The notes below the pieces were generated by a model. That model saw only the letters and a program-made list of their open reading frames with translations, did not search any database and was not told the origin of the DNA. 45,784 bases of DNA, taken from assembly GCA_903955385.1 (NCBI GenBank), contig CAJBNH010000140.1:1-45784 (forward strand), given 5' to 3'. A program made the position numbers and the translations under genes. Positions 1-45,784 of this stretch are shown here, piece after piece. The DNA comes from an uncultured Myxococcales bacterium. Its GTDB lineage: Bacteria; Myxococcota_A; UBA9042. Position 1 is the first letter of the stretch, and the number at the start of each line of letters is the position of its first letter.

Positions 1-879
1 GACCGTGTTGGTGCCCGACTGCTTGCGCACGTTCAGCAGCACGGTGGGCTGACCGCCCTTGACGCCCACGGTCTCAGGTTCGGCCGTGCCGTCTTCGACC
101 CGCGCCACGTCGCCGATGCGGATCGGGCTGCCGTCGCGCGTAGCCACGACCAGCGAGGCAAAGTCCTGCACGCGACCGACCCGACCTTGTGTCCGCAACG
201 TGGCGACCCGCGGTCCCGACTCGACGCGACCACTGGGCAACTCGATGTTCTGAGTGCGCAATGCCCGCTCGACATCGGCCGCCGTCACGCCGAAGCGCAG
301 CAGCTTGTCGGGGTCGATCCACACGTGGATCTGGCGCGGACGACCGCCGACCAGCGTGACCTGGCCCACGCCCGACAGCGACTCGAGGTCGCGTCGCAAC
401 GACTTGTCCGCGAATTCCGTAATCGCCCTGGGATCATCCGGGCCGGTAACGGCAAGCGTCAGGACCGGCGCAGCGTCGGGGTCCATCTTGGAGACGACTG
501 GCGGATCGATGCCCTGGGGCAAGTCGCGCAGGACCCCCTGCACTTTGTCGCGGACCTCTTGCACCGCCACGTCGATGTTCTTCTCGAGCACGAACGTGAC
601 GATCACCTGGCTTACGCCCTCGGCCGAGCTCGATCGCAGCTCGTCGATGCCGGAGATCGTGTTCACCGCGGCCTCGATCTTGTCAGAGACCTCGGTCTCG
701 ACCTCCTCGGGCGCGGCGCCTGGCAGCAGCGTCGACACGACCACCATCGGGAAGTCGATCTTGGGAAAGCGGTCGACCCCCAACTTCTGGTAGGCAAAGA
801 AGCCGACGACCGTGAGCACGAGCATGAGTACGGTCGCGAAGACGGGGCGACGGACGCATATTGCGGCAAGCCACTGCAT
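1..879 (-). CDS. RND efflux pump inner-membrane subunit (N-terminal part, cut by window edge)
   Basis: The first 293 codons of a resistance-nodulation-division permease; the stop lies beyond position 1. The protein starts MQWLAAICVRRPVFATVLM, the short cytoplasmic helix and first membrane span (about residues 10-30) typical of AcrB/MexB/MdtB pumps. A periplasmic porter domain follows, with the family signature IDFPMVVVSTLLPGAAPEEVE (split here as IDFPMVVV and PGAAPEEVE) and later SGVGQVTLVGG. The ATG has an AGGAG ribosome site about 10 bases upstream. It is the last visible gene of the tetR-OMF-MFP-RND operon, 42 bp after the fusion protein. By family knowledge it exports hydrophobic or amphiphilic compounds using the proton gradient. 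The substrate cannot be read from this fragment. Confidence 0.93.
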   Translation of the reverse strand, partial: MQWLAAICVRRPVFATVLMLVLTVVGFFAYQKLGVDRFPKIDFPMVVVSTLLPGAAPEEVETEVSDKIEAAVNTISGIDELRSSSAEGVSQVIVTFVLEKNIDVAVQEVRDKVQGVLRDLPQGIDPPVVSKMDPDAAPVLTLAVTGPDDPRAITEFADKSLRRDLESLSGVGQVTLVGGRPRQIHVWIDPDKLLRFGVTAADVERALRTQNIELPSGRVESGPRVATLRTQGRVGRVQDFASLVVATRDGSPIRIGDVARVEDGTAEPETVGVKGGQPTVLLNVRKQSGTNTV

Positions 880-921
880 GTCTGGAAACTCCTGGGCGGC
901 ACGGTGGCCCTGCCTGGGGGG

Positions 922-2130
922 CTAGCGAATCACAGAGACGCGGGCGCCGTCGGTCAAGTCGGACACGTTGTCGATCGCAATCGTCTCGCCCGGTTGCAGG
1001 GCGCCACGCACGACCACCTGGTCGCCGACCTTGCGCCCGACGGCGATGATGTGCTCGACCGCCTGCTTGCCCTGGACCACGAACAGGCGCGCCGCGCTGC
1101 CGGTCGAGCCCACCGCCGACGCCGGCACCAACAGGGTGTCGAGGTCTGCGCCGGTCACCACGATCGACACGCGGGCAAAGTAGCCGGGCTTCAGCTCGCC
1201 AGCGGGGTTGGGCACCTCGGCCTCGACCGGCAATGCGCGCGACTGGGCCCGCAAGGCACCGCCGATGCGCGCAACCTTGCCCAGGAACACGCGATCGGGC
1301 CACGCGGCGACCGACACCATCACCTCCGCACCCTGCACCACCTTGGCTGCATCAGCTTCAGGCACGTCGAAGCGCACCCGCAGCGGATCGTCGCGCAGGA
1401 CCACGGCCACGACCCGACCGGGCTGGGCATACTCGCCGGGCGCGATGCGCTTTTCGTTGACGATGCCGTCGAACGGCGCGCGCACGTCGGTATCGGCGGC
1501 GGCCTTGGCAGACAGGTCGACGGTTGCGCGGGCGGCCTCGAGTCCGGCCCAGGCCTGCTTGGCGCCGTTCAGCGCGGCGTCGTACTGGCTGCGAGCTTGC
1601 TCAGCGCGCGCTTTGGCTTGATCCCACACGGACTTGGCCGCACTGCCGCCCTCGAACAGCGACTTGGCGCGCGTGGCCTCGGTCTCGGCAAGGTCCAGCG
1701 CCTCTTTGGCGACGCGCACTTCCGGCACTGCGGTCGGACGAAAGGGCTGCCCCGTCGCAATACCCAGCCGGGCACTGGCCTGCGCCGCAGCGGCCGAGGC
1801 CTGCGTCAAGCGCATCCCCGCGTCGCGTGGGTCGATCCGCACCAGGACGTCGCCAGCCTTGACGCGCGTGCCCAGATCGACCGCGACTTCGCGAACGATG
1901 CCCGGAGAGGCCGCGGCGACCTCGCTGATCTCGTCGGCCACCAGCGAGCCGGTCAGCTCCAGCGTCGCAGGCATCTTCTTGGCCACGATCTGGGCGGTGC
2001 GCACGGCGATCGCCGGCTCCGGCTTGGCGTCCGCAGGCGCGGCGGTGGCGGCGGCGACCGGACTGCGACTGCAGCCCTGCCCAGCGACAAGCGCACCCAT
2101 CAACAGAAACGCTAGAGCGATCCGATTCAT
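922..2130 (-). CDS. RND efflux periplasmic adaptor (HlyD/MFP family lipoprotein)
   Basis: A 402-residue membrane fusion protein linking the RND pump to the outer-membrane channel. The N-terminus MNRIALAFLLMGALVAGQGC is a lipoprotein signal with a GQGC lipobox. Residues about 50-110 hold the barrel-sandwich half-motif ending GTRVKAGDVLVRIDPRDA, then an alpha-hairpin rich in Ala and Glu (about 115-205). The second lipoyl half contains DVRAPFDGIVNEKRIAPGEY, and beta-barrel and membrane-proximal domains follow. The open frame continues far upstream, but the ATG at 2130 is chosen because it gives the lipoprotein signal. It lies 53 bp after the OMF gene and 42 bp before the pump gene, in the same operon. 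Confidence 0.93.
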   Translation of the reverse strand: MNRIALAFLLMGALVAGQGCSRSPVAAATAAPADAKPEPAIAVRTAQIVAKKMPATLELTGSLVADEISEVAAASPGIVREVAVDLGTRVKAGDVLVRIDPRDAGMRLTQASAAAAQASARLGIATGQPFRPTAVPEVRVAKEALDLAETEATRAKSLFEGGSAAKSVWDQAKARAEQARSQYDAALNGAKQAWAGLEAARATVDLSAKAAADTDVRAPFDGIVNEKRIAPGEYAQPGRVVAVVLRDDPLRVRFDVPEADAAKVVQGAEVMVSVAAWPDRVFLGKVARIGGALRAQSRALPVEAEVPNPAGELKPGYFARVSIVVTGADLDTLLVPASAVGSTGSAARLFVVQGKQAVEHIIAVGRKVGDQVVVRGALQPGETIAIDNVSDLTDGARVSVIR

Positions 2131-2183
2131 CCCGATGTCTCCCGAGCGCGCGAGCGGCGCGCCCACCTTGGTCTTCTCTCGAT

Positions 2184-3539
2184 TCAGGGCAGCTGGTCCG
2201 GTCGCACCTGGCCCGTCAGATGACGCAGCCGCAGGTACGCGAGGTCCAAGTTGATGTGTTCGCGCTCGACGCCCGACTCGGCCAGACGCAGCGAGGTATC
2301 GGCCTCGGCCACCTCCAGCGACGTGGCGGCGCCGGCTTGCTGCGCAGAAGCGATGATCTCTGCGGTCCGCTTGGCCTTTTCCGCCTGGCGCGTGGCGACC
2401 GCCAGCGTGTGCCGCGAGGCCTCGATCTCCTGCTGCGACTGCTGTACCGCGGCGCGCAAGTCCGCCTCCGCCTTGTCGACTTCCTGCTGCAGCCGCACCA
2501 CGGTCTGGCGCCGCTCTCGGGCGTCGGCATAGCGCGCCCCGCGGTCGAAGATCGGCACGATCAGGTTGGCGCTGGCCGACCACAGCCAGTTCTCGCCGGC
2601 AAAGCCAGTCGTGTCGGTGTAGCGGCCATTGGCGCCGACGGTCACCATCGGCAGCCACCGCAGCTCTGCCTCTCGCAACGACGACTGCGCGGCCTCGACC
2701 GCCTTGCGCTTCGCCTGCAAGTCCGGACGGTTGCGCACGACCTGCGCCATCAGCGCGGCGAGGTCACCCTCCGGCGCGGCGATGTCCGGTGGCGGCGCCA
2801 GATCGGTCGGCGTCGCGTCGCCAATCAGGTTGCCCAACGCCACCAGCAGCTGCTGTCGCGCCAGCTGGGCCCGCACCAGATCCTGCTCTGCCTTGTCCCG
2901 CTCGCTCTGGGCGCGCAGCACCGTGACTTCACCCTCGGCACCCGCCGCCCGTCGCTGCTCGGCCACGGCGATCCGCTTGTCCGACAGCGCCAGCGCCCGC
3001 TCGGCCACCTGCACCAGACGCTCGACGCCCGCCGTGTTGTAGAAGATCTGGGCGACTTGATAGGCAATTTCGCGACGGACCGCTTCCAGCCCCGCTTCTT
3101 GCGCCTCTACCGCCCGCGACGCCGACTGGCGCATCAGCACGGGCGTCAGTGAGAACACCGTCTCGTCGAGGGTGACGGCGGCACCAAAGCTGTCGGCCTT
3201 CTGGATGATCGACGGCGGCGGCAAATTCGCTGGCGAGAACGGGATGTTCAAGGCCTTGGCGATCCCCAGAATCATCGCCCCCGAGTCGAGCTTCGACTCC
3301 TTGGAGTTGTGCGTGTAGGTGCCGACGGCCTGAATGTTCGGCAGAAACGCAGTCGTCACCCGCCCTTGCGTGGCACGGGCTTCTTCCAGCCGCGAGCGCG
3401 CGATGGCCAGGTCGTGGTTGCGTTGTTGGGCACGAGCCACGGCCACCGGCAGCGTCAGCGTTTCGGCCCATGCCGGCCCTGCGGACAGGCACGCCAGTGA
3501 GGCAAGACCCAAAAGAAATGTGCGTGTCCTGGGGTTCAC
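2184..3539 (-). CDS. TolC-family outer-membrane efflux channel
   Basis: A 451-residue outer-membrane factor. A Sec signal peptide (MNPRTRTFLLGLASLACL...GPAWA, about 25 residues) precedes two repeats of long amphipathic helices rich in Ala, Arg, Glu and Gln. Typical stretches are RNHDLAIARSRLEEARA near the N-terminus and NRPDLQAKRKAVEAAQSSL near residue 270, the usual start of the second OEP repeat. By family knowledge it trimerises into a channel docked onto the adaptor encoded next. Its ATG overlaps the stop of tetR by 4 bp (ATGA), which indicates translational coupling with the regulator. Confidence 0.93.
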   Translation of the reverse strand: MNPRTRTFLLGLASLACLSAGPAWAETLTLPVAVARAQQRNHDLAIARSRLEEARATQGRVTTAFLPNIQAVGTYTHNSKESKLDSGAMILGIAKALNIPFSPANLPPPSIIQKADSFGAAVTLDETVFSLTPVLMRQSASRAVEAQEAGLEAVRREIAYQVAQIFYNTAGVERLVQVAERALALSDKRIAVAEQRRAAGAEGEVTVLRAQSERDKAEQDLVRAQLARQQLLVALGNLIGDATPTDLAPPPDIAAPEGDLAALMAQVVRNRPDLQAKRKAVEAAQSSLREAELRWLPMVTVGANGRYTDTTGFAGENWLWSASANLIVPIFDRGARYADARERRQTVVRLQQEVDKAEADLRAAVQQSQQEIEASRHTLAVATRQAEKAKRTAEIIASAQQAGAATSLEVAEADTSLRLAESGVEREHINLDLAYLRLRHLTGQVRPDQLP

Positions 3540-4171
3540 GAGAGCGTCTCCGTCGAAGGGGCCTTGGGGCCCGAAATGCCGTTCAGCAGCGCATCCACCA
3601 GCACCTCGGGGTCCAGCGGCGCGTCGGGTCGGCGCAGCGAGCTCATCATCGCGGCGTGCACGGTCGCCATCAGCATGGCCACGACGACCTCCTCAGGCAG
3701 CGCCCGCAGCAACCCGTCGTGGGTGCCGCGTCCCACAAGCCGCGCGACCAGCCAGCGCACCTGTTGGATGTGCTCATTGCGGCGACAGGTCCACGCGCGC
3801 TTCGAAGGTCCTTCATCCATCAGCACAGTCATGAACTTGCCGTGTCTGCGGGCGTGCGCCGCCACGACCGTGATGAAGCGGACCAAGTCGTGCTGCAACG
3901 TCAGCGCTGGCGCATCGACGACCTTGTGCAGATCTGCTTGCAGCACCGACGTCAGCCGCTCCACCACCGCAAGCACAAGGCCGTCGCGGTCGCCGAAGTG
4001 GTTGTACAGCGTTCCCACCGACACGCCGGCCTGCACCGCGATGGCGTCGATGTGGGCTTCCTCCACGCCTTGCGACGCGATCACCTGCTCGGCGGCGTCC
4101 AGAATCGCAGCGTGCACCTGGTCGCGCAGGCGGTCGCGCAGCTTGGCTCGTGGGGCGAGGGTCTCTTCCAT
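3536..4171 (-). CDS. TetR/AcrR-family repressor of the efflux operon
   Basis: A 211-residue regulator. Residues about 18-64 form the classic TetR helix-turn-helix, with IAVQAGVSVGTLYNHFGDR as the recognition segment. The C-terminal ligand-binding half is helical and poorly conserved, as is normal. The ATG is preceded by GGAAGGA at good spacing. The gene is the first of the operon and overlaps the channel gene by 4 bp, so repressor and pump are co-transcribed. A 16-bp perfect inverted repeat over the predicted transcription start, 76 bp upstream, is the likely operator. The expected behaviour is auto-repression relieved when an efflux substrate binds; that follows from the family, not from the sequence. 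Confidence 0.93.
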   Translation of the reverse strand: MEETLAPRAKLRDRLRDQVHAAILDAAEQVIASQGVEEAHIDAIAVQAGVSVGTLYNHFGDRDGLVLAVVERLTSVLQADLHKVVDAPALTLQHDLVRFITVVAAHARRHGKFMTVLMDEGPSKRAWTCRRNEHIQQVRWLVARLVGRGTHDGLLRALPEEVVVAMLMATVHAAMMSSLRRPDAPLDPEVLVDALLNGISGPKAPSTETLS

Positions 4172-4246
4172 CGGCTGTCCTTCCGGTGGCAGGGGCGGTG
4201 TTCCGAAGGCGTCCTTGAGGAGTTGCCTGAAGGTCGCCGCTATTGG

Positions 4247-4262
4247 GTGAACTGAAGTTCAC
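4247..4262. promoter_or_regulatory. Probable TetR operator
   Basis: GTGAACT-GA-AGTTCAC is a perfect inverted repeat of 7-bp arms with a 2-bp spacer. It sits immediately downstream of the predicted -10 box of the efflux operon promoter, covering the expected start of transcription. Additional half-site-like sequences (GTGAAC, ATGAAC) lie at 4285-4290 and 4266-4271. The size and symmetry fit TetR-family operators. Confidence 0.75.
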
Positions 4263-4268
4263 GACATG

Positions 4269-4297
4269 AACCTAAGCATCCCAAGTGAACGCGTCAA
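4269..4297 (-). promoter_or_regulatory. Promoter of the tetR-RND efflux operon
   Basis: On the minus strand, TTGACG (4292-4297) and TAGGTT (4269-4274) are separated by exactly 17 bp. Transcription would start near 4262, inside the operator, leaving a leader of about 90 bases before tetR. Confidence 0.6.
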
Positions 4298-4429
4298 CAA
4301 CGCGAACCCGCCGCGTGTTCCCGCGGGCTCAAGCGAAGTGTCGAACCGTTGGGTTCGTCAGGTGATTCGGAAATGTGGCGGAATGTTTCGCGGGTCGCAG
4401 GCGGCGGAGCGCTCAAGCCGTCCGGGCGG
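4298..4429. other. Intergenic gap, no gene seen
   Basis: 132 bp between the efflux promoter and the stop codon of the fibrinogen-like protein gene. I see no clear terminator, repeat or coding signal. Confidence 0.5.
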
Positions 4430-6646
4430 TTACCGCACCCACAGCGTGCCTTGAACGCACTGCGTGGCGGCCTGCCAGCCCGCCATGCCGGCACCGCATT
4501 GGCCAGCCGAGCTATAGACGCCCCAGCCCCAAGCCGAGTCGGTGGTGCCGCAGTCGTTCTCGTTGTTGCCGACCAGGCCGAAGCGAGCGAACGAGTACGA
4601 GCCGCCGCCGCCGCTGGTGGCTGCGTTGTTCAGTCCGGAGACGTTGCAGTACGGCTGGCTGCCATCGTCGTAGCCGATCAGGCTGACCATCGTCGCGCGG
4701 CTGGGTCCGCTGCCGACAAACGCGCCCCCCATCACGGATTGCAGCGCCTTGGCAGACCCAGCGTAGGTGAATACGGTGCAGGGCGACGTCCCCTTGCAGC
4801 CGCGCACCTGGGTGGCCGGTACGGTGTTGAAGGTGGCGAACTTGGCGTTGGCGTTCACGGTGGGCACCAAGCTGCCGGCAGCCTCGTCGTTGAAGGTCTT
4901 GGTGTCGGTCCACGCCGCGGCGTCGTACGCCAGACCGTTGTCATTCTTCATGCGCATCGCCAGCGTCCAGCCGCCGCCATCGGCCGTCATGTCGCACCAG
5001 GCTTGGAAAGCGTCGGTCGCCGCTCCACCGTTCGTGTCGATCCAGTAGGCGCCGTCCTTGACGGTCGTGCCCTCGATCTTGGCCACGGCCAGGACGTTGG
5101 CGCACGAAGTGCCCGGCCGGGTCTTGGTGAAGCCAAGCGACGCAATGCAGGTCGAGCTGCAGCCATCGCCGTTCGCAGAGTTGCCGTCGTCGCATTCTTC
5201 CTTGCCGACCAGCTTGCCGTCGCCGCAGACCGACGTGCAGGTGGCGCTGCACCCATCGCCGTTCGTGTTGTTGCCGTCGTCGCACTCCTCGGACGGGTCG
5301 AGGATGCCGTTGCCGCACGTGTCCGAGATGCTCTTCCACACGCCGCCCGCGCAGTAGCGAATCGCCTGCGTCTTGACGTCGAAGTAGATCGATCCGGCCG
5401 TGGTGACATCGCAGGCCACTGGCGGCGCGTCGGCGTTCTTGAGCTTGAGCGCACCGTTGACGCCAACCTTGGCTGAGGCGAGCACCTGAATGTTCACGCT
5501 CCACGACTTCAGCTGCCCGTCCTTGCCGTTGTTCAGGAAGGCGGTGTCGATGACCTCCAAGTACCACTTGCCCTTGGCGTTCTTGCCGACCCACGTCGTC
5601 AGATCGCCGGAGACCGTCTTGGTCAGCGTCGGCCAGGTCGTCTTGACCGCTGTGCCCTTGGCGGACTTGCTCCACAGCACAAACTTGGTGCCGGTGGGGT
5701 CGATGGCGTTGATGATCAGGTTGGTGGTGTCGCTGTTGACCACTTCCGCAGAGATCGTCAGGGCTTGCGCAGTGCCAAAGTCGGGCACGTCGATCATGCT
5801 GCTGATGCCCACGGGGTTGTTGTCGGTGATGTCGACCACCGTCGTACTGGCCGCCACCTCGTCGAACTGGTTGTAGAGCAGGCCGTTCGAGATCTCGTCC
5901 AGACCGTCCTTGGGCAGGTCCGCCGCCGTAAACGCCGCCGACACGCAGTCGTAAGTGCCGTCGGCCTTGATGCCCTTCATCACCAGCCCCGTGCCGCAAG
6001 CCATGCCGACTTTGGGCAACGTAGGCAGGCCATCGAGGTCCAGATAACCGCCGCTCATCGCGACAGCCGCCAGGCTTGCCGACTTGGCATAGGCCGACAG
6101 GTCTGCGGACTTGGCGTACGCGCTGAGGTCCGGCGTCCCCGACAGGTCGGCATACGCCCCTGACTTCGCTACCTTGGACAGGTCCGCGGTCTTGGCGAAC
6201 GCCTCGGTCACGTCGGCGCCCAGCTGCTGCAGGGTCACGCACCCGCTGCAGTCGATGCCCTCCGACACCGCAGCGCGCAGGGCGTACGGCACGGACTGCA
6301 GCGCCTTGCGCCCAAGCTCAGGCTCGCTCGCCACTTGAAGGCCCAGCCACGCCTCGGGCAGTCCGGCCAGCAAGGTCGCGGACAACGGCGTCTTGGTGCC
6401 CAGTGCATAGGCGAACTGACCGCTCTTGACGTCGACGTTGATCGGTCCCTCCGTCCACGCCGCCTCACCGCCACTCTCAGCCGGGTACAGCTTGAACGTC
6501 AGGGGGTACGTGCCATCCGCCGCAGGTCCGCCGCCCGTCGTGGTCAGCAGACCCTCGACCTGGGTGGTGACGGGCACCTTGGCAAACGTCGAGGAGGCCA
6601 GAAGCGTCAGCGCCGCCAGAACAGCGAGTGAAAGCAGGCGTGCCAT
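4430..6646 (-). CDS. Secreted modular protein: tail-fibre-like repeats, P-domain, DUF4215, fibrinogen-like C-terminus
   Basis: 738 residues. A Sec signal (about 1-22, ending SSTFA) is followed by a beta domain containing GGGPAADGTYPLTFKLY. About 165-235 carries repeats of the form GxYADLxGxPxLxxYAK. A proprotein-convertase P-domain-like region (about 270-390; ITDNNPVGISSMIDVPDFG, GKWYLEVIDTAFLNNGKDG) comes next, then a short Cys...Cys...Trp module (411-439). Two DUF4215 cysteine repeats follow (444-497; EECDDGNNTNGDGCSATC type). The C-terminus from about 514 is fibrinogen-like, with GAYWIDTNGG, WCDMTADGGGWTLAMRMKND and a late Gly/Trp-rich stretch. The open frame runs far upstream, but only this ATG gives a signal peptide and a GGAG site. 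It is probably exported to the surface as an adhesin or glycan binder (inference). It is a paralogue of the next upstream gene. Confidence 0.88.
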   Translation of the reverse strand: MARLLSLAVLAALTLLASSTFAKVPVTTQVEGLLTTTGGGPAADGTYPLTFKLYPAESGGEAAWTEGPINVDVKSGQFAYALGTKTPLSATLLAGLPEAWLGLQVASEPELGRKALQSVPYALRAAVSEGIDCSGCVTLQQLGADVTEAFAKTADLSKVAKSGAYADLSGTPDLSAYAKSADLSAYAKSASLAAVAMSGGYLDLDGLPTLPKVGMACGTGLVMKGIKADGTYDCVSAAFTAADLPKDGLDEISNGLLYNQFDEVAASTTVVDITDNNPVGISSMIDVPDFGTAQALTISAEVVNSDTTNLIINAIDPTGTKFVLWSKSAKGTAVKTTWPTLTKTVSGDLTTWVGKNAKGKWYLEVIDTAFLNNGKDGQLKSWSVNIQVLASAKVGVNGALKLKNADAPPVACDVTTAGSIYFDVKTQAIRYCAGGVWKSISDTCGNGILDPSEECDDGNNTNGDGCSATCTSVCGDGKLVGKEECDDGNSANGDGCSSTCIASLGFTKTRPGTSCANVLAVAKIEGTTVKDGAYWIDTNGGAATDAFQAWCDMTADGGGWTLAMRMKNDNGLAYDAAAWTDTKTFNDEAAGSLVPTVNANAKFATFNTVPATQVRGCKGTSPCTVFTYAGSAKALQSVMGGAFVGSGPSRATMVSLIGYDDGSQPYCNVSGLNNAATSGGGGSYSFARFGLVGNNENDCGTTDSAWGWGVYSSAGQCGAGMAGWQAATQCVQGTLWVR

Positions 6647-6699
6647 GGTCGCAAGCTCCGAGAATGGGGGGTGAGTCGCACGAACCTTGGGAACGCCCA

Positions 6700-6728
6700 A
6701 GCGTACGCCTTGCACTCGCCACAGGCAA
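6700..6728 (-). promoter_or_regulatory. Putative promoter for the fibrinogen-like protein gene
   Basis: Minus strand TTGCCT (6723-6728), 17-bp spacer, TACGCT (6700-6705), about 50 bp upstream of the ATG. The -10 resembles the TACGNT boxes found before three other genes here. Confidence 0.4.
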
Positions 6729-6765
6729 AGTGAGCTGAGCGACTCGATTCGGCCGAAAGCCAGGG

Positions 6766-9180
6766 CTAGGGCACGATCTTGATCGTCACCTTGCCGACGG
6801 TCGCGTTGGCGCCCTCGGAGTTGCTGGGGTCGGTGCCGGAGTTGAAGGAACCGCCGCCGCCGCCCCAGCCAGACGGACCGGTGTCGTGGCCCGCGCCGCC
6901 GCCGGAATAGCCGCCACCGCCGCCCGAGCCCTGGTTCTGGTTGTGCATGCCGCCGCCGCCGCCGCCGAAGCCGCCGTCCGCGCACAGATTCGCCCCGTTG
7001 TCCTGGCGTACGCCACCCGAGCCGCCGTTGCGGAAGGCATACCCGGACTTGCCGGAATTGCCCGCGACCTGCAGACCGTCGGTCAGGAAGCCGCCGCCGG
7101 CGAATCCTCCCACCGAGCTGGCGTTGCGCGCCCCGCCGTTGCCGTTGATGCCGCCAGCGTAGGCACTGGCGGACCCCGAGGTCGTGACGTTGCCCGGAGC
7201 CCCGACGCCGGTGTAGCTGCTGCTGCGACCGCCGCCGCCGCCACCTGCGACCAACAGCGCGACCGCGGTGCCGTAGTTTGCGCCGACCGCGACGAAAGAA
7301 CCGCCGCCGCCGCCTGAGGACTGACTGTCGCCGCCCATCTGGCCCACGATGATGTTGAGGACCGCGTCCTTGGTCAGCTGGAAGTTGCCCCGCATCCGCG
7401 CGCCCGCTCCGCCAGCATTGCCGGGTGCGTTGCCCCCGCGAGCTCCGAAGGCTTCGATCTGGTACGTTGCGGTGTAGGGCACCGGCCACAGCTGTACGCC
7501 CGAACCCGCGATGGTGACCTTGCCGTTCAAGTCCGTCCCGGCATACGCCGTGTTGCACGCGGCTTGCGAAGGTCCGGAAACGCCCGTTGCCGAGCAGGTG
7601 GAGAAGGTGACGCTGACGGGCGGCGCGCAGCCGGGGTCGCAGCCGTCGCCGACGATGTTGTTGCCGTCGTCGCAACTCTCGCCAAAGTCGATGATCTTGT
7701 CGCCGCACTTGGGCTTCACACAAGTCGTCCGGCACTTGTCCGGCACGTCGGCGTTGGCGTTGCCGGCGTCGCACTCCTCGGGAGTCTCAACGACGCCGTT
7801 GCCGCAGCTGCGCATCATGAGGACGGACCAGACCCCGACGCACACGTTCAGCTCGTTGGTCTTGCTGTTGAGGTACTCGTAGCCGTAGTGCGCCGTGTCG
7901 CAGGCAAACGGAGGGCCGGCAGAGACGGGCAGCTTCACGCCACCGGTCAGCAAGAGCGCGCCCTTCGCCTCGACCTTGGTACTCGAGAGAGTCTCCAAGG
8001 AGACGCTGAAGACCACGATGGCGCCGTCTGCGGAATTGTTCAGGAATTTACCATCGATCGCCTCAATGCGCCACTTGCCCTTGGGGTTCTGCCCGATCCA
8101 GGTCGTCAGGTCGCCGGTGAGCGTCTTGGTGGGCGCGGGGAAGCTGGTCTTGAGGGTGTCCCCTGCCTTGCCAGTCTTGTCGTGCAGCACATAGGAGGTC
8201 CCGGCGGGGTCGAACAGGGTCACCTTCACGGTACTGAGGTCGGAGTTGGTCACCTCGACGTTGACGGCGATCTTGCGGACCAGGCCGACGTCGGGCACCA
8301 GGATTTCGTCCGAGGCCCCCAGCGGGTTGTTGTCCGGGATCGCGACCGGCGCCTTGGTGCTGGCCGTGGTGTCCACGATCTCGTTCGTCAGCAGGTTGTT
8401 CGAGACCTCGTTCAATCCGTCGGGCGGCAGCGCGCTGAACCCGACGCAGTCGTACGAGCCGTCGGCCTTCAAGCCCTGCATGACCAGACCGGTGCCGCAC
8501 GCCTTGCCCAGCTCTGGGGCTCCCAGCAGATCTGCGTACTTGCCAGTCGTGGCGACCTTGGCGAGGTCGGCCCACTTGGCATACGCGACAAGCGATGGCG
8601 CGCCCTCGAGGTCGGCATAGGCACCCGACAGGGCCACGTCGGCCAAAGCGGAGAACTTGGCGTATTGGGAGAAGTCCGGTGCTCCGACCAGATCGGCGTA
8701 CTGTCCGGTTCCCGCGACCTTGGCGAGAGCCTTGGGGTCGATCATGTCGGCCGTGACGCATCCCGAACAGGCCAGCGACTCGGCGGCCGCCGCGCGCCAG
8801 GCGAAGGGCACCGCCTGCAGCGGCGCGCGCGACAGCTCCGGCTCCATGGCGATCCGGATGCCCAACAGCGGAGCCTTCAGGTTCGCCAATGTCTGTGCAG
8901 AGATGGGCGTCAGGCTGCCCAAGCTGTGCGAGAACTGTCCGTTCTTCACCCCGACGGCGATCGACGTCTCCTGCCATGCCGCCGCCGGGCTGTCGGCCTG
9001 TGCGTACAGCGAGAACGTCATCGTGTACTCGCCGTCAGCCGCGGGGCCGCCGCCAGTGGCCGTCACGAAGCCTTCGATGGCCGTGGTCACTGGGATCGCG
9101 TGCGCCACAGACACGGCGAACGGAACAGCCAGACAGGCGGCGAGCAGACACACCTGTAGCAGGAACTGACGGTGAAGCAT
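6766..9180 (-). CDS. Secreted modular protein: P-domain, DUF4215 and ALK/LTK-like glycine-rich C-terminal domain
   Basis: 804 residues. A Sec signal (about 1-28, ending SVAHA) leads into the same N-terminal architecture as the neighbouring paralogue: GGGPAADGEYTMTFSLY, repeats of GxYADLxGAPxLxxYAK (about 165-245), a P-domain-like region (about 280-397; IPDNNPLGASDEILVP), a Cys...Cys...Trp module (424-452) and two DUF4215 repeats (about 457-517). From about 522 it differs completely. FSTCSATGVSGPSQAACNTAY, VQLWPVPYTATYQIEAFGA, LNIIVGQMGG and many GGGGGG blocks match the order of signatures I recall for the glycine-rich domain of ALK/LTK receptors (Pfam Gly_rich type). The ATG at 9180 has GGGGGGA 5 bases upstream and gives the signal peptide; the longer frame does not. 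A surface or extracellular location is inferred. Confidence 0.88.
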   Translation of the reverse strand: MLHRQFLLQVCLLAACLAVPFAVSVAHAIPVTTAIEGFVTATGGGPAADGEYTMTFSLYAQADSPAAAWQETSIAVGVKNGQFSHSLGSLTPISAQTLANLKAPLLGIRIAMEPELSRAPLQAVPFAWRAAAAESLACSGCVTADMIDPKALAKVAGTGQYADLVGAPDFSQYAKFSALADVALSGAYADLEGAPSLVAYAKWADLAKVATTGKYADLLGAPELGKACGTGLVMQGLKADGSYDCVGFSALPPDGLNEVSNNLLTNEIVDTTASTKAPVAIPDNNPLGASDEILVPDVGLVRKIAVNVEVTNSDLSTVKVTLFDPAGTSYVLHDKTGKAGDTLKTSFPAPTKTLTGDLTTWIGQNPKGKWRIEAIDGKFLNNSADGAIVVFSVSLETLSSTKVEAKGALLLTGGVKLPVSAGPPFACDTAHYGYEYLNSKTNELNVCVGVWSVLMMRSCGNGVVETPEECDAGNANADVPDKCRTTCVKPKCGDKIIDFGESCDDGNNIVGDGCDPGCAPPVSVTFSTCSATGVSGPSQAACNTAYAGTDLNGKVTIAGSGVQLWPVPYTATYQIEAFGARGGNAPGNAGGAGARMRGNFQLTKDAVLNIIVGQMGGDSQSSGGGGGSFVAVGANYGTAVALLVAGGGGGGRSSSYTGVGAPGNVTTSGSASAYAGGINGNGGARNASSVGGFAGGGFLTDGLQVAGNSGKSGYAFRNGGSGGVRQDNGANLCADGGFGGGGGGMHNQNQGSGGGGGYSGGGAGHDTGPSGWGGGGGSFNSGTDPSNSEGANATVGKVTIKIVP

Positions 9181-9229
9181 TTGGATCCCCCCCTGGGCAG
9201 CTGCGATGGCCAAGCCGCCCAAGCCATGA

Positions 9230-9258
9230 AACGTACCCGCATGGCGAGTCCACCGCAA
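9230..9258 (-). promoter_or_regulatory. Putative promoter for the glycine-rich-domain protein gene
   Basis: Minus strand TTGCGG (9253-9258), 17-bp spacer, TACGTT (9230-9235). The predicted start is about 43 bp upstream of the ATG at 9180. Confidence 0.45.
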
Positions 9259-9289
9259 CCAAGAAGGTGTTGTCTGCGTCCGGCCTTGC

Positions 9290-9394
9290 CGAATTCGCCA
9301 CATGCTCAACCTCGAGAGCACCTTCACGTACGAAGGCACTGACGAGATCGACTCGCTGGTCATCGGCCGTGCCGTTACGGGCAAGCCGGCGTGC
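9290..9394 (+). pseudogene. Relic of an acyl-CoA dehydrogenase (glutaryl-CoA dehydrogenase-like) C-terminus
   Basis: About 35 codons read IRHMLNLEST...YEGTDEIDSLVIGRAVTGKPA. This is the C-terminal signature of glutaryl-CoA dehydrogenase-type acyl-CoA dehydrogenases (I recall IRHMLNLE, NTYEGTHDIH and ILGRAITG from family members). The Glu in YEGT is the region of the catalytic base in that subfamily. Upstream the frame meets a TGA within 25 codons and shows no dehydrogenase sequence, so about 90% of the gene is missing. Downstream the frame runs on as Pro/His/Arg-rich sequence without the normal stop. It now overlaps the promoter region of the divergent secreted-protein gene. I call it a decayed fragment, not a gene. 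Confidence 0.68.
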
Positions 9395-9711
9395 TGGCCC
9401 CGCCACTCGGCGACCAAGCCCCCTGCTCACCACCGACACTTGACGCTGTGTGCTGCCGACCCACAACCGGGCCGTGGGCGACGGTGCCGTGCGCTCGGCC
9501 GCAAGACGTCGCTCGACCGGTCGTTGGTCGCGGAAGGGGCACAAAAGCGCCAAAACCCGGCACGTGCGACAAGCGTGAGGATGGTTCCTGTAGCCCGCTT
9601 TGGGCGCCGCCGTGACTTGACCGACGGTCCCCCTTGACGCAGCATCCCCTGCCGGTGTGCTGCTCTGGAACGCGTTGGCCGTTCGGGCGGCCTGCACCAC
9701 GCGGAGCACTG
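9395..9711. other. Intergenic gap, no gene seen
   Basis: About 317 bp between the dehydrogenase relic and the MBOAT gene. Open frames here have shadow-like Arg/Pro-rich composition. A small palindrome GACCGACGGTC lies near 9618-9628. No confident promoter or terminator was found. Confidence 0.4.
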
Positions 9712-11100
9712 ATGCTGTTCAACAGTCTGGCCTTCTGCTGCTTCCTCAGTGTGGTCTACGTTCTCTATTTCTCACTGCCGCGCATCCAGTTGATGACGCT
9801 CCTGTTGTCGGGTCTGCTGTTCTACGGTTGGTGGAATCCCCCCTATCTGCTGTTGTTCCTGTTCACGGTTGGCCTCGACTTCATCGTCGGCGCGAAGGCC
9901 GCGCCTTCCGCAGGTGGCCACCGCAAGGCTTGGCTCGTCGCCAGCATCATCGCAAACCTCTCGATCCTCGGCACGTTCAAGTACTACAACTTCTTTGTGC
10001 ATTCGGCCGCTGAAGGATTGGCGTCGCTCGGCATCCCTTGGACGCCACCCGCGTTCACGTTGCTACTGCCGATGGGCATCTCGTTCTATACGTTTCAGAG
10101 CATGGCCTACACCATTGACTGCTATCGCGGTACATGCAAACCCATCGCCCGATTCGACCGCTTTCTGCTGTTTGTGTCCTTCTTTCCGCATCTTGTTGCG
10201 GGCCCCATCATGCGCCCCGAGAACTTGGTCCCGCAGTTCCGCGACGGCGTTCGCTTCCGCGCCGACTGGATGGCCCTGGGCGCCGTTCAAATCGCCCGGG
10301 GTTATGCGAAGAAACTGTTCATTGCAGACGGGCTGGCACCGTACGTGAACCGCGTCTTCACCCACCCGGAGCAGTTCAGTCAGGCCCAACTGCTCGTCGC
10401 GGTGTATGCATTCGCTGTGCAAATCTACTGCGATTTTTCCGGCTATTCGGACATCGCGATCGGCCTCGGCCGCACACTTGGCTACACCATCCCCATCAAC
10501 TTCCAACACCCCTACCAATCGCTGTCGGTCACCGAGTTCTGGCGACGCTGGCACATCTCGCTGTCCAGCTGGCTTCGCGACTACTTGTACGTCCCACTAG
10601 GCGGCAGTCGAAGCGGACCCAAGCGAACCTACGTCAACCTGATGCTGACCATGGTCTTGGGCGGTCTTTGGCACGGTGCGGCGTTCAACTTCGTGGTCTG
10701 GGGCACGATTCACGGGGCCCTGCTGGCGATCGAACGCTGGTTGGGCGTGTCCGCGACCGCACGCGCAGACCTGCCGCTGTGGCAAGTTTGGGTGCGGCGC
10801 CTCGTAGTGTTCCACTTGGTCTGCGTGGCTTGGGTGTTCTTTCGCGCTGAGACGTTCTCGGGTGCTGTGACCGTGCTGCGAGGCATCTTCGGAGGGACGT
10901 CGAGCGGCGGTGCCGTCAGCATCATGGTGCTGGGTTGGATCGCCGTCTTCTTCGTCTGCCACGAAGTCTCCCGCCGCGTCGATTGGTTGAAGCTGTCCCG
11001 GCATCCGCTGGCGCTGGGCCTGTCGCTGTCGTTGCTTGTCGTTTCCGTGTTGGTGATGTTCCGGAGGATTCCAAGTGAGTTCATCTACTTCCAGTTCTAG
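9712..11100 (+). CDS. MBOAT-family membrane O-acyltransferase (AlgI/DltB-like)
   Basis: A 462-residue polytopic membrane protein. It starts MLFNSLAFCCFLSVVYVLYF and contains the AlgI-family hallmarks LPMGISFYTFQSMAYTID, FPHLVAGPIMRPENLVPQF, YCDFSGYSDIAIGLGR and WRRWHISLSSWLRDYLY. LGGLWHGAAFNFVVWG carries the invariant catalytic His321. By family knowledge it moves acyl groups across the membrane to a periplasmic carrier or glycan. The in-frame region extends upstream to 9634, but the ATG at 9712 with GGAG before it matches the family start. The next gene overlaps it by 26 bp and encodes an SGNH-type partner, as in alginate and other polysaccharide O-acetylation systems. Confidence 0.93.
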   Translation: MLFNSLAFCCFLSVVYVLYFSLPRIQLMTLLLSGLLFYGWWNPPYLLLFLFTVGLDFIVGAKAAPSAGGHRKAWLVASIIANLSILGTFKYYNFFVHSAAEGLASLGIPWTPPAFTLLLPMGISFYTFQSMAYTIDCYRGTCKPIARFDRFLLFVSFFPHLVAGPIMRPENLVPQFRDGVRFRADWMALGAVQIARGYAKKLFIADGLAPYVNRVFTHPEQFSQAQLLVAVYAFAVQIYCDFSGYSDIAIGLGRTLGYTIPINFQHPYQSLSVTEFWRRWHISLSSWLRDYLYVPLGGSRSGPKRTYVNLMLTMVLGGLWHGAAFNFVVWGTIHGALLAIERWLGVSATARADLPLWQVWVRRLVVFHLVCVAWVFFRAETFSGAVTVLRGIFGGTSSGGAVSIMVLGWIAVFFVCHEVSRRVDWLKLSRHPLALGLSLSLLVVSVLVMFRRIPSEFIYFQF

Positions 11101-12253
11101 CCCGTTGGGCGCGGCGCTGGATGCGACGCCGGTTGCGCCATGGGCGACGCGACGCTACGTGCGGCGTGCGCTGCTGTGGCCCACCGCGGCTGTGCTGCTT
11201 GCCGAGCTCCTGTGCCGCGTGGTGTCGCCTGTCTATCTTGAGAACCCCGACCCGCGCGAAGTTGAAGTCGCGGCGCCGGGTTACCGCAGGTTGCGGCCGA
11301 ACCTGACGACGCACACCAACGTCGGCGGCGTTCCGACGACCGTCAAGGTCAATGCCGACGGCTTTCGCGACGCGCCGTTTCCGGCGACGCGTGCCTGTCT
11401 GGTCGTCGGCGTCGGCAACTCATTTGTGGCCAATTGGGCGCTGCCTCAGGAGGCGTTTTGGTCGACCCAACTGGAGTCAAAGCTTGGCAACGGTCCAGAT
11501 GTTCAGCGGTGTGCGGTGCGGTCTGCAGGCTTTCAGGGCTGGACGCTTGCGGAGATGGATAGTGCGCTTGCCCACGTGATCCTGCCGCAGCGGCCCGAAG
11601 TCGTCGTCCTGTTCTTCAGCAACTTGACGATGTGGACCGACGCGGCTTTCGACCCCGCGGTCAACGACGCCGCAATTGCCAAGTGGCAGGCTTCATCGGG
11701 ACATCCGCCGCGCCCGCCGCCGCGGTCGGAAGCAACCTGGATGGGGCGCGTCATCGGATTCTACAACACGATCGAACGTCACTCTGCCCTTCTCGGAACG
11801 CTGAAGGTGCGCGCGCCGATGCTGCCGATGACTCTGGGGCTGTCGGAGCTCGCGGTGGCGCCGGTGTACCGCGATGAGGTCTTCTCGGCGCGCGAAGGGC
11901 CGACGCTCGCGTCGCTCGACCTCCTGCGCGGTCGCATTGAACGCGCCGGGGCGAAGCTCCTCGTGGTCGCCGTACCGGCGCTGCCTGAGGCGGATGAGGA
12001 CGTGTACGACCTGATGCTGGCGGCCTATGGCGGCAGTGATCGCGGGGTGAATCTCACGCGCCCCGTTGCGGCCGTGCAAAAATGGGCCCAAGCGCGACAC
12101 GTTCCGTTTCTCGACCTTGCCCCTGTCCTGAGAGGAAGGCAGCCGCCCGCCATGGGCTACGTGGACCACCACTGGAATGACGTCGGCAACGCTCTGGCGG
12201 CCAAGGAACTGGAGCCGTTGGTTCGGCAGTTGCTCCCGCCGACAACGCGCTGA
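11075..12253 (+). CDS. Membrane-anchored SGNH/AlgJ-like protein, probable glycan O-acetylation partner
   Basis: 392 residues with one N-terminal transmembrane anchor (about 27-48) and a periplasmic domain. VVGVGNSFV (Ser116) fits the SGNH block I nucleophile position. YVDHHWNDVGN (Asp364, His366) fits the Asp-x-His-Trp motif of AlgJ/AlgX-type acetyltransferases. The GTG start is supported by GGAGG 7 bases upstream and lies 26 bp inside the MBOAT gene, so the two are translationally coupled. The likely role is the periplasmic second step: taking acetyl (or another acyl) from the MBOAT partner and placing it on a surface polysaccharide. The acceptor is unknown. Overall similarity is weak and the assignment rests on motifs plus context. 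Confidence 0.78.
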   Translation: MSSSTSSSSPLGAALDATPVAPWATRRYVRRALLWPTAAVLLAELLCRVVSPVYLENPDPREVEVAAPGYRRLRPNLTTHTNVGGVPTTVKVNADGFRDAPFPATRACLVVGVGNSFVANWALPQEAFWSTQLESKLGNGPDVQRCAVRSAGFQGWTLAEMDSALAHVILPQRPEVVVLFFSNLTMWTDAAFDPAVNDAAIAKWQASSGHPPRPPPRSEATWMGRVIGFYNTIERHSALLGTLKVRAPMLPMTLGLSELAVAPVYRDEVFSAREGPTLASLDLLRGRIERAGAKLLVVAVPALPEADEDVYDLMLAAYGGSDRGVNLTRPVAAVQKWAQARHVPFLDLAPVLRGRQPPAMGYVDHHWNDVGNALAAKELEPLVRQLLPPTTR

Positions 12254-12400
12254 CGGGCCTGCCCCCAAGGGGCATGCCGGACCTCATCGCAGATTGCCGA
12301 CGCTGGGTTTGTCGGCCGTAGCTGTCCACGACCACCCTGCCAAGCACCGATGCGCCGTAGTCTGGGTGGGCGTTGCACGATCGCCAAGCGCGAGCCGACG

Positions 12401-12429
12401 TTGCACGAGCCCAGATCCGCCGATACGAT
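12401..12429 (+). promoter_or_regulatory. Putative promoter upstream of the acyltransferase-3 gene
   Basis: TTGCAC (12401-12406), 17-bp spacer, TACGAT (12424-12429), about 57 bp before the TTG start. It would give the second half of the cluster its own start. Confidence 0.4.
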
Positions 12430-12485
12430 GCTGAGTTGGTGCACTTCACCTGCTCTGATGTGTTCTCTCCTGCAAGGTTTGCCCC

Positions 12486-13688
12486 TTGACCCAGCTTGCC
12501 GCAAATCAACCCGACTCGACCAAGCTCCCCATCGCTCGGCGTTCCGCATACTTCCCTAGCCTCGACGGACTGCGCTTCATAGCCGCGAGCGGCGTCGTCG
12601 TGCACCACATCGAGCAGATCCTGCTCGAGACCGGCCTCGGCCTTCACTGGAACACGCCGTTCGTCCGCCGAATCGGGCCCGAGGCCGTCAAGCTGTTCTT
12701 CGTCCTGAGCGGTTACCTGATCACGTACCTGCTGCTGGTGGAGCGCGAACGCACTGGCACCGTGTCGGTGTCGAAGTTCTACGTGAGGCGCGTGCTGCGG
12801 ATCTGGCCGCTCTACTTCGCTGTCGTTGCCGCTGGCCTGTGGCTGTTGCCCTGTCTTCCGTCTCTTGCGCCACCGGGCGCCTACGCGATGCTCGAGGCGA
12901 ACCGTTGGCCTGTGACCGCGTTCTTCCTGTTGATCCTGCCCAACGTCGTGCTGAGCGCGTACGGCGTGGTGCCGCACATCTCGGTGACCTGGTCCATCGG
13001 AGTCGAAGAACAGTTCTATCTGACGTGGCCCCTGCTCATGCGCGCGGCGCGACGCCCCGTCTTGATGATTCTGTGCAGCTTCCTGGTGTTTCCCGGTATC
13101 CACTTCGGTCTCTACTTCGCCACGCGGTTCCTGCACGTCGATCTGGGCTCACCGCTGGGCCGCGTTGCCGTTGCGGTTGCTGCGCAACCGTTTGAGAACA
13201 TGGCGATCGGCGGGCTGGCGGCGTGCGCTTGGTTCTACGGGTGGAAGCGCTATCTCGCATTCGTCCACAGTCTGCCGGTGCAAGTCGCGATGCTTGGAAC
13301 CATGGTCCTCTTGCTCGGCTACTCAGGACCGGAAATTCCCCTTGCAACGGCATGTCTGCCCGTCCTCTATGCGGTCCTGATTCAGAACCTGGCCGGCAAC
13401 CCCCGTAGCTTGCTTCGACTCCAATGGAAGTGGCTGCGCCGCTTCGGCCAGATTTCGTACGGCGTGTACATGTACCACGCGTTTTTTGTTGCGCTTGCGT
13501 TTCATGCCGTGCGGGCCGTGAAGCCAGAGGCCGACGTGACCACAACGCGCGTGTTCGTGTACATCGTCGCTTTCGGGTCGACCCTCGCGGTGGCCTCCCT
13601 GTCCTACAGGTGGTTCGAAGGTCCGATTCTGCGACTCAAGGGCAAATTTGGCACAGTCCAGTCCAGCGCACTGCGCCAGACTGACTGA
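12486..13688 (+). CDS. Acyltransferase-3 (OafA/NodX-like) integral membrane protein
   Basis: A 400-residue membrane acyltransferase. YFPSLDGLRFIAASGVVVHH opens the domain, with the conserved His40/His41 pair. It is followed by KLFFVLSGYLIT, FYVRRVLRIWPLYF and SIGVEEQFYLTWPLL, all hallmarks of the family, and about ten hydrophobic spans. The start is TTG at 12486, preceded by AAGG at 8 bases; the conserved domain begins about residue 21 and no ATG fits. By family knowledge it acylates sugars of lipopolysaccharide, capsule or peptidoglycan, or antibiotics. Beside the MBOAT/SGNH pair it suggests a dedicated envelope glycan modification cluster. Confidence 0.92.
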   Translation: MTQLAANQPDSTKLPIARRSAYFPSLDGLRFIAASGVVVHHIEQILLETGLGLHWNTPFVRRIGPEAVKLFFVLSGYLITYLLLVERERTGTVSVSKFYVRRVLRIWPLYFAVVAAGLWLLPCLPSLAPPGAYAMLEANRWPVTAFFLLILPNVVLSAYGVVPHISVTWSIGVEEQFYLTWPLLMRAARRPVLMILCSFLVFPGIHFGLYFATRFLHVDLGSPLGRVAVAVAAQPFENMAIGGLAACAWFYGWKRYLAFVHSLPVQVAMLGTMVLLLGYSGPEIPLATACLPVLYAVLIQNLAGNPRSLLRLQWKWLRRFGQISYGVYMYHAFFVALAFHAVRAVKPEADVTTTRVFVYIVAFGSTLAVASLSYRWFEGPILRLKGKFGTVQSSALRQTD

Positions 13689-13833
13689 CCGGGGACCCGG
13701 CCGACCGACGTGTCGTTGCGCCGCTCCGGACACGGCACCTCCGGCGGCGCGCATCGACTTGCCGCCCTCCTGGCCCTTGCTTTGCTGCCGGAGTCGGCTC
13801 GAGTGCGAGCGGGTTCCTGTTTGGAGGGGACGG

Positions 13834-15792
13834 GTGGGCCAGCAGGCTTGGATAGGCATCGTCGCTCTCGTCGGAGTGACCTTGGCCCTCGGGGTCGGCA
13901 GTCCATGGTGGACGGGTCTGGGTCTGATTGCGCTCTGCGTGGTGTTGGAACGCGCCGGAGCCGCCTTGGAGCCTTCAGGCTGCCTCGACGTGCCTGATGG
14001 CCCCGGGCGCCTGGGACGCCGGCTCGCGCTCGGTGTGGCCGCCGCATCGCTGTTCGCGACACTTGCTGCATTCACGCAACTGGGCACGATGGCTGCCGGC
14101 GTGGCCCTTGGGGCCGTGGCCGTTGTGGGTCACTTGCGTACCCGCACGTTGCACGCTTTGAGTTGGACGCGGACCGAGGGACTGATGCTCGCCGCGGCAT
14201 GTGTGCTCGGTTTGTGGGTGCACGGGCTCGAGGGCGTCCGAATCGGCGAAAACATCTGGTACAATGACGCATTCGGTGACCACGCATGGCACCTGATCAA
14301 CGCCGAGCTCCTGCGCGACCATGGCCTGCCGCTCGTCGACTCCAGCGGCGCACCCGGCGCGACATTCGCCCCTCCAACACATACGGGCCTTGCCGCACTT
14401 GCGGCGGTGGCACTCGAGCTGACACGCCTTCCGCCCTCTGCCGTTGCCCGCGGACTCGGCGTCCTGCTTGTGCTACTGCTGGCGTTGACGGCGCGGGATG
14501 TCGCGCTGACGTTCGGTGCGCAGCGACGTCACGCGACTGCTATCGGTGGTCTGGCGCTGGTGTGGGGAGGACTGGCCTGTCTGATTCCCGGCGCGGACGC
14601 GGCGCTGTCGGGGGATGTCAGAGGGGTCGCACTTGCGGTCGCCAACGCCTACCACGACGGTCTGGCCGGAGCTTCGACGTACCACAACCTGACGCAAGCG
14701 CTCGGGGTCGTGCTCGCGATGGCCGGACTCGGGTGGGCGCAGCGCGCTTGGTTGTCGCAGACACCGCGCCTGATGGCTTGGTCGGGGGCGTTGTTGGGGG
14801 CGAGCGCACTCGCCAAACCGTCGCTGCTCGCGATGCTGGGTCCGGCACTGCTCATCGTGTTGGCGGCCCGTCGGGATGGTCGGGGCTTCATCGTATGGGC
14901 CAGTGCGTTGGCACCCGGCCTCGTCCTCTTGGCGATGCCCGGCTGGCTGCGAAACCTGCCTGCCGGGGCGGCTTGGCAGATTGCGCCGCACGGCGTCACT
15001 GCAACGTTGCTCGGCGCCGTCGGAATGATCGGCATCTCCGCTCCTTTGTGGGCAGATGCAGCGGCTCGGCTGGGATCGCGACTGCGCGAAGGTCGTGTCG
15101 ACGGCTGGGAGGCGACCGGACTCGCCTTGGGCGGCTCCATCCTTTTCGCGCTCGCGTTTGAGGAGGTCGACCCAGCGCGACGTGGCCACCGCAACGAATG
15201 GTGGCCGCTGCTCGGAATGGCGCTCGTCCAAGTACCGATCACCGGTGGTGCGCTGCTGGAACGTCTCGCGCGGCCGGGACGCAGGCGCCTCGCTTGGGCG
15301 GTCGTCCTCGCTCTCCAGGTAGCTACGGGCCTCGGCTACGCGGCGCTCTACCCGCGTCTGGGACTACGCAGCGTCTCGGTCGCTGAGGCAACCGGTCTCC
15401 TCGAGCTCGTCCGAACTGCAGAACCAACGCTTGGCCTCATCGACCCGACGCGGAACTACCGCGATCTGATCGCGGAACTCGGCCGCCCCATCCTGTCACG
15501 CGCCGCCTATTCGCCCGCGGCCATCGAGGCTTGGGGTGTCTGGCAGGCGACCGCGGGCGATCTGCGACAGGACCGGCCGCTCAGTGCTGACGGCCGCAAG
15601 CTGCTGGACCACGCGCAGTGGGTGGTCATTGGACGCAGCGACGCCGACTTCGGGCGTGCGCTCACGAAGCACGGATTCGCGCCGGGCCCGGAGTCAGGCC
15701 CGTTGCGGCGATGGTGTCGCTCGCTGGACTGTGCCCCGAGAACAGCCCATGGTGTCGCAACACCGCCAACGCCGCAGGCGCCGCGCCGCTGA
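13834..15792 (+). CDS. Large polytopic membrane protein, possibly GT-C-type glycosyltransferase
   Basis: 652 residues with many hydrophobic spans (roughly 12-14) and a short soluble C-terminus. I do not recognise a named family. A loop around residues 135-180 holds ENIWYNDAFGDHAWHLINAELLRDHGLP, quoted here as NDAFGDHAWHL. An acidic and His-bearing first periplasmic loop like this is what GT-C glycosyltransferases and related polyprenyl-sugar enzymes carry, so that is my best guess. The GTG start at 13834 is chosen because GGAGGGG precedes it by about 6 bases; the open frame continues upstream into Arg/Pro-rich shadow sequence. It follows the acyltransferase-3 gene by 145 bp on the same strand. 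A role in building the glycan that the neighbours acylate is inference. Confidence 0.7.
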   Translation: MGQQAWIGIVALVGVTLALGVGSPWWTGLGLIALCVVLERAGAALEPSGCLDVPDGPGRLGRRLALGVAAASLFATLAAFTQLGTMAAGVALGAVAVVGHLRTRTLHALSWTRTEGLMLAAACVLGLWVHGLEGVRIGENIWYNDAFGDHAWHLINAELLRDHGLPLVDSSGAPGATFAPPTHTGLAALAAVALELTRLPPSAVARGLGVLLVLLLALTARDVALTFGAQRRHATAIGGLALVWGGLACLIPGADAALSGDVRGVALAVANAYHDGLAGASTYHNLTQALGVVLAMAGLGWAQRAWLSQTPRLMAWSGALLGASALAKPSLLAMLGPALLIVLAARRDGRGFIVWASALAPGLVLLAMPGWLRNLPAGAAWQIAPHGVTATLLGAVGMIGISAPLWADAAARLGSRLREGRVDGWEATGLALGGSILFALAFEEVDPARRGHRNEWWPLLGMALVQVPITGGALLERLARPGRRRLAWAVVLALQVATGLGYAALYPRLGLRSVSVAEATGLLELVRTAEPTLGLIDPTRNYRDLIAELGRPILSRAAYSPAAIEAWGVWQATAGDLRQDRPLSADGRKLLDHAQWVVIGRSDADFGRALTKHGFAPGPESGPLRRWCRSLDCAPRTAHGVATPPTPQAPRR

Positions 15793-15878
15793 GTCGGAGC
15801 GGGCCGACGCGGAACCAACGTTCGTGTAGTCCCTTGGTCGCCGAGTCGTTGGTCAGCGGACGGCCCGCCCGAGACGCT

Positions 15879-16010
15879 GTGACGGTGCGCGATGTGACCG
15901 CGCGTCTGCTGGGTGTCAATGGCGACGGTGTACAAGCTCGTCGAGCAGGGGGCGCTGGCGTGCGTGCGCGTCGCCAACAGTTCGGTTCGCGGTGAAGATG
16001 TCGAGTGTCA
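15879..16010 (+). pseudogene. Frameshifted excisionase-type helix-turn-helix relic
   Basis: Reading from 15879 gives VTVRDVTARLLGV. After a one-base shift near 15913 the next frame gives ATVYKLVEQGALACVRVANS. Joined, these reconstruct the excisionase/MerR-like HTH domain (consensus roughly TVREVAxxLGVSxxTVYKLVExGxLPxxRV), followed by GEDVE, a match to the usual domain end. No intact frame spans both halves. Neither half has an obvious ribosome site. Such domains occur in mobile-element regulators and in small myxobacterial DNA-binding proteins. It lies between the convergent ends of two genes. Confidence 0.6.
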
Positions 16011-16047
16011 AGTCCTGACACCCTTTGCACCCTTTGTCGTGCCGAAG

Positions 16048-19000
16048 CTACTGCAGCCCCGGCCGCCACAGCACCCAGGTCGCGGCGACGGGATCCCAGG
16101 CCAGCACGAAGAGTTGCCCGATCGCGTCGACAGCAGCCTGCACCCCCGTCGCGTTGGCCACCGGCAGCACCGGGCAGTTGGCCAACAGCGCGCCCAGCTT
16201 GCAGAACCGCCAGCCGTCGGTCGTCTGGACCTGCACGCCCCAGGGGCTCGGTTCCGCGGGGCCGTCGACCTCTTGGCGCACCAGCGTCATCGCCGCGTAG
16301 GTCGCCGGAAACGCCGCTTGGACCTTGCCGGCACCGACCGACAGCAGGCCGTAGGTGCCATCTGCCGCGGTGGCCAACACCCACGCCGTGCCCTGCGCAT
16401 CGACGTGGAAGGCCGGCGGCAGGTCGGCCCAACCCGTCGTCGCCACCTCCAACGTGCCGCTGTTCCAGCGCATCAGCGACCACAGGCCGTCGCTGCCGTG
16501 GACCCGCAGCCAGGGCACGCCGGTCGAGTCGTCGTAAACCGCAAAGCGCTGGGCCAGGTTGCCATTCACGTCGACCGGGTCGGCGGCGTAGCGGAACCGG
16601 CGCACCGGCGTCTTGTCGGTCGCGTTCAGGTCGGCCAGCTTGACGACCTGGCCCGGGGCCTTCAGGTGGTACATGCCGATCATGTCGCCGCGTACCGACA
16701 ACAGCACCTGGCCGCCGTGGTGGACGAAGGCCTCGGCCCGATCGTCGTCGGTCTGGACGCCGCCCGCCAGCGACACCACGCCCGAGAGCTGCAGGGTGGG
16801 CGCCTGGCCGTTCTTCGCGGCAAACAGCTCGGTCGGCTTGCCGTCTGGCCGGTACAGGAACCAGGCGGTGCCATCCGCCGCCATGGTGGCGTATTCGTCG
16901 CCCAGCTCGGCCGCGTTGCCGACGGGCAGGGGGCACGTGAAGTTCATCTGCGCGCCGTTGGTGGCCATGATCTTCCACATCGGGCTCGGGGTAGACGCGT
17001 ACGTCAGGTAGAACAGCGTGCCGTCGGGCGACGCCCCGTAACGGTAGGTCGACGCAGACGATCCCAGGACCGCGCCGCCGAACCCCGGGGTCAGCACCGG
17101 CACGCCCGACGCCGTGTCGACGTGATAGACCACCTGAGGCTTGCTCGGCGGATAGTGCAGGACGTACCGCTGCTGGCCGGCCCTTGCAAAGCCCACCCAG
17201 GTCGACGCCGCCAGATTCAGCGACACCGGGTCGTCGGCCGGCGACTTCCACCACACCATGTCGTACTTGCCGGCCGGCAGCCGACCCGTGATCCATGCCC
17301 CGTCGGCGCCGATGCTGCGCACGACCGTCTGGTCGCCACGCACGAAGTTCAATGCCTGCGTGGCCTTGCCGTCGGCCTTGCCGTCCTTGATCCACGCCAC
17401 CTGGACCGGTGCGGTGTTGGCGGCCGTCTGGCTGGCGATCAGGCGGTCCAGGCTGTCAGGCACGGCCAGCAGGTTGCCCACCGCCCCGGAGAGCAGCGGC
17501 GCGGTCGCCCCGTCTGGGCGTGCGCTGAAGGCCGCGAACAGATTCGTACCGGCGTACGTGAACACCAGGGACTTGCCCGACACGAACTGGCCCTTCAGCT
17601 CGGTGAACGCGGCGGGCTTCGAAGTCCAGGTCGCCGTGTCGCCGGCCACGCGTACGAACTGCACCGGCGTCGAGCCCGAGAATTGGAACAGGCTGGATCC
17701 GTCGCCGAGAGCCCACGCAAAGCCCTGATCCGGCGAGGCATTCAACGCGATCTCGGTCGCCTTTCCGTCGGCCACCCGCGACCAGCTCGCCTTGCCCTGC
17801 GACCAGTAGTGCGAGCCCAACCAGGCGGCGCCGTCGCCCGAGACGTGCAGGCTGGTCTGGGCAAGCTCCTTGCTGTTCGGCGCGAGCGCCCCCTGAACGA
17901 CGGTCACCCGCTCGGCACCCTCGAGCACGAAGAACTTCTGGCGTGCGCAATCGGGCTTGCCGGTCGTGCCGCACTCGCCCCACTCGGGTCCAAAGCTGGC
18001 GGCAAAGGTGGTGGCCCGCAGGTCGACGTGCGCCTCGGTCCCCTGGTTCAGCGTCCCCGTGGGCAGCGCCTCCAGGTCGTCGCACGCGGTACCCTTGCCG
18101 TCCTTGTCCAGGTCGGTTTGCAGGGTGTTGCCCGTGGTCGCGCAGTTGTCGCAGACGTTGCCGACCTTGTCGCCGTCGCCGTCTGCCTGGTCGATGTTCT
18201 TGGCATTCGGGCAGTTGTCCAGCGCCCCGCAGGCGCCGTCCTGGTCCGGGTCCGGGCCGTTGCAGGTGTCGCATGCATCGCCCACCTTGTCGGCATCCGC
18301 GTCGGCCTGGGTGGGATTCGCCTTGCTGGGGCAGTTGTCGACGCCGTCGCTGGCGCCATCCGCGTCGGTGTCGGCCTTCTTGGGGTCGGTGCCCAGGGCG
18401 GGTTCGTCGGCATTCTTCACGCCGTCGCCGTCCAGATCGGCATCGGCCGGGTCGGCAGTCCCGTCGGCGTCCTCGTCGTTCAGCACGCGAATCGTCAGCT
18501 TGGCCACCGTGGTTGCGCCCTTCGAGTCCTTGACCTGCAGCGTCACGGAGCAGGTGTGGGGCGTATCGAGCTTGGCCAGCAATGCCCCGGGCTTGGACGT
18601 CAGCTCGACCGCGGCCGCGTCGAAGGTCGCAAAGGGGCAGTCGCTGACGTCCGCAGACCACGTGATCGGGTCGTCGTCGGGGTCGGACGCGATCGGCGAG
18701 AACACGTCGGTCGTCCCTTCGGTGATGTCGTAGAAGTCGGGCAGGGGCGCGAAGACAGGCGACTGATTGGGTGGGCAGGTCTGCTTGTGCGAGCAGGTTC
18801 CCGTCGCCACGTCGCAAGCGTCGGTCGTGCAGGCGTTCTGGTCGTTGCAGTCCTTGGCGCTGCCGGCGATGCACGAGCCGTTGCCACACGCGTCGCTGAG
18901 GGTGCAACCGTTGCCATCGTCGCAGGCGCCGACCGCCGGCGCGTGGACGCAACCCATTCCGGGGTCACAGGTATCGGTCGTGCACGTGTTCGCGTCGTCG

Positions 19001-19581
19001 CAGGAGGTGGGGCACGGCGAGACGGTGTCGGGCGCGGTGTCCTGATCGGGCGCAATGTCCGGTTCGGGTGTGGTGTCAGGTGTGGTGTCCGGGTCAGGTG
19101 TGGCGTCAGGTTTGGCGTCGGGCGCCGCGTCAGGGTCCACCGCCGCGTCGCCCAGCGTGTCCGTCACTGCATCGGGGTCGGCCACGCTGTCCGTGTCTGG
19201 GTCGGGCGCCACCTCCGACAGGTCGAGATCGGGGGCGCCATCGATGGGATCCTGCAGGTCCGGTCCCAGTTCCGCGTCCGGGGGCCCCGTGTCTACCTCG
19301 GCGTCCGCGTCTGGAGGGGCGTCCGGGACCATGTCCGCAAGCACGTCGGGGTCGGGGGTGACGTCCTGACCGACCGTGTCGGCCGTGCCGTCCTGCGCCA
19401 GATCCGGCGCGCCAGACTGGTCGTCGTCTGCCAGCTGCTGGTCGCTCTGGTTGCCTGCATCCAGGCCGTCGTCGCCGCCCCCTCCCTCGCAGGCCAGGGG
19501 CACGCAAACCAGAGCTGCGAACGCCAGATGCCTCGCCCATGCGATGGCGGACGAACCCACGCCGAACCACGATCCTCGCAT
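16048..19581 (-). CDS. Very large secreted lipoprotein: Asp-rich linker, Cys-rich repeats, TSP3 calcium repeats, propeller-like C-terminus
   Basis: 1177 residues. The N-terminal signal ends in VPLAC (Cys31), an imperfect lipobox. Residues about 35-187 are a low-complexity linker of Asp, Pro, Thr and Ala (PDPDTTPDTTPEPD style). About 189-265 is Cys-rich, with CDDANTCTTDTC and CDDGNGCTLSDAC units. About 266-370 resembles a cadherin/Ig-like domain (PDDDPITWSADV). About 370-505 holds thrombospondin type 3 calcium repeats (DNCPSKANPTQADADADKVG, GDGDKVGNVCDNC). The remaining 670 residues look like a beta-propeller of Trp/Asp/Gly-rich blades. The ATG at 19581 follows AGGGGGG at 5 bases; a TTG seven codons upstream is the alternative. 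The likely site is the outer-membrane surface, with calcium-stiffened modules. The function is unknown. Confidence 0.85.
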   Translation of the reverse strand: MRGSWFGVGSSAIAWARHLAFAALVCVPLACEGGGGDDGLDAGNQSDQQLADDDQSGAPDLAQDGTADTVGQDVTPDPDVLADMVPDAPPDADAEVDTGPPDAELGPDLQDPIDGAPDLDLSEVAPDPDTDSVADPDAVTDTLGDAAVDPDAAPDAKPDATPDPDTTPDTTPEPDIAPDQDTAPDTVSPCPTSCDDANTCTTDTCDPGMGCVHAPAVGACDDGNGCTLSDACGNGSCIAGSAKDCNDQNACTTDACDVATGTCSHKQTCPPNQSPVFAPLPDFYDITEGTTDVFSPIASDPDDDPITWSADVSDCPFATFDAAAVELTSKPGALLAKLDTPHTCSVTLQVKDSKGATTVAKLTIRVLNDEDADGTADPADADLDGDGVKNADEPALGTDPKKADTDADGASDGVDNCPSKANPTQADADADKVGDACDTCNGPDPDQDGACGALDNCPNAKNIDQADGDGDKVGNVCDNCATTGNTLQTDLDKDGKGTACDDLEALPTGTLNQGTEAHVDLRATTFAASFGPEWGECGTTGKPDCARQKFFVLEGAERVTVVQGALAPNSKELAQTSLHVSGDGAAWLGSHYWSQGKASWSRVADGKATEIALNASPDQGFAWALGDGSSLFQFSGSTPVQFVRVAGDTATWTSKPAAFTELKGQFVSGKSLVFTYAGTNLFAAFSARPDGATAPLLSGAVGNLLAVPDSLDRLIASQTAANTAPVQVAWIKDGKADGKATQALNFVRGDQTVVRSIGADGAWITGRLPAGKYDMVWWKSPADDPVSLNLAASTWVGFARAGQQRYVLHYPPSKPQVVYHVDTASGVPVLTPGFGGAVLGSSASTYRYGASPDGTLFYLTYASTPSPMWKIMATNGAQMNFTCPLPVGNAAELGDEYATMAADGTAWFLYRPDGKPTELFAAKNGQAPTLQLSGVVSLAGGVQTDDDRAEAFVHHGGQVLLSVRGDMIGMYHLKAPGQVVKLADLNATDKTPVRRFRYAADPVDVNGNLAQRFAVYDDSTGVPWLRVHGSDGLWSLMRWNSGTLEVATTGWADLPPAFHVDAQGTAWVLATAADGTYGLLSVGAGKVQAAFPATYAAMTLVRQEVDGPAEPSPWGVQVQTTDGWRFCKLGALLANCPVLPVANATGVQAAVDAIGQLFVLAWDPVAATWVLWRPGLQ

Positions 19582-19780
19582 ACTGCCCCCCTTCAGACCC
19601 AAGGGCGAGAGATCTTGGGCAAGGGTCCGTTCTACCCTGTGCGCGGCGTGGGAGTCGAGGAGTTGATCGCGTCGGCGCGCGAAGGTGGCGGCCGTGCCGA
19701 CCAGGCGAACGGGGAGATGACGGGTTGGTCAGCGGACCGGCGAACTCGGTCTGGAAGCGGCTGTGCTGACCGGCCGAGTT
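19582..19780. other. Intergenic gap upstream of the large lipoprotein gene
   Basis: 199 bp that must hold the promoter for the 1177-residue lipoprotein. I found only a weak -10-like TAGAAC on the minus strand near 19632-19637, without a convincing -35. Confidence 0.35.
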
Positions 19781-20352
19781 TCACGAGTGGTACGACGTGC
19801 TGTTGTTCGAGTAGTACTGCAAGAAGAAGGTATCGCCGTTCTTGAACGGCCATACTTGGTGGTTCTCGAGCGTCTGCCACCCGTTGTGGCCGTCGTACTC
19901 GTGGGTGTAGATGAACCCGCTGCCGTTCTTGAAGTACTGTTGGTGGCAGTAGCCGCTGGCCAGACAGATGGCATCCCCGCGAATCCGATAGTGGCCGGAG
20001 ACCTTGAGGGTGATCGTGCCGTTGGCGTTGACGTCGAAGCAGTCACCGGCGGCGTTGAATTCCGTTTGATTCAGGCAATACGTGGCCCGGCCCGCGCCGC
20101 CCGACGGGCTCCCCCCCCCGACCACAGGATCGGCTGAGAAATGGCGACGGTCCAAATGGACGCGGTGGAGCCATTCGCGTGCTGGTTCTTGTTGCAGACC
20201 TGCAGGCCGACGGTGGCGTTCCAGCGCAAGGTGCCGAACTTGCTGGCGTCGCAAGCCGACGTGTCGGCCGGAACCTTGAAGCCGCCGCGGTGCCGGTGCC
20301 GCGACTGCGGGTCCGAATACGTTGTTGCTTCTGCCGCGGGGCCGCCTTTCAT
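19781..20352 (-). pseudogene. Broken secreted/surface protein gene with frameshift at a nine-C tract
   Basis: Two minus-strand frames make one protein. The first reads from about 20352 through CDASKFGTLRWNATVGLQVC and SIWTVAISQPILWSGGG. The second continues SPSGGAGRATYCLNQTEFNA to YYSNNSTSYHS and stops at 19781. They meet at a run of nine C (nine G on the coding strand) at 20111-20119. With nine, translation ends early at 20071; seven or ten would restore the full frame. The C-terminal half (ITLKVSGHYRIRG, FKNGDTFFLQYYSN) looks like a C1q/TNF-type jelly-roll (tentative). The N-terminal half carries the same Cys...Cys module as the two paralogues at 4430-9180. No signal peptide is visible, and the start region overlaps a degenerate repeat, so the 5' end may also be lost. 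Confidence 0.65.
20111..20119. repeat. Nine-base C homopolymer inside a coding region
   Basis: CCCCCCCCC sits exactly at the junction of the two frames of the broken surface-protein gene. It could be a slipped-strand phase-variation tract, a fixed mutation or a sequencing or assembly error; the sequence alone does not decide. Confidence 0.8.
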
Positions 20353-20755
20353 CGCTCCATGTATTCGCGCGGGTAAGAGGTCCGAATCCCGGGGGGTCGA
20401 CGGTGGCGCGTGGCGGGCTCGCTGGTGTGCGTTTGGCAAGTGCGCGGCCCTCCAGGGGGACTGGTGCCGGGGGACTTCGACGACGTGGACGTGGCCCGAG
20501 GGAGGCAGGCGCTTCGAGCGCGCTCCACGGCTGCGGCAGGTGGACGTCGAGGCGTCGCTGGTCGACGCCATCGGGCGGATCGAACGGCAACTCGAGCGGC
20601 ACGTGGGGCGCGAGGACGACGACCGAGACCGGCTTGCAGAGCGCGATACGGCGCTTGCGGCGTTGCTGAAGGCGGTGATCCTGAGCCGGCACGCTTCGGA
20701 GCGGGAGCCGGGCGCGCGGCGACCGGCACCGCAGTCGGCGCCGTCTCGGCGCTGA
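20315..20755 (+). repeat. Degenerate repeated segment, copy 1 (coding relic)
   Basis: Two stretches here match copy 2 near 24392-24590. One is GTTGTTGCT...GCCGCG...CTCCATG at 20320-20360. The other, at 20505-20570, is a coding-like block translating as GGRRFERAPRLRQVDVEA on the plus strand. After that block the frame continues in charged helical sequence (AIGRIERQLERHVGREDDDRD) to a stop at 20755. Just before the block a frameshift separates it from a matching DFDDVDVA segment. No start codon with a ribosome site was found. I read it as remains of an unidentified gene family. Confidence 0.5.
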
Positions 20756-20930
20756 CGGACTGTTTCCCCGCAAGTCCAGTGGATTGCGACGCCAGGCGCG
20801 CGCGGCCGGCGCGGTTTCGGTACAAGCCTCTCTCTTTCTCCGACTCTGGAGCGGTCGCGTCCGCCATCGGATTGCGGCGCGGCCGCACACCCTGCCGGTG
20901 GATTCGTCCACCCCCAAGGACCGCGCCGCC
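20756..20930. other. Leader region of the DUF7282-like lipoprotein gene
   Basis: 175 bp on the plus side that must contain the promoter of the gene at 20931. A TACAAG at 20822-20827 could be a -10, but no matching -35 is seen. Confidence 0.3.
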
Positions 20931-23900
20931 ATGCCGAAGCCACTTCCTGCGACGACCGCCGCCGCGCGCAGCCGCACGCTCGCGCCCATGCTCGCGCCCA
21001 TGCTCGCGCTGGTGCTGACCCTGTCGTGGGCCGCCGGCTGCGGCGGCGGCGAGGCCAGCACCGACCCGACCGCGCCCCCGGACACCGCGCAAGGCGTTGA
21101 CGACGCGCAGGATGCCGCCACTGCCGACATGGGCGGCGACGGCGCGGCCGATGCTGCCGCCGACGCCGCAGCCGACACCGCGGCCGACACGGCGCCCGAC
21201 GCCACCGAAGATGCCGCCTCGGACGTCGCCGAAGACGTGGCCGTCGACGCAAGTCCCGACGCCACGGGCGACACCGACGCGGGCACCGACGCCGCCGCCG
21301 ACGCCGAAGCCGCGCCCCTGGGCGTGCTGGTCGTCGAGGATCAGGTCGTGGCCGCGCCGTACCAGACCGTCGTCATCAAGGTGGCGACGCTGCCGCCCGG
21401 CTTCAGCTCGCCCGGCAAGGTCCGGATCCTGAACGACAACGCCGGCCTGCCAGGTACGCTGGCCGGCGAGGCGGCGGTTCCCCAAAGCAAGGTGAACGAG
21501 GATCTGGCGGTCGTCCTGAAGGCCCCCGTGGTCGCCGAGCAACGGTTCCACGTCGAGTTGCTGACGCCCGACGGAAAGCCGGTACCAGGCGCCGACGGCG
21601 CGCCGCTCGTCGCGACGTTCAAGGCCACGGGCGACACGGTCGAGCCGGTGCTGACGTTGACCAGCCAGAGCTTGCCCGCCAACGACTTGCAGACGCTGTC
21701 GGTCAGCTTCGTGCGCGTGCCGAATCGCTTCACGGTCGGCATCTGGCTCGCGGTGTACGCCGACGCCGACGGCAAGATCGGTGCGCTGCTCGGCAAGCAG
21801 AAGTTCCTGGCCGGCGACCACAAGGACGGCACCGTGCCGCTGACCAGCAACCTGACCAAGGGCCAGGTGCTGCATGCCGTGTTGCGCGAGGGCGCGCCTG
21901 GAACCGGCAGCTGGGCCCTGAACTCGCCGGTGCTGAAGGACTTTGCCGGCCAGGTGGTGGAATCCGAGTTCACCGTCGACAGCGAGGCGTTCCACCCCGT
22001 GCTCGAGATCGAGGACCAGACCCTTGCCGACCCCAAGAAGGTCAAGGTCAAGCGCGTGGTCGTGCCCAAGGAGCACTTCGGCGGCTGGCTGGCGCTCTAC
22101 GCGGACGACGCCGGGAAGCCCGGAACGCTGGTCGGCAAGCTGTACTACACGACCGGCACCAAGCTCGACCAGACGGTCAGCCTGACCGTGCCGCAGCAGG
22201 GCGAGCAGACCCTGCACGCCGTGCTGTACGCCGGCCAGAAGTGGGACGACGCGGGCAACAACATCGTGATGAAGGCGCCGGGCGGCGGCGAGATGCGCCT
22301 GCAGTTCAAGGTGGGCGCCCAGTCATTGAGCTACATCGTCGCCAAGCCCTACACCACCGACAACCCGCGCCATGTCATGGTCACGCGGGCGTATTCGTAC
22401 GACAAGCCCGCCTGGGTGATCCTGGCGCGCGACGACAACGGCAAGCCGGGGATGGAACTGGCGCGCAAGAAGATCCTGCCCAAGTTCGCCGGCAACGTGC
22501 ACCTGTGGTCGCTGACCGGCGACTTCCTGCAGAGCGGCACCGTCGCCGAGTACCTGCAGGGCAAGCCCGGCACGTTCCGCCGCTACGTCAAGGGCGACGA
22601 GAAGCTGCACGTGCTCCTGCACGAGGACTTCCCGAGCGACAACGCGTTCACCTACTCGCCCGGTGGCAGCGAGGACGTGCCGGTGCTCGACGCCAACGGC
22701 AAGGCGGTCACCGCGCTGCTCGACGTCACGGTCAAGGCGTCGGTGCAGAACCTGCAGAAGGAGAGCCCGCGCTACTACCTGCCGTGCCCGCTGAGCCAGC
22801 ACATCTCGAACGCCACCAAGCTGCCGGTGGACTGCCGCTGCCACGTCGACATCGTCGGCCTGGACTTCCCCGAGTGCAAAGCCGACATCGCCGACTTCCT
22901 GGGGATGCAGTACGGCGACGGACCGCGCGCGCGCACGCACAACTTCGGCGGGTTCCACAGCGGCTTTGCCGAGCCGACCGAGCTGATCGCGCTGATGACC
23001 TGGAAGGACCACCAGACCGTGTGGCCCGAGAACAGCGTGACCATCGACGTGGGCGCGGTGATGGGCATCGACGTGCAGAACCGCAACCGCCGCGTCATCG
23101 GCGGTCGCTACCGGGACAGCGGCGGCGTCATCCAGACCATCGGCACGGGGCCGGTGCTGTCGTACCCGTTCGAGGTGCAGAAGGGCCCGGACGGCAAGTA
23201 CTATGTCGCCAGCTACGCGTACGTCCGCATCGGCGCCAGTCTGGTGCCGACGGTCGACGTCATCCGCATGGACCCGGCGACCGGCGACCGCACCTTCGTG
23301 TGGCGCAGCAATCACCTGGGCATCAACTTGGACAAGCAGGCCAACCCGTACGGCCACTGCGGCAACGGGCGCACCGAGAAGTACGGATACGAGTCCGTAC
23401 AGATTGGGCGCAAGGCCTTCGGCATCGACGACCAGGGCAATTTCTATTTCAGTTACGCGCACAACGGCAACACGCCGACCTCAGACGGCATCGGCATCCT
23501 CAAGGTCGGTGCCGACGGCAAGACCTGCGACTTCGTGACGCGCACCAAGGTGGGCGCCGAGAACGTGCTGTACAAGGGCCAGACGATCGGCAAGGGCTAC
23601 GAACCGCAGGCCGGACCCTACAAGGGGATGCTGGTCAAGGGCGGCAAGCTCTACACGTCCACCGAGCTGAACGACGAGCTGGTCGAGGTGGACATCGCCA
23701 CCGGCGACCGCAAGCTGCTGCACAAAGAGGGCGTGAACGACAACAACACCGGCAGCACCGGCACCCACGTGCTGTGGGACCCCTACCGCAGCCTGATCTG
23801 GCAGGCGGGCCTGTCGGGGGCGACGCTGATGTACGACCCGGCCAAGGGCACGACCGAGCCGCTGTGGTGTGCGCAGAACGACCGCAACTACATGGATATC

Positions 23901-24059
23901 GCCTGCCTGAAGCCGGCCGCCTGGGGCAACAACGGCATGCCGCTCGAGCGGGGCATGTGGATGCACCCGAGCGACAAGGAGTATCTGTTCGTCGTCAACT
24001 ACACGATGATCCAGCGTGTGCACCTGACCAGCGGAACCAGCGAGATCTTCTCGTATTGA
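20931..24059 (+). CDS. Large lipoprotein with DUF7282-like repeats and a propeller-like C-terminus
   Basis: 1042 residues. The signal peptide ends in WAAGC, a good lipobox with Cys37. Residues about 42-125 are an Ala/Asp linker built from units like AADAAADAAADTAADTAPD. From about 128 to 605 there are four or five repeats of roughly 110-130 residues. Each opens like VLVVEDQVV, VLTLTSQSL, VLEIEDQTL or LSYIVAKPY, has a central W/Y-aliphatic strand (GGWLALYADDAGKPGTLVGK), and closes LHAVLY/LHVLLH. This pattern matches the archaeal and bacterial DUF7282 domain as I recall it. The last 430 residues (FEVQKGPDGKYYVASYAYVR, DVIRMDPATGDRTFVWRSN) resemble an SMP-30/NHL-like propeller. The ATG follows AAGGA. 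It is probably anchored at the outer membrane; the function is unknown. Confidence 0.83.
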   Translation: MPKPLPATTAAARSRTLAPMLAPMLALVLTLSWAAGCGGGEASTDPTAPPDTAQGVDDAQDAATADMGGDGAADAAADAAADTAADTAPDATEDAASDVAEDVAVDASPDATGDTDAGTDAAADAEAAPLGVLVVEDQVVAAPYQTVVIKVATLPPGFSSPGKVRILNDNAGLPGTLAGEAAVPQSKVNEDLAVVLKAPVVAEQRFHVELLTPDGKPVPGADGAPLVATFKATGDTVEPVLTLTSQSLPANDLQTLSVSFVRVPNRFTVGIWLAVYADADGKIGALLGKQKFLAGDHKDGTVPLTSNLTKGQVLHAVLREGAPGTGSWALNSPVLKDFAGQVVESEFTVDSEAFHPVLEIEDQTLADPKKVKVKRVVVPKEHFGGWLALYADDAGKPGTLVGKLYYTTGTKLDQTVSLTVPQQGEQTLHAVLYAGQKWDDAGNNIVMKAPGGGEMRLQFKVGAQSLSYIVAKPYTTDNPRHVMVTRAYSYDKPAWVILARDDNGKPGMELARKKILPKFAGNVHLWSLTGDFLQSGTVAEYLQGKPGTFRRYVKGDEKLHVLLHEDFPSDNAFTYSPGGSEDVPVLDANGKAVTALLDVTVKASVQNLQKESPRYYLPCPLSQHISNATKLPVDCRCHVDIVGLDFPECKADIADFLGMQYGDGPRARTHNFGGFHSGFAEPTELIALMTWKDHQTVWPENSVTIDVGAVMGIDVQNRNRRVIGGRYRDSGGVIQTIGTGPVLSYPFEVQKGPDGKYYVASYAYVRIGASLVPTVDVIRMDPATGDRTFVWRSNHLGINLDKQANPYGHCGNGRTEKYGYESVQIGRKAFGIDDQGNFYFSYAHNGNTPTSDGIGILKVGADGKTCDFVTRTKVGAENVLYKGQTIGKGYEPQAGPYKGMLVKGGKLYTSTELNDELVEVDIATGDRKLLHKEGVNDNNTGSTGTHVLWDPYRSLIWQAGLSGATLMYDPAKGTTEPLWCAQNDRNYMDIACLKPAAWGNNGMPLERGMWMHPSDKEYLFVVNYTMIQRVHLTSGTSEIFSY

Positions 24060-24744
24060 TGGTGGTTAGGGTTAGGCGGGGCAGGTAGTGCCAGATGCCA
24101 GTTCGCGTACCCCCGCGACCAAGCATCGGTGGTGGCTGACGGCCCGGGCGGGCGCGCTGATGCAACTGCCTCGATGTCCAGCAGTTCGATACTACGGGTG
24201 TTTTGCTCCCAATGCTCGGGATCGGCCGCAAGTGGTCAGGGCGGGTGCTCAGGCGCCCTGTCGCCGCAACAAGCCGCGGGACCTGGACCTGGCGGAGCTG
24301 ACGGAACTGGCGCGGAGCGTCCCCGAAGGCGCGCAGGAGCGCATCGAGCGGTACGTGGTTCAAGAGGTCGAACGTCGTACTTCTACAGTGTTGTTGCTGC
24401 CGCGCCGCCCTGATTCCGCCTCCATGGTTTCGGCGGCGGGCAGCTTGCCGGGCACAGGCGTTACGCGCGGCGTTCGCCATCGACATCGAGAAGCGCACCG
24501 TGTGCGGCGGCCGGCGGTTCGAGCGGGCGCCGAGGATGCGGCAGGTGGACGTCGTGGCGATCCGGGGTCCGCCTACGGAGTTGTACCCGGCTGAGCCGAC
24601 CCCTGAGGATGAGGGGGACGGCTGGGACCGGGTCGACGGGGACTGGGCTGCATAGGCCAGGGCAGGTCCGGGGCGTCGGGGGCGCTGGTGCGGGACTTGA
24701 CGGTTGGGGGGCTTGCGCCTTCTGCCCGTCGAACCTCGCCAGAC
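24060..24744. other. Gene-poor gap with coding relics
   Basis: About 685 bp between two lipoprotein genes. It contains a plus-strand coding-like fragment (about 24262-24390) reading RDLDLAELTELARSVPEGAQ then ERIERYVVQEVERR, followed by copy 2 of the degenerate repeat. No intact gene is convincing. I do not recognise the fragment's family. Confidence 0.5.
24392..24655 (+). repeat. Degenerate repeated segment, copy 2 (coding relic)
   Basis: It matches copy 1 over GTTGTTGCTGCCGCG...CTCCATGG and over the block translating as GGRRFERAPRMRQVDVVA (24507-24560). Here the preceding sequence AFAIDIEKRTVC is in the same frame as the block, which shows that copy 1 carries a frameshift. The frame ends with an acidic tail (PTPEDEGDGWDRVDGDWAA) and a TAG at about 24653-24655. 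No good start is visible. Confidence 0.5.
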
Positions 24745-25521
24745 TCATTCCGTAACGAGGCACTCGGGATTCGGAGTGCCCGGCGATCCGTAGTCGCCGT
24801 TCGCCATCGCCTCAACCGCCGGACACCAGGCAGAGCCCGGGTCGTTTCCCGCGCGGGAGAATTTCGCCGGGTCCAGGCTGACCGCCTTGCCGTCGTAGTT
24901 GCTCAATGGGCCCCAAGCGGGATCGCCCTCCTTCCAGGCGACCTTGTCCACCCAGTGGCTCCCGAACCGAAGACCCAGGCTGCCCCCCGTATCGCCAAGC
25001 TCGTGGTCCCCGTACACCCAGGAACTCGCGGGGAGGCTGCCGATCCCATCCGCCTCGCGGGCGAAAACCACCGTGCCGAGCGCCGGAACAACGAAAGCGT
25101 CGCATCCCGGAACGAGGTACGCCTCCTCGGCCGCACTGGGCCCTTGGGTGACGAACGACATGCCACCCAGAGGAATGGCCACGTTGGACCGGTTGGCCAC
25201 CTCGAACCACTCGGCCGTCGGCGACGAGAGTGGGTGGAACATGAACTCGGTGATGAGGAGCGTCCCCTCCGGCATGGCTGTGCCGTTGAGCAGGCAGCCG
25301 GTCACCGGGTCAAGCTCGGGCGTGAAGTCGACCGTCGTGGCAGCATCGGCGCTGGTCTCCAAGCCGTTGTCCAGAGCCGTGTCGATCGCGTCGAACTCTA
25401 TGTCCTGGGGCGCAACAACATCGTGCAGCCCGAGCACATCCGTTGCGGGCATGGCGTCCCTTTCGGAGCAGGCCACGAGCCAAGTTGCACACAGACAGGA
25501 AAGGACGAGTAGAGAACGCAA
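24745..25521 (-). CDS. Lipoprotein with a lamin-tail (LTD) domain
   Basis: 258 residues when started at TTG 25521 (RSLLVLSCLCATWLVAC, with LVAC lipobox Cys18; GGGGGTGG lies just upstream). A longer start at ATG 25620 would put about 33 residues ahead of the signal and is less likely. After an Asp/Ala-rich stretch, residues about 85-258 form a lamin-tail domain: GTLLITEFMFHP, AEWFEVANRSNVAIPLGG, FVVPALGTVVFARE and a late SLDPAKFSRAGNDPGSAWC. By family knowledge LTD domains in secreted bacterial proteins are beta-sandwich modules that may bind ligands or nucleic acid. It is divergently arranged with the protease lipoprotein gene. Confidence 0.82.
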   Translation of the reverse strand: MRSLLVLSCLCATWLVACSERDAMPATDVLGLHDVVAPQDIEFDAIDTALDNGLETSADAATTVDFTPELDPVTGCLLNGTAMPEGTLLITEFMFHPLSSPTAEWFEVANRSNVAIPLGGMSFVTQGPSAAEEAYLVPGCDAFVVPALGTVVFAREADGIGSLPASSWVYGDHELGDTGGSLGLRFGSHWVDKVAWKEGDPAWGPLSNYDGKAVSLDPAKFSRAGNDPGSAWCPAVEAMANGDYGSPGTPNPECLVTE

Positions 25522-25607
25522 GCGACCACCCCCGCCATCAAGCCCGACCCCAACCAGCGGCACGACGCCCCGGACCCTCGGAAACGGCGGCACCAAGCCC
25601 GCCCACG

Positions 25608-25636
25608 CCTCTACGCCCATGCCGATCGGCCGTCAA
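25608..25636 (-). promoter_or_regulatory. Putative promoter of the LTD lipoprotein gene
   Basis: Minus strand TTGACG (25631-25636), 17-bp spacer, TAGAGG (25608-25613). The spacer contains the perfect palindrome GCCGATCGGC (25621-25630), a possible regulator site. Confidence 0.42.
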
Positions 25637-25708
25637 GCTGTTGTGATTTCGCGCATGTAGCCAAGGGGCGGCAGACCGCACAGGGAATCGACACCCCTCG
25701 TGGTAGTG

Positions 25709-25730
25709 GCGGGAATCGCCGGATTCCCGC
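25709..25730. repeat. Inverted repeat between divergent promoters
   Basis: GCGGGAATC-GCCG-GATTCCCGC: 9-bp perfect arms around a 4-bp centre, midway between the two divergent promoters. It could be a shared operator or a hairpin. There is no T-run, so a terminator is unlikely. Confidence 0.6.
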
Positions 25731-25790
25731 AGAAACGCGAAGCCATCGACACCCGCTCCCAGCTCGTGCAGAGACCGCCGTGCGGGCGGC

Positions 25791-25820
25791 TTGACGCTGA
25801 ACGTACGCAGGGCCTACGTT
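25791..25820 (+). promoter_or_regulatory. Putative promoter of the HExxH lipoprotein gene
   Basis: TTGACG (25791-25796), 18-bp spacer, TACGTT (25815-25820). Transcription would start near 25827, about 32 bp before the ATG. Confidence 0.5.
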
Positions 25821-25858
25821 CTCGGCCATCTGGCGGTCGCCCGGTCGGAAGGTTTCAG

Positions 25859-27781
25859 ATGACAAGCGGAATTCGACGGATGCGAGGGTCCCTGGCGCTG
25901 ATGGCGACTGCTGCCTGGCTGGTGGGCTGCGGTCCAACGGACCGGGAGCCGATCGAAGACACGCAAGTCTTGGATGCTCAAGGCGACCTGGATGCAACCG
26001 AGCCGGGGAGCGACGGGGTCGCGGAGACGGCGGGCGCGGACGCAGACGCGGAGGGCGAACCCGACGCGACCGACGACGCAATGGACGACGCGACGCACGA
26101 CGTCGCAGAGCCGGTCGAGGTGGTCGAAGGCGTGACCCTGACAACCGCCACCGTCACCGACCCGAGCGCGGCCACCTGGGTCGAGGCGGCGGGCCAGGTG
26201 GGCGTGACGTTGCCCCCGGGGGCGGCACCGGTCGGCGCTCAGGTCGTGGTCGAGGGTGACGGGTTTGCGGCACAAGACTCCCGCCCGTGGCAACCGCTGG
26301 TGGCCTACGACGTGAAGATCCTGGTCGATGGCAAGCCGGTGCAGCCAAGTGTCCCGCTGGAGGTGCGGTTCCGCATTTTCGACCAACAACTGCGCAAGGA
26401 GCTGGCGGCGGAGGACCAACTGTTCGTGGCTCGCCAGGACTCTGCCCTGCCCGGCTGGACGCAACTGCCGACCCGCATCGAGACCGATGGCCAGGGCGTG
26501 CGCTGGCTGGTGGCGAAGACGGCCAACCTTTCGTCGTTCGGCAGCTTCCTGCTCCAATGGCCCTACACCAAGCTCGCCGTCCCCGGCTGGAAGTTCTACT
26601 TCCGCAGCGACCAGGACGCGTCGGCCTTCGGCAAGTTCGGCATCATGGAAGTGGTCGTCGCCTATCGCGACATCGTCGACGCGGCGGCCAAGGCGTACGC
26701 AGCAGTCGGCTTCAAGGACCCCAGGGAGGGCACGGACGGCTTCGGCTACATCTGCGTCTATGTGGTCGCTGACCAGGACGGGGGTGCGCTGTACAGCTCT
26801 CTGACCGGCTCGCTGACGCTGAACTCGGTCGTGGGCAACGACAACGAGGCGCGCCACGAGGCCCAGCACGAGGTCTTCCACATGTTCCAGAACGGCGAGC
26901 AGAACGTCCTGAAGATGTGGGACCGCCTGTGGTTCACCGAGGCCGCCGCCGACTACGCCGCCGCGCGCGTCGCCCAGCCGACGAACCAACTCTACAAGAC
27001 CTTCGACACCGACTTCTTCAAGGTCCCGGTCACCCACACCGACGGCAAGCACGAGTACGCGACGGCGGTGTTCGTCGAGTGGGCGGTGCAGAAACTCAAG
27101 CCCCTGGGCACCGCGTTCTTCCCGCTGCACAAGGCGGCGATGGCGGCTGGATCGGCCGAGCAGGGATTCGCCGACTACATCCAGGCCTTTGCCGCCTGCA
27201 ACATGCCGGGCTGCAACTCGTTTCAGGACTACCTGCTGAGCTTCGCCATTTGGGCACTGATGAGTCCGGGCTCGCCGCAAGCCGGCCTGAAAGTCGATGC
27301 CTGGGCCGACACCAAGGTCTCGTTCGGTGCAGGCGACAAGGAACTGCCCGTTGGGCTGGGGGCCAAACCGTGGGACGTGACCATCGCAGGCATCCAGATC
27401 GATTGGTTCGACAACGCCGGTACCCGGGATATTTCGCTGTGGTATCCGGACTCTGCGCCTGCGGGCTGCCGGATGCGCGCGTGGGGCGTTCCCGGCGGCG
27501 ACCTCGCCCAGGCCAAGGAGTTGGTCGCCTGGAATCCTGAAGGCGATGGCTTCGCCTTCTACACCTTCGCAGCGACCCAAGGGGACTGGATCCTGTGGAT
27601 GGCGACGACCGGAGACACCTGCGACGCCGGTCTGAAGGTGCTGGCCGTGCCGTTCTGCCGCATCACGCCCGGTTCGGACGGCACTGAGTGCGTCGATCGC
27701 GATGGCAAGCACTTCGGCGGCCCGTACTCGTGTCACCCCACGGGCATCTGGGGTCAGCCGAACGACTGCACCTCTTCCTGA
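25859..27781 (+). CDS. Secreted lipoprotein with a gluzincin-type HExxH metallopeptidase domain
   Basis: 640 residues. The signal ends WLVGC, a clean lipobox near residue 25, followed by an acidic linker to about residue 80 (DADAEGEPDATDDAMDD). A beta-rich domain (about 85-230; VGVTLPPGAAPVGAQVVV, TANLSSFGSFLLQ) comes before the enzyme-like part. There HEVFH (His337, Glu338, His341) is followed 20 residues later by Glu361 in WFTEAAADYAA. This HExxH plus downstream E in a helix is the zinc site of gluzincin peptidases. The C-terminal region is beta-rich with several Cys. ATG 25859 with GGAAGG upstream is preferred over the longer frame. It probably acts at the outer surface; substrate unknown. 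Confidence 0.83.
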   Translation: MTSGIRRMRGSLALMATAAWLVGCGPTDREPIEDTQVLDAQGDLDATEPGSDGVAETAGADADAEGEPDATDDAMDDATHDVAEPVEVVEGVTLTTATVTDPSAATWVEAAGQVGVTLPPGAAPVGAQVVVEGDGFAAQDSRPWQPLVAYDVKILVDGKPVQPSVPLEVRFRIFDQQLRKELAAEDQLFVARQDSALPGWTQLPTRIETDGQGVRWLVAKTANLSSFGSFLLQWPYTKLAVPGWKFYFRSDQDASAFGKFGIMEVVVAYRDIVDAAAKAYAAVGFKDPREGTDGFGYICVYVVADQDGGALYSSLTGSLTLNSVVGNDNEARHEAQHEVFHMFQNGEQNVLKMWDRLWFTEAAADYAAARVAQPTNQLYKTFDTDFFKVPVTHTDGKHEYATAVFVEWAVQKLKPLGTAFFPLHKAAMAAGSAEQGFADYIQAFAACNMPGCNSFQDYLLSFAIWALMSPGSPQAGLKVDAWADTKVSFGAGDKELPVGLGAKPWDVTIAGIQIDWFDNAGTRDISLWYPDSAPAGCRMRAWGVPGGDLAQAKELVAWNPEGDGFAFYTFAATQGDWILWMATTGDTCDAGLKVLAVPFCRITPGSDGTECVDRDGKHFGGPYSCHPTGIWGQPNDCTSS

Positions 27782-27819
27782 CGAAACCACCTACGCCCTG
27801 CAACGCCACGCCCCCCCGC

Positions 27820-28830
27820 TCAGACCGTCCTCGGGTTGCCGGGCACGTACCGGCCATGGCCGTCCCACGCGTGCAAGCGGACCGCGTAGTGTCCGTCGGC
27901 CTTGTCGACCTCGACGAGCGTGGGCGTGCCCGAGCAGAACGAGCCCGTGTTCGCGTAGATGCGGGCAGGGGCACGACGCGGGCCGTCGGCGTCGGTCTCC
28001 ACGCTGTGCGTGTGGCCCATCACCACCACCCGGTAGCCCTGCTGGCGCGCCTCGCGGTCGGCGAACCACTCGAGCGAGTCCAACTCGGCGCGGACCGCGC
28101 GCAGCGCGTACCAGTAGCCGAACTTCTGGACCCACCACGTGAACAGATCCGCGTACTTCTGCTGTACCGCGGCCAGCGTCAGGTCTGACCTGGGGGCCCG
28201 CATGCGCACGATGGTTTGGGGTCCATGCCCCGTGAGCTCCATCAGGCCCTCGATCACCGACTCGGCCAGCCGCTGGGTCGTGAATGCCGTCTCGAGTGCG
28301 TCGTCGATGTAGCAGGCGAGAGAGCCAGGGGCAGTGTAGTCGTCGCGTCCGGCCATCAGTCGCGACACGAAGTAGCCCAGCGGCAGCTTGTCCAGCCCGC
28401 CCTGCATCTTGTGCGGCGCGTTGAACATCGCGAAACGGTGGCCATGCTCGGCATACAGCAGACCGGCGTGGTAGCGTTCGATCACCTGCACGCCGGTCAC
28501 GTCGACCAGATCGAATGCGGTCGTCCCCATGTCGTGGTTGCCGGCGACGAAGAACACGTTCTCGATGGACCGTGCGCAGGCCGTCAGCGCCGCCGTCACC
28601 CGTGGGTGGGCGGCCACGACCTCGGCGACCGTCGGCGGCACTTCGTCGACAGGTGTGACCCACGTGTCGAAGATGTCGCCCAGCAGGACGACATCCTTGG
28701 TGGCCGGGTCCGCCGCAACGTATTCCAGTGCGGCCAGCAGCGGCACCTCATGTTGGCCCGGCTGGAACCAGTCCCACGACCGGCCGACGCCCAAGTGAAT
28801 GTCGCTCAAAAAGAAACGCTTGGTTCTCAT
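27820..28830 (-). CDS. Calcineurin-like metallophosphoesterase
   Basis: 336 residues with the complete metal-binding set of the family: SDIHLG (Asp10, His12), LLGDIFDTW (Asp52), GNHD (Asn98, His99, Asp100) and GHTH (272-275). The SDIHLG/GDIFDxW combination is shared with LpxH-type UDP-diacylglucosamine hydrolases, but this protein is about 100 residues longer, with a helical insert (about 150-250), so I do not name it lpxH. Candidate substrates are phosphodiesters or phosphomonoesters in the cytoplasm. The start is ATG 28830 after GGGGGGAT; the longer frame upstream lacks the family start. Its gene converges with the protease lipoprotein gene (38 bp between stops). Confidence 0.9.
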   Translation of the reverse strand: MRTKRFFLSDIHLGVGRSWDWFQPGQHEVPLLAALEYVAADPATKDVVLLGDIFDTWVTPVDEVPPTVAEVVAAHPRVTAALTACARSIENVFFVAGNHDMGTTAFDLVDVTGVQVIERYHAGLLYAEHGHRFAMFNAPHKMQGGLDKLPLGYFVSRLMAGRDDYTAPGSLACYIDDALETAFTTQRLAESVIEGLMELTGHGPQTIVRMRAPRSDLTLAAVQQKYADLFTWWVQKFGYWYALRAVRAELDSLEWFADREARQQGYRVVVMGHTHSVETDADGPRRAPARIYANTGSFCSGTPTLVEVDKADGHYAVRLHAWDGHGRYVPGNPRTV

Positions 28831-28972
28831 GCATCCCCCCTTGCTTCCGCGGTGGCGTACGCACCGCTCCTGACCGACCTCTCGACCCAGATCAGGCCTG
28901 CCCGCTTTGGCCATCACAGGAGGGACAGGACCCGTTGCTCGTGTCCATCCCTGCTGCCGCAGCCGCGCCCCC

Positions 28973-29839
28973 TCAGAACCCATACCCGAGTCTGATCAAT
29001 TCCACGTCGATCTCGCACGCCGCGCCGTCGCAAGAGTCGGTCCCCCACAGCCAACCCTGCCACCCCGCCCGCACGCCGTAGCGAAATCCGCTCGCTCCCT
29101 CGTACTGCAGCCCGACCTGGAGGCTGGGCCCCGTCGCGTCGAACTCGGTGTCGCGCCACTCGACCTGGCTGTTGCCGAAGTCGTCCTCGACCATGCCCAG
29201 GTGCTCGGACATGGATCGGGTGCGGTTCGCCAGACCAATCGCGCCGAGCAGCCGCCACTCAGGCGTCAGGGGATGCTCGACGACCACGCGACCGCCAAAC
29301 GCCCGACCGTAGCGTCCGGCACCAGTGCTGACCTCAACCGCCACCCGCTCGGCGACACGAAGGCCGACATCCGCGGTCGTCTGGCCCATCGGCGTCCACA
29401 TGCCGACCAGACCCGCGTCCACATAGACGGTGGACACATCGAAGGCTTCTGGAGCGCGCCGACGCGCCCGGTTCTGCCGTGTGCCCCAGTCGGCGGAGGC
29501 CCCGTAGACAAGGCCAGGCACGGTCAAGGCCCCAGAGCCGACCATCAGGTAGAACGAGTCCCAGTCCTCGCCGCCGTCGGACGGCTCCACGCCAAGGCCA
29601 AACCCGGTCGCTACCGTCAGGAACACGGCACTGGCGAGACCGTCCACCCAGGGTACGACGAGAGCGACGTCGCTCGTGGGCTCGACCGCAACTGGGGTTG
29701 CCGTACCGGGCAGCTCGGCGCCGGGCGTCTGCCACAGGATGGGGTCGCGCACCGGCGCGTCGTGGCCGGGCACGGCGACCCACGAGCACCCGGAGGCGAG
29801 GACCGCGCACGTCACGGCGAGAGGCAGGTCTATCTTCAT
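28973..29839 (-). CDS. Lipoprotein/outer-membrane beta-barrel-like protein
   Basis: 288 residues. MKIDLPLAVTCAVLASGC carries an LASGC lipobox. The chain from about residue 75 has repeating amphipathic strands (VSTVYVDAGLVGMWTP, LRVAERVAVEVSTGAG, SLQVGLQYEGASGFRYG). It ends ELIRLGYGF, a terminal Phe like the beta-signal of outer-membrane barrels. Having both a lipobox and a barrel-like end is unusual. Two Cys near the C-terminus (DSCDGAACE) may form a disulphide. A GTG two codons upstream is the alternative start; AGAGG serves either. I do not recognise a specific family. Confidence 0.65.
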   Translation of the reverse strand: MKIDLPLAVTCAVLASGCSWVAVPGHDAPVRDPILWQTPGAELPGTATPVAVEPTSDVALVVPWVDGLASAVFLTVATGFGLGVEPSDGGEDWDSFYLMVGSGALTVPGLVYGASADWGTRQNRARRRAPEAFDVSTVYVDAGLVGMWTPMGQTTADVGLRVAERVAVEVSTGAGRYGRAFGGRVVVEHPLTPEWRLLGAIGLANRTRSMSEHLGMVEDDFGNSQVEWRDTEFDATGPSLQVGLQYEGASGFRYGVRAGWQGWLWGTDSCDGAACEIDVELIRLGYGF

Positions 29840-30033
29840 CCACAACCTCTCGCACCGGCAGGGGAACTGCCACTGCGAGCGAAGGTTGAACTAGGCATCG
29901 AACAGCGTCGCCCCCCCTGGACGCCGCTGCCCAGCCTCTACGCCCGCGCACGGGCCCCGTCAACTTCTGAGAACCCCACGCAAGACCGCAGATCCGGCCT
30001 TCGATCACAGGGGATAACTGTAAATACCCGACC

Positions 30034-30092
30034 CCTCGGTCCCCCTCGGTGTCTCGGTGTCGCGGTGTCCGCGTGGTCGGTGTGTCCCCTTG
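30034..30092. repeat. Degenerate tandem repeat of about 8-9 bp (CTCGGTGTC-like)
   Basis: Successive units read CTCGGTCCC, CTCGGTGTC, TCGGTGTCG, CGGTGTCCG and TCGGTGTGT. On the minus strand this is an ACACCGAG-type series, a kind of noncoding low-complexity repeat I have seen between genes in other GC-rich genomes. Confidence 0.55.
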
Positions 30093-30168
30093 CCCAGTCG
30101 CGCGCGGAAGGTACGCGGAACGCAGGGAAAATCGCAATCGCGGCGGGACCCGGGCAGGGTCGGAGAGG

Positions 30169-30198
30169 TTGACCGGGGGGCGGCCGGCGGCACAGAAT
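30169..30198 (+). promoter_or_regulatory. Putative promoter of the hybrid histidine kinase gene
   Basis: TTGACC (30169-30174), 18-bp GC-rich spacer, CAGAAT (30193-30198), with about 70 bp to the ATG. Confidence 0.35.
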
Positions 30199-30275
30199 CA
30201 GCGGTCGCCGCGAGCCGCTCGTCGGCATCCGCGCGTCATGCGTGCCTGCTATGGCCATCCGGGAGGGGGGGAACC

Positions 30276-33200
30276 ATGACTGCAGTCAACGTGCCTGCGG
30301 ACGCCTCGCGCCTGATGCGCTGGTCTTGCGGTCTGCTCGTGGTCACGGCCGTGTCGTCCCTCGCTGGGAGGCTGCTGGCCCTCCCTGTGCTGGCGGGCGC
30401 CACCCCTGGTCACATTCCCATGGCCCCGACGACGGCGTGCGCCTTCATCCTGCTCGCGGCAGCGCTGCATCCGGACCTGCCATGGACCCGTTTTCGCCGC
30501 TCCCGCGTCGGTCTCCTGTTGCTGGTCATTCTCCTCGTCTTCCCGTCCTTGGCGAGGTTCCCTTCCGTGCTTCTGCAGGGCGGCTGGGGCGCGGTCGCGG
30601 CCGCTCGACTCCACACCAACTGGGCCGAAGTCTGGACAATGTCGCCCGTGACGGGGACCTTCTTCCTGTTGATCGCTGTACCGGCCGCCATCCAAGGCGT
30701 GCGAGCACCGGCAGCAGGTTCACGGCTACGAGCCTGGTCCGCGACACTCTTGGCCGTGGCCTCCTGCATCATCCTCATAGGCTACCTTCATGACGCCCCA
30801 CTGTTCTATGGAGGGCTGATTGTCCCGGTGGCCCTGCTGTCGGCTTGCAACTTCCTCGTCATCGCCATCGCCGTAATTATCGAGGCCGGCGCCGGAGTCT
30901 GGCCGTGGAAGCTCTTGGCGGGGAACTCCTCCAGAGCCGTCATGCTGCGCGCGTTTCTTCCGCTCAGCTTTGGCATCGCTGTAGGCATAGGCTTTTCCGA
31001 CACGCTTGTGGATGACTCGGAACACAGGGTCCTGGGTGCCGCCTTCCTGGTTGGCTACCTGTTCCTGACGGTGTGGCTGGTCCTCAAGGTCAGCACGCGC
31101 GTCAGCGCGAATCTCGACGCGGCGTTGCAGGACTTGAGCGACTCGCAAGCCCTCCTGGCGTCCGTCGTGGAGAGCATCCCTCTCATGATTTTCCTCAAGG
31201 AGGCCAAGGACCTCAGGTTCATCGCATTCAATCGCGCGGGTGAAGAGCTCGTGGGCCACGACCGCCGCGGCCTGCTCGGCAAGAACGACCAGGATCTCTT
31301 CCCTCCCGAGCAGGCGGCCCGATTTGTGGCCGCGGACCGCGAGGTGCTCGACGGGGAAGCAGGCATGCTGGATGTCCCGGAGGAGCCCCTCTCGACCGCC
31401 AAGAAGGGAACGCGCCTGCTTCACACCCGCAAGGTCCGCATCCGGGGCGCCGACGGGACCGCGAAGTATCTGCTGGGCATCTCTGAGGACATCACCGACC
31501 GCGTGGAGGCGGCCACTGCGCTTCAGCGTCAAAATGGTCTGTTGACGACGCTGCTCGAGGTTCTTCCTGTGGGCGTCATGATGGTCGAAGCGCCCAGTGG
31601 CAAGCCGTTGGTGGTCAACGAAGAGGCTAGAAAGCTTCTGGGACGGGGGATCCTGTCCCACGCGTCGCGAGAGAATCTCGGGTCCGTGTACGAGGCATTC
31701 AAGGAGGGGAGCCACGATCCCTATCCAGAGAACGAAATGCCGTTGGTACGGGGGCTCAACGGCGAGTCGGCGCATGTCGACGACATGATTATCTTGCGTC
31801 CCGATGGGACAAAGACGCTCTTGGAGGTCTTCGGCTCTCCACTGAGAAATCCCCAGGGACAAGTCTGGGCAAGCCTTGTCCACTTCACAGACATCACCGT
31901 CAGAAGACAGGAGGAGAAGGAGCGGCACGACTCCCAGCAGATGTCCTCGAACACCCTGAACAGCATCAGGGATCACATCATCATTCTCGACATCCGCAGC
32001 CACCGAATTCTGGAAGCAAACGCGGCGTTCCTGTCCGACTGCGGCCTGACGCGCCAGCAGGTCTTGGGCCGCACTTGCTATGACGTGACCCACGGCCTCT
32101 CCGTCCCATGCAGCGCCCCCGACGATCACTGCCCGATCGAAGACATGCTAGCCAGTCGGACGCACGTCAAGACGGAACATGTCCACCGCTCTGCAAACGG
32201 GCAGGAACGGATCGTCGAGGTCTCGGTCCACCCCATCACGAACCTTGATGGGACGATCCATCGGGTCGTGCACGTCTCCCGCGATATCACCGACAACAAA
32301 GACAAGGAACGGACCCACATCCAGCTGCAGAAGCTCGAGTCCCTGGGCGTTCTGGCCGGTGGAATCGCCCACGACTTCAACAACATCCTCACCACCATCC
32401 TGGCCAACATCTCCCTGCTGCAATCCAGGGGCGCCGTCAGCGGCGAGTCGTTGGAATGGATTGAGGAAGCGCAGGCCGCTTGCGGGACGGCCCAGGGACT
32501 CGCCCGCCAGCTGCTGACCTTTGCAAAGGGAGGAAGCCCGGTCGTCGAGGTCGTCGACCTGCGCCCCGTGCTCATGCAGGCGGCCGCCTTCGCGACGCGA
32601 GGCTCGAATGCGCGCTGCATCTTCGACCTTGGCGAGGATCCCCTGGCCACGAGCATCGACGTCGACCAGGTCACCCAGGTTGTTCAGAATCTGGTCCTGA
32701 ACGCCTCCCAGGCAACGCCGCAGGGCGGGGACATCACAATACGGGCCCGGACCGCCGACTTGGGCGAGCGCGAGCAAGTACCCCTGCCGGCCGGATGCTA
32801 CATCCTGGTGTCGGTTGCCGACCGGGGCGTTGGCATCGCGCCCGAGATTCTCTCCAAGGTATTCGACCCCTACTTCAGCACCAAGGGCGTCGGGCGGGGC
32901 CTGGGGCTGTCGGCGTGCCACTCCATCATGCTCAGGCACGGAGGCATCATCCGCGCGGAATCGACGCTCGGCGTCGGGGCGGTCTTCACGCTCTACTTCC
33001 CGGCCCAAGCCAGCGCGGACATCGTGCGCGAACCGGTAACGCCCATGCTCGTGGTCGGCAGCGGTCGGGTGCTCGTCATGGACGACGAGGCCTCGCTCGC
33101 CAAGGTTCTCAGGCGCCTCCTCACCAGCCTCGGCTACACGGCGGACTCGGTAGCGGACGGCCAGGCCGCGCTTGACGCCTACAAGGCGGCGATGTCGTCG

Positions 33201-33449
33201 GACAACCCCTACGATGCGGTCATCCTGGACCTGACCATCCCCGGCGGCCTGGGCGGCGAGGAGACGATCGCCAAGCTCCTGGAACTGGACCCCAAGGTGA
33301 AGGCCGTCGTCTCGAGCGGCTACTCCGACAGCACCGTCGTGGCCGAGAGCGGCAAGCACGGATTCCTAGGCACGCTCGCCAAGCCCTACGGGGTGGCGGA
33401 TGTCTCCGAGGTGATGCGCAGGCTCTTCGAATCGAGGACAGTGACGTGA
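30276..33449 (+). CDS. Membrane-bound hybrid sensor histidine kinase with three PAS domains and a receiver
   Basis: 1057 residues. The N-terminal 285 residues hold about eight membrane spans (MASE-like sensor). PAS domains follow at about 290-410 (VVESIPLMIFLKEAKDLRF), 415-540 (LEVLPVGVMMVEAP) and 560-690 (IRDHIIILDIRSHRILEANA; it also has a Cys-rich patch SVPCSAPDDHCPIED). The phosphoacceptor is His699 in GGIAHDFNNIL. The ATPase domain (about 800-920) shows VLNASQATPQGG, VADRGVGIAPE and GVGRGLGLSA. The C-terminal receiver has MDDEAS and the phospho-site Asp985 in VILDLTIPGG. GGGAGGGGG precedes the ATG. Compared with neighbours it uses more AGA/AGG and ATA codons. It stands alone next to an integrase relic and tRNA, which hints at transfer. 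Confidence 0.94.
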   Translation: MTAVNVPADASRLMRWSCGLLVVTAVSSLAGRLLALPVLAGATPGHIPMAPTTACAFILLAAALHPDLPWTRFRRSRVGLLLLVILLVFPSLARFPSVLLQGGWGAVAAARLHTNWAEVWTMSPVTGTFFLLIAVPAAIQGVRAPAAGSRLRAWSATLLAVASCIILIGYLHDAPLFYGGLIVPVALLSACNFLVIAIAVIIEAGAGVWPWKLLAGNSSRAVMLRAFLPLSFGIAVGIGFSDTLVDDSEHRVLGAAFLVGYLFLTVWLVLKVSTRVSANLDAALQDLSDSQALLASVVESIPLMIFLKEAKDLRFIAFNRAGEELVGHDRRGLLGKNDQDLFPPEQAARFVAADREVLDGEAGMLDVPEEPLSTAKKGTRLLHTRKVRIRGADGTAKYLLGISEDITDRVEAATALQRQNGLLTTLLEVLPVGVMMVEAPSGKPLVVNEEARKLLGRGILSHASRENLGSVYEAFKEGSHDPYPENEMPLVRGLNGESAHVDDMIILRPDGTKTLLEVFGSPLRNPQGQVWASLVHFTDITVRRQEEKERHDSQQMSSNTLNSIRDHIIILDIRSHRILEANAAFLSDCGLTRQQVLGRTCYDVTHGLSVPCSAPDDHCPIEDMLASRTHVKTEHVHRSANGQERIVEVSVHPITNLDGTIHRVVHVSRDITDNKDKERTHIQLQKLESLGVLAGGIAHDFNNILTTILANISLLQSRGAVSGESLEWIEEAQAACGTAQGLARQLLTFAKGGSPVVEVVDLRPVLMQAAAFATRGSNARCIFDLGEDPLATSIDVDQVTQVVQNLVLNASQATPQGGDITIRARTADLGEREQVPLPAGCYILVSVADRGVGIAPEILSKVFDPYFSTKGVGRGLGLSACHSIMLRHGGIIRAESTLGVGAVFTLYFPAQASADIVREPVTPMLVVGSGRVLVMDDEASLAKVLRRLLTSLGYTADSVADGQAALDAYKAAMSSDNPYDAVILDLTIPGGLGGEETIAKLLELDPKVKAVVSSGYSDSTVVAESGKHGFLGTLAKPYGVADVSEVMRRLFESRTVT

Positions 33450-33574
33450 TGACAAGAAGCGCGTTCGGCGACCTCTTCTGAGGCCTGCTGGCTGCGGGAT
33501 GCGGGCCCTACGATGCCAAACCCGCGGATAGGCTCGGAGCGGATGGCGGGCCCCTCTCGCGACCCTGCCGCCGC
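33449..33574 (+). pseudogene. Possible lipoprotein-start relic with in-frame TGA
   Basis: An ATG overlapping the kinase stop (TGATG) reads MTRSAFGDLF, then TGA, then in the same frame GLLAAGCGPYDAKPADRLG before another stop. The second part looks like a lipobox (LAAGC) and mature start, so a lipoprotein signal may be broken by a nonsense mutation. The stretch is short and chance is a real alternative. Confidence 0.25.
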
Positions 33575-33596
33575 TGACTGCACTGGGTAGGGAGGG

Positions 33597-33692
33597 TATT
33601 GTCCGTTCACCGATTCGCTCGGGCCCGAGGACGCCGGTCGCGTCGAGCCACCGGATACGCCACTTGTCACGACACTTGACGGGCTTGCTCAT
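33597..33692 (-). pseudogene. Relic of a tyrosine-recombinase (phage integrase) N-terminus
   Basis: From ATG 33692 on the minus strand the frame reads MSKPVKCRDKWRIRWLDATG. This closely follows the N-terminal arm-binding pattern of many integrases (MSKPxKxxxKWRIRWxDxxG). It then loses similarity; a neighbouring frame continues GPSESVNGQYPPY, suggesting a frameshift near 33630. No catalytic core (R...HxxR...Y) follows; the frame runs into the 3' end of the kinase gene. It lies 160 bp from tRNA-fMet, the usual neighbourhood of integrases. Confidence 0.5.
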
Positions 33693-33805
33693 GGCCCTGC
33701 TCCTAGGTCGAGCAAGGGCTGCGTGTATCCTGCAGGGATTCGCGGAATCGCTGCGGGACAGGGTGGGTGCACACCTCCGTGGCCACAGAATGGCCACAGA
33801 ACGCC

Positions 33806-33846
33806 AAAAGCCCGGCACCTACGCATCACGTAAGTACCGGGCTTTC
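33806..33846 (-). terminator. Rho-independent terminator of tRNA-fMet
   Basis: AAAGCCCGG (33807-33815) pairs with CCGGGCTTT (33837-33845) around a 21-base loop whose ends pair further. On the minus strand the stem ends in CTTTT just downstream of the tRNA. Its A- and T-flanks make it potentially bidirectional. Confidence 0.8.
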
Positions 33847-33852
33847 TTGGAG

Positions 33853-33926
<74 letters not shown>

Positions 33927-33933
33927 GTCGGGC

Positions 33934-33962
33934 CTTGTAGGCTCCCTTGCCGCAGGTGTCAA
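33934..33962 (-). promoter_or_regulatory. Promoter of tRNA-fMet
   Basis: Minus strand TTGACA (33957-33962, perfect -35), 17-bp spacer, TACAAG (33934-33939). The -10 ends only 7 bases before the mature tRNA 5' end, so transcription is predicted to begin at or within a base of position 1 of the tRNA. Confidence 0.75.
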
Positions 33963-34048
33963 CGCTGTCGCGCCACTTTGCGGCCTCGCGCACATGTTCC
34001 GCTCTGCCGCCGTGGCCCTGTCCGGGCGATCTATCGCCGTCGCTGGGC

Positions 34049-34399
34049 CTACTTGCGTGTCAGTGCGTCGGCGATCTCCTCGAGCATCTCCTCGGCGTCC
34101 TGACGCGGTCCGACGTGGTGCTGGCTGATCGCAAGGTCCAGCGTCCGCTGCGCCATCTCGCGTGCCTCCTCCCATCGACCCAGCTGCACCAGACACTCGC
34201 CTCGGCGGTACCAAGCCATCATCAGGTCCGGCTGCAACACATAGGCTCGCTTGAGGAATCCCTCGGCTTCGGCCGGGCGACGGGCTTCCTGCAGCGCCTG
34301 CCCCAGACTGAACAGGGCAAGCTCGTTCTCCGGGTCGTCGTCGACCAGCGTTTGAAAACGGGCGATGCGGGCGGTGCGCTCGTCGGGGGTGTGGGGCAT
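34049..34399 (-). CDS. Small TPR-repeat protein
   Basis: 116 residues, cytoplasmic (no signal). Two to three tetratricopeptide repeats: NELALFSLGQALQEARRPAEAE, quoted here as ALFSLGQALQEARRPAEAE, then AWYRRGECLVQLGRWEEAR with the Trp/Gly/Tyr/Ala spacing of TPRs. The C-terminal helix (QDAEEMLEEIADALTRK) is acidic. The ATG is preceded by TGGAG. It is transcribed divergently from the penicillin-binding-like gene, and the tRNA-fMet lies downstream. Such proteins act as scaffolds; the partner is unknown. Confidence 0.85.
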   Translation of the reverse strand: MPHTPDERTARIARFQTLVDDDPENELALFSLGQALQEARRPAEAEGFLKRAYVLQPDLMMAWYRRGECLVQLGRWEEAREMAQRTLDLAISQHHVGPRQDAEEMLEEIADALTRK

Positions 34400-34521
34400 G
34401 GCGCGGGCTCCAGAAGGGGGGTGCCGCCCGCTTGTCCGCCAGTTCGCCTGTCCGCGCAAGCCCCGACGTGCGATCCGGTCGCTGCCAAGGACGCAGAGAT
34501 CGCTTGAGCTCATGCGGTTTC

Positions 34522-34549
34522 TTGCGCAAGACGCAGCCTCGTCTAGAGT
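34522..34549 (+). promoter_or_regulatory. Putative promoter of the transpeptidase gene
   Basis: TTGCGC (34522-34527), 16-bp spacer, TAGAGT (34544-34549), about 32 bp upstream of the GTG start. Confidence 0.4.
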
Positions 34550-34581
34550 CGCACGTCGGCTTGTCGTCCTGAGGTCTGCGC

Positions 34582-35844
34582 GTGGTCCGCACCGTTCTTC
34601 CCCTGAAGCCCTCCCGCCGCTCCACCTTCCGTCCGCTGGCCATCGTCGCCGGCGTCGGCGTGGTGGCGCTGGTGGCACTGGCGGCGCGCTGGGCGTTCTC
34701 GACGGCCGATCAGACCCACGCCCCGGTGCCTGGTCCGGCCCAGCTGGCTCCGCCGCGGCCGCCTGAGCCGCCGCCGCTTGCGCCGCTGGCCCCCGAAGAC
34801 GTCGCCCACGCCAAGACCAATGCCAAGGGACACATGCAGCTGGCGCAGGGGCAGCGTCAGGTCGAGTTGACGCTGGACCCCAAGGTTCAGGCCGACATCA
34901 CGCGCCTGCTGGACGAGACCCGCGTGCCCTATGGCGCGGTCGTGCTGATCGACCCCAGGACTGGGCGCGTTCAGGTGGCGGCCGAGCATCGCGAAGCTGG
35001 CGACCCGGTGGCGACCATGGGCGCGATGGGCATTGCGGGCGAAGTGCCGGCGGCCAGCGTGTTCAAGGTCGTGACGGCGGCCGCGCTGCTGGAGGCCGGT
35101 CAGCAACCCGATTCGTCCGTGTGCTTCCATGGCGGGCGGCAAGGCATCGTCGAGGACAACCTGCGCGACAGTCCGCAGGACCACCAGTGCCAGACGCTGA
35201 CCGAGGCGCTGGCGAACTCCAGCAACGCGGCCTTCGCCAAGTTCGGGGTGCAGTCGCTCAAGCCGGGTGATCTGGAGGCCATGGCCAAGCGACTGGGCTT
35301 TGGCGCGGTGATCGACACCGACCTCGAGGCCGAGGCGTCGGCGTGCTCTGAGGGCGCGTCGGAGGTCGAGCGTGGCCGCTGTGCTGCCGGTTTCGCGGGC
35401 TCGACGCTGTCCCCCCTGCACGGCGCGTACCTGGCGGCCACCGTTGCCAACCGCGGCGTGGCGATGCGGCCGACCTTCGTGCTGGACGACAGCGCGGCGC
35501 CGCCTCAGGGTCAGCAGCTGCTCTCGGCCGAGGTGGCGGACAAGCTGAAGGGCATGATGGCCCAGACGGTGGTCGCGGGAACCGGCCGCCACGCGTTCGG
35601 TCGTCGGCCGGCGGTGCTGCGCGACATCACGGTGGCCGGCAAGACCGGTTCGCTGAGCGGCAAGGACCCCAGCTTGTACAGGCACTTCTCGTGGTTCATC
35701 GGGTTCGCACCGGTCGAGAACCCGCAGATCGCGATTGCCGTCCTTGCCGTCAACGGCGAGAAGTGGCGCGTCAAGGCGGCAGGGCTGGCGCGGGACTCTC
35801 TGGCAGCCTGGTTCGCGGCTCAGGATGCTTCCGCCGGGCGCTGA
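34582..35844 (+). CDS. Penicillin-binding-like transpeptidase (short class B type)
   Basis: 420 residues. One N-terminal membrane anchor (about 18-40) is followed by a Pro-rich linker (PPRPPEPPPLAPLAP). The transpeptidase domain begins VELTLDPKVQADI at about 95. The active-site triad is complete: SVFK (Ser159, Lys162), SSN (213-215) and KTGS (354-357). It is much shorter than classical class B penicillin-binding proteins (550-700 residues) because the dimerisation/pedestal domain is missing. It could be a D,D-transpeptidase or carboxypeptidase of peptidoglycan, or a beta-lactam-sensing or hydrolysing relative. GTG start with GAGG upstream. A tRNA pair follows with its own promoter. Confidence 0.88.
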   Translation: MVRTVLPLKPSRRSTFRPLAIVAGVGVVALVALAARWAFSTADQTHAPVPGPAQLAPPRPPEPPPLAPLAPEDVAHAKTNAKGHMQLAQGQRQVELTLDPKVQADITRLLDETRVPYGAVVLIDPRTGRVQVAAEHREAGDPVATMGAMGIAGEVPAASVFKVVTAAALLEAGQQPDSSVCFHGGRQGIVEDNLRDSPQDHQCQTLTEALANSSNAAFAKFGVQSLKPGDLEAMAKRLGFGAVIDTDLEAEASACSEGASEVERGRCAAGFAGSTLSPLHGAYLAATVANRGVAMRPTFVLDDSAAPPQGQQLLSAEVADKLKGMMAQTVVAGTGRHAFGRRPAVLRDITVAGKTGSLSGKDPSLYRHFSWFIGFAPVENPQIAIAVLAVNGEKWRVKAAGLARDSLAAWFAAQDASAGR

Positions 35845-35860
35845 ACGGGCCGTGGCGGTC

Positions 35861-35889
35861 TTGACACCCTTCCGACTCCCCTCTAGACT
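35861..35889 (+). promoter_or_regulatory. Promoter of the tRNA-Gln/tRNA-Glu pair
   Basis: TTGACA (35861-35866, perfect -35), 17-bp spacer, TAGACT (35884-35889). Transcription would start near 35896, about 36 bases before tRNA-Gln. Confidence 0.82.
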
Positions 35890-35931
35890 AATTCGCCGTT
35901 GCGGACGGGCTGCGCGCCTGTCTCCTCCCCT

Positions 35932-36002
35932 TGGGGGATCGTTCAATGGTAGGACCGCAGACTCTGAATCTGCTTATCTAGGTTCGAATCCTAGTCCCCC
36001 AA
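35932..36002 (+). tRNA. tRNA-Gln (anticodon CTG)
   Basis: 71 bases without encoded CCA. Acceptor TGGGGGA/TCCCCCA, anticodon stem GCAGA/TCTGC with loop CTCTGAA, T arm GGTTCGAATCC. It reads CAG codons. It is the first gene of a short tRNA transcript. Confidence 0.95.
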
Positions 36003-36040
36003 CCCCTCCGGAACCCCTCGCGGGTCACCCGGAAGACAGA

Positions 36041-36065
36041 CCGAACGCTGACCCGTTCGGCCTTT
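36041..36065 (+). terminator. Weak hairpin between the two tRNAs
   Basis: CCGAACG-CTGACC-CGTTCGG followed by CCTTT. It may be a weak terminator or an RNA-processing stem; the short T-run argues against strong termination, so tRNA-Glu is probably co-transcribed. Confidence 0.4.
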
Positions 36066-36073
36066 GACAAGTC

Positions 36074-36145
36074 GCCCCGTTAGTCTAGTGGTCAGGACAC
36101 GGCCCTCTCAAGGCTGGGACAGGAGTTCAACTCTCCTACGGGGCA
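36074..36145 (+). tRNA. tRNA-Glu (anticodon CTC)
   Basis: 72 bases without encoded CCA. Acceptor GCCCCGT/ACGGGGC, anticodon stem CGGCC/GGCTG with one G-T pair and loop CTCTCAA, T loop GTTCAAC. It reads GAG codons. It has no promoter of its own and lies 71 bp after tRNA-Gln. Confidence 0.94.
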
Positions 36146-36161
36146 CCGGAAACACACGCTG

Positions 36162-36195
36162 GGCGGACCCTCACCGGTTCGCCTTTCGCGTTTTT
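36162..36195 (+). terminator. Terminator after tRNA-Glu
   Basis: GGCGGACC (36162-36169) pairs with GGTTCGCC (36176-36183) with one G-U pair, then TTTCGCGTTTTT. It separates the tRNAs from the aminomutase gene. Confidence 0.65.
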
Positions 36196-36240
36196 GGCCC
36201 ATGCCGCACTTCCGGCGGGCTACGGGTCGCGGCTTCCCCC

Positions 36241-37371
36241 ATGCACCTGCCGAACGATGTCTCACCCACGGACTGGAACGACTGGCGCTGGCAGCTTCGC
36301 CACCGTTTGCGCACGCCTCAGGACTTGCGGGGTGTGTTCGGTGATCGCCCCGGGCTGGACGAATTCCTGCGCACTGGCAAGGCTTTCGAAGTCGGCATCA
36401 CGCCTTGGTTCGCCAGCCTGTGCGACCCGGCTGACCCTGCTTGCCCGTTGACCCGCCAGGTGCTGCCCGATTCCGCAGAGGCGTGCGTTGCTCCGTTTGA
36501 GCGCACCGACCCGCTGGGCGAGGACCCGCATCGCGTTGCGCCCGGCTTGGTTCACAAGTACCCGGACCGCGTGCTGTTGCTGGTCACCGACACCTGCGCG
36601 GCCTACTGCCGATACTGCACGCGCGCCCGCTGGGTGGCGTCGGGGACTGGCCAGCCTGACGCGGACGAGCTGGACACGGCGGTGCAGTGGATCGCCAAAC
36701 ACCCTGAGATCGCCGACGTTCTGATCTCCGGCGGCGACCCGCTGCTGTTGTCGACGCGACGGCTGTCGGACCTGCTGGACCGGCTGGCGGCGATCCCGCA
36801 CTTGCGCTTCCTCCGCATCGGTACCCGGGTGCCCGTGTTCCTGCCGATGCGTATCGATGCCGAGCTGGTCGAGGCCCTGCGGCCGCGGCGGATTCCGGTC
36901 TACGTCAACGTACACATCAATCACTTCAGGGAGTTGGCTCCTCTGACCACTCAGGCGCTGGCGATGCTGGCAGACGCGGGGGTGCCGCTGGGTGGCCAGA
37001 CCGTGCTGCTGCGCGGCGTGAACGACGACCCCGAGGTACTGCGCGAGACGTTTCTGTCGATGCTGTCTGCCCGTGTCCGCCCGTACTACCTGTTCCACTG
37101 CGACCCGGTGCATGGCACGGCCCACCTGCGGACGTCGGTCGACCGGGGGCTGGAGCTGATGCGGGCGTTGATTGGGTTCACCAGTGGCATGGCGGTGCCC
37201 AAGTACTGCATCGACCTCGAGGGAGGCGGCAAGGTCCCGCTGTGGCCGTCCTACGTGGAAGCGTCCAACCCCGTGGAACTGCGGGTGACCGGCTTTCGCG
37301 GCGAGCGCTTCCGCTATGTGAACCAACCGGCGACGCTTGCGCCCGACGACGACCCGGTCTGTCCCTGCTGA
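36241..37371 (+). CDS. kamA: KamA-family radical SAM aminomutase (lysine 2,3-aminomutase-like)
   Basis: 376 residues. CAAYCRYC (Cys119, Cys123, Cys126) is the radical-SAM 4Fe-4S motif. It is followed by TRARW, like the YCRHCTRRR of KamA. VLISGGDPLLL is the GGDP motif; VPVFLPMRIDAELVEAL and NDDPEVLRETFLSML are family segments. LEGGGKVPLWPSYV (Lys331) is the pyridoxal-phosphate lysine motif. The family converts L-lysine to beta-lysine (or acts on glutamate, or on EF-P for EpmB). I cannot decide among these. No epmA or efp is adjacent, and the substitution of the second Arg-rich position (ARW rather than RRR) is a difference from classical KamA. The ATG at 36241 fits the domain start. Confidence 0.85.
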   Translation: MHLPNDVSPTDWNDWRWQLRHRLRTPQDLRGVFGDRPGLDEFLRTGKAFEVGITPWFASLCDPADPACPLTRQVLPDSAEACVAPFERTDPLGEDPHRVAPGLVHKYPDRVLLLVTDTCAAYCRYCTRARWVASGTGQPDADELDTAVQWIAKHPEIADVLISGGDPLLLSTRRLSDLLDRLAAIPHLRFLRIGTRVPVFLPMRIDAELVEALRPRRIPVYVNVHINHFRELAPLTTQALAMLADAGVPLGGQTVLLRGVNDDPEVLRETFLSMLSARVRPYYLFHCDPVHGTAHLRTSVDRGLELMRALIGFTSGMAVPKYCIDLEGGGKVPLWPSYVEASNPVELRVTGFRGERFRYVNQPATLAPDDDPVCPC

Positions 37372-37495
37372 CCCCCGTTTCGGACTTGCCGCCTGCGCCC
37401 GCGGTCGCCATGCTGTGCCCTCCTTGGCGCCATCGGCCCGACGCGCGACGCCCCGCACCGTCCCCGATGGGCCCGACCTGCCTGAGGCTGCTGCG

Positions 37496-40400
37496 ATGAC
37501 CCGTCCATCCAATGCTCGGTCGCCTCTGCTGCGCGCGTTGCTGCCTGCATTGGCGCTCGCGGTGCTGACCACTTGCGGCGGTGCCCAGTCCCGCTTGGAC
37601 GGCCCACCGCTGACGGCGCCGCAGGCCCTTGCCGACGCCCACCGACACCACCGCGCGCACCGCCATGCCGACGTCGTCTCGGTGGCCAACCGTGCCCGTT
37701 CGCAAGGGGTCCTGACGCCGGATCTGCAAGCGCTGGAGGTCGTCGCGCTGTGGCAGCTGGATCAGGCGGAGGCTGCGGACAAGGCGGAGCAGGCGCTGGC
37801 CTCGCGGGCGCTGACCACCGGACCTTTGCAGGCGGCAGCCCTGGACGCCAGCTTTCGGGCCGTGCGGGAAGGCATCGCGGTGCAGCGGCCCCTGCTGGCC
37901 ATTCGGCTGTTGGTTCGGGTCCTTCCGACTGGCTGCGGAACCGGGCAGGCCTGTCGGCTGGCGGGGCAGGCGCTGCTTGCAGCATCGGCGGAGACCGACG
38001 AGTGGCGCGGACAGGTCGCGGTGCTGGCGCCCCCTGCCGCGGGGCCGATTCCCCGATCGCGGTGGCTGCGCGAGCTGTCGAACACGCTGGGCAAGGCCGG
38101 CAAGGCCGCGTTGGGCGTGGGGATGCTCGAAGAGGCGCTGCGGACCACGCCCCAGGACGCGGAGCTGTGGGTGACGCTGCTGGACCTGCTGCGGCGGGTG
38201 CCAGGGCAGGACGCCGGGGCGGTGTGGTTGGAGCGACTGACCCGAGCCAAGTTGCCGTCGCACCTGTGGACGACGCTTGCGGCAGTGCCGGACGTGGCTG
38301 TGGACCGGAGCCTGTCGGCCCGGCTGCTGGCGGCAGCGACGACCCTGACCGACGCCGACGAGGACGTTTGGGTGCGGTACGCGGTGGCGCTGGGGCGCAC
38401 GGACGACCGGGTGGGACTGCAGAAGCTCGCGAATGACAAAGCGTCCGGCTTCACCACACGGCGCGGTCGGGTCGCTTTGGTGCGGGGTTTGCTGCTGGGG
38501 CGGCTGACGGACCTGGCGCGGCCGTTGGTGCAGGAGCTGGCGGCGCAGCGCGACGGCGTAGGAATGGCGTTCCAGGCTGAGCTGGCCATGGACGAGGGCA
38601 AGGTCGCAGAAGGCAAGGCGTTGGGGCAGCAGGCGTTCGAGTCGGCGGCGGACCGGTCACAGGTTGCGCTGCTGCTGGCTGAGCTGTGGCGCAAGCGGGC
38701 CCCCGACGAGGCTCGGCGCTACCTGACACTCGCGGCGGAGACCCCGGGGACGGGCCAGCGCACGGCGGCGCGGTTGCGGGCTGAACAGGAGCTGGTGGCC
38801 AAGGCACCCGGCGCGGCGGCAACGCAGATCGTGTTGCACTACGCGCGATTGCTGTCGAGCGCGCAGCCTGCCGTGGCCGACGAAGGCGAGCCTGACCCGG
38901 AGTCGGCGCGGCGCTGGCTTGCCCGGCAGCTCGAAGAGCGTTCTGCGTGGCGCGACGTGTGGACCGCGGTACTGCGCGTGTATGCCGCGACTGCCGTGGC
39001 CGAGCCGAAGATGCTGCGCGAGCTGTCCCTGCGCGCCCTGCAGGATAGCGCCGACGAGGAGTTTCTGGACCTCGACAACCGCGCTAGAGCAGCCGCGAAC
39101 GCCCAGGGTCTCGACTGGAACCCACGCCCAGTGTTGGAGAAGTTGCTGGTGCGCTCTGGCTCGATCCTGGCGCGCTGGCTGAGTCAGGGGGAGACTGAGG
39201 AAATCGACGACGCCGGGCTTGCGTGGGGCATTGCGGACCGCCTGCTGGCCAGCGAACACGCGCTGTTGGGTCGCCAACACGCAGCGCGCGCGCGACAGCG
39301 GTTCGGCGACGACGTGCGGCTGCCGGTGCTGAGCGTGATGGCGATGATGGGCGCGGCGGATCTGGTGCTGGAGCTGCTGGCCGAGCAGGCCGACACCGCG
39401 GATCCGAATCAGGTGTTGCCACGACGACTTGTCGAAGCGCAGGCCCTGCTGGCGCTGGACCGGGCCGCCGAGGCCGCGCGTCGACTCGCGGACCTGGCGC
39501 ACCTGCCCGACCTGCCGGCGCGACAGCTGCGTCCGGCCCTGGAAATGGCAGCGAATCAAGGACTTTGCGGGGCGGTGCTGGAGCTGGCGCCCCGACTGCT
39601 GGCCGACCCCGACGTGGCGGGCGTGCGGGCGGCGATTACCCTTGGCATCGACTGTGCGCGGCAGCTGCAGGACGAGAATGCCGCCAAGGCGCTCGTCGCT
39701 GGGCTGCGTGTCACCCCGCCGGACCCAAACCGGCTGGAGCTGGCCGCACGCGAACTGACGATCAACGGCTTTGCCAGCCTTGGCGTCACGGTGTTTCAGG
39801 ATCTGGACCAGCTGCGTCCGATGCCTGAGAACACGTTGTTCGAGTGGGGACGCGCACTTCTGGCGGCCGGTCGACCGGTAGACGCCAACCAAGTGCTGCG
39901 GCGCATGACCGGGATCCTGCGCGGCCGCCAGTCGCGGGCCTTCGCGCGCGCCGGACTGTTGTGCGAGGAGTTCGGGGCACTCGACCAAGCCGCCGGCTTC
40001 TACCAAAGCGCGTCGCAGCTGGAGCCTGCCGACACCGACTTGCGGGTGCGGCTGATCGGCATCGCCCTGATGCAAGGGCGAACTGAGGGGCTGTCGGAGC
40101 AGATTCAGGCCGTGGTTCGTCAGGGACCGAGTCCGGACAACCTGCGCGAGCTGGATGAGGCGGCGCGACGTTCGGGCCAGCAGAAGCTGTTGCGCGACGC
40201 GGTGCTTGCCGTGCCGGACGCCGGTCGTGACATCGAGCGGTTCCGCATCGAGCTGGCCACCCGTCTGGGCGACCGCGACCCGGTCGTCACCGGCGTGCGG
40301 CGGCTGCTGACGCGCGGCGACCAAGCGTCGGCACAGGCGGCGGCGTGGCTGAGCGACGTGGGCGCGCTGCGCGAGGCACGCGAGGTTGCGGAAGACGTGA

Positions 40401-43012
40401 TCGCCGCCCCCGATGCAGCCGGCGCCGGCAAGGGCCGTCAGCTGGCGCTGCGCCTTGCCCTGGCGCTGCGACGCGACCCCGCCTCAGCTGAGGAAGCCTT
40501 GGGTCTCGCGAGGTTGTACACCGGAAGAGCCACCGACGCCGCCGATGCGCAGACCGAGGCGGCGCTGGAGCTGTCGCGAACCGGTCTGGTCCAGCAGGCC
40601 TTTGCGCTGGTGGCCATGCCAGGGCGGTCGAGCGACACGCTGCGGACATGCGTCGAAGGGCATCTGGCGCTGAGGGCCGGCAAGCGCGCGCGGGGACTGG
40701 ACTTGCTGCAGCGATCACGCGCAGGACTGGTGCTGGAGGCCAGCGCAAGCGACTGGAGGGACGACCGCTCGTCGGTGCTGAGGCAGGATGGCATGGACGT
40801 GCGAGGCGCACAGCTGATCTGCATCCTGCACGGCATGACCGACGCCGGCGAGGTGGCTGCCGCTACGGCGTGGCTGCAGGAATGGGTCGATCAGGCCCCT
40901 GAGTCGTCGATGTTGCGGCGGTTGCTGGTCCTGCACCACCTGCTGGGCGGCGACGTCACCGGGGCGATTCGCGCACTGCAGCAGGCGGCCCGTACCCTGC
41001 CGACCTTTGACCGCGACGACTTCGAGCTGCTGGCCGACGAGACGCTGCGCCTGGGAGGCGGCCCCGAGCTGTTGCGCTGGTTCGCCGAGGAAGGCGACGG
41101 CCTGCGAACCGAGTCCTGGTTGCTCGCGTTTGCCGACACGGTGCTGGCGGCCACCCATCCACCCGCGGACGACCCGCGTCTGGCTCCGCTTCGCCAAGCG
41201 CTGCAGACCCTGCCGGCCCGGCGCCCGGAACTCCGCGTCGCGCTTGCGTTGCGCTGGTCCCAGCGGGGCGAGGCCGAAGCCGCCGCACGCCTGCTGGGCA
41301 AGTCGCCGCTGGCGGCACCCGAGACGTCGGTACTCCCCCCTGCCGACCCGCGTGAAGGGCCGTACGGAACGGTCCAGTCGCTGCGCGCGCTTTCGCATGG
41401 GGCCATCGGTGCCGTTGCAGCCGTGCTGGTCGCGCTGGACACACCCGGCAGCCCCGGCGGCAAGCCCCACATCCCGGTTTGGCTTCAGCTTTCACACGGT
41501 GTCGACTCCGCTTCTCTGCTGGATGCCCAGCTCGTGATGCAGGGACATCCCAACCTCGCGGTCTGGTCTCGGCCGGCCTCCGGCGAGATCCGCTTCCCCG
41601 AGCTGCCCGGCGATAACATCGGCGCGGGCTTGCTCGCTCGCTTCGTGGCCGCGCGCGCGCCCGGTGCTCCGCCGGAAGGAGCCGTGGCCGCGGCACTGCA
41701 GATGCTCCGCGGACAGCGCAACCGCGAAGGCGTCCTGCAGGTCGTGTACGCAGACCTGCTGGGTGCCGGCCGGTTCGACCTCGCCCGTCGATTGACGACG
41801 GCCCTGCGCGAGGCGCAACCGGGCCTGCTGCCAGCGGATCTGGGCGCCGTGGTGTCCGACGGTGCCGACCTTGAGTCACTGGCCGCCGGTTACCACCCGG
41901 CTGCCCTGCCCCGGCTGCGCAAGGATGCGGGAAAGCTGACACGGCAGGAGGGTTTCGCCGCCCTCGGTCTGGCGGTGGCGGCCGACCCTGCGCTTGCGGA
42001 GACCCTTGCTGCGGCGCTTGCGGGGCGCGAGGACGAGGCGTGGCGGGTGTGGCTGCTGCTGCTGAACGAGGCCGTGGCCTTCGAGGACGGGCCGCTGGCG
42101 CAGCGGGCCCTGCAGCGCGCTGCGGATGCGCGTGCGCCTGCGGCCGTGCTCGCGTGCCCCAGCCTTTGGCTGCGCAAGTCCGGTACGCTGGCGGCCTGCC
42201 TGCGTGACCGGCCGCTCGAGGTGATGGAGGACCGCGAGCTGGGTGATCTGGCGCTGGCCGTGGCGTTGAAGGTGGACCCGGCGGGCGCTCAGGATCTGAT
42301 GCGGCGCGCCGCACTTGCCCCGGTGCGCGATCAGGCTCGCCTGCTGGGAGCGGCGGCAGGTCGTGTGTGGGCCGTGGATGGGGAAGCGACGGCGGCGCTG
42401 ACTCAGCTCGCCCGAGACCTGCTGCAAGGTGCGACCACGCCGGCTGCCCGCGATCTGGTGACACAACGCTCGATGGACGCGCTGGCAGTGCTTGGGCTGG
42501 GCGACCTGGCGGCCGAGGCGTTCGAGCGCGACTGGCAGCACGACCCCACCGGTATGGGCCAGCGCAACAATCTCGCCTACGCGCGGCTACTGGCCGGCCA
42601 AGCCCCTCAGAAGGTGCTGGAATTCGCAGCTCCCATTGCGACCTCTCCCGCCTCGGGCAGCGCGCAGGCCTCGCTCGACACGCTGGCCGCTGCGCTGTGG
42701 GCGGCGGGGCAGCGTCCCCAGGCGCTCGAGCTACAGCGCAAGGCCGCGGCCGCGGCCATCACCCCGCCGCCCCTGTCTTTTGAGCCCCGCGCTGACCGTG
42801 ACCTGTTCTCTCCCGCAGAGCCCGACGGCGGCGCTGGCCTGCCGATGATTCGCTTGGCCGAAATGCTGTTGGCGATGTCCCTTCCGGACGAAGCGCGCGA
42901 GGCCGCGGTGCAGGGGCTGGTCCAAGCGGAAGACCCCTCGACCGCTGGCCGTGCCCGCCGGGTGCTCAAGGCGCTGCTGAGGGTTCCTGCCACGCCGACG
43001 GCCGCTCCGTAG
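37496..43012 (+). CDS. Giant repeat-rich (TPR-like) probable lipoprotein
   Basis: 1838 residues. The N-terminus (LLRALLPALALAVLTTCGG) is a signal ending in a weak lipobox at about residue 27. The whole remainder is alpha-helical, Ala/Leu/Arg-rich sequence with recurrent TPR-like pairs, for example PENTLFEWGRALLAAGRPVD, GALDQAAGFYQSASQLEPAD and NNLAYARLLAGQAPQKVLE near the C-terminus. It contains no enzyme motif I recognise. The ATG follows GAGG at 8 bases; the open frame extends upstream into the aminomutase 3' end. It is 124 bp after the aminomutase gene. By analogy with other long TPR lipoproteins it may act as an envelope scaffold; this is inference. Very low lysine content is notable. Confidence 0.8.
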   Translation: MTRPSNARSPLLRALLPALALAVLTTCGGAQSRLDGPPLTAPQALADAHRHHRAHRHADVVSVANRARSQGVLTPDLQALEVVALWQLDQAEAADKAEQALASRALTTGPLQAAALDASFRAVREGIAVQRPLLAIRLLVRVLPTGCGTGQACRLAGQALLAASAETDEWRGQVAVLAPPAAGPIPRSRWLRELSNTLGKAGKAALGVGMLEEALRTTPQDAELWVTLLDLLRRVPGQDAGAVWLERLTRAKLPSHLWTTLAAVPDVAVDRSLSARLLAAATTLTDADEDVWVRYAVALGRTDDRVGLQKLANDKASGFTTRRGRVALVRGLLLGRLTDLARPLVQELAAQRDGVGMAFQAELAMDEGKVAEGKALGQQAFESAADRSQVALLLAELWRKRAPDEARRYLTLAAETPGTGQRTAARLRAEQELVAKAPGAAATQIVLHYARLLSSAQPAVADEGEPDPESARRWLARQLEERSAWRDVWTAVLRVYAATAVAEPKMLRELSLRALQDSADEEFLDLDNRARAAANAQGLDWNPRPVLEKLLVRSGSILARWLSQGETEEIDDAGLAWGIADRLLASEHALLGRQHAARARQRFGDDVRLPVLSVMAMMGAADLVLELLAEQADTADPNQVLPRRLVEAQALLALDRAAEAARRLADLAHLPDLPARQLRPALEMAANQGLCGAVLELAPRLLADPDVAGVRAAITLGIDCARQLQDENAAKALVAGLRVTPPDPNRLELAARELTINGFASLGVTVFQDLDQLRPMPENTLFEWGRALLAAGRPVDANQVLRRMTGILRGRQSRAFARAGLLCEEFGALDQAAGFYQSASQLEPADTDLRVRLIGIALMQGRTEGLSEQIQAVVRQGPSPDNLRELDEAARRSGQQKLLRDAVLAVPDAGRDIERFRIELATRLGDRDPVVTGVRRLLTRGDQASAQAAAWLSDVGALREAREVAEDVIAAPDAAGAGKGRQLALRLALALRRDPASAEEALGLARLYTGRATDAADAQTEAALELSRTGLVQQAFALVAMPGRSSDTLRTCVEGHLALRAGKRARGLDLLQRSRAGLVLEASASDWRDDRSSVLRQDGMDVRGAQLICILHGMTDAGEVAAATAWLQEWVDQAPESSMLRRLLVLHHLLGGDVTGAIRALQQAARTLPTFDRDDFELLADETLRLGGGPELLRWFAEEGDGLRTESWLLAFADTVLAATHPPADDPRLAPLRQALQTLPARRPELRVALALRWSQRGEAEAAARLLGKSPLAAPETSVLPPADPREGPYGTVQSLRALSHGAIGAVAAVLVALDTPGSPGGKPHIPVWLQLSHGVDSASLLDAQLVMQGHPNLAVWSRPASGEIRFPELPGDNIGAGLLARFVAARAPGAPPEGAVAAALQMLRGQRNREGVLQVVYADLLGAGRFDLARRLTTALREAQPGLLPADLGAVVSDGADLESLAAGYHPAALPRLRKDAGKLTRQEGFAALGLAVAADPALAETLAAALAGREDEAWRVWLLLLNEAVAFEDGPLAQRALQRAADARAPAAVLACPSLWLRKSGTLAACLRDRPLEVMEDRELGDLALAVALKVDPAGAQDLMRRAALAPVRDQARLLGAAAGRVWAVDGEATAALTQLARDLLQGATTPAARDLVTQRSMDALAVLGLGDLAAEAFERDWQHDPTGMGQRNNLAYARLLAGQAPQKVLEFAAPIATSPASGSAQASLDTLAAALWAAGQRPQALELQRKAAAAAITPPPLSFEPRADRDLFSPAEPDGGAGLPMIRLAEMLLAMSLPDEAREAAVQGLVQAEDPSTAGRARRVLKALLRVPATPTAAP

Positions 43013-43048
43013 TCCTTTCTGCTCCCCCTGCAGCCGCGGATCGACGGG

Positions 43049-43077
43049 CACCGAAAACGGCGCTAGGATGGCCAACG
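43049..43077 (+). promoter_or_regulatory. Putative promoter of the phosphatidylserine synthase gene
   Basis: TCGACG, 17-bp spacer, TAGGAT, about 60 bp before the start codon. A perfect palindrome GGGGGAAG-TC-CTTCCCCC (43082-43099) follows just downstream, where an operator or leader hairpin could act. Confidence 0.35.
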
Positions 43078-43133
43078 GCTAGGGGGAAGTCCTTCCCCCC
43101 GCGATCCGCCGGACGACTTCCGCCAAGGCCGCC

Positions 43134-43934
43134 GTGAAGCTCTTCGACCCGATCCCCCTGCGTACGATTCCCCCCAACGCCATCACGGCCACGGCGATGG
43201 CTTTCGGGCTGGCCTCGATCCACCAATCGCTGACCGGCGAGCCCAACGTCTACAACGCCGCGTGGTTCATCCTCATCTCGATGCTGCTGGACAAGCTGGA
43301 CGGCAGTCTGGCGCGGGCCATCAAAGGTTCCACCGAATTCGGCGTGCAATTCGACTCTTTTGCCGACTCGGTGGCATTCGGCGCCGCCCCCGCCGCGCTG
43401 GTGTACACCGTCGCGACGACGATGGCGCCGCAGGTTTGGGGGCACGGACAGACGCTGCTCGGCCTTCCCGCACACCACGTCGCCGGAGGGCTCGCGCTCG
43501 CCTACGCCGTACTGACCGCCGTGCGGCTAGCGCGCTTCAACGTCATGACGGCCGTGCTGGGCCCCTACCTGTTCCTGGGGTTGCCCTCGACGCTGTCGGG
43601 CGGCTTGCTGGCCAGCGGTTTCTTGGCGTCGTTGGAGTGTGGATTGTTGCGAAGCTGGCCGGCGTTCTACGCGTGGCTGCCCATCATGCTGCTGATCAAC
43701 GGCCTGCTGATGGTGTGCAACCTGCCGCTACCCAAGCTGAAGATGAGCAAGCGGCTGCCCTGGCGCGTGGCGCAGATCGTCGCCGCCGTCGCGATCTACG
43801 GGGTCGTGCCGCTGCAGAAGGGCTTCTGGGTGGTGACGGTGCTGTTGACCGCCTATCTCGCGGTCGGCTTCACGTACCTGGGGCCGCGCATGTGGGCAGC
43901 CGTCAAGCGAGAGGCGGCCCAGCCGGACGCCTGA
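43134..43934 (+). CDS. pssA: CDP-diacylglycerol-serine O-phosphatidyltransferase (phosphatidylserine synthase)
   Basis: 266 residues, integral membrane. The CDP-alcohol phosphatidyltransferase motif D-G-x2-A-R-x8-G-x3-D-x3-D is complete: Asp56, Gly57, Ala60, Arg61, Gly70, Asp74, Asp78 (KLDGSLARAIKGSTEFGVQF region). IPPNAITATAMAFGLASI at the N-terminus matches the PssA subfamily opening (PNxxT). Six or more membrane spans follow. By family knowledge it makes phosphatidylserine from CDP-diacylglycerol and serine, the precursor of phosphatidylethanolamine. No psd (decarboxylase) gene is next to it. GTG start. Subfamily assignment over other CDP-alcohol enzymes is likely but not proven. Confidence 0.88.
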   Translation: MKLFDPIPLRTIPPNAITATAMAFGLASIHQSLTGEPNVYNAAWFILISMLLDKLDGSLARAIKGSTEFGVQFDSFADSVAFGAAPAALVYTVATTMAPQVWGHGQTLLGLPAHHVAGGLALAYAVLTAVRLARFNVMTAVLGPYLFLGLPSTLSGGLLASGFLASLECGLLRSWPAFYAWLPIMLLINGLLMVCNLPLPKLKMSKRLPWRVAQIVAAVAIYGVVPLQKGFWVVTVLLTAYLAVGFTYLGPRMWAAVKREAAQPDA

Positions 43935-43958
43935 GCGCCCAAGGCCGACCGCTCCCCG

Positions 43959-44366
43959 TCACATGTCGAAGAAGATCGGGTCGTGGACCTTCAGGAACGC
44001 GTTGAGGATCCGCTGCTCCTCTTCCGACAGGTCCATCAGCTTCACGCCCGCGCCGACGTGGGTGCGGTGCTCGGCATCGGCGTCCATCGGGCGGGTCCAC
44101 TGGACCGTCGCCTTCTTCTCGAACACGTGCGGCGAGCCCGGGACCGAGAAGCGAACATCGATCATGTCGCCCTTATGCAAGTCCTCTTCGGTCGCGATAA
44201 ACAGACCACCCGCAGAGATGTTGGACGACAGCCCGACAAACAGGCGGTGCGACGAGGTCACACCAACTTGGATGTCGTACCGCAGCCGCAGCGTGTCACG
44301 CCGATCCTTGGCGCTCTGTGGGGCCGCCTGGTGGTCGTGGCCGCGGCCACCTTGCCTGGAAGTCAT
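43959..44366 (-). CDS. PilZ-domain protein (myxobacterial paralogue type)
   Basis: 135 residues. RRDTLRLRYDIQV carries the RxxxR half and NISAGGLFI the (D/N)xSxxG half of the cyclic-di-GMP binding motif. This is followed by DMIDVRFSVPG, VQWTR and GAGVKLMDLS, in the order of the myxobacterial PilZ paralogue family (TIGR02266 type). The C-terminus adds a short helix (EEQRILNAFLKVH). Its ATG overlaps the stop of the double-FHA gene by 4 bp, so both are made from one transcript and translation is coupled. Expected role: a c-di-GMP effector linked to motility or envelope behaviour (inference). The RLRY spacing should be tested for real c-di-GMP binding. Confidence 0.9.
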   Translation of the reverse strand: MTSRQGGRGHDHQAAPQSAKDRRDTLRLRYDIQVGVTSSHRLFVGLSSNISAGGLFIATEEDLHKGDMIDVRFSVPGSPHVFEKKATVQWTRPMDADAEHRTHVGAGVKLMDLSEEEQRILNAFLKVHDPIFFDM

Positions 44367-45784
44367 GCTGTACCCTTGTGCACGCGCAGGAGGTTGCGTC
44401 CGAGCAGGAAGAGATCGCCGTTGCGCAGCGGCGTGTCTTGTTGAATCCGCAGGAACGTTCCGTTGGAGCTGCCCAAATCCTTCAGGAAGACCCGTCCGTT
44501 GCGTTCGGACAGGACAGAGTGTGACCCGGAGACGAACCCGTCTTTCGGGAACAGGATGTCGCCCCTCTCGCGCCCCAAGAACACGTCCGGACTTGCAAGA
44601 AGATAAGCATTCGCGACCTGTCGCTGCAAGCCGATTTGGCAAAGTCGGCCCCAAGCACCGCGCGGCACCGGCCACCCGACGACTTCAGCGTTGCCGTCCA
44701 GCCCAACTTCAGGTCGCAGCTGATCCAATCGTTCGAACCGCAGCACCTCTTGGCCGACGCGCAGGACATCGCCGTGCCGCAGCTCTACTGGGGCCGTGAT
44801 CCGCAGGAAAGTACCGTTCGCCCGCTCCAACGGCCGCAGCCGGAAGCTCTCGCGATGCACCTCAAGGATGCAGTGCTCGGCGGCCAAAAAGCCGTCGTCG
44901 GCAAAACGCACGGTGGCCGAAGGCCCGCTGCCGATCCGGTTCTCCCCCACATGCAACGGGAACTTCATCGCCTCGGCGCCGTTCTCGTCGATCAGCGCAA
45001 GCGTCCCCATACGCTCGCCCAGCGCGGTCTGTGGCGCGGGAGGCGGGGTCCGAAGCGGGTTGTGCTCCCCACAAGTTCCGCAAAACAGCAGGGTGTCCGG
45101 CAGCGGTCCTCCACACTTGGGGCACTGCGGCTCCATCGCCGGGGCTGGCTCCGTCGGCGTGTGCGGACGCGGAACATAGGCTGCCGAAGGCGGAATCGTG
45201 CGGACCAGTGGGGGCTGGGACGGCGTAGCGGCAGCGCGCGTCTGCGACGGCGTGACCGACGCGGCGACTACGTGATGCCCTGACGTCGGATGATGAGGCG
45301 CCGGGGGCGGCCGGCGGAAGGTGCCGCCCTCCACATCCAACGCCGTCGGAACCTTGGAACCAGCAACTGGAGCGGGCGGACCGACAGGCAGGCTGTGCAG
45401 CGCGTCGGTCGGACTGTCCGGCCCCGTCCCCCCTGATCCCGGCGAAGGCGGAGGCGGCGGCGGTGGAGGAGGCGGCGGCGGTGGAGGAGGCGGCGGCGGT
45501 GGAGGAGGCGGCGGCGGTGGCGGCGGAGCGACCGCAACCGGCGAGACAGCCGGGGGAACGGTCGGAGAGGGCTTGCGAGAGGGCGCCACAACTGTCGCCG
45601 AGTGGGGGGAGATCTGACCGTCCGTGCTGGAGCGGCGCAGCGAAGGGCCAGGCGGCAGCGGCGCGCGACCGGTCCGCGGAGGAGGCGGAAGTCCGTGCAC
45701 TGCAGGCGGCGGAGGCGGCGCAGCGGGCGGAGGAGGCGGCGCAGCGGGCGGAGGAGGCGGCGCAGCAGGCGGCGGAGGCGGCGC
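44363..45784 (-). CDS. Zinc-ribbon, double-FHA signalling protein with polyproline tracts (N-terminus beyond window)
   Basis: 473 residues are visible and the frame is open to the edge. The visible N-terminal part is PPPPPAA repeats, then a Ser/Pro/Thr-rich linker, then about 28 consecutive prolines. CPKCGGPLPDTLLFCGTCG is a four-Cys zinc ribbon at about residues 215-235. FHA domain 1 follows (ENRIGSGPSATVRFADDGFL, AEHCILEVH, LERANGTFLRI). FHA domain 2 is more canonical (DVFLGRERGDILFPKDGFVS, SGSHSVLSERNGRVFLKDLG, SSNGTFL). FHA domains bind phosphothreonine; domain 2 keeps the R, S, H and N positions, and domain 1 lacks the usual SSNGT, having ANGT. It is 4 bp overlapped with the PilZ gene. 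It is likely a cytoplasmic scaffold in Ser/Thr kinase signalling. Confidence 0.88.
   Translation of the reverse strand, partial: APPPPPAAPPPPPAAPPPPPAAPPPPPAVHGLPPPPRTGRAPLPPGPSLRRSSTDGQISPHSATVVAPSRKPSPTVPPAVSPVAVAPPPPPPPPPPPPPPPPPPPPPPPPPPPSPGSGGTGPDSPTDALHSLPVGPPAPVAGSKVPTALDVEGGTFRRPPPAPHHPTSGHHVVAASVTPSQTRAAATPSQPPLVRTIPPSAAYVPRPHTPTEPAPAMEPQCPKCGGPLPDTLLFCGTCGEHNPLRTPPPAPQTALGERMGTLALIDENGAEAMKFPLHVGENRIGSGPSATVRFADDGFLAAEHCILEVHRESFRLRPLERANGTFLRITAPVELRHGDVLRVGQEVLRFERLDQLRPEVGLDGNAEVVGWPVPRGAWGRLCQIGLQRQVANAYLLASPDVFLGRERGDILFPKDGFVSGSHSVLSERNGRVFLKDLGSSNGTFLRIQQDTPLRNGDLFLLGRNLLRVHKGTA
45447..45518. repeat. Four tandem 18-bp units encoding polyproline
   Basis: The unit GGAGGAGGCGGCGGCGGT is present four times (the first with one change), with further GGC/GGA triplets downstream. 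On the minus strand it encodes most of the roughly 28-proline run of the FHA protein. Its length is a multiple of three, so copy-number change would keep the frame. Confidence 0.9.
45717..45784. repeat. 21-bp tandem repeats encoding PPPPPAA, running off the window
   Basis: Units of GCGGGCGGAGGAGGCGGCGCA repeat about three times and continue to the edge. On the minus strand they encode Pro5-Ala2 blocks of the FHA protein. Confidence 0.85.

Follow-up and report, generated by a model that had tools for sequence, protein, structure and literature searches.

Nine C residues at a frame break lie in what is very probably the pseudogene remnant of a modular secreted protein

A run of nine C residues stands at a break in the reading frame of a putative surface-protein gene in the 45,784-nucleotide stretch of an uncultured Myxococcales genome analysed here (the window), and the question that this raises is whether the run is a slipped-strand switch, a mark of gene decay or a sequencing error, three possibilities that an earlier note had set side by side. 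Our analysis upholds decay and does not support phase variation. Very probably the locus is a pseudogene of which only an orphaned module remains, C1q-like and once the C-terminal part of a modular secreted protein, and we describe it as gene decay and not as an on/off switch because its lesions exist independently of the tract.

The observation that raised the question is correct. Minus-strand coding runs in one frame from about position 20286 to the tract and in another from 20107 to 19784, with the shift falling at the nine C themselves (Table 1). That different frames are coding on either side, as had been claimed, is borne out by a codon model whose training set was 60 genes of the same genome (55 members of the family described below, with 5 long ORFs of the window), in which frame −0 scores 0.64 bits per codon above the tract and frame −1 scores 0.42 below it. 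The frame arithmetic, by which the two frames would rejoin if the tract had seven or ten residues, is also right. As in contingency loci, the long run sits inside the reading frame and at the frame change. By itself the length of the tract is unremarkable in this G+C-rich window, where 2 C/G runs of at least 8 bases are observed against a shuffled mean of 4.31 (84 of 100 shuffles reach 2); its coincidence with the frame break is unusual.

Table 1. Positions of the relic, its lesions and the adjoining repeats in the window.
Feature	Position	Strand	Basis or remark
Tract of nine C (nine G on the coding strand) where the frame breaks	20111..20119	-	Sequence and codon model
Relic, first piece: opening part of the C-terminal module, GGFKVPADTSACDASKFGTLRW...ILWSGG; scaffold and signal peptide absent	20113..20286	-	Frame reading, alignment
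Relic, second piece: other frame, C1q-like module, 108 codons, PSGGAGRATYCLNQTEF...TSYHS	19784..20107	-	Profile searches
Premature TGA	19781..19783	-	18 relatives: W (12), G (4), I (1), A (1)
Homology beyond the TGA, NSAGQHSRFQTEFAGPLTN	19724..19780	-	Comparison with relatives
61-bp dispersed sequence abutting the relic, in the scaffold's place	20286..20346	-	90% identical copy at G000:C11:3309-3370
Second dispersed repeat, fragment	20425..20496	.	88% copies at C125, C145
Third dispersed repeat, fragment	20495..20720	.	Partial copies

Across the genome there are 46 distinct C/G tracts of at least nine bases (63 overlapping matches), fewer than the roughly 404 expected under independent bases, and 45 of these were examined, the one at a contig end (C89:13-21) being left out. 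According to the codon model, neither flank is coding at 29 tracts and one side only at 10, while the frame runs unbroken through 4 and changes on one strand at 2. For comparison, 528 control positions were taken around the 44 other tracts; 26% of them lack a coding signal on both sides and 0.4% show a change of frame on one strand, so the long tracts lie mostly outside genes, as judged by a classifier with fixed thresholds that weakly biased genes could escape. The longest of the 45, with fifteen bases (L067, G000:C134:20368-20382), has a coding signal on neither side. Since the second frame-changing tract (L070) sits between two genes, the tract of the window is by this model the only one of the 45 that lies within a gene at a frame change. 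This singular position at a real frame break, along with the arithmetic rejoining of the two frames, is what speaks for phase variation, in which the length of the tract would toggle a surface protein on and off.

The state of the rest of the gene argues against such a switch and for decay. About 185 final codons are all that survives, with no signal peptide and, among ORFs of the window of at least 60 aa at E ≤ 1e-4, no match to the scaffold at the relic; in all 18 module-bearing relatives a scaffold of about 409 residues precedes the module. The TGA downstream of the tract is read as a stop here because TGA terminates 18 of 55 closed paralogues, and 19 further homologous codons follow it. 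Homology ends at the motif GPLTN with the frame continuing, whereas 14 of the 18 relatives terminate within a few residues; the native stop has probably been lost, and we say only probably because the other four (L009, L012, L016 and L022) likewise run on past that point, two of them into further domains. A cysteine shared by all 18 relatives is absent at the tract, in an alignment where the frame break was written as X and the aligner placed this X opposite the cysteine. The relic is therefore homologous to intact genes and carries several disabling changes, as expected of a pseudogene. Its strong codon bias and most of its conserved residues resemble those of a live gene and count against decay; since 20 of 23 near-invariant columns are retained together with this bias, the decay is probably recent.

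Comparison with relatives leads to the same reading of the tract. The second piece of the relic has 19 matching places, spread over 10 of 51 relatives, and 18 of the places were analysed, the remaining one (L023) being a partial match whose ORF also starts with scaffold sequence. Scaffold and module share one ORF in 18 of 18, according to a scaffold model derived from the paralogues in the relic's own genome, with 6 of the 18 seen in part at contig ends and 16 of the ORFs extending past the fetched stretch. Whole open frames of 614-954 aa are seen in 12, and the other 6 reach 248-553 aa with a partial scaffold before stopping at the contig end. Where the start is visible, a signal-peptide-like stretch comes first (by eye), and no orphan module was found among the relatives analysed. 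When named genomes were searched, the 108-residue piece gave no confirmed relative, and the protein of a single relative gave five loci in two MAGs.

No run longer than 5 bases occurs at the position of the tract in the 16 relatives read (the position was not located in L015 and L022), and the longest run per ORF in the 55 closed, full-scaffold paralogues is only 4 to 7 bases. The relic resembles the poly-G/C contingency loci of Campylobacter and others in its long G/C tract, its frame break and its surface-protein ancestry, and differs from them in that the remaining gene is not intact and no tract is kept in these relatives or paralogues. An altered tract length would yield no secreted protein, and phase variation is therefore unsupported; we regard slipped-strand switching at this locus as extremely improbable.

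Homopolymers are prone to miscounts. Both the tract and the junction at 20286 come from a draft assembly of 201 contigs, and repeats adjoin the relic, all of which favours a reading in which the tract or the whole junction has been miscalled. Such a reading would require the frame break, the TGA and the 5' junction each to be an error of its own, and merging of the two copies of the 61-bp sequence is unlikely because they differ by about 10%. The tract length may be miscounted, but its correction would not revive the gene and leaves the verdict of decay intact. As an explanation of the locus, a sequencing or assembly error seems improbable to us.

The sequence found where the scaffold should be is dispersed in the genome. 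The copy of the 61-bp sequence on contig C11 stands beside unrelated genes, and no match longer than 34 bases appears among those listed for 20 other genomes, with at most 40 candidates scored in each. Folded as single-stranded DNA, the sequence and its C11 copy show nothing unusual (z of 0.39 and 1.17), and the two ORFs of the window that flank it match no Pfam family. Three different dispersed-repeat fragments stand side by side in this one intergenic stretch. Partial copies of the third occur on C39, C91, C30, C93, C133 (twice), C148, C64 and C77 and in the window at 24506-24559; these copies are those among the matches listed, drawn in part from the best 40 of 98 candidates. Contig C133 carries part of the third repeat at each end together with an MmeI-like gene, and no transposase was seen on it. 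The relic itself is flanked by two divergent genes (16048-19602, minus strand; 20784-24059, plus strand). Judged by eye, each has a lipoprotein-like start; one shows Dicty_CTDC/TSP3-type matches and the other three DUF7282 stretches.

The identity of the intact proteins was approached with profile searches. The Pfam family P_proprotein is matched by 7 of 9 scaffold proteins (E up to 0.01), 6 of them above the curated cut-off, and the two misses both come from relatives. For the module, C1q matches are found in 8 of 15 members (E up to 0.1) and BclA_C matches in 5 of 15, and C1q-related chains of the PDB match the module profile with an E of 0.003, so that module members weakly match the C-terminal domains of C1q and BclA. 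The piece in the window differs in scoring below the Pfam cut-off for C1q (PF00386; 15.5 against 23.7 bits), and the module may be called C1q-like on the weak resemblance of these profiles. The guess that a surface protein was involved is supported through the relatives, by their signal-peptide-like start, P-domain scaffold and C1q-like module.

The family from which the relic derives is large. The whole protein of a relative has 82 matches in the relic's own genome (including the two pieces of the relic, and with some genes counted twice), and the scaffold alone has at least 79; 55 closed ORFs cover at least 350 of the 409 scaffold positions and carry C-terminal parts of 123-389 residues. Among the matches listed, with at most 75 candidates scored per genome, 14 same-family relatives have 1 to 77 scaffold matches and 8 same-class ones have 0 to 7. 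The family joins a constant scaffold of about 409 residues to differing tails (Fibrinogen_C, DUF4215 and others), and the window holds members at 5393-6604 and 7927-9120, both on the minus strand (ORFs 4430-7774 and 6766-9417). Another member, L136 (G000:C25:20126-21412), is split by an in-frame TGA and is a second decaying or miscalled member. No paper on a family that keeps its scaffold and changes its tail in this way was found in a search that judged titles and the starts of abstracts and had most subscription journals outside its reach.

Among the 1485 pairs formed by the 55 paralogues, 3 share a block of at least 300 bases at 85% identity or more. One of these, L099/L123, was not counted, both ORFs being overlapping DNA of the window. 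In the other two, L091/L120 (C5) and L093 (C117)/L106 (C125), the scaffold DNA agrees at 87% and 90% along about 1.2 kb, and this identity ceases within 2 residues of the scaffold end; the tails agree at 25% and 30%, where shuffling gives means of 24% and 25% and maxima of 29%. A neighbouring pair in a related genome (L018/L023, G007:C82) is 98.9% identical over 1217 bp, a block that ends about 3 residues beyond the scaffold; from residue 451 on, identity falls to 21-34% per 50-residue window. In another related genome L005/L015 (G015:C439) agree at 94% over 643 bp, as far as about 11 residues beyond the scaffold, and their tails are still related, since the module is 64% identical.

The first residue of the relic lies −2 to 19 residues past the scaffold end, as measured at 16 loci (in L017 and L020 an extra hit of the scaffold model within the module prevents the measurement), and the relic is thus cut at about the boundary where paralogue pairs change their tails. 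The coincidence speaks for a rearrangement at the module boundary as the initial lesion, though a single relic cannot prove it. Ordinary bacterial pseudogenes that are 5'-truncated remnants of paralogues likewise show a missing 5' part, a frame break, a premature stop and repeats at the junction; the relic differs from them, as far as one case tells, in being cut at a module boundary and not at random.

The position of the cut, together with the near-identical scaffolds with changed tails in pairs of this and two related genomes, also suits a role as a silent donor cassette, in which the orphan module would serve expressed members as a reservoir for recombination, in the manner of the C-terminal tips of polymorphic proteins. 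The orphan tips of Rhs and CdiA proteins offer such a parallel, with a constant N-terminal and a varying C-terminal part and C-terminal pieces that lack the part for delivery; the present case differs in its P-domain scaffold and C1q-like module. The module of the relic is, however, already broken and has no second genomic copy (its second piece finds no other match in its own genome at E up to 0.1), and no other orphan module was seen among the loci examined in part of its own genome or among the relatives analysed. Apparent orphan modules outside the tabulated ORFs look, judged from the table, like parts of known family genes in overlapping stretches. We consider a donor function unlikely. 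A tentative suggestion, also rather unlikely in our view, is that the relic is a cast-off of active tail exchange at a fixed boundary among at least 55 secreted proteins, with orphans as by-products or donors.

Decay of an orphaned module remains the reading we prefer, and its course may be pictured as follows. A rearrangement at or near the boundary between scaffold and module would have parted the module from its scaffold and promoter, and with selection gone, point and slippage changes would have piled up, the nine-base run among them. This order of events is an inference.

The analysis removes a false candidate for phase variation, and it illustrates that finding a tract where a frame breaks is not sufficient unless the rest of the gene is checked. 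The interest of the locus lies more in its family of origin than in the tract. That family is large, consists of secreted proteins, and retains one scaffold while its tails are changed.
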